From an actinobacterium SCGC AAA028-A23 (GTDB lineage: Bacteria; Actinomycetota; Actinomycetes; Nanopelagicales; Nanopelagicaceae): 43,263 bases of DNA. Made by a program: the position numbers and the translations under genes. Below the pieces are notes generated by a model that worked only from the letters and a program-made list of their open reading frames with translations, was not told where the DNA came from and searched no databases. Below, in pieces: positions 1 through 43,263 of this stretch. The stretch is from positions 1 through 43,263 of the forward strand of contig KB900601.1 in assembly GCA_000378905.1 (NCBI GenBank), written 5' to 3'. Position 1 is the stretch's first letter; each line of letters begins with the position of its first letter.

Positions 1-547
1 TGGATCAACCCCACGCCAGTGGCCAACTGTGATCCCAAGTGGTGATATCTATCTAGGCGAGATTCGAATCAGCATGCTTACTATCTGGCTATTTTTGATT
101 GGCTTCCCACTCCTACTTGCACTGAATTACTTGGTAAATAACACAAAGCAGGGTAAAGCGATGCGTGCTACCTCCCAAGATAAAGATGCATCAACATTGA
201 TGGGTATTAATGTGAATAAGACAATCGCATTTACCTTCGCAATTGGTGGGGCGATGGCCGGAGCTGCCGGACTTTTGTATCAGCAATCAATTGGTACTAC
301 TAACTACAACCTTGGCTTCCAGCTTGGTCTGATTGCCTTCACCGCTGCGGTATTGGGTGGAATTGGTAGCCTTTGGGGCGCAGTAGTTGGTGGATTACTT
401 ATCGGATTGATTCAAGGATTAAATGATGGTTTGCCAATCGCATTTGGCCAGGCATGGTCGCAGTCAGTGGTCTTTACCATTCTTATTATTATCTTGGTCT
501 TTAAGCCAGCCGGGCTTTTGGGTAAAGTAACAACGGAAAAGGTCTAA
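1..547 (+). CDS. livH: Branched-chain amino acid ABC transporter permease LivH, C-terminal part (5' end outside window)
   Basis: The frame is open from position 2 to a TAA at 545-547, so the gene enters from the left edge. The roughly 181 visible residues are the C-terminal part of a LivH-type inner-membrane permease. They contain several hydrophobic segments, the family signature FTAAVLGGIGSLWGAVVGG, the cytoplasmic loop GKAMRATSQDKDASTLMGIN, and an ending PAGLLGKVTTEKV that resembles the E. coli LivH tail. The protein would form half of the membrane channel for leucine, isoleucine and valine uptake. Oddly, it lies on the plus strand, while the binding protein and a LivH N-terminus next to it lie on the minus strand and point towards it. 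Family assignment is firm; the orientation is suspect (see findings). Confidence 0.85.
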   Translation, partial: GSTPRQWPTVIPSGDIYLGEIRISMLTIWLFLIGFPLLLALNYLVNNTKQGKAMRATSQDKDASTLMGINVNKTIAFTFAIGGAMAGAAGLLYQQSIGTTNYNLGFQLGLIAFTAAVLGGIGSLWGAVVGGLLIGLIQGLNDGLPIAFGQAWSQSVVFTILIIILVFKPAGLLGKVTTEKV

Positions 548-802
548 GCCGATGGCAAAGTTAATTAACTCAATAATTCCATAAACAAGTGTGTAACCAA
601 GTGCAATCATCGCGTAAATCAAGCCGTTACGAAGACCGGCGATCGCTGATTGTGCAAACTGGTCAGGAGATTCAATAATATTTATCAACATCCAAAATGC
701 TGCGGCAAGACTGATTATGATCGCGCCAATTCTTTCAATACGTTGGCGGCGGATTTGTCCAGGTGTGCCGCTAAATTTTGTTGCTACTGCAGCCTTGGCC
801 AC
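464..802 (-). pseudogene. livH: LivH N-terminal fragment, broken at an inverted junction
   Basis: GTG start at 800-802 with a purine-rich ribosome site (GAAAGAGG) just upstream. The first 83 codons (802 down to 554) encode a hydrophobic segment near residues 25-42, then the LivH N-terminal signature NGLIYAMIALGYTLVYGIIE and INFA. In intact LivH proteins the next residues are His-Gly and a long membrane domain. Here homology stops exactly after NFA, and the frame runs into the antisense of the plus-strand livH tail, ending at 464 with unrelated charged residues. It sits 179 nt downstream of the binding-protein gene in the same direction, the expected place for livH. It is either a truly broken gene or one half of a gene split by an assembly or amplification chimera. 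Confidence 0.75.
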
Positions 803-926
803 TGAAAACCTCTTTCAAAATGTCTAGGTACTGCTTTGGTTTCTAACCTTAACTGATCCAAAAGATACAGTAAAGAGTAAATTCTCTTTATTAAAACTTA
901 TTTCTTTTTGCTGAGAGTTAAGATAA

Positions 927-954
927 GGGCGGCTACTTTTTACAGTAGCCGCCC
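927..954 (-). terminator. Intercistronic hairpin between livK and livH
   Basis: Perfect 11-bp inverted repeat: arm 927-937 (GGGCGGCTACT), six-base loop 938-943, arm 944-954. It lies 28 nt past the livK stop. No uninterrupted T-run follows on the minus strand (TTATCTTAACTC), so a full intrinsic terminator is doubtful. Stable hairpins between a binding-protein gene and its permease gene commonly give partial termination or protect the 3' end, raising binding protein over permease; that role is inferred here. Confidence 0.6.
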
Positions 955-981
955 AAACCTTATAGTTCTAAAGATTTAGAA

Positions 982-2220
982 CTAGTTGATTGTAAGTGCC
1001 TTCTCGAAGGTCTCTTTGTTGTCCTTCACGATAAGAATAGTAATATCCTTTGAAAGAATATCGCCGTTCGCATCGAACTTCAGCTCTGTACCAACTACTG
1101 ATTCAGATGCTGGGATAACAACAGACTTCATTGCCTCATAGACACCCTTGCGAGTTCCATCTGAAGCTGCAATTGCTGCCAGGATTACCTGAGCTGCTGC
1201 TGCACCGTATACAGAGAATGAGCTAGTTGGAGCCTCACCGTACTCTGCTAGGTAATCAGCTTGGAACTTCTCGGCAGCGCCACCCTTAGGGAACTGATCA
1301 ATTGATAGACCAGTAAATGAAAGGTATGCACCTTGTGCCTCTGGAAGTGCTAGGAAGTCAGGATAACCAGTGAAACCATCTGGCATCATGAACTTAACCT
1401 TTGTGTTATCGCCAAGGTACTTAACCTTGTCTTTAACCAATTGTCCGCCGTTTAGATCAAAGATACCGCCGACATAAACCATGTCTGGGTTTAACTTCTT
1501 GATCTTGTTAAATAGCGCTTCGTAGTTTGGAGCCTTGTCATCCCAGCCTTCGCCAGCATCACCAGAAGATAGAACGTTAATTCCTAGCTTCTTAGCAGCA
1601 GCGGTGAATGCACGAGCAACACCTTGTCCGTATGTTTGACGATCATTAAGAACATAAACTCTCTTAATGCCAATGCTGTTAGCAAACTCTGCTGCAGCAT
1701 TTCCTTGGTTATCATCAGTTGTTACAACACGGAAGTAGTTACGCTCGCCAGTTGGGTAGTACTTCTCTGGCTCGCCTGGATCCCATGCCTTTGTAAGACC
1801 TGGGTTTGTGTTGGCGTTAGAAACCATAACCATTGGACCCTCTGGATCTTGGTTAAGAACAGGAACGATAATCTTTGCGCAACCTGAGTTATATGTACCC
1901 ATTACCGCAACTTCGTCCTTAGATGCTACGTGAGCTTGAGCATTCTTTGCACATTGTGCATCATCCCATGAACCCTTTGCAGCTGTGGAGTTGTCATACT
2001 CGCGGAATCCAACTGAGAATTCGCCAGCAGTGTTATCCATTTGCTTTAGCAATAATTTAATTGCGTTGTTAGTTGACTTGCTCTGATCTGCAGATCCACC
2101 TTGTAGAGGTAGATCAGATGCAATGAAAAGATCAGATGAAGATGAGGAGCATGATGTCAAAACTAAGCTGACAGAAGCAGCAAGTGCGACAACGGCTACC
2201 TTTAGACGGTTCTTTTTCAT
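982..2220 (-). CDS. livK: Branched-chain amino acid ABC transporter substrate-binding lipoprotein
   Basis: A 412-residue extracytoplasmic solute-binding protein of the LivK / type I periplasmic-binding fold. It starts MKKNRLK, has a hydrophobic signal segment and a lipobox (LTSC) followed by a run of serines, so it should be lipid-anchored outside the membrane. The mature part has the two-lobe pattern of the family, with ASDLPLQGG near the start and AVMGTYNSGCAK and YVLNDRQTYGQGVAR further in. I chose ATG at 2218-2220; an in-frame TTG one codon earlier (2221-2223) is possible, since AGAAAGG at about 2232-2238 is 8 nt from the TTG and 11 nt from the ATG. It should deliver ligand to the LivH/LivM permease, whose livH gene is disrupted just downstream. 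The exact ligand cannot be read from sequence. Confidence 0.9.
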   Translation of the reverse strand: MKKNRLKVAVVALAASVSLVLTSCSSSSSDLFIASDLPLQGGSADQSKSTNNAIKLLLKQMDNTAGEFSVGFREYDNSTAAKGSWDDAQCAKNAQAHVASKDEVAVMGTYNSGCAKIIVPVLNQDPEGPMVMVSNANTNPGLTKAWDPGEPEKYYPTGERNYFRVVTTDDNQGNAAAEFANSIGIKRVYVLNDRQTYGQGVARAFTAAAKKLGINVLSSGDAGEGWDDKAPNYEALFNKIKKLNPDMVYVGGIFDLNGGQLVKDKVKYLGDNTKVKFMMPDGFTGYPDFLALPEAQGAYLSFTGLSIDQFPKGGAAEKFQADYLAEYGEAPTSSFSVYGAAAAQVILAAIAASDGTRKGVYEAMKSVVIPASESVVGTELKFDANGDILSKDITILIVKDNKETFEKALTIN

Positions 2221-2223
2221 CAA

Positions 2224-2546
2224 GGGTTAAACCTTTCTTAAGTGTTCAACAAAGCGGACCTGTGCCCACCAAGTAGTGGAGATAGCGTAGAGGTAGGCGG
2301 GAAATTTGCCTAGCCGAGGGTGAGCCCAAAGGAGGGTTATAGGGGCAAAAAAACCTCGATTTTTCGCATAGATCCCCAGATTACAAGATTGTTATTAACA
2401 ATATCTGGCTAGGAGATCTTTGGATTCAGCCCAATCCTCAAATCAGCCACTGATGCAGATTTGAAGATATCTGGCTGCATATAAAGATGTATATAAAAGA
2501 TGTATATAGATATGTATAAATTATTTGCTGCTAATTAAAGTACTAA
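2224..2546. other. Intergenic region upstream of livK (323 nt)
   Basis: No convincing ORF. The livK-proximal half (about 2250-2345) is unusually G+C-rich for the window and has modest pairing potential on the minus strand, for example TAGGC/GCCTA around a 9-nt loop. That fits a structured livK leader, but I recognise no riboswitch. Further out are a 15-bp inverted repeat ATTGTT-ATT-AACAAT at 2388-2402, which could be an operator, two copies of ATATCTGGCT (near 2401 and 2467) and an AT-rich tandem repeat. The livK promoter probably lies here; a TATAAC at about 2333-2338 on the minus strand is one -10 candidate. Confidence 0.4.
2483..2508. repeat. Perfect 13-bp tandem duplication, AT-rich
   Basis: AAAGATGTATATA occurs twice head to tail at 2483-2495 and 2496-2508. 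A degraded third unit (GATATGTATAAA) follows to about 2520. It sits between the end of the thioredoxin-like gene and the livK upstream region. It could be a variable-number tandem repeat or simple AT-rich filler; no function is evident. Confidence 0.7.
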
Positions 2547-3425
2547 TTAAAAGAGCGCGCTTGCTAACTCTCCCCGTGCCTTAATCAATCTTGGATCGGT
2601 TGGATCAACTAAATTAAATAATGAGATTAAATGCGCTTTAGCTTTATCTCGATCATCACCGGAAAACTTCTTAACCGCTCTGATCATCCGGTCAAAGGCT
2701 GCCTCATAATTTCCAGTTGCAATCTCAATATCAGCACACATCAACTGACTAGTTAGATCATCCGCCTTTTCATTTTGCAATGTTAATACTGGATCTAAGC
2801 CATCCACCCGCAACATTAAATTCACCTGAGCTAAACCAACCAGGGCTACCTGCTCATTTGGTTTGCGTTTTAACCAAGCTTCATACGATGCTTTAGCCGC
2901 TTTGTAATCACCTTTTTCCATTGCTGCATATGCTGCCTCCTCCTCCGGCTCCATTGGGATTTCACTTAACCCTTCAGGGGCTGTGCCAACTCCTTTTTGC
3001 GATGCAAGCTCTAATAATTTATTTATTACCAGCCGCACCTGATCAAGTTGGGGAACAGATTCAAATAGTGGCAATAGTTGCTCTGCGATGATTGCGATTG
3101 CTATTGGTACTGATTTAATTTGTAAGGCTTGAGCAACCTCAGGCTGGGCATCAACATCTACTGTGCCAAGTATCCAGCTGTTTTTATCTGCTGCTTGTAG
3201 CTTTCCTAAAATCTCAAGAATTTGGCCAGACTGAGTACTACGGGCAGATATTGCAAGAAGTACTACAACCTTCTCCTTTGAGGCTGCGACAAAATCTGAA
3301 ACTAAATTCTCCTGTGTTACTGCAAAGCCAATCTGCGGTAGCTCTGCTTTATTGATAGGTTGCTTTAAAGTTGAAAGATCAAAAACATTGCCAAAGCCAC
3401 CAGAGGTGGAGTTATTAATACTCAC
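2547..3425 (-). CDS. Thioredoxin-fold / TPR protein (CnoX/YbbN-like) without a CXXC site
   Basis: A 292-residue soluble protein: an N-terminal thioredoxin-like domain (about residues 30-145), then an acidic linker and a helical TPR-like region (PEEEAAYAAMEKGDYKAAKA onward). This layout matches YbbN/CnoX co-chaperones. Where a thioredoxin has WCGPC, this one reads SARSTQSGQ (residues 60-68), so both active-site cysteines are missing; the cis-proline (SVP) remains. It is therefore probably a holdase or scaffold, not a redox enzyme. The start is GTG at 3423-3425, because a perfect AGGAGG (3432-3437) lies 6 nt upstream; the longer frame from 3440 would translate the ribosome site itself. It is monocistronic. 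Confidence 0.8.
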   Translation of the reverse strand: MSINNSTSGGFGNVFDLSTLKQPINKAELPQIGFAVTQENLVSDFVAASKEKVVVLLAISARSTQSGQILEILGKLQAADKNSWILGTVDVDAQPEVAQALQIKSVPIAIAIIAEQLLPLFESVPQLDQVRLVINKLLELASQKGVGTAPEGLSEIPMEPEEEAAYAAMEKGDYKAAKASYEAWLKRKPNEQVALVGLAQVNLMLRVDGLDPVLTLQNEKADDLTSQLMCADIEIATGNYEAAFDRMIRAVKKFSGDDRDKAKAHLISLFNLVDPTDPRLIKARGELASALF

Positions 3426-3615
3426 GCCTATCCTCCTCACCTGGCCTTAAAAAATTTATCCAATTACTAGATCATCAATGTCTGGGGATTAGTTTAATCA
3501 AACCAATACCTACCTGATTACCCCTTTCCTATTGACCCTTTTTATCTGATCAGAGCCGGCCTCATTGATATCTAGCCACCTGGTCAAAGGTGGTCTGCTT
3601 TTAAAAAAAGAGGGA

Positions 3616-3621
3616 TAAAAT
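3616..3621 (+). promoter_or_regulatory. Candidate -10 box of a leaderless transcript
   Basis: TAAAAT ends 6 nt before the ATG at 3628, so transcription would start at or next to the start codon. An AGAGGG lies further upstream, but at 13 nt it is poorly placed as a ribosome site. No clear -35 is seen. The same spacing recurs at several genes in this window. Confidence 0.45.
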
Positions 3622-3627
3622 TATGAA

Positions 3628-4770
3628 ATGAGCAGATTCAGTAAACCAAGAATTAGATCCAAGATCTCTCCATTGATTAGGAGAAAATCAAAGGCAACAG
3701 GCTCTGAGGATTTTGGGGTTGCTGGCAAACCAGTAAATACCTCACACCCATTTTATTTTGGTTTTATGGTCACACTCGGTGCGCTGATTGCGCTAACTAC
3801 GCTGCAAGCGCTGGCATCAGCGAGTGCGGTATTCATATTAATTATCATCTCCTTATTCCTAGCCGCAGGTTTAAATCCAGCTGTTTTATTCTTCCAAAAT
3901 CGAGGCTTAAAGCGGGGGGCAGCAGTAGGTGCTGTGATGGCATCGGTATTGATATTTGTGGCTATTTTTATTGCAATCGCTGTGCCACCACTGCTTGATC
4001 AGGGAAATCAACTATTAGATAACGCTCCGCAATTAATCAAGGATCTAAATAACAACGCCTTTATTAATGATCTCAATAATAGGTATGGGGTCATTGATTC
4101 ATTGCAGAGCAAGATTGATTCAGTTATTCAAAATGGTGAGTTTGCTATTACCGCATTTGGTGGAGTTATCGGGGTTGGTAAAGCGGTTGTCTCTGGCCTG
4201 GTTTCAACCATCACTATCTTGGTTCTAACCCTCTACTTCCTAGCCTCCCTGCCACAGGTAATGAATATTGGGCTTAAGTTTGTGCCAGGCTCAAGAAGAG
4301 ATCGGGTTTCAAAGCTAACAAATGCAATTGTTTCAAGAATTGGCTCCTTTGTTGGCGGACAGGCAATCATTGCCGCCCTTGCTGCCACATTTATTTTGAT
4401 CATGGGATTAATAATTGGCATGCCATACCCAGGACCACTTGCGATGGTGGTTTTAATCTGCGGCTTTATTCCATTAGTTGGCCACTTTATTGGCATGGCA
4501 ATTGTTACCGTAGTCAGCCTGACCGACTCCTTAACAACAGCTGTTATTGCACTCGCTGCATATATTGTTTATGTACAGATTGAAAATTATGTGATCACAC
4601 CAAGAATTATGCGAAAGTCTTTGGCTATCCCAGGGCTTGTGACAATTATTGCCGCACTCCTTGGTGCTTCTTTGCTTGGATTAATTGGCGGATTACTTGC
4701 CGTGCCAATTGCTGCTGCAATCTTGCTTATATTAGATGAGGTTGTTTTTCCAAGGGCTGAACAAAACTAA
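3628..4770 (+). CDS. AI-2E family transporter (PF01594-type membrane protein)
   Basis: 380 residues. After a basic cytoplasmic N-terminus of about 45 residues come hydrophobic segments in the layout of the AI-2E transporter superfamily: a first membrane block near 50-115, a soluble segment rich in Asn/Asp (DNAPQLIKDLNNNAFINDLN), then a C-terminal membrane block with PYPGPLAMVVLICGFIPLVG and the family-typical YVQIENYVITPRIMRKSL. Family members export varied small molecules or act in Na+/H+ exchange, so the substrate is unknown. Its stop codon overlaps the stop of the convergent hydrolase gene by 4 nt. Confidence 0.85.
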   Translation: MSRFSKPRIRSKISPLIRRKSKATGSEDFGVAGKPVNTSHPFYFGFMVTLGALIALTTLQALASASAVFILIIISLFLAAGLNPAVLFFQNRGLKRGAAVGAVMASVLIFVAIFIAIAVPPLLDQGNQLLDNAPQLIKDLNNNAFINDLNNRYGVIDSLQSKIDSVIQNGEFAITAFGGVIGVGKAVVSGLVSTITILVLTLYFLASLPQVMNIGLKFVPGSRRDRVSKLTNAIVSRIGSFVGGQAIIAALAATFILIMGLIIGMPYPGPLAMVVLICGFIPLVGHFIGMAIVTVVSLTDSLTTAVIALAAYIVYVQIENYVITPRIMRKSLAIPGLVTIIAALLGASLLGLIGGLLAVPIAAAILLILDEVVFPRAEQN

Positions 4771-5477
4771 ATCTGCTCTGGTAGTGGCAATCTGCTTGGC
4801 GCAATAACTTTAACAATTTCACTTAACACCAAATTAACCATAGGCTCACCTACCCATAGATGCTTTGCCCCTGCCACATCAATTTGCTTTAAGTTTTTAA
4901 CTCTAGAAAACTTAAGCTTTGCAGCATCTGGCTTTAAGTAATCATCTAACTCAGGGATAAGTGCGGTAATAGCTCTGCCATCTTTAATCCAAAAATCTAA
5001 ATCCTCATCGGTTGTAGATAACATTGGCGGGCTTAGCAGGATTAATTCTTTAATTCTTTTATCTCTGGCATATTGCAAAGCAAGCTCTGTGCCAAAGGAC
5101 CAACCGATTACATATAGATCCTTTATCTTTAATGTTTCAAAACAGTAATCAAGGGCGGCCAACACATCTTGCTCTTCAGATTTGCCATGGTCATACTCAC
5201 CCTCACTTTTTCCTGCCACACTTTCACTGCCTCTTGTGTTAAATCTAATTATTTGTATTCCTGCCATGGCAGGTAATCGATTGGCAGCTTTCTTATATAT
5301 ATGTGAGTCCATCATTCCCCCACCCGATGGGTTGGGGTGGAGCATCAGAAGTGAGCCGGTAATTTCACCGATTGGAGTTGCCACCTCACCAATTAAATTA
5401 AGCCCATCACCGGTTTTGATCGTGAAGGGCGTGCGATTTGCTGGCAAAACAGTTGAAGGGCGGATTAACTCAGGCAC
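4767..5477 (-). CDS. Alpha/beta hydrolase
   Basis: 236 residues with the alpha/beta-hydrolase plan: an early oxyanion region (LMLHPNPSGGG), the nucleophile elbow GWSFG, an acid-bearing segment in the C-terminal third and a probable catalytic histidine in GAKHLWVG. The HPNPSGGGMMDS and FNTRGS pattern is shared with short dienelactone-hydrolase-like and YsgA-like proteins, so a small soluble esterase or lipase is likely. GTG start at 5475-5477; no good ribosome site, but a TAAACT -10 box 6 nt upstream suggests a leaderless message. It is divergent from the aldehyde dehydrogenase and convergent with the AI-2E transporter. Substrate unknown. Confidence 0.8.
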   Translation of the reverse strand: MPELIRPSTVLPANRTPFTIKTGDGLNLIGEVATPIGEITGSLLMLHPNPSGGGMMDSHIYKKAANRLPAMAGIQIIRFNTRGSESVAGKSEGEYDHGKSEEQDVLAALDYCFETLKIKDLYVIGWSFGTELALQYARDKRIKELILLSPPMLSTTDEDLDFWIKDGRAITALIPELDDYLKPDAAKLKFSRVKNLKQIDVAGAKHLWVGEPMVNLVLSEIVKVIAPSRLPLPEQI

Positions 5478-5480
5478 GAA

Positions 5481-5494
5481 AAGAGTTTACTCTT
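5481..5494. promoter_or_regulatory. Overlapping divergent (bidirectional) promoter
   Basis: The 22 nt between two divergent GTG starts contain the palindrome AAGAGT-TT-ACTCTT. On the minus strand TAAACT (5489 to 5484) ends 6 nt before the hydrolase GTG; on the plus strand TACTCT (5488-5493) ends 6 nt before the dehydrogenase GTG. The two -10 boxes therefore overlap, and both messages would be leaderless. Direct transcription-start data are lacking. Confidence 0.5.
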
Positions 5495-5499
5495 ACCTG

Positions 5500-6963
5500 G
5501 TGAGCCAAAGCGCGGTATTTGATAAGTGTGATCCTAAAACAGGTGAGGTTATTGCACAGTATAAAAACTTCTCACCCGATGAGGTCTTTGCCTTAGTAGA
5601 TGCTGCAAAAGTAGTTAGTAATCGTTGGCAGATGTTGGGCTTTGTTACCCGCAAGAAAGTTTTGCTTAAGTGGGCAGCTTATTTAACGAAGAATCAAGAA
5701 GAGATTGCACAATTGGTTGCAACTGAGTGTGGCAAGCCAATTGGAGATGCATCCTTAGAGGTTTCAATTGCAATTGATCACCTGGCTTGGGCGGCAAATC
5801 ATGCTGAGCAGATTATGCAAAAACAGGATCGCCCTGCTGGCCTAATGATGTTTAACATGAAGGCACAGGTACAAAGATCTCCCCTTGGTGTTGTTGGCGT
5901 AATTGGTCCATGGAATTATCCAATCTTTACACCAATGGGCTCAATTGCTTATGCACTTGCTGCTGGTAATACCGTTGTATTTAAACCATCTGAGTTCACA
6001 CCAGGTGTTGGCAAGTGGCTCTCTGATTCATTTGCTCAGATTGCACCATTTGAAAATATATTTACAACAGTTACAGGATTGCCAGATACTGGTAAAGCAT
6101 TAACCCAATCAAAGGTTAATAAGATCTCTTTTACTGGCTCTACAAAAACAGCTAAGAAGGTTGCAGAAAGTTGCGCAGCATCGATGATTCCAGTTGTGCT
6201 TGAGTGTGGTGGTAAAGATCCAGTTATTGTTGCAAAGGATGCTGATCTAAAGCTTGCCGCTGAATACGCTCTTTGGTCTGCGATGGCAAATGCTGGTCAA
6301 TCTTGTATTGGGGCAGAAAGAGTCTATGTTGTTGAATCTGTTGCTGATGAGTTTATTGAGATCATCACCAAGATGGCTAAAAAGATTGAGGTTGGTAAAG
6401 ATTACGGCCCAGCCACAATGCCATCTCAATTAAAGGTTATTCAATCTCATTTAGATGATGCCAAAGCAAGTGGGGCAAAGTTTTTAGTTGGCGGAGCAGA
6501 CTCTGTTAAAGGTGCATTTGTTGAGCCGGTAATCATGGTTGAAGTTCCAGAAAGTTCAACTGCCATGACACAAGAGACCTTTGGGCCAACTCTTGCAATA
6601 AATCGAGTCATTGATACCGATGAGGCAATCAAGTTATCTAATGCCAGTAATTACGGCTTAGCTGCTGCGGTCTTTTCAAAACGAGATGGTGAAAAAATTG
6701 CTACCCAATTAGCTTGCGGAATGGTTTCAATTAACTCAGTATTTTTATTTGCCGCCGTTGCATCTGTGCCATTTGGTGGGGTTAAAGATTCAGGTTATGG
6801 CCGCATCCATGGCGCTGAAGGCCTACTTGAATACACCTACGCCAGAACTATTGTTAAACCTAGATTTAATATTCCGCTCAAGTTCACATCCTTTAAGCGA
6901 ACAAGGCTTTCTGAAAAAGTACTAGTAACTTTGATTAAAAGACTTCACGGAAAGAGAAAGTAA
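5500..6963 (+). CDS. NAD(P)-dependent aldehyde dehydrogenase
   Basis: 487 residues of the aldehyde dehydrogenase superfamily. Signature residues in order: the cofactor-site PWNYP (Asn139), KPSE (about 163), the Rossmann loop FTGSTKTAKK (211-220), the general base in LECGGKD (Glu235) and the catalytic cysteine in NAGQSC (Cys269). It has a basic tail (KRTRLSEKVLVTLIKRLHGKRK is partly amphipathic) that might associate with membranes. The frame is open further upstream, but GTG at 5500 is chosen because homology begins there (FDKCDPKTGEV) and a -10 box lies 6 nt before it. It oxidises an aldehyde to an acid; overall it looks closest to the succinate-semialdehyde / fatty-aldehyde branch, but the substrate is unproved. 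Confidence 0.85.
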   Translation: MSQSAVFDKCDPKTGEVIAQYKNFSPDEVFALVDAAKVVSNRWQMLGFVTRKKVLLKWAAYLTKNQEEIAQLVATECGKPIGDASLEVSIAIDHLAWAANHAEQIMQKQDRPAGLMMFNMKAQVQRSPLGVVGVIGPWNYPIFTPMGSIAYALAAGNTVVFKPSEFTPGVGKWLSDSFAQIAPFENIFTTVTGLPDTGKALTQSKVNKISFTGSTKTAKKVAESCAASMIPVVLECGGKDPVIVAKDADLKLAAEYALWSAMANAGQSCIGAERVYVVESVADEFIEIITKMAKKIEVGKDYGPATMPSQLKVIQSHLDDAKASGAKFLVGGADSVKGAFVEPVIMVEVPESSTAMTQETFGPTLAINRVIDTDEAIKLSNASNYGLAAAVFSKRDGEKIATQLACGMVSINSVFLFAAVASVPFGGVKDSGYGRIHGAEGLLEYTYARTIVKPRFNIPLKFTSFKRTRLSEKVLVTLIKRLHGKRK

Positions 6964-6965
6964 AA

Positions 6966-8114
6966 CTACAAGCAGTTTGCAAGCCGATCAAAGGCCTCAG
7001 TAATAATCTCAGGGCTAGTTCCAAAATTAAGTCTTACAAAACTCTTATGTTTTGGTCCATATAAAACTCCACCATTAACCGCTAACTTACCTTTTTCTAA
7101 GATCGCAGCAGATGGATCCTCACCCAGTCCTAAAGCAGATAGATCAAGCCAGGCAAGATAGCCAAAATCTGGAATTCGATACTTAATTGCCGGAGCTTTG
7201 GTAGCAATTAATTTTTCAACCAATTTACGGTTTTGATCTAAAGTAATTAAAACTCCATCTAGCCAATCTACTGACTCTGCATAAGCAGCGGTTGAGGCAA
7301 CTGCGCCAAATAATGAAGCACGCCAGGTAACAGCAGGTGGCATTACGTTAATCCGCTCCTGCAATTTGGTTGATTCAGTAATAATTACTGCACATTTAAG
7401 GCCTGCAAGATTAAAGGATTTACTAGCGCTAGTTATGGTTATTCCAACCTCTTTAGCATTTTGGCTTACATTTAAAAATGGTGTAAAAGTTTTTGCATCA
7501 TAGGTAAGGGGTGCGTGGATCTCATCACTTAAAATTACTACCTGATACTTCTTTGCAAGATCTGCTAACTCTGATAATTGATCCTTGCTAAAAATTGCCC
7601 CAACTGGGTTATGTGGATGACACAGGATGTGAACTTTGACGCCATTTTGATACTCTTTTTCAATTGCAGCTAAATCTAATTTGTAACTTAAATTATCTTC
7701 ACTAAGTGGGGTATCCACTGTTGCGGCATGAACCTCTGAGACCCATCGCCAAATGTTTTCATAGACAGGTGAGTTAAGCATTACCTTCTCACCCGGCTTA
7801 ATCAATGTCCGCATGATCTCAACAATGCCAACGCCAACATCGGTGGCTATTCTCATTTGCTTGGTATCAACCTGCCAGCCCCAACGCTTTGCTGAAAAGT
7901 TTGCAAAGGCATCAAATAACTCTGGGAATGGTCCTAGGTAACCGGTGTCAGATCTTTCCACCATATCTGTTAATGCAGTTTTTATCTTTGGCGCAGTTGG
8001 AAAATCCATTTCAGCAACTGGAAGTGGCAATACATCAGAAGGAAAGTGTCGCCATTTAACGCTTTTTCGTTTGCGTAATTCAGCAAGTGTTAACGCACGG
8101 ACAGCTTCGGCCAT
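6966..8114 (-). CDS. MalY/PatB family PLP enzyme (aminotransferase / cystathionine beta-lyase type)
   Basis: 382 residues, fold-type I PLP enzyme. Family marks: WRHFPSDVLPLPVAEMDF (about 21-38), HNPVG (Asn169), SDEIH (Asp197 pairs with the pyridine nitrogen) and the Schiff-base lysine in SASKSFNLAGLK (Lys232). This combination is typical of MalY/PatB proteins, which cleave cystathionine or cysteine (C-S beta-lyase) or act as aminotransferases. ATG start at 8112-8114, 30 nt after the SDR stop, so the two are probably cotranscribed. It converges on the aldehyde dehydrogenase with a 2-nt gap. Its metabolic link to the neighbouring SDR is unclear. Confidence 0.85.
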   Translation of the reverse strand: MAEAVRALTLAELRKRKSVKWRHFPSDVLPLPVAEMDFPTAPKIKTALTDMVERSDTGYLGPFPELFDAFANFSAKRWGWQVDTKQMRIATDVGVGIVEIMRTLIKPGEKVMLNSPVYENIWRWVSEVHAATVDTPLSEDNLSYKLDLAAIEKEYQNGVKVHILCHPHNPVGAIFSKDQLSELADLAKKYQVVILSDEIHAPLTYDAKTFTPFLNVSQNAKEVGITITSASKSFNLAGLKCAVIITESTKLQERINVMPPAVTWRASLFGAVASTAAYAESVDWLDGVLITLDQNRKLVEKLIATKAPAIKYRIPDFGYLAWLDLSALGLGEDPSAAILEKGKLAVNGGVLYGPKHKSFVRLNFGTSPEIITEAFDRLANCL

Positions 8115-8144
8115 AGCGGCAAGTATGCCACTACAAGTGATTTA

Positions 8145-8921
8145 TTAGTAGGTTGCCCTGCCACCTGAAATATCAAAGGTAAAGCCAGTTGTAAATGAGC
8201 AAGCTTTTGATCCCATAAATGCAATTATCTCTGCAACCTCACTTGGTTCACCAAGTCGGCCGGCTGGAATTTTAGAGATCATATAATCCAAAGTTTCTTT
8301 TGCAGTATTTATATTAATTGGAGTTGCAATTACCGCAGGTGCTAAAGAGTTAATGGTGATGCCATCGGTGGCAACCTCTTTTGCAACACCTTTAACAAAT
8401 CCAATTAAGCCAGCCTTTGCAGTGTTGTATGGCGACATCTTTGGGTTGCCCTCTTTGCCAGCAATAGATGCAACTTGAACTATTCGGCCATACTTTTGTT
8501 TCTTCATTCCTGGCAATACCGCCTGGGTTAACCAGATTGCGCCATAGAGATTTACTTCAATAACTTTTTGGAAATCATTCCAGTTAATAGTTTCAACAAG
8601 TACTCCAGTTGGTCCTGGGTAACCTGCGCAATTTACTAATGCATCAATTTTGTTATGTTTTTTCTCAATCTCAGAAATTAGACTCATCACAGCACTTTGA
8701 TTTGAAATATCTAAGGTTGCGCTCTCTGCCATTGCGCCAGTTTTATTGATCTCATCCGCGCATTGATTTGCACCTGCTTGATTTAAATCAACACAGATAA
8801 CTGTTGCACCCCGGGATGCAATTAACTGCGCTGCTGATTTTCCAATTCCACTTGCCGCGCCAGTAACAACTACTACCTGTCCTGCGTATGTGGTCTGCTC
8901 AAATCCGCTGTTGCTACTCAT
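8145..8921 (-). CDS. SDR family oxidoreductase (FabG-like)
   Basis: 258 residues, classical short-chain dehydrogenase. Visible: the cofactor motif TGAASGIG (20-27), an acidic residue after beta-2 (VDLN) favouring NAD(H), NCAG (about 97-100), catalytic Ser152 (VASIAG), and Tyr165/Lys169 in YNTAK. The C-terminus ends SGGRATY, which I associate with sugar or deoxy-sugar-acid dehydrogenases more than with fatty-acid FabG, but this is recollection and not a search result. It probably oxidises a hydroxyl of a sugar or aldonate. It leads an operon with the MalY-like gene and is divergent from the U32-like operon across a shared promoter. Confidence 0.85.
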   Translation of the reverse strand: MSSNSGFEQTTYAGQVVVVTGAASGIGKSAAQLIASRGATVICVDLNQAGANQCADEINKTGAMAESATLDISNQSAVMSLISEIEKKHNKIDALVNCAGYPGPTGVLVETINWNDFQKVIEVNLYGAIWLTQAVLPGMKKQKYGRIVQVASIAGKEGNPKMSPYNTAKAGLIGFVKGVAKEVATDGITINSLAPAVIATPININTAKETLDYMISKIPAGRLGEPSEVAEIIAFMGSKACSFTTGFTFDISGGRATY

Positions 8922-8930
8922 AATTATCTG

Positions 8931-8938
8931 ATTATACT
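8931..8938. promoter_or_regulatory. Overlapping divergent -10 elements
   Basis: In ATTATACT the minus strand reads TATAAT (8936 to 8931) and the plus strand TATACT (8933-8938). The minus -10 lies 9 nt before the SDR ATG at 8921 (leader of 0-3 nt). The plus -10 serves the U32-like gene, whose leader of about 30 nt carries a real ribosome site (CGGAGAA). Confidence 0.5.
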
Positions 8939-8975
8939 TGCCTGATTGATAAAGAAAAGAATTGAACGGAGAATC

Positions 8976-9899
8976 ATGGCATCTTGGCCAAGCACTCGTG
9001 ATCCAAAGGGTCCAATGAAGCGCTCAATTGGAATTTTAAGTAAGCAAAAGATCCAATCTCAAGATGCAGATGCTCTGCCTGAATCAGGCAAGCGATTTGC
9101 CGATGGCTCAAGATATAAAATTGAAATACCTTCCGTGGAAGGTCCGGCAGCATTTAAAACTGTTGTTGATGAAGCTAAGAAACATAAATTAATAATTCAC
9201 CGTATCTCCCAAGGCTCAGGCATCATGATGCAAACCGATGATGAGATTAAGCAGATGGTTGCCCTTGGCAAGAAAGAGAAGATTGAGGTTTGTCTCTTTG
9301 TTGGACCGCGTGCTGCATGGGATATTGGCAAGCAGGTTTCAGCCTCAGCTGGTGTTCTTGCCTCACCAACATTACGTGGTGCTGATCAACTTAGATTTGC
9401 GTTAGAGGATGTAATTCACGGAGTTAGCTTGGGACTAAGAAGTGTATTAGTTGGCGACCTTGGATTGTTAAAGGTTTTAGGTGAGGCAAAGCGCAAGGGT
9501 GATCTGCCAAAGGATTTAATTCTTAAAACCTCTGTGGCATTAGTTTGCAACAACCCAGCCACAGCAGCACTGCTTGAAGATCTTGGAGCAACAACATTAA
9601 ATCTTGCAACCGATCTTTCTCTGCAACAGATTGCAGCGATCAGATCTCAGGTTGATATTCCTGTTGATGTTTATGTTGAAGGACCAGATGATTTTGGTGG
9701 CGCAGTTCGCCATTATGAGAGTGCAGACTTGGTAAGAGTTGCTGCTCCTATTTATTTGAAGTTCACAATCAGAAACTCACCAGGTCTTTATCCTTCTGGT
9801 GCCCATATCCAAGGGTTGGTTGAATCTTCAGCACGTGAGCGAGTAAGACGAGCTGCCATTAGCAAAGCGATCCTAGATCGGTATGGTTTTAAGAAATAA
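8976..9899 (+). CDS. Peptidase U32-like / TIM-barrel protein of unknown substrate
   Basis: 307 residues. ATG at 8976 with CGGAGAA 3-9 nt upstream; an in-frame ATG earlier has no ribosome site. It has the alternating beta-alpha pattern of a barrel, and the central part (ADQLRFALEDVIHGVSLGLR, then NNPATAALLEDLGATTLNLA) followed by VDIPVDVYVEGPDDFGG resembles the U32 family core, where the strand after the repeats reads like the U32 E-x-F-V-H-G motif. Many U32 proteins are not peptidases but RNA- or cofactor-modifying scaffolds. It heads a four-gene plus-strand operon with an SDR, a kinase and an enolase paralogue, so a role in small-molecule metabolism is equally likely. Family assignment is moderate; function unknown. 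Confidence 0.6.
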   Translation: MASWPSTRDPKGPMKRSIGILSKQKIQSQDADALPESGKRFADGSRYKIEIPSVEGPAAFKTVVDEAKKHKLIIHRISQGSGIMMQTDDEIKQMVALGKKEKIEVCLFVGPRAAWDIGKQVSASAGVLASPTLRGADQLRFALEDVIHGVSLGLRSVLVGDLGLLKVLGEAKRKGDLPKDLILKTSVALVCNNPATAALLEDLGATTLNLATDLSLQQIAAIRSQVDIPVDVYVEGPDDFGGAVRHYESADLVRVAAPIYLKFTIRNSPGLYPSGAHIQGLVESSARERVRRAAISKAILDRYGFKK

Positions 9900-9900
9900 G

Positions 9901-10605
9901 ATGAGTAATTCAGCTCCCCTTAAACTCCTTCTTCTTGGTGGTACTGGTGCCTTGGGTGCAGCAATTGGCGAAAAGTTTAAGGCAGAAGGTTATGAAGTAG
10001 CTTTTGGTGTTCGCACCCTTACAAACCCAGCTGATCAATTTCTCCTGCCAATTACAGAGGGACCAGTTCCAGATCTACTAAAGGGACAACTTTTTGATGC
10101 AGTTATTTTTGCCCAAGGAGCCAATACAAATGATTCAATCATCAACTACTCATTGGATGAGTTAAACCGACTATTTCAGGCAAATGTCTCATTTGTATCA
10201 GAGACTACAAAGGCCTTGATCTTGCATAACCTAATCAAAAACAAAGGCAAAGTAGTTATCTTAAGCTCCTTCTGGGAGTTAATTACTAGACAAGAAAAAT
10301 TCTCCTACACAGTCACAAAAGCTGCAGTTGGTGGCTTAGTTAGATCTATGGCAGTTGATCTTGGAAACTCCAAAGGAATACTAGTTAATGGATTATTGCC
10401 AGGAATTGTTGATTCACCGATGGCGCGAGGCCTTTTAAAGCCTGAGCAGATTGCAAATGTTGAAAAACAAACACCAGGTAAGAAAATGATCATTCCGTCA
10501 GATGTCGCCAATGCTGCCTTCTTGCTTGGATCAGAGGACAACACCGCAATCTCTGGTCAATCACTTGTGGTTGATTTTGGCTTTTCAATCGCCAGAATTA
10601 TCTAG
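9901..10605 (+). CDS. SDR family oxidoreductase
   Basis: 234 residues, short-chain dehydrogenase. The N-terminal Rossmann motif is GGTGALG (13-19), Arg38 follows beta-2 (FGVRTL), suggesting NADP(H), and the active site has LSS (121-123) and YTVTK (Tyr136, Lys140). ATG at 9901 is one base after the preceding stop, so it is translationally coupled to the U32-like gene; the longer frame from 9883 would overlap that gene needlessly. Together with the kinase and enolase paralogue downstream it probably oxidises or reduces a polyol or hydroxy acid. Substrate not determinable. Confidence 0.85.
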   Translation: MSNSAPLKLLLLGGTGALGAAIGEKFKAEGYEVAFGVRTLTNPADQFLLPITEGPVPDLLKGQLFDAVIFAQGANTNDSIINYSLDELNRLFQANVSFVSETTKALILHNLIKNKGKVVILSSFWELITRQEKFSYTVTKAAVGGLVRSMAVDLGNSKGILVNGLLPGIVDSPMARGLLKPEQIANVEKQTPGKKMIIPSDVANAAFLLGSEDNTAISGQSLVVDFGFSIARII

Positions 10606-10616
10606 GGTTTAACCTA

Positions 10617-11606
10617 GTGAGCGTTGAGCTGCTTAATCAAGACACGGTAATTGATTACTTAGTAAGTAAGAAAGTAGTAGCAGCAAGTGAAAATCCCCAG
10701 GTTGAGGTTTTAACTGGCGGAGTTTCAAATGTGGTGCTGGCAATAAATACAAACTCTCAAAAGCTAGTTTTAAAGCAAGCACTAGCCGAGCTTGCAGTAA
10801 GTGAAAAATGGGAGGCAGATCAACGCCGGGCAATAGTTGAGGCCAATGCAATTGAGCTCTTTAACCAATTAAGTCCAACCCAGGTGCCAAAGTTAATATT
10901 TCTAGATCCAGAACGGTTTGTATTGGTACTAGAGCGAGTTCCAGTTGGCAGCACAGTATGGAAATCAGATTTACTATCAGGGGTTATTAATCCAGATATT
11001 GGCGCACATCTTGGGAAAACACTGGCTAGCTGGCATAACTTTGGTCAAACAAATGCGCAGGCAAGAATTAAGTTTATGGAGGACTCTTTATTTGAGCAGT
11101 TAAGAATTGATCCATTTTATCGATTTGTAGCAGCAAAAAATCCACAGATTGAAGTTGAGATCCGTAAGTTAATTAATGAATTAGAAGGTGATAAGACAAC
11201 TATTGTGCATGGAGATTTTTCGCCTAAGAACATTATGGTTTCAATGGATGATCAAGTTTATATCTTAGATTTTGAGGTTACCCATGTTGGTAATCCAGTC
11301 TTTGATCTAGCTTTTTTGCTCGCCCACCTGCTCTGCAAATTCTTCCGAACCGAAGATCGATTACATGCAAAGTTGCTTAGCAATACCGGGCTGGCATTTG
11401 TGAAGGAGTATGAAAAATTAAGGGCGATCTCACCATCTGTAGTTAAGCACACCGCTCTAATTGCTTTGGCCAGAGTTGAAGGAAAATCCCCTGTTAATTA
11501 CCTTTCACCAGATCAACAGGTCAAACTACAAAGCTTTACCAAGGCAATCTTGGCTAATACCGCTAATCTTTCAGTATCTAATTTATTTGAAATGAGTGCA
11601 AAGTGA
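10617..11606 (+). CDS. APH/ChoK-fold small-molecule kinase
   Basis: 329 residues of the aminoglycoside-phosphotransferase / choline kinase / methylthioribose kinase fold. Visible: a glycine-containing N-terminal loop (LTGGVSNVVL), the ATP-lysine VLKQ (Lys53), the catalytic loop HGDFSPKN (Asp200, Asn205) and the metal-binding ILDFE (Asp218), then NPVFDLAFLLAHLL, which is reminiscent of MtnK. GTG start at 10617, 11 nt after the SDR stop; its end overlaps the enolase-like start by 4 nt. It should transfer phosphate from ATP to a hydroxyl of a small metabolite. Context (SDR, enolase paralogue) points to a carbohydrate acid rather than an antibiotic, but this is inferred. Confidence 0.8.
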   Translation: MSVELLNQDTVIDYLVSKKVVAASENPQVEVLTGGVSNVVLAINTNSQKLVLKQALAELAVSEKWEADQRRAIVEANAIELFNQLSPTQVPKLIFLDPERFVLVLERVPVGSTVWKSDLLSGVINPDIGAHLGKTLASWHNFGQTNAQARIKFMEDSLFEQLRIDPFYRFVAAKNPQIEVEIRKLINELEGDKTTIVHGDFSPKNIMVSMDDQVYILDFEVTHVGNPVFDLAFLLAHLLCKFFRTEDRLHAKLLSNTGLAFVKEYEKLRAISPSVVKHTALIALARVEGKSPVNYLSPDQQVKLQSFTKAILANTANLSVSNLFEMSAK

Positions 11607-12874
11607 AGATTAATAAGATTGTTGGATATCAAGTACTTGATTCCAGAGGAAAGCCAACAGTTGCAGCTGCCATCTCATTAACTGATGGCACCACCCACAC
11701 AGCCCGTATTCCATCTGGTGCATCCACTGGTGCTCATGAAGCGAAAGAGTTAAGAGATAGTGGAAGTAAGTTTGAAGAGAAATACTATGGTGGATTATCA
11801 GTTCAACAAGCTGTTGAAAATATCAATAAGAAGATTGCCCCTAAATTAGTTGAGGAGCAGATCGATTTAAATTTAGTTGATTCCCAACTTATTGAGTTAG
11901 ATCCCTCCGAAGATCACCATCTACTAGGAGCCAATGCCACATTAGCTGTTTCAATTGCTGCCGCCTATGCCGATGCCCACTCACAAAATAAATCTTTAGC
12001 TAGATCCTTTAATCCTGAAGGACAATTATTAATTCCAATGCCGATGGTTAACATTTTATCTGGTGGAGCACATGCCAATCGAACTATGGATATTCAAGAT
12101 GTTTTAATAATTCCAGTTGGTGCAAAAAGCTTTAGCCAGGCACTTTCTTGGATTGTGGCAGTTCGGGAGATGGCAGCAAAGTTAGGTAAAGAGGCAGGGC
12201 ATGTAACTAATTTAGTGGCAGATGAGGGTGGCCTTGCAATTGCATTTACCTCAATTGAAAAAGCATGTGAATTTGTAGTCAGTGCAATTGAAAAAGTTGG
12301 CTTAAAGGTTGGCAGTGAGGTGTGTCTTGCTCTCGATGTTGCGGCCACTCAATTCTTTGATGGGAAAAACTACAACCTTTCAACAGTTGGTAAGAGCTAT
12401 TCCCAATCTGAATTTGTTGAGTACATAAACAACTTGGTATCAAATCAGCCAATTATTTCAATTGAAGACCCCTTTGCAGAAGATGATTGGAACTCCTGGC
12501 AAACCTTTACCGAGCTTGCACCAAAGAAACTCCAGGTATTAGGCGATGACCTACTTACAACAAATCTGCTTCGTTTAAATAAAGCGATAAGTGAGAAAAG
12601 TGCTAACGCCATCTTGATCAAAGCAAATCAAAATGGCTTAGTAACATCAACTTTAAATGTTCTAAAGCAAGCACGGGCAAATAACTTTAATACAGTTGTT
12701 TCAGCTCGCTCTGGTGAGAATGAAGACTCCTGGCTAGCTGATCTTGCAACTGGTTGGAATGCTGGACAAATAAAGGTTGGCTCTACCCACGGCAGTGAAC
12801 GAAATGCTAAGTGGAATAGATTGTTAGAGTTTGAAGCAACTGAAAGTACTAAGTTTACAAATCCTTTTAATTAG
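11603..12874 (+). CDS. Divergent enolase paralogue
   Basis: 423 residues, full-length enolase. Kept residues (yeast numbering in brackets): Ser41 in PSGASTG (39), His157 in GGAHAN (159), Glu208 in DEGG (211), metal ligands Asp245 (246), Glu288 (295) and Asp315 (320), catalytic Lys340 (345), Arg369-Ser370 (374-375) and Lys391 (396). Changed: the loop SHRSGE reads SARSGE, so His373 is Ala368; Glu168 is Asp166; the DSRGNPT motif reads DSRGKPT. The mechanism-defining Lys/Glu pair and magnesium ligands survive, so it should still remove water from a 2-phospho acid, but perhaps not 2-phosphoglycerate. It overlaps the kinase gene by 4 nt. The housekeeping enolase is presumably elsewhere. Confidence 0.85.
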   Translation: MKINKIVGYQVLDSRGKPTVAAAISLTDGTTHTARIPSGASTGAHEAKELRDSGSKFEEKYYGGLSVQQAVENINKKIAPKLVEEQIDLNLVDSQLIELDPSEDHHLLGANATLAVSIAAAYADAHSQNKSLARSFNPEGQLLIPMPMVNILSGGAHANRTMDIQDVLIIPVGAKSFSQALSWIVAVREMAAKLGKEAGHVTNLVADEGGLAIAFTSIEKACEFVVSAIEKVGLKVGSEVCLALDVAATQFFDGKNYNLSTVGKSYSQSEFVEYINNLVSNQPIISIEDPFAEDDWNSWQTFTELAPKKLQVLGDDLLTTNLLRLNKAISEKSANAILIKANQNGLVTSTLNVLKQARANNFNTVVSARSGENEDSWLADLATGWNAGQIKVGSTHGSERNAKWNRLLEFEATESTKFTNPFN

Positions 12875-14598
12875 TGAGAGTGGCGTGGTACGTAATCGCC
12901 ACTTCCGCCAACTAAGAAATCAAGATCTGCACCAAGGTGGGCTTGTTGTACATGCTCGATATACATCTTGCTCCAACCACGCTCAGCCTTAGGTTTTGGT
13001 GGCACCCAAGCTGCTTTTCGTTTAGCCAACTCTTCTTCGGAGACTAGTAGATTCAATTTTCTATTTGGAACATCTAACTCAATCTCATCGCCATTTTGAA
13101 CAAATGCAAGTGGGCCACCAGCAGTTGATTCAGGTGAAACATGCAATACAACTGTGCCGTAGGCAGTTCCACTCATACGTGCGTCAGAGATTCGCACCAT
13201 ATCTGTCACGCCTTGCTCAAGCATTTTTTTAGGCATTGGTAGATTTCCAACCTCTGGAAATCCTGGATAACCCTTTGGTCCTGAGTTTTGTAAAACTAAA
13301 ATTGTGTCAGCAGTTACCGGAAGATCTGGATCATCTGCAACCTTTAGATACTCTTCAATCTCTGCAAATACTAAAGCTTTGCCTTTATGAGTTAACAATT
13401 TTGGTGATGCAGCTGAAACCTTGATGATTGCACCATTTGGTGCAAGTGAGCCACGAACAACAACAATTCCAGCACCTGCTGCTTGGAATGGTTTGTTGGC
13501 TGGCGTAATAACCTCTTTGTTCCAGTTTTCAGCGCCTTCAATATTTTCTTTAACTGTTTTTCCAGTCACTGTGATGTGATCGGTGTGAATTAGATTGCCT
13601 AGCTCCTTCATAACTGTTGGAATACCGCCGGCATCAAAGAACTCCTCCATTAGGAATTGTCCACTTGGCATCATATTTGCAAGTACTGGTACTTCTTTTC
13701 CTAACTTATCAAAATCATCAAGGTTTAATGGCACACCAACACGACCGGCAATCGCTAACAAGTGCACCACTGCATTTGTTGAGCCACCGATTGCTGCCAA
13801 AATTTTAATAGCATTTTCAAATGATTTACGATTTAGAATTTGAGAAAGTTTTAGATCTTCCTCAACCATCTTCACAATTCGACGTCCTGATAGGTGAGCT
13901 AGTGCAAACTTACGTGAATCAACTGCTGGCATAGCAGCAGCTCCTGGTAACTGAACTCCTAATGCTTCGGTAACGCAAGCCATAGTTGAAGCAGTTCCCA
14001 TTGTCATGCATGAGCCTTGGCTTCTTGCTGAGCAAGATTCCATTGCCATAAACTCTTCAAAGGAGATCTTGCCACTTCTTACCTGTTCGCTGTATTTCCA
14101 AACTAAAGTTCCTGAACCAACAGATTGTCCTTGGTAGCGACCATTTAACATTGGACCACCAGTAATCATTAGTGTTGGTAGATCAACACTTGCAGCACCC
14201 ATCAGTAATCCAGGTGGCGTCTTATCGCAATTTCCAAGTAGTACAACGCCATCTAATGGATGAGAACGAATTAACTCCTCAACCTCCATGGCAAGCATAT
14301 TTCGATACAACATGGTCGTTGGTCGTTGCAAAGATTCACTAAGTGACATCGCAGGGAACTCAAGTGGAAAACCACCAGCCTCCCAAACACCGCGCTTAAC
14401 CGCTTCGGCAACATCACGAAGGGAGCCGTTGCAAGGGTTTAATTCAGACCAGGTATTCGCAATACCGATAACTGGGCGACCATCAAAAACATCGGGGGCG
14501 TAACCTTGATTACGCAATCTTTCACGGTGGATGTATCCACCCTTATCTTTTAATCCAAACCAATACTGGCTGCGGCGATCAAACTTCTCTTCGCTCAC
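12871..14598 (-). CDS. IlvD/Edd family sugar-acid dehydratase (aldonate dehydratase)
   Basis: 575 residues of the Fe-S dehydratase family. The three cluster cysteines are Cys56 (LNPCNGS), Cys124 (GNCDKTPPG, with the following Asp-Lys) and Cys197 (GSCMTMGTAS), the spacing of L-arabinonate/D-xylonate dehydratases. Segments such as RGVWEAGGFPLEFPAMSL and MLYRNMLAMEVEE also resemble that subfamily more than the biosynthetic dihydroxy-acid dehydratase IlvD. It should dehydrate an aldonate to the 2-keto-3-deoxy acid. GTG at 14596-14598 has GGAAAGG about 5 nt upstream. It is divergent from the FAH-family gene across a palindrome and shares stop-codon bases with the enolase-like gene. Confidence 0.85.
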   Translation of the reverse strand: MSEEKFDRRSQYWFGLKDKGGYIHRERLRNQGYAPDVFDGRPVIGIANTWSELNPCNGSLRDVAEAVKRGVWEAGGFPLEFPAMSLSESLQRPTTMLYRNMLAMEVEELIRSHPLDGVVLLGNCDKTPPGLLMGAASVDLPTLMITGGPMLNGRYQGQSVGSGTLVWKYSEQVRSGKISFEEFMAMESCSARSQGSCMTMGTASTMACVTEALGVQLPGAAAMPAVDSRKFALAHLSGRRIVKMVEEDLKLSQILNRKSFENAIKILAAIGGSTNAVVHLLAIAGRVGVPLNLDDFDKLGKEVPVLANMMPSGQFLMEEFFDAGGIPTVMKELGNLIHTDHITVTGKTVKENIEGAENWNKEVITPANKPFQAAGAGIVVVRGSLAPNGAIIKVSAASPKLLTHKGKALVFAEIEEYLKVADDPDLPVTADTILVLQNSGPKGYPGFPEVGNLPMPKKMLEQGVTDMVRISDARMSGTAYGTVVLHVSPESTAGGPLAFVQNGDEIELDVPNRKLNLLVSEEELAKRKAAWVPPKPKAERGWSKMYIEHVQQAHLGADLDFLVGGSGDYVPRHSH

Positions 14599-14637
14599 GC
14601 TCGCCTTTCCAAATCTATTTCAGCTCTCAAATACTGA

Positions 14638-14661
14638 GAAAATCCTTATGTTAAGGTTTTC
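14638..14661. promoter_or_regulatory. Operator-like palindrome between divergent sugar-acid genes
   Basis: GAAAA-t-CCTTA-TGT-TAAGG-TTTTC: two 10-base arms pair perfectly except for one unpaired T (14643). It lies midway between the dehydratase GTG (14598) and the FAH-family ATG (14716), just upstream of a TATTCT (14663-14668) that could be the plus-strand -10. A dimeric repressor or activator responding to a sugar acid is the simplest reading; the regulator is not in this window. Confidence 0.5.
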
Positions 14662-14715
14662 ATATTCTAGATCATTACCGCCAAAACTTCATCCACCACC
14701 GATAAGAAGGAAATC

Positions 14716-15579
14716 ATGAGAATCACCCGCTTAGGACAGTTAAATCAGGAAAAGCCAGCAGTACTTGTCTCAGATACTGAGGCGGTTTTCGTTGATGATC
14801 TAATCTCAGATTTCAATCGAGTGGAGTTGGAAAACGGTGCTATTAGCAAAATTGCAAAAGCTGATTTAAGTAGCCGGAAAAAAGTTAACATCTCTGATTA
14901 TCGAATTGGATCCCCAGTTGCTCGCCCAACCAAAGTTATTTGTGTTGGTCTAAATTATGCAAAGCATGCTGTTGAGTCTGGCATGACTCCTCCACCTGAG
15001 CCAGTAATTTTCATGAAAGCACCAGATACAGTTATTGGCCCAAATGATGATGTTGTGGTTCCACCAAACTCAACTAAAACTGATTATGAGGTTGAGCTTT
15101 GCATTGTGATTGGTAAAAATGCACTTTACTTAAAATCCCCAGAGCAAGCATCTGAACACATTCTTGGTTACACAATTTCTCAAGATGTTTCAGAGCGCCA
15201 CTGGCAGGTTGAGCGAAGTGGTCAATGGGTGAAAGGAAAATCATTCCCAACATTTAATCCAATGGGTCCATGGATTGTTACTGCTGATGAGCTGAAGAAT
15301 AAAAATCTTGATCCAAACAACCTAGCTCTTTCCTGCACAGTTGATGGTGAGGTTAGACAAAACTCTCGCACCAATGATCTAATTTTCGGAATAAACCATT
15401 GCGTTTGGTATATCTCTCAATTTATGGAGTTAAAAGCTGGAGATGTTATTAATACTGGAACGCCAGAGGGTGTTGGTATGGGATTTAGACCAGAAAAATT
15501 CCTAAAAGGTGGCGAGGTTGTGGTTACAACAATCGAAGGTATCGGAACAATTACAAATAAGGTTATTAACTACAAGTAA
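14716..15579 (+). CDS. Fumarylacetoacetate hydrolase family protein (2-keto-3-deoxy acid dehydratase or 2,4-diketo acid hydrolase)
   Basis: 287 residues, FAH/MhpD family. Metal-binding acids are Glu125 and Glu127 (DYEVEL) and Asp157 (QDVSER); VGLNYAKHA (77-85) and NTGTPEGVG near the C-terminus are typical. In sugar-acid clusters this family does one of two steps: dehydration of a 2-keto-3-deoxypentonate to 2-oxoglutarate semialdehyde, or hydrolysis of a 2,4-diketo-3-deoxy acid. The adjacent 2,5-dioxovalerate-type dehydrogenase favours the first. ATG with AAGAAGGA 5-8 nt upstream; the stop abuts the stop of the convergent dehydrogenase with no gap. Confidence 0.85.
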   Translation: MRITRLGQLNQEKPAVLVSDTEAVFVDDLISDFNRVELENGAISKIAKADLSSRKKVNISDYRIGSPVARPTKVICVGLNYAKHAVESGMTPPPEPVIFMKAPDTVIGPNDDVVVPPNSTKTDYEVELCIVIGKNALYLKSPEQASEHILGYTISQDVSERHWQVERSGQWVKGKSFPTFNPMGPWIVTADELKNKNLDPNNLALSCTVDGEVRQNSRTNDLIFGINHCVWYISQFMELKAGDVINTGTPEGVGMGFRPEKFLKGGEVVVTTIEGIGTITNKVINYK

Positions 15580-17106
15580 TTAGTTAATAGCTTTTGTACT
15601 TCGAACGCCATTCACTACCCGCTCAATACCGTATGGATTGGCGTTTTGTAGCTCTGCCGGCAATAAATTATCTGGAAAGTTTTGGTAAACAACTGGGCGC
15701 ACAAATCGGTATAAAGCATCTAATCCAACAGAGGTTGTGTGTGATGATGATGCTGGCCATTGCCCACCATGGTTTTGTGCAGCTGTAACAGAAACTGAGG
15801 TTGGAAAACCATTCCAAATTAATCTACCAGCCAATTGAGTTAAGGCCGAGACAAGATCTTTTACATCCTCATTACTTCCGGCATGAACCGCAGATGCAAG
15901 TTGTCCACTCATCGCTTTTGCGATACTTAAATACTGACTAAAATCCGCTCTAATGATTACTGAGGTTGGACCAAAGTGCTCCTCAAGTAAATCATCATGA
16001 TTTTTTACATCCTCCCAATCAACTACAAAAATACTAGGAGTTACGCCGTAACCATCTGGATTTGTTACTCCTGTTAAAACCTTAACTCCCTTTGCTTTGC
16101 TTATTGAAGATATTGCCTCGGTGAATCGGGTTGCAATTCCTTTGTTTAATAGTGGTCCGACTTTTTGCTCTGCAACATGAGATTGCACCTGGGCAATAAA
16201 TTTATCCCCTGCTGAATCTTTTGGAACAATCATTATTCCTGGCTTTGTACAAAACTGACCAGAGCCAAGTAATGCAGAATCCATTGCAGCCTTAGCCAAC
16301 TCTTCTGCTTTTTCAACAAGCGCGCCCGGGGTGAAGAAAACTGGATTTAATGATCCCATTTCAGCAAAAACTGGAATTGGAATCTCTCGCTCTTGCGCTA
16401 ACTTAATTAATAATTTTCCGACTAAACCAGAGCCGGTAAAACCAATTGCAGTAATTTGTGGATCCTTTGCCAACCAATGAGTAATCTCCGGATTAACACC
16501 TTGCACAAGTGCAAAGATTTCCTTTGGCAGCCCTTGTGATTGGATTGCTTTAACAATTGCCTGATACACAAGTTGGCAGGTATTTGGATGTGATGGATGA
16601 GCCTTAACAACTACTGGGCAACCTGCAGCTAATGCTGATGCAGTGTCACCACCTGCAACTGAGAAAGCTAATGGAAAGTTTGATGCTGCAAATATTGATA
16701 CCACACCTAGTGATTGTTGGGATTTGCGAAGATCTGGCCTGGCAACTGGTTGGAAGTTTGCATCTGCTAAATCAATTATTGGTAGCAAGTGTCCACCGGT
16801 TTTAACTAGATCAGCAAAAGCGCGGATTTGAATTACTGTGCGCATCACTTCACCTGTTACTCGTGGAAGTGGAAGTCCGGTCTCTAGATGAGAGATTTCT
16901 GCAAGCTTTTCTTTCTCACTTTCAATTGAATCTGCAATCGCATTTAGAAGAGCTGCTCGTTGAGTTGGAGTTGTTACGGCAAATACTTTCTTAACTTTCT
17001 CCGCAGCTGCAATTGCTGCACTGACCTCTTCAAAAGTATTTTCGTTAATTGGCTGACCAACTGGTTGACCAGTTGCTGGGTTGGTGGCTGTGAAAGTTTT
17101 GCTCAT
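15580..17106 (-). CDS. 2,5-dioxovalerate (2-oxoglutarate semialdehyde) dehydrogenase-type ALDH
   Basis: 508 residues. Aldehyde dehydrogenase with ASNFPLAFSVAGGDTASALA (141-160), VVKAHPSHP (166-174), the cofactor loop FTGSGLVG (223-230), base Glu249 in FAEMGSLNPVF and catalytic Cys286 in GSGQFC. This set is that of the KGSADH subfamily, which oxidises 2-oxoglutarate semialdehyde to 2-oxoglutarate, the last step of non-phosphorylative pentose or hexarate oxidation. It sits beside the aldonate dehydratase and FAH-family enzyme that would supply the substrate. The ATG is preceded by TATAGT with a 6-nt gap and no ribosome site, so a leaderless message is likely. Confidence 0.85.
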   Translation of the reverse strand: MSKTFTATNPATGQPVGQPINENTFEEVSAAIAAAEKVKKVFAVTTPTQRAALLNAIADSIESEKEKLAEISHLETGLPLPRVTGEVMRTVIQIRAFADLVKTGGHLLPIIDLADANFQPVARPDLRKSQQSLGVVSIFAASNFPLAFSVAGGDTASALAAGCPVVVKAHPSHPNTCQLVYQAIVKAIQSQGLPKEIFALVQGVNPEITHWLAKDPQITAIGFTGSGLVGKLLIKLAQEREIPIPVFAEMGSLNPVFFTPGALVEKAEELAKAAMDSALLGSGQFCTKPGIMIVPKDSAGDKFIAQVQSHVAEQKVGPLLNKGIATRFTEAISSISKAKGVKVLTGVTNPDGYGVTPSIFVVDWEDVKNHDDLLEEHFGPTSVIIRADFSQYLSIAKAMSGQLASAVHAGSNEDVKDLVSALTQLAGRLIWNGFPTSVSVTAAQNHGGQWPASSSHTTSVGLDALYRFVRPVVYQNFPDNLLPAELQNANPYGIERVVNGVRSTKAIN

Positions 17107-17112
17107 TTGCTA

Positions 17113-17118
17113 ACTATA
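17113..17118 (-). promoter_or_regulatory. Candidate -10 box, leaderless promoter of the KGSADH-type gene
   Basis: TATAGT (17118 to 17113 on the minus strand) is followed by TAGCAA and then the ATG at 17106. A start site at or next to the ATG would give a leaderless transcript. A -35 is not obvious. Confidence 0.5.
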
Positions 17119-17158
17119 ACTAGAAAGTCGAAAATTAAATATTCTGTGCTAGATAATC

Positions 17159-17482
17159 TCAATATCTAGGAGCATTACGAGTGCGCTCAACCTTGGGTTT
17201 TCTTATATTGCGCTTGCTCCAACAAATATTATGCCAATGCCTTCGTCCACTTTGGTCATGCTCTAACCATGCCACTGTATGGGGCGTTGCCATCGGAATT
17301 ACTTGATCACACCCTGGGCATCGATAGGGCTTATTGGAAGTACTGCCACTAATTTTTCTAACAATAAAAATTCCATCATCATGCTCTTCCAGTGATTCAT
17401 TTGAGGTTGTGATCTCTCGCTCAATATCAGATGGCGCTGCTCTACCGCGGCTGCGCTTTGGCTTACTTTTACGTGGACTCAC
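17159..17482 (-). CDS. Conserved actinobacterial zinc-ribbon-like small protein
   Basis: 107 residues. A basic N-terminus (MSPRKSKPKRSRGRA), an acidic middle, then YRCPGCDQVI, a histidine in PHTVAW and RRHWHNICW, which together give a Cys/His set able to bind zinc (CPGC with H/C near residues 83-87). Proteins with YRCPGCDQ...PHVVAW...RRHWH..CW are widespread in actinobacteria, where databases often label them ATP/GTP-binding without evidence. GTG start at 17480-17482 with GGGAG about 9 nt upstream. Divergent from the ABC exporter. Function unknown; nucleic-acid or ribosome association is only a guess. Confidence 0.75.
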   Translation of the reverse strand: MSPRKSKPKRSRGRAAPSDIEREITTSNESLEEHDDGIFIVRKISGSTSNKPYRCPGCDQVIPMATPHTVAWLEHDQSGRRHWHNICWSKRNIRKPKVERTRNAPRY

Positions 17483-17539
17483 AGGATTATTCTCCCGAAC
17501 AAATTAACTTTTTATTACCAAATAAGGCAAGATGTCGCC

Positions 17540-18397
17540 ATGAGCATCACCCATGCAATTGAGGTAATTGGACTAGTAAAAAAGTATGGCTCAAAGACTG
17601 CCGTTGATGGGATTGATCTAAAGGTTGAGACCGGGGAAATATTTGCCCTACTTGGACCAAATGGTGCAGGCAAAACCACGACTGTTGAAATTCTTGAAGG
17701 ATATCGAAAAGCATCTGGCGGACAGGTAAGAGTTTTGGGTTTTGATCCAGCGACTAAAGGTAGTGCAGGTCAAAGATGGCGAAATCGGATTGGAATCGTC
17801 TTGCAATCAACGACAGATGCTGCAGATTTGTCAGTTATTGAAACTATTTCACATTATGCAAATTATTATGAGAATCCAAGGGATGTGGAACAGGTAATTG
17901 ATGAGGTTGGGCTTAGAGAAAAAATAAATGCTAAAGCTAGAGAATTATCTGGCGGTCAACGTCGACGCTTAGATGTTGCTCTTGGAATAATTGGTTCTCC
18001 AGAGATTTTGTTTTTAGATGAACCCACAACAGGTTTTGATCCTGAAGCTAGAAGATCTTTTTGGGAGTTAATTCGAACCTTAAAAGCAGAGGGTAAAACA
18101 ATCTTGTTAACTACCCACTACCTAGATGAGGCACAGGAACTAGCTGATCGAGTTGGCGTAATTAACAACGGAAAAATCATTGAGATTGGAACACCGCAAA
18201 CACTAGGTGGGCGAAATACCGCGCTAGCAAAAGTCAGCTGGCTTGAAAACGGAAAACAACAAGTCATTGAGACTAAAGATCCAACCACTGAGGTCATTCG
18301 ACTTAATCAAAGATTTAATGGTGAAATCCCAGAGCTTGAGGTTGCACGCCCTAATTTAGAGGAGATCTATCTAAAGATGATCGGGGAGCTTAAATGA
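17540..18397 (+). CDS. ABC-2 type transporter, ATP-binding subunit (DrrA-like)
   Basis: 285 residues. Walker A GPNGAGKTT (Lys45), Q-loop VLQST, signature LSGGQRRRLD, Walker B ILFLDEPTTGFD and H-loop TTHYLDEAQ are all present, followed by the C-terminal extension common in DrrA-type exporter ATPases. It powers the ABC-2 permease encoded next; the two genes overlap by 4 nt (ATGA), so they are translationally coupled. DrrA-type pairs export lipids, antibiotics or polysaccharide precursors; the cargo here is unknown. The short upstream ATG at 17531 stops after three codons and is not the start. Confidence 0.9.
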   Translation: MSITHAIEVIGLVKKYGSKTAVDGIDLKVETGEIFALLGPNGAGKTTTVEILEGYRKASGGQVRVLGFDPATKGSAGQRWRNRIGIVLQSTTDAADLSVIETISHYANYYENPRDVEQVIDEVGLREKINAKARELSGGQRRRLDVALGIIGSPEILFLDEPTTGFDPEARRSFWELIRTLKAEGKTILLTTHYLDEAQELADRVGVINNGKIIEIGTPQTLGGRNTALAKVSWLENGKQQVIETKDPTTEVIRLNQRFNGEIPELEVARPNLEEIYLKMIGELK

Positions 18398-19188
18398 AAT
18401 TTTTAGGTGAAACTCTTCGAATTGGCATATTGCGTAGTGGCCTTGAGTTAAAACAATTTTTAAGACAACGCGAATCTGTGGTTTTCACATTATTTTTTCC
18501 AGTAATTTTGTTATTTATATTTGGAACAGTTTTTAAAGACACTATTGCCCCAGGAGTTACTTTTAGTCAGTATTTCGTTGCTGGCATGATCGCCTCTGGT
18601 TTAGTTAATACTGGCTTTCAACAGTTAGCTATAACTATCCCAATGGAGCGAGATGATGGAACATTAAAGCGATTAAGAGGCACTCCAATGTCAGTCTCCT
18701 CTTACTTTATCGGCAAAGCTTTGTTGGTTACATTTTTAATGATAATTCAAACCGCTCTGCTTTTGTTTTTTGGATCTGTTGTTTTTGATTTGAATCTACC
18801 TACCCAGGCATCGCTTTGGTGGAACTTCACCTGGTTGGTAGTTCTAGGAAGTGCTTGTTCAACAGTTCTTGGAATTGCATTCTCAGTGGTTCCAAAAAGT
18901 GGACGAGGAGCATCAGCGGTCGTCTCTCCAATTGTGATTATTCTGCAATTTTTTAGTGGAGTTTTCTTTGTATTCACCTCACTGCCAAATTGGATGCAAC
19001 AATTTGCTGCAATATTTCCACTAAAGTGGCTTACTCAGGGAATGAGATCTGTTTTCTTACCTGAGGAGTTTGCTACTCAAGAGGTTGCTGGAAATTGGGA
19101 ATTAGGAAAAACTGCTTTGGTAATTTCTGTTTGGCTGGTATTAGGTCTGATCTTTGCAATCAAAAGCTTTAAATGGAGCAGAGAATGA
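18394..19188 (+). CDS. ABC-2 type transporter permease
   Basis: 264 residues with about six hydrophobic segments of the ABC-2 membrane family: a first helix after LRQRESVVFTLFF, a loop containing PMERDDGTLKRLRGTPMS (a family hallmark before helix 3), and a final helix near 240-258. It forms the channel for the ATPase encoded immediately upstream. Its TGA overlaps the start of the secreted-protein gene (ATGA), so the three form one transcription unit; the exporter may act on, or with, that secreted protein's target. Confidence 0.88.
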   Translation: MKFLGETLRIGILRSGLELKQFLRQRESVVFTLFFPVILLFIFGTVFKDTIAPGVTFSQYFVAGMIASGLVNTGFQQLAITIPMERDDGTLKRLRGTPMSVSSYFIGKALLVTFLMIIQTALLLFFGSVVFDLNLPTQASLWWNFTWLVVLGSACSTVLGIAFSVVPKSGRGASAVVSPIVIILQFFSGVFFVFTSLPNWMQQFAAIFPLKWLTQGMRSVFLPEEFATQEVAGNWELGKTALVISVWLVLGLIFAIKSFKWSRE

Positions 19189-19892
19189 GAATTAAATCAG
19201 TAATTGCTTTTGTAATCATTACCTCATTTCTCACCGCACCTACCAATGCAGCAACTCCACCACCAAAACCAAGTAGTAAAGCATCTACTGCACCTTCAGC
19301 ATCAAAAACATCTGCCAGTAAGCCAACAGCTTCTACTACTAAAAAACCTACTAAGAAACCAAGCAAGAAGCCGGTAAAGAAAAAGAAGCCAAAGAAAACT
19401 GCAACACCAATCCCATCACCATCACCAATTTGGCCACCAATTGGTTTCACTGCCAATAAGGGCATTTACGCAAAGATTCCAACAAGTAAAGAGTTGCTAG
19501 GTCTTATCTCTGCAAAGGCAGGACTTGCTGAAACTGTTAAAAAATGTGAATCAAATGCATGTGGTGCAGTAATTGTTGCCGCCGATTACAAATGTGAGTG
19601 GTGGGAGATAAAGTCCACAGTCTTTGGTGTTGACCCATCTGACTCAAGTAAAAAAGTTGCGCTAGGTAGATTACGCACTTTATATGGACCACTATCGCCA
19701 CAAACTTATGCAAACATAATTTTAGTAAGTGATGAGCCATTGTTTGGCCCTTCTGTGATTGATTCAACTACTGGACTATCAGTTCCAGGGGCAGCTCGCA
19801 CAGGTATTTATGTAGGTGGAATCTCTGCGATTTGCCATAAATCTGGTACCAGTGAAAAATATCCAGCAAATATTTATACACCGATTAAGTAA
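19185..19892 (+). CDS. Secreted Lys/Pro-rich protein with unique C-terminal domain
   Basis: 235 residues. ATG at 19185 has GGAG six nt upstream and overlaps the permease stop; an earlier in-frame ATG lacks a ribosome site. The N-terminus is a classical signal peptide (MRIK, hydrophobic core, cleavage around residue 22-23 after PTNA). Next is a roughly 50-residue low-complexity linker of Pro, Ser, Thr, Ala and many Lys, suited to threading through or binding the anionic cell wall. The C-terminal 140 residues form a domain I do not recognise, with four cysteines (in KKCESNACG, YKCEWWE and AICHKSG) that could make two disulfides. Translationally coupled to the ABC exporter. Confidence 0.7.
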   Translation: MRIKSVIAFVIITSFLTAPTNAATPPPKPSSKASTAPSASKTSASKPTASTTKKPTKKPSKKPVKKKKPKKTATPIPSPSPIWPPIGFTANKGIYAKIPTSKELLGLISAKAGLAETVKKCESNACGAVIVAADYKCEWWEIKSTVFGVDPSDSSKKVALGRLRTLYGPLSPQTYANIILVSDEPLFGPSVIDSTTGLSVPGAARTGIYVGGISAICHKSGTSEKYPANIYTPIK

Positions 19893-19911
19893 GTTGATTG
19901 GAGATTAAGTA

Positions 19912-20232
19912 GTGCTAGGCGGCATTAATAATGGGTTGTTTTTAATTTCATTTTCGGGTTTTCTGGTCGTTGGAGTAATGGCAGTGATTTTAAAATGGGC
20001 ATTTTCAGGAAATAAATCAGTGATTGAAAAGGATAAGCGGATTGGCCATGAAGATGAGTACGGTTTGCTTAAAGTTGCTCACTCACCGAAGAATCATATT
20101 GAAGGTGAAATGCTTAGGCAGAAGTTAATCGCAGTTGGAATAAAAGCGACACTTTCTCAAACTAAAGCAGGACCAAAGCTTCTTGTTTTTGAAAAAGATT
20201 TAAAGATTGCCAAGGCAACTTTAAATAGTTAG
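19912..20232 (+). CDS. Membrane-anchored DUF2007-like small protein
   Basis: 106 residues. One hydrophobic N-terminal helix (about 8-30), then a short cytosolic domain: YGLLKVAHSPKNHIEGEMLRQKLIAVGIKA followed by LLVFEKDLKIAKATL. That strand-helix-strand arrangement, sensing inputs from a duplicated or moved terminus, resembles the DUF2007 putative signal-transducing domain, though I cannot confirm it. GTG at 19912 with GGAG about 9 nt upstream. It follows the secreted-protein gene by 19 nt and shares stop bases with the convergent cobalamin adenosyltransferase gene. Confidence 0.6.
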   Translation: MLGGINNGLFLISFSGFLVVGVMAVILKWAFSGNKSVIEKDKRIGHEDEYGLLKVAHSPKNHIEGEMLRQKLIAVGIKATLSQTKAGPKLLVFEKDLKIAKATLNS

Positions 20233-20804
20233 CGGTTTGCTCCTGGTACCCAAAGCTGGTCGCCAATCACTTTATTTGCATCTCTTGCCAACACAAAGAG
20301 TAAATCAGATAGCCGGTTTAGGTATTTAGCAGTAATTGGATTTACGCCACCACCAAAGGAGTGGATTGCATGCCAGGTAGCACGCTCTGCTCTTCTAGTT
20401 ACAGTTCTTGCAACATGTAGTAACGCTGCAGCAGGAGTTCCAGAAGGTAATACAAATGATCGTAATGGTTGCAATCCTTCGTTGAACTTATCAATCTGTT
20501 TTTCTAAGTAATCTATTTGCGATTCTAAAACTCTAAGTGGTTCGTGCTCAGGCTTATCAACTACAGGCGTGCAAAGATCTGCTCCAACATCAAAGAGGTC
20601 ATTTTGAACTCTAATTAACAACTTGATAATTTCGGCATCTTCAATTCCGCCCATTGCTAACACAACACCGATTGATGAGTTCGCTTCATCAACGGTGGCA
20701 TATGCCTCTAGTCGTGGATCATTTTTTGAGGTGCGGCTCATATCCCCGAGTGAGGTTGTGCCATCATCGCCTGTTTTTGTGTATATGCGGGTTAAGTTGA
20801 CCAT
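20229..20804 (-). CDS. PduO-type cob(I)alamin adenosyltransferase
   Basis: 191 residues. The N-terminal ATP-binding motif [12 protein letters not shown] (9-20), DEANSSIG, and the C-terminal RTVTRRAER and [13 protein letters not shown] segments are diagnostic of the PduO/MMAB family. It makes adenosylcobalamin from cob(I)alamin and ATP for B12-dependent mutases, lyases or class II ribonucleotide reductase. The gene being divergent from murA matches the mycobacterial order. ATG at 20804; a TAGGGT -10 candidate ends 6 nt upstream (20816 to 20811), though GAGG could also serve as a ribosome site. Confidence 0.9.
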
Positions 20805-20827
20805 GACCTCACCCTACCTCAAGCAAT

Positions 20828-20833
20828 TACAAT
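20828..20833 (+). promoter_or_regulatory. Candidate -10 box upstream of murA
   Basis: TACAAT ends 8 nt before the murA ATG (20842). Transcription would begin within a few bases of the start codon. GGGGA at 20834-20838 may still act as a ribosome site if the leader is longer. No consensus -35 at the expected spacing. Confidence 0.35.
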
Positions 20834-20841
20834 GGGGAATT

Positions 20842-22098
20842 ATGGAGCGCTTAAGGGTAGTTGGAGGGGCCAGATTACTTGGCACTGTCCGAGTAAGTGG
20901 TGCAAAAAACTCTGCACTTAAGTTAATGGCATCTACTTTGCTTGCCCCTGGAAAATCAGTAATTACAAATCTTCCTGCAATTGCAGATGTTGAGTATATG
21001 GCTGAATTATTAACCCGGTTAGGTTGCAAAGTTGAAATAGATCGGCAGCTAAGCCAAGTAAGCATTGATGTTCCAGTTGAACTTGGACATCGGGCAGATT
21101 ATGACATGGTTAGAAAAATGAGAGCCTCGATAAATGTTTTAGGTCCATTAATTACCCGAGCATTACTTGCTGAGGTTGCACTTCCTGGTGGAGACGCTAT
21201 TGGTTCACGCGGTTTAGATTTTCATATTAATGGCCTGACTGAGATGGGTGCTGAGATTTATTCAGAGCATGGTTTTGTAATTGCAAAAGCACCAAATGGA
21301 TTAAAAGGGGCCAACATCACTCTTGAGTTTCCAAGTGTTGGAGCAACTGAAAACATTATGACCGCTGCAACACTGGCAAAAGGTAAGACTGTTATTGATA
21401 ATGCAGCACGTGAACCAGATGTTGTAGATCTTGGAGAATTCTTAATTTCAATGGGTGCAAAGATTTCAGGACTTGGCTCTCACACCATTACCATCGAAGG
21501 CGTAAGTTCATTAAAACCTGCAACCCATGCAACATTGGCCGATCGAATTGTTACCGGAACTTGGGCATTTGCAGCTGCTATGACTCAAGGGGATATAACT
21601 ATTGAAAATGGTAGAGCCGATCACCTAGAGCTTCCACTTGATAAGTTAGTTGAGGCAGGTGCAGTAGTTACCACAACACCAAATGGTTTTAGAGTGAAGA
21701 TGGATAAAAGACCAATTGCAGTTGATGTTGCAACACTTCCCTATCCAGGTTTTCCAACAGATTTACAACCAATGGTGATCGCACTTAACGCAATTGCTGA
21801 AGGAACCTCAGTGGTAACTGAAAATGTCTTTGAAGGAAGATTTATGTTTGTAAATGAATTAATGCGTCTTGGGGCAAAGATTCAAGTAGATGGCCACCAT
21901 GCAGCAATTACTGGCATTAAACAATTATCTTCTGCCCCAGTTGCTGCCACCGATATTCGAGCTGGTGCAGGGCTTGTTCTGGCTGCGCTGGTAAGTGATG
22001 GCGTAACAATAATTGAAGATGCTTTCCATATCGATCGCGGCTATCCAGATCTTCCTTCCCAACTACAATCTTTAGGTGCAGATGTCAGCCGAGTTTAA
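20842..22098 (+). CDS. murA: UDP-N-acetylglucosamine 1-carboxyvinyltransferase (MurA), Asp-type active site
   Basis: 418 residues, the standard MurA length when read from ATG 20842 (MERLRVVGG); the frame is open further upstream but that part is antisense to the cobalamin enzyme. It transfers enolpyruvate from PEP to UDP-GlcNAc, the first committed step of peptidoglycan synthesis. SGAKNSALK (Lys22-Asn23 bind substrate) and [10 protein letters not shown] are canonical. The mobile loop reads [10 protein letters not shown], so the usual catalytic cysteine (Cys115 in E. coli) is Asp118. Mycobacteria and chlamydiae also have Asp here, which makes the enzyme insensitive to fosfomycin. The gene end overlaps glpX by 17 nt. 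Confidence 0.95.
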
Positions 22099-23044
22099 TT
22101 TTCCAGATCGAAACCTAGCCCTTGAGTTAGTACGAGTAACTGAAACCGCTGCGATTGCTGCCTCTGCTTGGGTAGGCCGTGGTGATAAAGATTCTGCAGA
22201 TGCTGCAGCAGTTACTGCAATGCGAAAAATGATAAACACAGTTGATATGTCCGGTGTAATTGTTATTGGTGAAGGTGAAAAAGATAATGCGCCGATGCTC
22301 CACAATGGTGAAGAGGTTGGCAATGGCAGTGGACCAGCATGTGATGTAGCGGTAGATCCAATTGATGGAACAACTCTTACCTCAAATGGATTAAATGGCG
22401 CAGTGAGCGTGATTGCGCTTGCACCTCGTGGCACGATGTTTGATCCAAAGGGTGCTTTTTATATGAACAAGATTGTTACTGGCCCGGAAGCAGCATCGGT
22501 TATTGATATCTCAGCTCCTGCTGGAGAAAATGTTAGAAGAGTTGCAAAAGCAAAAGGTGTAGATATCTCAGACATTACTGTGATCGTGCTTGATCGACCA
22601 AGACATGCACAGTTGTTAAAAGATTTACGACAAGCTGGTGCGCGAATCAGATTGATTAGAGATGGTGATGTGGCAGCTGCAATTGAGACCGCACGCTTTG
22701 GAACCGGAATTGATATTTTGATGGGAATTGGTGGCACTCCAGAAGGTGTTGTTACCGCTGCTGCAATGCGAGCATTGGGCGGGGTTATTCAAGGTCAGTT
22801 AATGCCACAAAGTGATAGTGAAAAAGAATCTGCCCAAGCAGCAGGCCATGATCTTTCAAAGATTTACTCCACCAATGATTTAGTTTCATCAGATGATGTT
22901 TTCTTCTCGGCAACTGGTATCACTGATGGTGAATTGTTAAAGGGAGTAAGACACACAGCTTTTGGTGCAATTAGCCATTCATTAGTTGTTAGAGGTCGAT
23001 CAAAAACAGTTCGAATTATCGAAACTGAGCACCGAGAAAATTAA
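22082..23044 (+). CDS. glpX: Class II fructose-1,6-bisphosphatase (GlpX)
   Basis: 320 residues. [11 protein letters not shown] and the metal/phosphate motif VDPIDGTT are signatures of GlpX-type (class II) fructose-1,6-bisphosphatase of the lithium-sensitive phosphatase fold; [10 protein letters not shown] is also typical. It releases phosphate from fructose-1,6-bisphosphate, the gluconeogenic step, which is the usual FBPase type in actinobacteria. I prefer ATG 22082 over a GTG two codons earlier. The start lies inside the murA 3' end (17-nt overlap in another frame), and the stop overlaps that of the convergent atpC. Confidence 0.92.
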
Positions 23045-23298
23045 TTTGTAACTACTTGGGCCTCACCCAAGATTGAAACACGGTTATTTGAAACAGAGAT
23101 AAATCCACCATTAATAACAAATTCATTTACAGAACCATCTGCTGCTTTAATTGAAACAGTTCCATCGGCAAGTACCCCAAGAAGTGGTGCGTGACCTGGC
23201 AGTACGCCAAGATCTCCTTCAAGCGTGCGAGCAGAAACCATCTTTGCTTCACCGCTCCACACCCGCTTCTCTGGGGTAACTACCTCAACTTTTAACAT
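23041..23298 (-). CDS. atpC: ATP synthase F1 epsilon subunit, short form
   Basis: 85 residues, last gene of the atp operon, 3 nt after atp[32 protein letters not shown] and [20 protein letters not shown] are the N-terminal beta-sandwich of the epsilon subunit that contacts gamma and the c-ring. Typical epsilons have 120-140 residues because a two-helix C-terminal domain follows; here the protein stops right after the sandwich. The C-terminal helices inhibit ATP hydrolysis in many bacteria, so this enzyme would lack that form of control. The stop is unambiguous and shared with glpX. Confidence 0.92.
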
Positions 23299-23301
23299 GA
23301 G

Positions 23302-25631
<2,330 letters not shown>

Positions 25632-25649
25632 TTTGGCTTCTCTCTTTTC

Positions 25650-27287
25650 TTAGCGCTTTACCGCTGGTACTTGACGAGTGATTTGCTCATTATCTTCACC
25701 ACTTAATGCATCAGCTTTTTTCTCATTTACAGCTGGTGCAACTGATGATTTAAATTGAGTCTTAAATGTTGTGATTGCCTCTTCTAGTGCCTTAACAGTG
25801 TCATCTGTTAATTCACGAGTTGAAGAAATTACATCAAAGATTTGCTTGCGCTCACGAGCAATGAAATCTAAGAACTCTGTTTCAAATCTGCGGATATCAG
25901 GAACTGGAATTGAATCCATTTTGCCGGTAGTTCCTGCCCAAATTGATGCCACTTGGCGCTCAACTGAGAATGGGGAGTACTGACCTTGCTTTAATAGTTC
26001 AACCATTCGTGCACCGCGCTCTAACTGAGCCTTTGATGCAGCATCTAGATCTGAACCAAAAGCTGCGAATGCTTCAAGTTCACGATATTGCGCAAGATCA
26101 AGACGAAGGCGACCAGCAATTTTCTTAATCGCTTTTGTTTGAGCAGATCCACCCACGCGAGATACTGAAATACCTACGTTAATCGCAGGACGAACACCTG
26201 CGTTAAACAAGTCAGTCTCAAGGAAGCACTGACCATCGGTAATCGAAATAACGTTTGTTGGAATAAAGGCTGAAACGTCATTTCCTTTAGTCTCAATGAT
26301 TGGCAGACCGGTCATTGAACCGCCACCTAATTCATCAGATAACTTTGCGCACCTCTCAAGCAAACGGGAGTGTAAATAGAAAACATCTCCAGGATATGCC
26401 TCGCGGCCCGGTGGGCGCCTTAGCAATAGCGATACTGAACGATAAGCCTCTGCTTGTTTTGATAGATCATCAAAAATAATTAATACATGTTGACCCTTAT
26501 ACATCCAATGCTGACCAATTGATGAGCCGGTGTATGGAGCTAGATATTTAAATCCTGCTGGATCAGATGCAGGGGCAGCAACAATTGTTGTGTACTCCAT
26601 TGCACCCGCTGCTTCAAGTGAACCCTTTACGGATGCAATTGTTGAACCCTTTTGTCCAATCGCAACATAAATACATTTAACCTGCTTCTTTGGATCTCCA
26701 CTCTTCCAGTTCTCCAATTGGTTAATGATTGTGTCTACTGCAATTGCAGTTTTACCAGTCTGGCGATCACCAATAATTAATTGACGTTGACCACGGCCGA
26801 TTGCAGTCATTGAGTCAATTGCTTTAATTCCAGTTTGCATAGGTTCTTTAACTGGCTGGCGTTGCACAACAGATGGTGCTTGAATTTCAAGAGCACGAGT
26901 AGTTTCCGCTTTGATCTCGCCCTTGCCATCAATTGGCCGACCAAGTGCATCAACAACACGTCCTAGGAAGCCATCGCCAACTGGAACTGAGAGAATTTCT
27001 CCAGTGCGGCGAACAGTTGTTCCTTCTTCAATTCCGGTGAACTCACCCAAAATAACTACACCGATTTCGCGAACATCTAAGTTCAGCGCAAGTCCTAGTG
27101 TGCCATTTTCAAACTTCAACAACTCATTTGTCATAGTTGATGGCAGACCTTCAACGCGTGCAATGCCATCACCTGCCTCAGTAACGCTTCCGATTTCATC
27201 CTTAACGGCAGCTCCTGGTTTGTATGCAGCGACATGTTTTGCCAATGCATCCCGAATCTCTTCGGGGCGGATACTAACTTCGGCCAT
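25650..27287 (-). CDS. atpA: ATP synthase F1 alpha subunit
   Basis: 545 residues, the regulatory nucleotide-binding subunit of F1. P-loop GDRQTGKT, the conserved arginine finger region [12 protein letters not shown] and [19 protein letters not shown] are all present. The C-terminus has an actinobacterial extension (about 25 residues, ending [14 protein letters not shown]). The ATG lies after a long purine-rich tract (GAGAGAAGAGAGAAAAG) and a hairpin that separates it from atpH. Confidence 0.97.
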
Positions 27288-27310
27288 CTTTTCTCTCTTC
27301 TCTCTCTAAA

Positions 27311-27335
27311 TAACAGATGCTTATCGCACCTGTTA
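27311..27335 (-). promoter_or_regulatory. Intercistronic hairpin between atpH and atpA
   Basis: Minus-strand arms TAACAGGTGC and GCATCTGTTA around the loop GATAA form a 10-bp stem with one G-U pair. It lies 3 nt after the atpH stop and 23 nt before the atpA ATG, in the largest gap (51 nt) of the distal operon. No T-run follows, so it is more likely a processing or stability element than a terminator. Confidence 0.5.
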
Positions 27336-27338
27336 AAG

Positions 27339-28166
27339 CTAACTTACGAGCGCTCTGCCCGCTTCTGCTATTCGATTAACGATGGTGCCATCAATGACAT
27401 CATCGGCATATCGAATTGATATTCCACCTAAAACTTTTGGATCAATTTCAAGATTAATATGAACTGGTCTTCCCATTTGCTTGGTTAATGCTGCAACTAA
27501 CTTTTCAATTTGTGAAGAACTTAACTCAACCGCACTCTTAACATGTGCAACTAAGCGATCCTTACGACTTGAAACATAATGTGAATGGGCAGCCAATGTT
27601 GCATCGATACTGCGGCCACGGCGAAGGGTTACTACCTTGCGCAATAAGTTAAGAGTTGAGCTTGAGTACTTACCTTTTATAACAGCCTCAAGTAAAGCTA
27701 ACTTGCCTTCATCTGTATCTGCTGAGGTGTTCAAGGCTTGCCTTAGATCAGGGTTTGCTTTTAGAACGCGAGCAAAATCAAATAATTGATTCTCTAGTTT
27801 TTCTAGCTCGCCATTTTTATCTGCAACCGCTGACTCCGCTTCAACTGCAAGATTTTCAATTGCATCTGCAATCTCACCTGGGCTAGACCATCTAAGGGAT
27901 GCCGCGCTTGCCAATAAGGATTGCGCTGCACTACTGATGTTCTTTCCAAATAAATTAGAGATTAATTCAGCCTTTGCTGAAGCATCTCGAGCGTTGTCAG
28001 TTAAAGCTCTTCTAACACCAATTGATGAGCTTAAAACTGAAAGAATTACAAATAGATCATTGGCAAATTGGGCTAACTCAGCAGGTGATTGTTTATTAAC
28101 AACCTCCGCCAAATTTTTGCGCAGCGCTAAAACAGAAGCTCTGCTTGAACCACCCAATACCTTCAT
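27339..28166 (-). CDS. atpH: ATP synthase F1 delta subunit
   Basis: 275 residues, the peripheral-stalk delta (OSCP) subunit joining F1 to the b dimer. It matches the longer actinobacterial form (about 270 residues) rather than the roughly 180-residue enterobacterial one. The C-terminal AHVKSAVELSSSQIEKLVAAL and INLEIDPKVLGGISIRYADD followed by IDGTIVNRI are conserved in delta. ATG 2 nt after the atpF stop. Its end precedes a small intercistronic hairpin. Confidence 0.93.
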   Translation of the reverse strand: MKVLGGSSRASVLALRKNLAEVVNKQSPAELAQFANDLFVILSVLSSSIGVRRALTDNARDASAKAELISNLFGKNISSAAQSLLASAASLRWSSPGEIADAIENLAVEAESAVADKNGELEKLENQLFDFARVLKANPDLRQALNTSADTDEGKLALLEAVIKGKYSSSTLNLLRKVVTLRRGRSIDATLAAHSHYVSSRKDRLVAHVKSAVELSSSQIEKLVAALTKQMGRPVHINLEIDPKVLGGISIRYADDVIDGTIVNRIAEAGRALVS

Positions 28167-28168
28167 GA

Positions 28169-28708
28169 TTATTTACTCTTCTCCAGATCTGCAATAAAGC
28201 GATCAACAATCCGAGACTGACGGACCTGGTCATCTAAAGCTTCTCCGACAATCTTTCCGGCTAGCTCAGTTGCTAATGCACCAACCTCATTACGAAGTGA
28301 GGTAACTGCTTGTTGGCGCTCAGCTTCAATCGCAGCAGTTGCTGCAGCAGTAATTCTTGCTGCCTCTTCAGCTGCTTTGGTGCGCAAATCTTCAATGATT
28401 GCTGCCCCTTGAACTCTGGCATCTTCACGAATCTTTTGAGCTTCGCCGCGAGCTTCATTTAACTGAGTTGTGTACTGCGCAAGTGCGCGCTCAGCTTCAA
28501 CTTGTGCTCGTTCGGCTTTCTCCATGCCACCTTGAATCGCTTCAGTTCGTGCCGTAAATGCTTTTTCAAACATTGGCACAACCTTTGAGCGAAGAACTAG
28601 GAAGAGCAATGAGAAGGCAACGAAACCAACAATTAATTCAGCGGTGTGCGGAATTAATGGGTTGGCACCTTCGCCTGCTGCCCAGTTGTTAAAACTAATT
28701 AAGGACAT
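28169..28708 (-). CDS. atpF: ATP synthase F0 b subunit
   Basis: 179 residues. One N-terminal membrane helix (about 23-42, ELIVGFVAFSLLFLVLRSKV) then a long charged helix with Ala/Glu/Arg heptads that dimerises as the peripheral stalk, with AERALAQYTTQLNEARGEAQ in its middle. It anchors delta and the F1 head to subunit a. The gene sits between atpE (22-nt gap) and atpH, as expected. Confidence 0.94.
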   Translation of the reverse strand: MSLISFNNWAAGEGANPLIPHTAELIVGFVAFSLLFLVLRSKVVPMFEKAFTARTEAIQGGMEKAERAQVEAERALAQYTTQLNEARGEAQKIREDARVQGAAIIEDLRTKAAEEAARITAAATAAIEAERQQAVTSLRNEVGALATELAGKIVGEALDDQVRQSRIVDRFIADLEKSK

Positions 28709-28730
28709 CGTTTATCTATTCTCGCTTTAA

Positions 28731-28934
28731 TTACAGTACGAAAGCTAGAACTAGACCGAATAGTGCTAGAGCTTCAGCTAATGCGAAGCCTAGAAATGCG
28801 ATCGGTTGCAAAACAGAACGTGCCTCTGGTTGGCGTGCTACACCGCTGATGTACGCGGCGAAAATCATGCCAGTTGCGATTGCAGGTCCGATTGCAGATA
28901 GGCCATAACCGACCAGGTTGAGTGTGCCTTCCAT
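28731..28934 (-). CDS. atpE: ATP synthase F0 c subunit
   Basis: 67 residues, a short proteolipid hairpin of two membrane helices joined by the conserved polar loop RQPE (34-37). The ion-carrying carboxylate is Glu54 ([11 protein letters not shown]). No Na+-type Gln/Glu-Ser set is visible, so proton coupling is likely. It forms the rotor ring that turns with gamma. At 67 residues it is shorter than the about 80-residue mycobacterial subunit, mostly at the ends. Confidence 0.94.
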
Positions 28935-28977
28935 ATTCTTTTCCTTCTTTCTTTGTTAGGTGCTGCTTTGGTTTTTT

Positions 28978-29757
28978 CTAGTGTTCATCCGCTAACGCAC
29001 CCGCTATATAGAGGGCAGTCAACAGGGTAAAGATATATGCCTGAAGGCATTGGACCATAAATTCAAAGAATGTAAGGGCAATACCGAAGGCAAAGGCAAA
29101 TGGTGAGACCAGTTTTAAGCCGATCGCTCCTTGCAAAAGGTGCTCTCCGCCCAAGATAAATACCAAAAGTAGAAGGTGGCCAGCAAACATGTTTGCAAAT
29201 AAACGAAGTGAGAGAGTTAGAGGACGAACTATGAAATATGTTGCAACTTCAATCGGAGTAAGTAAGACATAAACAGGTTTTGGTACACCTGGCATGAACA
29301 TAATCTCTTTTAGATATGCCATTAAGCCTTTATGTTTTATCGCAACATAATGGAAGATCACAAAGGTGAAAAGAGCAAGCACGTAAGGAAAACTTACGCG
29401 AGACATTGTTGGGAATTGCAGGAACGGGATGATTCCAAATAAGTTGTTAGTTAAAATAAATGTAAATAAAGTAAATAAGTAAGGAACAAAGCGCATGAAT
29501 TCATGGCCAATAACATCTCTGGCTAGATCATTTCTAACAAAACCGTAGATTGATTCACCGGCAAATTGCAGCTTTGATGGCACAACTGAAGCTTTTCGTG
29601 ATGCAAGAATAAAGAAAGTAGAGATCAAAATAACTGAGAAGAAAACTAGAAAGACTGGTTTTGTCGTAAATGGATTGTCTGCAAATACTGGCGGTAATTC
29701 AAAGTCGGCAGTACTAGGAGGCTGAAAGCCTTCCTCTGCTGCTAACCGCACGCCCAC
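28978..29757 (-). CDS. atpB: ATP synthase F0 a subunit
   Basis: 259 residues, the static half-channel subunit. The essential arginine lies in LTLSLRLFANMFAGH, and the C-terminal helix QCLQAYIFTLLTALYIAGA carries the conserved Gln. An acidic, periplasmic-type N-terminus precedes the first helix. GTG at 29755-29757 with GGAG six nt upstream. It is the first core subunit of the atp operon, preceded by a 168-nt spacer with a hairpin. Confidence 0.94.
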   Translation of the reverse strand: MGVRLAAEEGFQPPSTADFELPPVFADNPFTTKPVFLVFFSVILISTFFILASRKASVVPSKLQFAGESIYGFVRNDLARDVIGHEFMRFVPYLFTLFTFILTNNLFGIIPFLQFPTMSRVSFPYVLALFTFVIFHYVAIKHKGLMAYLKEIMFMPGVPKPVYVLLTPIEVATYFIVRPLTLSLRLFANMFAGHLLLLVFILGGEHLLQGAIGLKLVSPFAFAFGIALTFFEFMVQCLQAYIFTLLTALYIAGALADEH

Positions 29758-29812
29758 TTAAATCTCCAAAATGTTAGTTGCTTAACTTGCGCGAACTTTT
29801 ACTTTTCTTCGG

Positions 29813-29849
29813 GCCCTGCTCTAGCCGGCGGGGATAAACGGCTACGGGC
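29813..29849 (-). promoter_or_regulatory. G+C-rich hairpin in the atpB leader
   Basis: Nested pairing on the minus strand: outer GCCC/GGGC (29846-29849 with 29813-29816) and inner TAGCCG/CGGCTA (29839-29844 with 29822-29827) around an 11-nt loop. It stands out in AT-rich surroundings, about 55 nt before the atpB start. No T-run follows. Possibly a translational or stability element of the atpBEFHAGDC message. Confidence 0.45.
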
Positions 29850-29925
29850 GAAACCCTATTAGATATGTCAGATTAGCGCGAAATTTGAATCAGTAAAAAT
29901 CTCACCTGATGAAGATTTGGTGATC

Positions 29926-30150
29926 TTAATCGCGCCCAAAACGGAGCCAGACCAAATAAATCGAGGCACCGGCACCCAGCAACATCCCAACCAATACTAG
30001 GTAGGTAGTTCCAAGCCAGCGGTCTAGCCCCCAGCCGATCCCTCCCCAAATCAGAAGCCCAGATAGCAGGTATCCAACAATTGACCAAAGAGCATTCTCC
30101 TCATTTTGGGAGTTGCTTAAATTTTCATTATCAGAATTCTTACCGCTCAT
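29926..30150 (-). CDS. AtpZ/AtpI-family small membrane protein
   Basis: 74 residues. A polar, Asn/Ser-rich N-terminus of about 20 residues then two hydrophobic helices (about 21-41 and 49-69) separated by GLDRWLGTT, the pattern of AtpZ/AtpI proteins (PF09527 type) encoded ahead of atpB. Such proteins help assemble the c-ring or transport Mg2+/Ca2+ for the synthase. Its start overlaps the stop of the next upstream gene by one base. Family assignment is by pattern and position. Confidence 0.7.
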   Translation of the reverse strand: MSGKNSDNENLSNSQNEENALWSIVGYLLSGLLIWGGIGWGLDRWLGTTYLVLVGMLLGAGASIYLVWLRFGRD

Positions 30151-30563
30151 TATTTATCCTCTTCCTTCTTTGGCAAAGGCATTTGAAACCTTAGCTTTAA
30201 AAAGCTTCGAATCTCTCCATATAACCAAGCCATGGTAATCAAAATTGCGCTGATGGCAAAACTGCCTCGATCGACGCTGCTGCGGTCGGTAAATTTCGTT
30301 ACCAAAAGCAGAAATGCACCCATCAATACCACTTTGGCAAAGTATGAAAACATGGCAAGTGCCATGGTTGCCATTGGATCTAAATCTCTAGATATCCGCG
30401 CAACTAAGAGATGAACACTAAAAAAAATAATTACTGTAAACGCTGCAAGAGATGCGCCAACAAATCCAGATTTTCCCACCAGTAAAGTTGCACCAGCAAC
30501 TGAAAGGGCGGCCACGCTCACTGCTGGAACAATTGCACCTTTCCACAATTGGGTGTCACTCAT
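30150..30563 (-). CDS. ATP synthase protein I-like membrane protein
   Basis: 137 residues with four hydrophobic segments (roughly 10-28, 33-52, 65-87, 100-118) and a basic tail. It occupies the position of mycobacterial Rv1303 between rfe and atpB, which is annotated as AtpI-like. It probably assists F0 assembly. Its start overlaps the WecA-type gene stop (ATGA), and its stop overlaps the start of the AtpZ-like gene. Sequence similarity across this family is low, so the call rests on topology and synteny. Confidence 0.7.
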   Translation of the reverse strand: MSDTQLWKGAIVPAVSVAALSVAGATLLVGKSGFVGASLAAFTVIIFFSVHLLVARISRDLDPMATMALAMFSYFAKVVLMGAFLLLVTKFTDRSSVDRGSFAISAILITMAWLYGEIRSFLKLRFQMPLPKKEEDK

Positions 30564-31645
30564 TTAATCACACTCACATTCTTGCTGCTCTTGATTACCC
30601 ATACTGAACTTAGAAATATTAGAGCACCTGCAAGTATCGCAATCCAAATTGAGGCAAAAGCTGCAATCACAGTTGGCAGTGCAAACATTGCGGTCCAAAG
30701 ATATAAAACTATTGTTGTGCGTTGTTGAGTTAGACCAAATCTCATAATTCGGTGGTGAAGGTGTTCTCGATCGGCGGCAAATGGTGAACGACCTGCTTTA
30801 ACCCGTCGCAAGATTGCCATCGCAAAATCTAAGAGTGGAATTGCTAAAACTGTAAATGGTAAAAGCAGCGGTAGTAAAGCTGAACTACCATTTTCTTCAG
30901 TGATGGCAGAGGCATCAACTTGACCGGTTAAAGTAATTGCAGATGCACTAACCATTAAACCAAGGAACATAGCTCCTGAGTCGCCCATAAATATTTGGGC
31001 AGGGTGGAAATTATGTGGCAAGAATCCAAGACATAAACCAATAACTACTGCCGTGATTAAAGATGGAGCACCGGCACGATTTAAGCCATTTATTACCGCA
31101 AGCAAATAAGAGAAGGCAAAAAATGAGGCAGCGCAAATCATGACAATCCCAGTGGCCAAACCATCTAGGCCATCTACAAAGTTAATTGCATTAATAACAA
31201 CCATGACAAACAAAATAGTTAACAGCTGGCCAATATTTGTTGGCAAGGTTGTAATTCCATTGATCGGTAACCAGAGAATCTGAACACCGTAAATTAATAA
31301 GATTCCAGCTGCTAACGCTTGACCAGCGAACTTGGTAATTGGATCTAGATCAAAGCGATCATCAAGTAACCCAAGTAAAAGAATAAAGGTGCCGCTTAGG
31401 AAAATTCCAGTTGCTTCACTTCCAAATGATTTATGGACAAGTGGCAAGTAATTAACAATTACTAAAGTAAGTGCCATTGAAAGCCACATCGCGAGCCCAC
31501 CCCAGCGCGGAGTTGGTTCTAGATGAACATCTCTGGATCTAATTGCTGTTACAGCACCTGCTTTAATTGCTAAATCTCTGACAAGTGGAGTTAGTAAATA
31601 AGTAATTATGGCTGCAAGTAATACGGTTACTAAATACTCGCGCAT
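30560..31645 (-). CDS. WecA/TagO-type undecaprenyl-phosphate sugar-1-phosphate transferase
   Basis: 361 residues, a polytopic member of the MraY/WecA (glycosyltransferase 4) family. Catalytic motifs: LLDDRFDLDP, NFVDGLDGLATG (the Asp-rich Mg site), FMGDSGAMFLG and the late histidines in DREHLHHRIMRFG. It transfers GlcNAc-1-phosphate (probably) from UDP-GlcNAc to undecaprenyl or decaprenyl phosphate, starting cell-envelope polysaccharide synthesis. In mycobacteria the same position holds rfe/wecA, before atpI. It overlaps the AtpI-like gene by 4 nt and follows glyA by 12 nt. Confidence 0.88.
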   Translation of the reverse strand: MREYLVTVLLAAIITYLLTPLVRDLAIKAGAVTAIRSRDVHLEPTPRWGGLAMWLSMALTLVIVNYLPLVHKSFGSEATGIFLSGTFILLLGLLDDRFDLDPITKFAGQALAAGILLIYGVQILWLPINGITTLPTNIGQLLTILFVMVVINAINFVDGLDGLATGIVMICAASFFAFSYLLAVINGLNRAGAPSLITAVVIGLCLGFLPHNFHPAQIFMGDSGAMFLGLMVSASAITLTGQVDASAITEENGSSALLPLLLPFTVLAIPLLDFAMAILRRVKAGRSPFAADREHLHHRIMRFGLTQQRTTIVLYLWTAMFALPTVIAAFASIWIAILAGALIFLSSVWVIKSSKNVSVIK

Positions 31646-31657
31646 GTCTTTTTGTGA

Positions 31658-32938
31658 CTAGTTTTTTGGCTCTGGGTAAACTGGAAATTTAGCCGTTAAT
31701 TGATGAACTTCAGATCTAATTGCTTTAGCCTTATTGTCGTCTTCGCCATCTTTGATAGCACGTGCAATAAATGAAGCTATCTGGTTCATCTCACTTTTGC
31801 CCATACCTTGAGTGGTAATGGCCGCAGTTCCAACTCGAATTCCACTTGTAACCGCTGGTGATTCAGGATCGTATGGAATTGAGTTTTTATTTAATGAAAG
31901 ACCTGATCTGCCACATCGCTCATCTGCAATTTTTCCGTTAACTCCAGTTGAGCGAATATCAATAAGTGCAAGGTGGGTTTGAGTGCCACCTGATACTGCG
32001 CGCATTCCAGCTAGCTCTAATCCTTTAGCTAATTCTTGGCAGTTCTCAATTACTTTCTTTGCGTAATCTTGATACTCAGTTGTTGCACATTCTTTAAGCG
32101 CAACCGCTTTTCCTGCAACTGCACTCATGATTGGTCCGCCTTGCATTCCCGGAAAAACCGCTTTATCTATCGCTGCTGCATGTTTTTCCTTGGATAAAAT
32201 CATTCCGCCTCTTGGGCCACGCAAAACTTTGTGGGTTGTAAATGAGACAACATCTGCATATGGCACAGGAGATGGAATTGCTTTACCTGCCACTAAACCG
32301 ATGAAGTGGGCTGCATCTACCCACATGATTGCACCAACTTCATCGCAAATTTGGCGAACCTTTTCAAAATCAATCAAGCTTGGATATGCAGTTGCACCAG
32401 AGCAAATCATCTTTGGCTTGTGTTCTATTGCTAGATCTCGCAGCTGGTCGTAATCAATCAATTCATTATCTTGACGCACTCCATATGAAACTACGTTGAA
32501 CCATTTACCAGAGAAATTAACCTTCGACCCATGAGTTAAATGGCCACCGTGTGGAAGGGACATTGCAAGAACTGTGTCACCTGGTTTAGTAAATGCTTGG
32601 TAAACCGCAACATTTGCACTGGCCCCAGAGTGTGGTTGCAGATTGGCATGCTCTGCCCCAAATAATTTTTTAGCACGATCTATGCCAATAACCTCAACTT
32701 TATCTACCTCTTCGCACCCACCGTAGTAGCGCTTTCCTGGATAGCCCTCGGCATATTTATTTGAAAGTGTTGAACCCATGGTTGCCAGTACAGACGCAGA
32801 GGTAAAATTTTCACTGGCAATTAGTTGTAAATCTTGACGCTGTCTAACTAGTTCAGAGATAACAACGGATGCAATCTCTGGATCATTTTTTTCAAGCGCA
32901 TTAAAATCTGGGCCGTAATACTTCTCAGATCTAGACAT
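31658..32938 (-). CDS. glyA: Serine hydroxymethyltransferase
   Basis: 426 residues. LQPHSGASANVAVYQAF, PHGGHLTHGS, VDAAHFIGLVAG and the PLP lysine in SFTTHKVLRGPRGG are classical SHMT motifs. It interconverts serine and glycine and feeds one-carbon units to tetrahydrofolate. The mycobacterial arrangement of this locus does not place glyA here, so its position between the Sua5-like gene and the WecA-type gene is a lineage-specific feature. Nine nt from the upstream gene, so cotranscribed. Confidence 0.95.
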   Translation of the reverse strand: MSRSEKYYGPDFNALEKNDPEIASVVISELVRQRQDLQLIASENFTSASVLATMGSTLSNKYAEGYPGKRYYGGCEEVDKVEVIGIDRAKKLFGAEHANLQPHSGASANVAVYQAFTKPGDTVLAMSLPHGGHLTHGSKVNFSGKWFNVVSYGVRQDNELIDYDQLRDLAIEHKPKMICSGATAYPSLIDFEKVRQICDEVGAIMWVDAAHFIGLVAGKAIPSPVPYADVVSFTTHKVLRGPRGGMILSKEKHAAAIDKAVFPGMQGGPIMSAVAGKAVALKECATTEYQDYAKKVIENCQELAKGLELAGMRAVSGGTQTHLALIDIRSTGVNGKIADERCGRSGLSLNKNSIPYDPESPAVTSGIRVGTAAITTQGMGKSEMNQIASFIARAIKDGEDDNKAKAIRSEVHQLTAKFPVYPEPKN

Positions 32939-32947
32939 ATGCCAAGC

Positions 32948-33607
32948 CTAAAGGTTTGGAGCAGAAATGGTAGGCACCAGCGCTTTTAAATCTTCTAGAG
33001 AGATCGCTCCTTCGCGCATAAGTGTGATTTCATTCTCAGAAAACTCGATCAAAGTAGATAGTGGGCCAACTTGTAAAACTGATTCATCAAAAATGGCACC
33101 TATGTCATTTTCATAAACCTCTAAAGTATTTGAATCTACAACTGCAGATTTGCCTGCACGGGCAGCCGATGAAGTTGCAAGTGGGCCAGATTGTTCCAAA
33201 ATTGCTTGAAGAAATTTCTTTTTTGGCGATCTAAGATTTACTTTTCCTAACCGACGATCATCACCTAAGTTCCAAGTTAATCCTGGTTGAGCTTTAACAG
33301 TTACCGAGAGCAATCCAGGCCAGAACTTATCCAAAAGTGATTGTTGTTGAACAGTTAAAGCAGCTGATAGGCCTAGTGCCATATTTCTATCACGGACTAA
33401 AACCTGCAAAGTTACACCAGGTGAGTTTGTACGAAGGATTTGGATTGCATTTACCGCATCTTTATCAAACGCATTTGCTAGGTAAACATACCCATGTTCT
33501 GCTGCAGCAATTATTACCTCACCCGCCCGTAAATACCTTAAAGCACTTTCAACAGCTTGTTGAAAATCTTGATCTGATGCATCAATTAGGGAAATTCGCT
33601 CAGCCAC
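32948..33607 (-). CDS. Degenerate Sua5/YrdC/YwlC (TsaC)-family protein
   Basis: 219 residues. It occupies the place of mycobacterial Rv1301 between prmC and rfe and aligns with that family over its length: FWPGLLSVTVKAQP, NLRSP, GPLATSSA and STLIEF match FWPG, RMP, SSAN and TIVD. But the substrate-binding signatures are gone: the PTDTVYGIG strand is AAAEHGYVYL (34-43), the Lys-x-Arg of the KGRP loop is lost (ILRTNSP, about 57-63), and SSANxSG is SSAARAG. Active family members make threonylcarbamoyl-AMP for tRNA t6A. This copy may have lost catalysis or changed role. GTG start at 33605-33607. Confidence 0.75.
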   Translation of the reverse strand: MAERISLIDASDQDFQQAVESALRYLRAGEVIIAAAEHGYVYLANAFDKDAVNAIQILRTNSPGVTLQVLVRDRNMALGLSAALTVQQQSLLDKFWPGLLSVTVKAQPGLTWNLGDDRRLGKVNLRSPKKKFLQAILEQSGPLATSSAARAGKSAVVDSNTLEVYENDIGAIFDESVLQVGPLSTLIEFSENEITLMREGAISLEDLKALVPTISAPNL

Positions 33608-33615
33608 AGATATTC

Positions 33616-34470
33616 CTATCTCTTAATCGCACTGGTAAATCTATCGCGACCAGTTAAATCAGCGTGAGTTTGTGCTGGCAAAAAATCTCGGGCTAATACG
33701 CCTCTAATTAATTCACCTTGTTTTTCATGGTGCTCAGTTATAAAGAATCCCCCTGATTTAAGTAACCTAGTTGCAGCATCTATAAATAATTTAGGAATTT
33801 GCATCCCATCAACAGCCCCGCCTCTTAATGCCACCTCTGGCTCAAAGTTTTCTACCTCGGTCGGTAATTTCTCATCGTTGGGAATATAGGGTGGATTTGC
33901 AACGACTAAATCAGCTTTAATGTCTGGAAGAGCAGTTGAAGCATCTTCTATAACAACTCTAATTGGTAGATCATATTTTGCAATGTTTTTGTTCAACCAC
34001 TCTGCAGCTGCAGGTGATTTCTCCACAGCGACTAAACTAATTTTTAACCCTTTTAAACTAGCCTCAGTTGCGATTGCAATACTTATCGCGCCACTTCCTG
34101 CCCCTAGTTCAATAATGCTTTTAGAGTTTTCTTTGTCTGGTTGCGAACTCAGATGGCCAATGACTCGATCAACGATTAACTCTGTTTCAGGTCTTGGAAT
34201 TAAAACTCCTTCACCAACCTCAAGTTCAAGATATCTAAAGGCTGCACTGCCAGTAATGTATTGAACTGGTCTTCCTAATAATCTCTGCTGAATAAGTTCA
34301 TTAAATTCAGAAGATATTTTTTCGCGTTCTGATTCAGATAATTCAATTGATTGACTGTGTATTTGCTTTCTAGAGACTCCAAGCAGATGAGCAAGTAGTA
34401 ACTCAGCATCTACCGTCGCAATCTGGTTTTTTTCAAATTGCGAAAACGCTGCCCTAAGCAGCTCTTTCAA
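33616..34470 (-). CDS. prmC: Peptide chain release factor N5-glutamine methyltransferase
   Basis: 284 residues. A helical N-terminal release-factor-binding domain (1-75), then a SAM-dependent methyltransferase domain with ELGAGSGAI (121-129) and the catalytic NPPYIP (192-197). It methylates the Gln of the GGQ motif in the release factors, including the one made by prfA just upstream. TTG start at 34468-34470 overlaps the prfA stop (TTGA), giving translational coupling of enzyme and substrate. Confidence 0.93.
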
Positions 34471-35546
34471 GAGTTACCTGCAGCTAGTTTTGAGGTCCGA
34501 TCGGCATCAATTAAAGATTGAATCACTGCTTCTAAATCACCATTCATAACGGCATCCAAATTATTTGCTTTGTAATTTACGCGGTGATCACTAAGTCTGT
34601 TCTCTGGAAAATTATAAGTTCTAATCCGCTCACTTCGATCAACTGTGCGAACCTGATTCTTCCGTTCTGCTGATGCAATTCTTTCTGCTTCTTCTTGAGC
34701 GGCGGCAAGCATTCGAGCACGTAAAATTCGAAGAGCTGATTCTTTATTTTGTAATTGGCTTTTTTCATTCTGACAAGAGACCACAATTCCTGTTGGAATG
34801 TGAGTAATTCTTACTGCTGAGTCTGTCGTGTTAACGCTTTGTCCGCCCGGGCCTGATGAACGATAAACATCAATTCTTAAATCATTCATATTTATATCAA
34901 CATCTATCTCTTCTGCCTCTGGCAAAATCAAAACTCCTGCTGCTGAGGTGTGGATTCGACCCTGAGATTCAGTCTCTGGAACCCGTTGAACTCTATGCAC
35001 TCCACCTTCAAACTTTAATTTTGCATATGGAGTTTGACCTGGTTTTGCAACGCCTTTTGATTTAATCGCCACAGACATATCTTTATAACCACCCATATCA
35101 CTTGGAGTGGTGTCAATAACCTCAACTTTCCAACCCTGCTTTTCTGCAAATCTTGAGTACATTCGAAACAGATCACCAGCAAAAATCGCTGATTCATCTC
35201 CGCCAGCTCCTGCTTTAATTTCCATAATTACATCACGATCATCATTTGGATCTCTTGGTAGCAATAATTCTTCAAGCAAGGCTGCTGCTTCATCTTTAGC
35301 TGATTCAAGTGCAGAGATTTCAGATGCAAATGCTGGATCTGCTTCGGCTAATTCTTTTCCAGCCGCCAAATCATCCTCTGCCAATTTATATGCTCGATAA
35401 CCTGCAATTACTGGACCAAGCTGGGCATATCTTTTTCCAAGTGATCTGGCTTTGTTTTGATCAGCATGAATTGAAGGATCAGCCATTTGGGCTTCAAGAG
35501 ATTCATACTCTTTTAACAACTCATCAACTTTTGCAAACCGTTCCAT
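34467..35546 (-). CDS. prfA: Peptide chain release factor 1
   Basis: 359 residues. GGQ at 234-236 ([16 protein letters not shown]) catalyses peptidyl-tRNA hydrolysis. The stop-codon recognition tripeptide is Pro190-Glu191-Thr192 (PxT type), consistent with RF1 reading UAA and UAG. ATG at 35546 is preceded by a strong AAAGGAGGA. It lies downstream of rpmE's terminator and upstream of prmC, the methyltransferase that modifies it. Confidence 0.96.
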
Positions 35547-35581
35547 CTGATCCTCCTTTCTAAATTTGAGTTGGAATTAAA

Positions 35582-35624
35582 AAAGAGAGCGCACCACATC
35601 TTTTGATGTGTGTGCGCTCTCTTT
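35582..35624 (-). terminator. Strong intrinsic terminator after rpmE
   Basis: Arms AAAGAGAGCGCA (35582-35593 side) and TGCGCTCTCTTT, plus CACATC/GATGTG, make a stem of about 19 bp with one bulge around a 4-nt loop (35601-35604). A short T-run follows on the minus strand. It lies 8 nt past the rpmE stop and would separate rpmE from prfA. Confidence 0.8.
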
Positions 35625-35631
35625 AAGAAAA

Positions 35632-35856
35632 CTACTTAGTGCCGGTCTTATCTGCCTTTCCAAAACGCTCCTGGAATTTAGCTACGCGACCGCCGGTGTC
35701 AAGAATTCTCTGCTTACCGGTATAAAAAGGGTGACATACTGAACAAACTTCAACATAAATAGAACCATTTTCTTTTGTGCTGCGGGTTGTGAAAACTTCA
35801 CCGCAACCACAAGTTACTTTGGTTTCAACATACTGTGGGTGGATTTCGTTCTTCAT
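35632..35856 (-). CDS. rpmE: 50S ribosomal protein bL31 (zinc-binding type)
   Basis: 74 residues. [21 protein letters not shown] and [14 protein letters not shown] carry the four cysteines (Cys-x-Cys, Cys-x-x-Cys) of the C+ (zinc-binding) bL31 form, which can be swapped for a zinc-free paralogue when zinc is scarce. It lies at the subunit interface of the ribosome. ATG at 35856 with AAGGAGA upstream. It has its own promoter, a structured leader and a terminator, so it is a separate transcription unit between rho and prfA. Confidence 0.96.
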
Positions 35857-35872
35857 GATTCTCCTTGATTGT

Positions 35873-35933
35873 TACTGGATCAGATTTACCTCTTCAGAAA
35901 ATCTGTGAACCAGTAGGACTAGTGAAGTACTAG
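35873..35933 (-). promoter_or_regulatory. Structured leader of rpmE (candidate ribosomal-protein leader RNA)
   Basis: On the minus strand a small hairpin CTAGT/ACTAG (35929-35933 with 35919-35923) is followed by a two-part hairpin: TACTGG/CCAGTA (35910-35915 with 35873-35878) enclosing CAGATTT/AAATCTG (35899-35905 with 35881-35887), with a 4/2-nt internal loop. It ends 16 nt before the rpmE ATG. Autoregulatory L31 leader motifs have been proposed in actinobacteria; whether this matches one needs a covariance search. Confidence 0.5.
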
Positions 35934-35941
35934 AGGGGTTA

Positions 35942-35969
35942 AGAATAACTGCTCAGGTGACGGCGTCAA
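35942..35969 (-). promoter_or_regulatory. rpmE promoter
   Basis: On the minus strand TTGACG (35969 to 35964), 16-bp spacer, TATTCT (35947 to 35942): the best -35/-10 pair in the window. Transcription would start near 35935, giving an approximately 80-nt leader containing the hairpins described above. Confidence 0.6.
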
Positions 35970-35988
35970 AATTAGGCGAAAATTAAGC

Positions 35989-37611
35989 CTACTCGCTATC
36001 TGATTTACCGTTTCCTGAAGCTGTTGGTGAATCACCGCCTGCTGTGGTCTTTTGAATTTGAAGTAGGAACTCAACATTAGATTTAGTTCCCTTCATCTTC
36101 TCAAGTAGCAATTCAAGTGCTTGCTGTGGCTCAAGTGCATGTAACACTCTACGAAGACGCCAAACAATGCTCAGCTCTTCAGTGCCCATCAAGATTTCTT
36201 CTTTACGAGTACCAGATGCAACTACATCAACGGCTGGGAAAATTCGCTTATCTGCAAATTTACGGTTAAGGATTAATTCCATATTACCGGTGCCCTTGAA
36301 CTCTTCGAAAATAACTTCATCCATCTTCGAACCAGTATCAATCAAAGCGGTGGCAAGAATTGTTAAAGAACCGCCATTTTCAATATTACGAGCAGCTCCA
36401 AAGAATTTCTTAGGTGGATATAACGCAGCTGAGTCCACACCACCAGAAAGAATTCTTCCCGAAGCAGGTGCAGCAATGTTATATGCGCGACCTAAACGGG
36501 TAATTGAATCAAGTAGTACGACAACATCATGACCCAATTCAACTAATCGCTTGGCTCGCTCAATTGCCAGCTCTGCAACAGTTGTGTGATCATCTGCAGG
36601 TCTATCAAAAGTTGAGGCAATTACCTCTCCCTTTACAGATCTTTGCATATCTGTAACTTCCTCAGGACGCTCATCTACTAACACAACCATCAAATGACAT
36701 TCAGGATTATTTGTAGTGATTGCATTTGCAATTGATTGGAGAACCATCGTTTTACCAGCTTTAGGTGGTGAAACAATAAGTCCGCGCTGACCTTTACCAA
36801 TTGGTGAAATTAAGTCAATGATTCTTGTTGTTAAAATATTTGGTTCAGTCTCAAGACGTAATCTTTCTTGTGGGTATAGCGGAACTAATTTAGAGAATTC
36901 AACTCTCTCTTTAGCGTTATCTGGCTCAACCCCATTAACCGTTTCAACTTTAACAAGAGCATTAAATTTCTCACGTCGTTCGCCTTCCTTTGGCTCTCGA
37001 ACTGATCCAGTAATAACATCGCCTTTGCGCAATCCATATTTTCTAACCTGTTGAAGTGAAACATAAACATCATTAGGTGAAGGTAAGTATCCGCCAGTTC
37101 TGATAAATGCAAAGCTATCTAAAATATCTAGTAAGCCACCTACTGGTAGCAAAACATCATCTGGGCCAATCTGGATCTCACGCTCTTCACGCTGACCTCG
37201 GTCACGATTTCGGTCACGATTTCGATCGCGTCCACGATCACGTCGATTGTTATCTCGGTTTCCAAAACGACGGTTGTTGTCTCCGCGATCTGAATCTGAG
37301 TAGCTATTTGAGGAGTTATTGTTTGAATTATTTGATGAGCCATCTTGGCTGGAATCACTCTCTTCAGCCTCAGCATTATTGTTTCGGTTATTTCGATTGT
37401 TCTGTCGTTCCATACGACGAGCCTCTCGTTCATTTTTTGCGGCCTCGCGATTAGCGGCCTGCAGATCACCAATAGATTGGACTAAGTCTGCTTTTTTTAA
37501 AGTAGTGGCATTTTCAATTCCTAATTGAACCGCGACCTTCTTAAGATCACTTATTGCCATATCTACTAACTCAACCGCGTCTGCGCGATTAGTTGATTTC
37601 TTCTCTGCCAT
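35989..37611 (-). CDS. rho: Transcription termination factor Rho with Asn-rich insert
   Basis: 540 residues. An N-terminal helical domain (1-51), a long hydrophilic insert (about 52-145), the RNA-binding OSB fold (from GPDDVLLPVGGLLDI; PSPNDVYVSLQQVRKYGLR), then the RecA-like motor with P-loop SPPKAGKT, Walker B VVVLLDSITR and the RNA-contacting R-loop GKGTGNMEL-type segment (EFKGTGNMELILNR). Rho ends transcripts without intrinsic terminators. The insert combines Asn-rich runs (about 20 Asn in residues 71-122) with Arg/Asp repeats; actinobacterial Rho usually has inserts here, commonly Arg/Gly-rich. ATG at 37611 has a weak ribosome site. Confidence 0.95.
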   Translation of the reverse strand: MAEKKSTNRADAVELVDMAISDLKKVAVQLGIENATTLKKADLVQSIGDLQAANREAAKNEREARRMERQNNRNNRNNNAEAEESDSSQDGSSNNSNNNSSNSYSDSDRGDNNRRFGNRDNNRRDRGRDRNRDRNRDRGQREEREIQIGPDDVLLPVGGLLDILDSFAFIRTGGYLPSPNDVYVSLQQVRKYGLRKGDVITGSVREPKEGERREKFNALVKVETVNGVEPDNAKERVEFSKLVPLYPQERLRLETEPNILTTRIIDLISPIGKGQRGLIVSPPKAGKTMVLQSIANAITTNNPECHLMVVLVDERPEEVTDMQRSVKGEVIASTFDRPADDHTTVAELAIERAKRLVELGHDVVVLLDSITRLGRAYNIAAPASGRILSGGVDSAALYPPKKFFGAARNIENGGSLTILATALIDTGSKMDEVIFEEFKGTGNMELILNRKFADKRIFPAVDVVASGTRKEEILMGTEELSIVWRLRRVLHALEPQQALELLLEKMKGTKSNVEFLLQIQKTTAGGDSPTASGNGKSDSE

Positions 37612-37710
37612 TTATATATTGCCATTCTTTCGTTAGATTATTTCTTACCCGTATGAGGGATACCCCGTGAAAAAATACTTTTATTTTTTGGGATTTTTTG
37701 ACTTATTTAT

Positions 37711-37729
37711 CTGTCGCACTTTCCGACAG
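37711..37729 (-). promoter_or_regulatory. Small hairpin in the thrB-rho spacer
   Basis: Perfect 6-bp stem CTGTCG/CGACAG around a 7-nt loop, in the 158-nt gap between thrB and rho. No T-run follows on the minus strand, so I do not call a terminator. The spacer also holds T/A-rich tracts (37671-37700). It could be part of a rho leader, where autoregulation is common. Confidence 0.35.
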
Positions 37730-37769
37730 GCTTAAATCTACCACACCCGGGCAGAATCCGAAATACCTG

Positions 37770-38720
37770 CTATTGAACCCCAGTTTTCGCTATTGCCAAC
37801 TTCATCGCATTAAAGCCAGGGGAAACTGATTGAATCTGATCAATCTCATCCTCAGCACCTGAATAAAGGACCATAACTGACGGGCCAGCGCCGGAAACCA
37901 CCGCAGCCAGACCAGCACCTCTTAGCTTTTCAACAAGTGCAATAGATTTTGGCATAGCTTCTTCTCGATACTTTTGGTGCAATAAATCTTCAGTTGCAGT
38001 AAATAAAAGATCTGGACGCTCGGCTAATGCATGAACAAGTAGAGCGGTTCTAGAAGAGTTTAGAACTGCATCTTGATGAGAAATACTTTCAGGTAAAAGT
38101 TTTCTAGCCTTCGCAGTTGATAACTGGTTCTCAGGTACAAGTAGTAAAGCTTTTATTCGATCATCAACTTTTAAGCTAACTGCTCTGCCAACATTTGAAC
38201 TTTCACCCTCTGAATTTATTTTAGACTCAAGCCAAGCAATAGTGGCGCCACCATAAAATGCAGCAGCAACATTATCTGGGTGCCCCTCTAACTCTGTAGC
38301 TAAAGTAATCAAATCCTCATCACTCATATATTGCTCGCCAGTTAAGACTAAGGATCGAGCCAGGGCTAAGCCGCCAACAATTGCACTTGCTGATGAACCA
38401 AGTCCTCTTCCATGTGGAATTACATTCAATGCTCTCAAAGCTATCCCTCGTGGCTTGCCACCCATATGTTCAAATCCACGCATCATGGACTTAATGATTA
38501 AATTCTTTGCATCCTTCTTGACCTGATCTGCACCCTCACCTGTTACATCTACATCAAAAGATTCATCATCTAAAATTTGTGCTGCGTATCTATCGCGCAT
38601 TTCTAATGCAATTGCAAAACTGTCGAAGCCAGGCCCGATATTTGCACTACTTGCGGGCACGCTAACTTGTGCCATAGTTGCTTTAAAGGTTAAGCCACTC
38701 GCATTTCGTTTAGCAGCCAT
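37770..38720 (-). CDS. thrB: Homoserine kinase
   Basis: 316 residues, GHMP kinase. PASSANIGPGFDSFAIAL near the N-terminus and the ATP loop HGRGLGSSASAIVGG are diagnostic, with VSGAGPSVM near the C-terminus. It phosphorylates homoserine for threonine synthase. The start (ATG 38718-38720) overlaps the thrC stop by one base (TAATG); an internal Met at codon 16 (MAQVSVPASS) is an alternative closer to the family's usual start. Confidence 0.94.
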   Translation of the reverse strand: MAAKRNASGLTFKATMAQVSVPASSANIGPGFDSFAIALEMRDRYAAQILDDESFDVDVTGEGADQVKKDAKNLIIKSMMRGFEHMGGKPRGIALRALNVIPHGRGLGSSASAIVGGLALARSLVLTGEQYMSDEDLITLATELEGHPDNVAAAFYGGATIAWLESKINSEGESSNVGRAVSLKVDDRIKALLLVPENQLSTAKARKLLPESISHQDAVLNSSRTALLVHALAERPDLLFTATEDLLHQKYREEAMPKSIALVEKLRGAGLAAVVSGAGPSVMVLYSGAEDEIDQIQSVSPGFNAMKLAIAKTGVQ

Positions 38721-39799
38721 TACTTAAGTCCAATAACTTTCGCAGCTTTCTTAACATCTACTGGAATCACAATCGGCTTGTTTGAAGTATTTAGTATCCA
38801 TTGAACATCTTTAAGACCATTGCCAGTTACTGTAACAACAATAGTTTTATCCTTAGGAAGTTTCTTCTGGCCTTTTAATTTAATCAATCCAGCAATACCA
38901 GCCGAACTTGAAGGTTCAACAAATACGCCCTCTTTCGCAGCAACTAACCGATATGCACTTAAAATCTCTTTATCTGTAACCGAATCAATTAAGCCTTTAG
39001 ATCCAACCTTTGCTGCAACTGCTTGATCCCATGAAGCAGGATTTCCAATTCTGATTGCAGTTGCAATTGTTTCTGGGTTTTTAACAATTTTATTTTTAAC
39101 AATAGGTGCTGCACCTGCTGCTTGAAATCCCCACATCATTGGCAGATTACGAGACATTCCTGCTGATTTGTACTCTTGATAACCTTTCCAATAAGCAGTT
39201 ATGTTTCCAGCATTTCCAACTGGCATTGCATGAATATCAGGTGCAAATCCCAACATGTCTACAACTTCAAAAGCTGCAGTCTTCTGACCTTCAATTCGAA
39301 ATGGATTAACTGAGTTAACGAGTGAGACTGGGTAATTTTCTGACAACTGTCTTGCCAACATCAAACAATCATCAAAGTTGCCTTTAACCTGCAAAAGGGT
39401 TGCTCCATGTGCAATAGCTTGCGCAAGTTTGCCCATTGCAATCTTTCCTTGCGGAACTAATACAACAGGTTTCATTCCCGCTTTAGTTGCATAAGCAGCA
39501 GCACTTGCACTTGTGTTTCCAGTTGATGCACAAATAACAGCTTTTGCACCCTCTTCTGCAGCTTTAGAAATTGCCATCGTCATTCCGCGATCTTTAAATG
39601 ACCCAGTTGGATTCGCGCCTTCAACTTTTAGCCAAACATCATTTCCTAGCATCTCTGACAAAGTATTTGCATAAACAAGTGGCGTACCACCCTCGCGCAA
39701 AGAAACAACTGGAGTTGTATCACTTACTGGTAACCAACGACGGTACTCCTCAATTACACCGCGCCATTGATGTACTTTCTTATTTCCAAACAAACCCAT
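38720..39799 (-). CDS. thrC: Threonine synthase
   Basis: 359 residues, PLP-dependent fold-type II lyase. The Schiff-base lysine is in [10 protein letters not shown], the phosphate-binding loop in [13 protein letters not shown], and a conserved GNAGN segment follows. It converts O-phosphohomoserine to threonine and phosphate. It shares single-base overlaps with both hom (upstream) and thrB (downstream), so the three threonine-branch genes are translationally coupled. Length matches the short (class II-like) bacterial form found in actinobacteria. Confidence 0.95.
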
Positions 39800-41082
39800 T
39801 AGATGTTTCCTTCAACTCGTAGCACGCTTGCCACGTCAGTTACTACCGGCAATTTTCCTAGCTCTTTAACAGTTGTAGCCAATGCTAGTTCGGTTGAGCT
39901 ATGTGTCATAACAATTAACTCTGCTTTATCGCCAATTCCGCTCTGACGAACTGTTTGGATTGAAACACCATGAGAAGCAAAAACATGAGCAACTGACTCC
40001 AAAACACCTGGTTTATCAGCAACATTTAATCGAATTAGATACCTTGTTTTAGTCTGCCCAATTGCGGCAATCTTTAAAGATGCATAATCACTCTCTTTTG
40101 GACCAATCCCACCCAAAACTTTGTGACGGGCAATGGCAACTAAATCTCCGAGCACCGCACTTGCAGTTGGCTCCCCACCAGCACCTCGGCCATAAAACAT
40201 CATTTCACCAGCAGACTTGGCTTGAACAAAGACGGCATTAAATGATTCCCGTACAGAAGCTAGTGGGTGATTTCTTGAAATTAGTGCTGGGTGAACACGA
40301 ACTGAAATTTCACCCTCTGAAGTAAGTTCTGTAATGGCAAGTAATTTAATTACCATATCCATAGCTTTTGCAACCTTTACATCTGCTGCAGTTATCTTGG
40401 TAATGCCCTCACGGTAAACATCTTTATCTGTAACTCTTGAATGAAAAGCAAGTCCAGCCAAAATCGCTGCTTTATCTGCTGCATCAAATCCTTCAACATC
40501 TGCAGTTGGATCAGCCTCTGCAAAACCTAAATCTTGCGCTTGCTTTAACGCATCAGAAAATGCCGTCCCGGACTCATCCATTTTTGTCAGAATATAATTT
40601 GTAGTTCCGTTAACAATTCCCATAATTCTTAAAACTTGATCGCCAACTAATGATTCACGAAGTGGTCTAAGAATTGGAATCGCTCCGGCAACGGCAGCTT
40701 CATAATATAGATCGACATTTGCATTACTTGCCGCTTCATATAAAGCAGCACCGTCTTTTGCAAGCAGTGCTTTATTGGCAGTAACAACTGACTTGCCATT
40801 CTTGAGCGCAGTTAAAATCAATTCTTTGGCTGGTGATATTCCACCCATAACTTCAATAATCAAATCAATGCTTGGATCGTTAACAACTGAATGTGCATCT
40901 TCGGTAATCAGATTAGAAGATATGCCTTCACGTTTTACTGAGGTATCTCGAACTGCAACCTTTACTAATTCAAGCTCTGCGCCTGCGCGAGATGTTAAAT
41001 CTGCTTTATTCGCCACCATAAGTCGGGCAACCTGTGAGCCCACAGTGCCACAGCCAAGCATCCCAACTTTAAGAGTTTTCAT
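39799..41082 (-). CDS. hom: Homoserine dehydrogenase
   Basis: 427 residues. N-terminal Rossmann motif [10 protein letters not shown], then the catalytic domain ([34 protein letters not shown]) and a C-terminal ACT domain ([21 protein letters not shown]) that usually mediates threonine feedback. It reduces aspartate semialdehyde to homoserine. It lies 18 nt after lysA and overlaps thrC by one base, an aspartate-family operon (lysA-hom-thrC-thrB). Confidence 0.95.
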
Positions 41083-41100
41083 TGGAGAAGTATCTCAAAC

Positions 41101-42330
41101 TTATGACAGCGCTCGTGGCGCTTGAACTACATCCAGATTGAGCAGATCAGACTCATTTTCTCTGCGTAAAATCTCTCGAGCAGTGCCATTTACCACTGAA
41201 ATCACTGATGGACGCGGGATATGGTTGTAATTGCTGGCCATGCTTCGACCATATGCACCAGTTGCTGGAATCGCCAATAAATCTCCAGCTTTAATGTCCT
41301 CTGGCAAATCAATATTTGGAATCAATACATCTCCACTTTCACAATGCTTTCCGACCACTCGAGTTGTAATTGGTTTTGCAGTTGAGGTTCGGTTAGCAAG
41401 GTATGCGGAGTATTTAGCACCATAAAGTGCTGGCCTAATATTTTCACTCATTCCACCATCTACTGAAACATATCTGCGCTTTGAACCATTTTCTAGAGTG
41501 ACTGTTTTAGTTGTTCCTACTACATACAAAGTTGTCGTCGTTGGTCCAACAATTGCCCGTCCTGGCTCAACGGATACTTTTGGTACTGATAAATTCAGTT
41601 TTTTGCATTCAGATTTAATTACTTCAGAAATTGCTGGGATCACAGTATCTGGAGCAATAGCACTCTCATCCTGTGTGTAAGCAATTCCATAACCGCCACC
41701 AATATTTAACTCAGGAAGTTGAGTTGAATACTTATCTCTAAAACTTGCCAACACCCCGACAAGTCTTTCTGCCGCAACTTTAAAGCCTTCTACTTCAAAA
41801 ATTTGTGAGCCAATATGACAGTGAATTCCCGCTAAGTTTATTGAGTCTTCTGACATACATTTATCAATTGCAATCAGTGCATCTCCACTTGCAATTGAGA
41901 AGCCAAATTTAACATCCTCATGCGCAGTTGAAATAAACTCATGTGTATGTGCATCAACTCCGGGGGTTAATCTTAAATAGACTTTTTGCACCTTATTCAT
42001 ATCTTTTGCAATCTTGGCCACTCGTGATAGCTCATCAAATGAATCAATAACAATTGTTCCTACACCTGCCTTGATGGCAGCTGAAATTTCTATCTCAGAC
42101 TTATTATTTCCATGAAACTCAATCTCACTTGCAGGAAAGTTTGCCGCAAGTGCAACCGCTAATTCCCCACCAGTGCAGACATCTAAGCCAATTTTTAACT
42201 CTTTAAGCCACTTTGCAATCTCAACACAAACAAAGGATTTAGCCGCGTAGTAAACCTGCCCACCACCGAAAGATTGCGTAAGTGCTGCTTGCCAGGCTTT
42301 CGCTCGGAGATAAAAGTCATCTTGATCCAA
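41101..42330 (-). CDS. lysA: Diaminopimelate decarboxylase (start codon uncertain)
   Basis: At least 409 residues. The PLP lysine is in YYAAKSF, HCHIGSQI and the GGGYGIAYT glycine loop (phosphate site) follow, and ENIRPALYGAKYSA, CESGDVLIPN and ATGAYGRSMASNYN are family-typical. It decarboxylates meso-diaminopimelate to lysine. TTG at 42328-42330 is the only ATG/GTG/TTG in frame, but it falls inside the conserved strand: upstream in frame the sequence reads IVAEYGSPIFVLDQDDF, clearly LysA. The frame is open to 42417 without a standard start. The real start may be a rare codon (ATC at 42381 or ATA at 42363), or the upstream small ORF may be joined by frameshift or by a sequence error. Followed by hom. 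Confidence 0.9.
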   Translation of the reverse strand: MDQDDFYLRAKAWQAALTQSFGGGQVYYAAKSFVCVEIAKWLKELKIGLDVCTGGELAVALAANFPASEIEFHGNNKSEIEISAAIKAGVGTIVIDSFDELSRVAKIAKDMNKVQKVYLRLTPGVDAHTHEFISTAHEDVKFGFSIASGDALIAIDKCMSEDSINLAGIHCHIGSQIFEVEGFKVAAERLVGVLASFRDKYSTQLPELNIGGGYGIAYTQDESAIAPDTVIPAISEVIKSECKKLNLSVPKVSVEPGRAIVGPTTTTLYVVGTTKTVTLENGSKRRYVSVDGGMSENIRPALYGAKYSAYLANRTSTAKPITTRVVGKHCESGDVLIPNIDLPEDIKAGDLLAIPATGAYGRSMASNYNHIPRPSVISVVNGTAREILRRENESDLLNLDVVQAPRALS

Positions 42331-42359
42331 AACAAATATTGGGGATCCATACTCTGCAA

Positions 42360-42581
42360 CTATTTTCTTTGCTGAGCAGATTTGATCATGCTCATCGCGG
42401 TTTCGGTTGCTAGAATTTCAAACTCTTCACGACTTAAACCCGTAATATCTTTTCGAGACCTCAAGTCATTTAATTGATTTTCTAGCTCTCTAATTCGTTC
42501 TAGAGCATTTTGTGTAGGCGCAGGTTTACTTTCATCCTCGCCTTTAAATCCAACCCAACTAAGAAAATTCTTATCAGCCAT
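42360..42581 (-). CDS. Small coiled-coil-like protein upstream of lysA
   Basis: 73 residues, ATG at 42581 with AAGGAC immediately upstream. No cysteine and no membrane segment; ALERIRELENQLNDLRSRKDI (about 27-47) has heptad-like leucines, followed by LSREEFEILATETAMSMIKSA. It is hydrophilic and acidic in the middle. I do not recognise it. Its stop (TAG 42362-42360) lies inside the conserved start region of lysA, in the other frame, after a run of four A. It may be a separate short protein or the displaced N-terminus of a lysA fusion. Confidence 0.6.
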   Translation of the reverse strand: MADKNFLSWVGFKGEDESKPAPTQNALERIRELENQLNDLRSRKDITGLSREEFEILATETAMSMIKSAQQRK

Positions 42582-42617
42582 GTCCTTAGCCTTCCTTACC
42601 TACAAATTAATTACAAC

Positions 42618-42699
42618 TGGTGCGGGAGGTGGGACTTGAACCCACACGCCGAAGCACAGGTTCCTAAGACCTGCGTGTCTGCCATTTCACCACTCCCGC
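42618..42699 (-). tRNA. tRNA-Leu (anticodon UAG)
   Basis: Class II tRNA of 82 nt including an encoded CCA (42618-42620). Acceptor stem GCGGGAG pairs with CTCCCGC, discriminator A. The anticodon stem CAGGT/ACCTG carries the loop CTTAGGA, giving UAG, which reads CUN leucine codons. The variable arm contains a CTTCGG-type stem, and the T arm GTGGG-TTCAAGT-CCCAC is perfect. It lies between argS (divergent) and the small ORF upstream of lysA. Confidence 0.95.
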
Positions 42700-42737
42700 A
42701 TTTATTACTTGAGTGAGGGGCAAAGATTACGGTGTAT

Positions 42738-43263
42738 ATGGCGGCATCACCAAAACCCATCGACCTTTACCAAGGACAAGCGGGTAGCCTTGCTCAAATG
42801 AGTTCAGATTCAGTGCAATCCAAGGCGGCCGAGGCCATCCTAAAAGCGCTGGAATCAGCCACCAAAGCTGGATCACTAACTGCTCAAATTCCAGAGAAGT
42901 TAATTCTGGACCGACCAAAAAATCGTGAACATGGCGACTATGCCACTTCGATTGCTTTAACGCTTGCGAAGACTGCGAATTTACAACCGCGAGCTATTGC
43001 CGAAATAATCACTAAAACATTAAATGATGAAAATTTATTAACACCAGCTGGAATCAGCAAGGTTGAAATAGCAGGGCCTGGATTTATTAATATTACGTTA
43101 GAGGTTGCAAATCAAGGAAGTGTAGTAAGCGACATTTTAAGATTAAAGGAAAAGTTTGGAACTGGTTCAGTACTTTCTGGAAAGAAAGTTAACCTTGAAT
43201 TCGTAAGTGCAAATCCAACTGGACCAATTCATTTAGGACATACTCGCTGGGCTGCCGTTGGTG
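42738..43263 (+). CDS. argS: Arginyl-tRNA synthetase, N-terminal part (3' end outside window)
   Basis: Open from ATG 42738 to the window edge, about 175 residues. The N-terminal Arg-S domain (LILDRPKNREHGDYATSIAL, GPGFINI) is followed by the class I catalytic core start VNLEFVSANPTGPIHLGHTRWA with the HIGH motif as HLGH. It charges tRNA-Arg. The first 20 residues may be extra: an in-frame ATG at 42798 (MSSDSVQSKAAEAI) is an alternative, but neither has a good ribosome site. Position next to lysA is standard for actinobacteria. Confidence 0.92.
   Translation, partial: MAASPKPIDLYQGQAGSLAQMSSDSVQSKAAEAILKALESATKAGSLTAQIPEKLILDRPKNREHGDYATSIALTLAKTANLQPRAIAEIITKTLNDENLLTPAGISKVEIAGPGFINITLEVANQGSVVSDILRLKEKFGTGSVLSGKKVNLEFVSANPTGPIHLGHTRWAAVG

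Follow-up and report, generated by a model that had tools for sequence, protein, structure and literature searches.

How can 22 nucleotides serve two divergent genes, and what brought the two so close together? The question arises in the window, i.e. the whole 43,263-nt stretch of DNA analysed here, from what we take to be an acI-type freshwater actinobacterium (genome of 833 kb in 64 contigs, 69% complete). The minus strand encodes an alpha/beta hydrolase-fold protein of 236 aa at 4767-5477 (Pfam PF00561, Abhydrolase_1, E 5.8e-9), whose GTG start codon occupies 5477-5475. The plus strand encodes an aldehyde dehydrogenase (ALDH) of 487 aa at 5500-6963 (Pfam PF00171, Aldedh, E 5.8e-129), also with a GTG start. 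The closest NCBIfam model of the latter is the succinic semialdehyde dehydrogenase PRK09407 (NF006916), at 372.7 bits and under the cut-off of 521. The spacer at 5478-5499 (22 nt) is the entire intergenic region between the two start codons. On the outer sides, the stop codons of the AI-2E transporter gene and of the hydrolase overlap by 4 nt (4767-4770), and the ALDH and PatB-like C-S lyase genes end 2 nt apart (6963-6966).

Two predicted leaderless boxes in one spacer

The earlier note described two divergent GTG starts 22 nt apart, with a TANNNT box on each strand that lies 6 nt from its start and overlaps the other box by two bases. This geometry is borne out by the sequence. The hydrolase -10 box, TAAACT, runs from 5489 down to 5484 on the minus strand and ends 6 nt before the GTG at 5477. 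The ALDH -10 box, TACTCT, occupies 5488-5493 on the plus strand and ends 6 nt before the GTG at 5500. Two bases, T5488 and A5489, are common to both. The GTG at 5477 is the first possible hydrolase start, because an in-frame TAA lies upstream at 5489-5487. The ALDH frame stays open upstream of its GTG (there is a TTG at 5182), and an ATG stands at the position of this GTG in all 17 other same-genus copies read. A Shine-Dalgarno sequence is absent from the stretches inspected upstream of both starts, and both genes are predicted to be leaderless. The simple gene caller missed the hydrolase, which it dropped because the longest ALDH open reading frame overlaps it; the window locus was therefore judged separately from the gene-caller lists.

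These lists, made with a simple codon-usage caller that was not trained, covered 400-kb samples of two relatives, one of the same genus (G001) and one of genus g16 (G091). In the first sample TANNNT peaks at a gap of 6 nt before the start codon (59 of 335 genes), each of the other gaps from 0 to 30 nt accounting for 1-16 genes (16 at gap 7). The second gives 33 of 318 genes at gap 6 and 16 at gap 7, and the window itself 4 of 36 at gap 6. The aligned boxes display a weak TA(G/A)(G/A)CT preference, T and A after the box, and a purine at +1 owing to the start codon. Both TAAACT and TACTCT are among the commoner boxes (4/68 each). No general -35 was seen in the 68 and 42 aligned upstream regions of leaderless promoters. 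Sequences of four bases resembling a Shine-Dalgarno are rarer upstream of genes with a box at gap 6 or 7 (9/75 and 2/49) than upstream of genes without one (81/260 and 84/269). Judged by these patterns, a TANNNT box 6 nt before the start codon is the standard arrangement of predicted leaderless genes in this lineage. Elsewhere in the window, the AI-2E gene at 3628 (box TAAAAT) and a minus-strand gene at 17106 (box TATAGT) have leaderless-looking starts whose boxes are kept in the genus.

Conservation of the box pair across the family

We followed the locus through the family in a set of one genome per species, several of them incomplete. The ALDH was matched at E <= 1e-60 in 194 of 201 family genomes. 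Its 5' side was read in 109 of these, window included, with one best match each; the loci were picked among the matches listed, by identity and contig room, and rows without the 5' end were left out. The hydrolase/ALDH pair is divergent in 108 of the 109, the exception being G146, where the sole hydrolase match is C-terminal and in the other orientation. The double box with a shared TA (decamer ANNNTANNNT, spacer of 22-24 nt) is present in 75 of the 109 genomes; starts were chosen by proximity to a box, which biases this count towards finding boxes. All genomes read have it in six genera (g1 18/18, g6 3/3, g7 14/14, g10 4/4, g13 1/1, g15 24/24), and this total of 64/64, like the gap-6 peak above, does not depend on the choice of starts alone. 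It is partial in two other genera (g16 6/16, g17 5/10). Another 25 genomes have separate boxes in a longer spacer (g2 1/1, g3 13/13, g4 1/1, g16 10/16), and nine have neither form (g8 3/3, g12 1/1, g17 5/10). The separate-box genomes retain the divergent pair with spacers up to about 50 nt. Since a TANNNT is retained 6-7 nt from either start in these longer spacers, both genes would use leaderless boxes.

Among the 75 double-box relatives, the spacer measures 22 nt in 58, 23 in 15 and 24 in two, with box-to-start gaps (hydrolase, ALDH) of 6,6 in 58, 7,6 in 15 and 8,6 in two. The hydrolase box is TAAACT in 69 and TAGACT in six; the ALDH box is TAGTCT in 43, TACTCT in 25, TACAGT in six and TAACCT in one. 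Over 64 sequences of the six genera, the mean entropy is 0.21 bit in the decamer, compared with 0.99 in the left (hydrolase) flank and 1.47 in the right (ALDH) flank. The NNN bases of three control leaderless promoters in the window are likewise kept within the genus, and this weakens NNN conservation as a proof of double use, since single leaderless boxes keep them too. On a hydrolase tree (107 of the 109 rows, two short ones being dropped; 155 columns, promoter-proximal residues excluded), the promoter state requires at least 4 changes, a minimum that comes from a quick method with many weak branches and cannot separate gain from loss.

The boxes had been attributed to a 14-bp palindrome supplying one on each strand. 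The window does contain an imperfect 14-bp inverted repeat at 5481-5494 (AAGAGT-TT-ACTCTT, with 6-bp arms and a non-symmetric TT centre). The dyad of this repeat is at 5487.5, 1 bp to the left of that of the shared-TA box pair (5488.5). Because the dyads are 1 bp apart, the palindrome does not create the boxes by symmetry, and the attribution fails: the boxes are not mutual mirror images in it. The exact 14-mer occurs in 16 of the 75 double-box loci (15/18 in the own genus and 1/1 in g13). The own genus has AAGAGTTTACTCTT in 15 of 18 genomes and AGCAGTTTACTCTT in the remaining three, where an arm is broken and both boxes are intact. In the core sequences of relatives, mostly TAAGTTTAGTCTTA in g15 and AGAGTCTAGTCTTT in g16, the boxes stay and the arms vary; the symmetry centre shifts relative to the boxes from genus to genus. 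Conservation in relatives, a check set beforehand, thus gave a split answer: the box pair is kept and the exact palindrome is not. The palindrome as a functional unit was ruled out, the arms not being conserved while the boxes are. Across the sequences compared, the conserved object is the box pair rather than the palindrome.

Could the repeat nonetheless be an operator, through which a transcription factor controls both genes, as repressor or activator? Its presence in most same-genus genomes and the single occurrence of AGTNTANTCTT in the own genome speak for such a site, as does the precedent of the LysG operator, which the passages of PMC5648196 on lysG-lysE describe as an inverted repeat at overlapping divergent promoters in M. 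tuberculosis. Against such a site, the symmetry centre shifts from genus to genus; the arms are lost outside the genus and g13 although the boxes are kept, and they are broken in 3 of 18 genomes even within the genus. None of the four proteins scanned (hydrolase, ALDH, AI-2E transporter and PatB-like) is a regulator. We regard an operator as quite improbable. In the own genome, the one occurrence of AGTNTANTCTT is at the window locus, versus 5 and 9 for the backwards control; this scarcity may reflect composition, or else strong symmetric boxes being avoided at other places.

Loci that have lost one partner offer a further view of the box pair. Three genomes of g16 (G079, G097 and G151) have no ALDH match at E <= 1e-60, and at their loci (L203, L206 and L205) the hydrolase is co-directional, behind a 115-aa open reading frame without a Pfam match. 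The hydrolase box, TAGACT or TAGAAT, is kept 7 nt before the ATG (two loci were read out and the third has the same upstream stretch). The A completing the opposite box is lost, and with it the decamer partner. As sequences, these loci fit one box per gene.

The two directions are not equivalent. A -35-like element, TTAACT, lies at 5465-5470 on the plus strand, 17 nt upstream of the ALDH -10 box (-23 to -18 from T5488), within hydrolase codons 3-5 (Glu3-Leu4-Ile5, GAG-TTA-AT(N)). No -35 can be recognised for the hydrolase direction. Where the residue is kept, Glu3 is GAG in 62/62 and Leu4 is TTA in 60/61 among the 64 genomes of the six genera, and these codon counts are trustworthy, while column counts are shifted by indels or residue changes (two rows with 24-nt spacers and some g6 rows). 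For comparison, the top-codon frequency averages 0.51 over 65 conserved degenerate columns, and codon usage in the window is 34% for TTA and 51% for GAG. Of the 33 adjacent pairs in this set, none is as codon-constrained as Glu3-Leu4; the pair also tops the 36 of g7, ties for first place among the 39 of g15, and is one of three at ceiling among 89 pairs in g1. TTAACT is absent from all 11 double-box genomes of g16 and g17. From this codon constraint, TTAACT is read as a putative ALDH -35 embedded in the codons of the neighbouring gene; alternatively, the constraint may be a translation-start effect on the hydrolase mRNA. The promoter layout proposed in the earlier note is supported as far as the boxes go; the note overlooked this ALDH-side element, and also the recurrence at other gene pairs described below.

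An element on the ALDH side only might also mean that a single direction is driven, the other box arising as a side effect of -10 symmetry and transcription of the second gene starting inside its neighbour. According to passages of PMC10268837 on such promoters, -10 elements are nearly symmetric and frequently initiate in both directions even with no gene to be served. This reading is very improbable given that in 75 genomes both boxes keep their T-7 at 6-8 nt from the start codon of their gene, and that the longer-spacer genomes keep a box at 6-7 nt for each gene.

Recurrence and probable origin of the overlap

Divergent pairs within 120 nt in which each start has a box at 6-7 nt number 8 of 42 in the G001 sample and 9 of 37 in that of G091. 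The boxes overlap in two and one of these, respectively, always through a shared TA. Each genome contributes the hydrolase/ALDH locus to these; the remaining overlapping pair is metF/polyprenyl synthase (Pfam MTHFR and polyprenyl_synt). In the family, where 30 metF/polyprenyl synthase loci were fetched of 60 matching genomes (three without metF in the stretch), a shared-TA box is present in 21 of the 27 loci with both genes, own genome included (G000:C3 about 4237-4264, seen in L229 and L256; L097:4759-4783). Outside the family, the shared TA is found in 1 of 20 divergent pairs (L270), and in several others the boxes are separate, the spacers measuring 40 to 101 nt; the class-level set behind these counts comprised 30 loci of 72 matching genomes, of which 26 were divergent, and six of its seven shared cases were family members. 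A third pair, of a GT2-type glycosyltransferase and an RmlD-like reductase (L165:2006-2029, in G001), is divergent across a 22-nt spacer with the core AGTTTACTCTTTCC, almost the same as that of hydrolase/ALDH. The sequence AGTTTACTCTTNCC occurs at 22 places in 25 genomes of the genus, i.e. this case and 21 of the hydrolase/ALDH kind (AGTTTACTCTTACC), which were assigned to that locus by inspection only where the locus was read.

How readily would such an overlap arise by chance? When divergent intergenic DNA is Markov-shuffled, 0.6% of positions carry ANNNTANNNT. The pattern with gaps 6/6 is not enriched genome-wide, its counts being close to the backwards control in 13 genomes of the genus (3 versus 2 in the own genome); with gaps 10/10 they are at or below control in 13/13. 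Eight pattern hits were viewed in context: one is a true divergent pair (L165), two have a start on the minus strand only (L166 and L169), and five lie in or beside other reading frames (L167, L168 and L170-L172). From these counts, the pattern in a single genome is mildly unlikely, and it is conservation that lifts it above chance. Among the loci compared, the shared-TA form is rare but recurrent.

Taking the comparisons together, we consider it very likely that two leaderless mRNAs are driven from the 22-nt spacer, acting as a minimal bidirectional promoter whose layout most likely stems from streamlining. The earlier proposal of a bidirectional promoter with overlapping -10 boxes and two leaderless genes hence gains comparative support, from the 75 of 109 genomes and from the lineage-wide spacing of TANNNT and start codon. 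The two opposite-strand boxes would share one TA step, and the T-7 of each, 6 nt from its start codon, would place +1 at the G of each GTG, predicting start sites at 5477 and 5500, 23 bp apart. The sigma factor may bind the two boxes in either orientation, and the putative -35 in the hydrolase frame would help the ALDH direction. One polymerase at a time would open the DNA, because both open complexes need the same base pairs, a physical exclusion. Streamlining would have shortened a divergent leaderless pair until its boxes overlapped, and purifying selection would have held both boxes since then. The layout was probably fixed in this way: streamlining is favoured as the cause because of the separate-box relatives and of the longer metF/polyprenyl synthase spacers outside the family. 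The overlap itself seems dispensable for the pair, since 34 of the 109 genomes lack the shared form.

The same exclusion might instead be what selection has acted on, the overlap being a regulatory device that imposes alternating or fixed-ratio expression of hydrolase and ALDH. The exact retention of the shared-TA form for a long time in six genera would agree with this, and so would its recurrence at metF/polyprenyl synthase. We find it rather doubtful. A quarter-hundred genomes (25/109) keep the divergent pair with separate boxes, and compaction alone accounts for short spacers in small genomes. In addition, negative supercoiling between divergent genes would favour co-activation. Still broader is the proposal that Nanopelagicaceae have a recurrent promoter class, ANNNTANNNT with starts 6-8 nt away, that is kept because polymerases competing at the shared TA set the product ratio. 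We think this unlikely; if true, one intergenic region of about 22 nt would serve two leaderless genes at several unrelated pairs. The locus suggests how short a divergent intergenic region can get at the limit: 22 nt would hold two complete leaderless promoters, with the putative -35 of one lying in the codons of the other. Shared boxes, separate boxes and loci with one partner lost form a natural series in which an effect of exclusion could be told from a by-product of streamlining.

Relation to known promoters

The passages of Middlemiss et al. 2023 (PMC10268837) on bidirectional promoters define these by divergent start sites 7-25 bp apart. They attribute such starts to overlapping -10 elements, most common between divergent chromosomal genes (also reporting Warman et al. 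2021), and give as the commonest geometry 18 bp, TANNNTA, with -7T and -11A reciprocal. Like the promoters described there, the hydrolase/ALDH spacer has -10 elements on opposite strands with reciprocal key positions (T5488-A5489), and its start distance of 23 bp falls within 7-25 bp, the starts being predicted here and mapped in that work. It has -11A and -12T reciprocal (ANNNTANNNT) instead of the 18-bp TANNNTA. A further difference from the class as those passages present it is that both predicted starts fall on start codons, in an arrangement that several genera conserve. Among the loci read, TANNNTA was seen in one relative, G043 of g3 (L161), whose hydrolase/ALDH spacer carries TAGGCTA in the 18-bp type of geometry, with gaps 7/7 and no shared-TA decamer.

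Actinobacterial leaderless promoters are described in passages of Cortes et al. 2013 (PMC3898074) and Zheng et al. 2011 (PMC3160421) as lacking a -35 consensus and carrying TANNNT some 6-7 nt ahead of the start codon, in a fifth to a quarter of genes; in M. tuberculosis this logic was shown by mapped start sites (PMC3898074). Hydrolase and ALDH both have the sequence features of such promoters, a TANNNT at 6 nt and no Shine-Dalgarno. A figure legend in PMC3898074 calls juxtaposed divergent promoters common in M. tuberculosis and gives prpD/Rv1129c as both leaderless. The descriptions of leaderless promoters in these portions of the two papers include no two leaderless starts on one TA step, nor its conservation. 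The open-licence literature searched yielded no case of one TA step common to two leaderless starts with conservation across genera.

The lysG-lysE region of M. tuberculosis, as described in the relevant passages of PMC5648196, also combines overlapping divergent promoters with an inverted repeat, and one of the lysE promoters is leaderless. It differs from hydrolase/ALDH in its 108-bp intergenic region, in its LysG operator, and in that its overlapping promoters are not both leaderless. The window locus does not resemble this operator-controlled type, the exact repeat being present in 16 of 75 double-box loci and no regulator being encoded among the four neighbouring proteins scanned. The predicted bidirectional promoter is of a known kind, and its leaderless shared-TA form is a variant of it.
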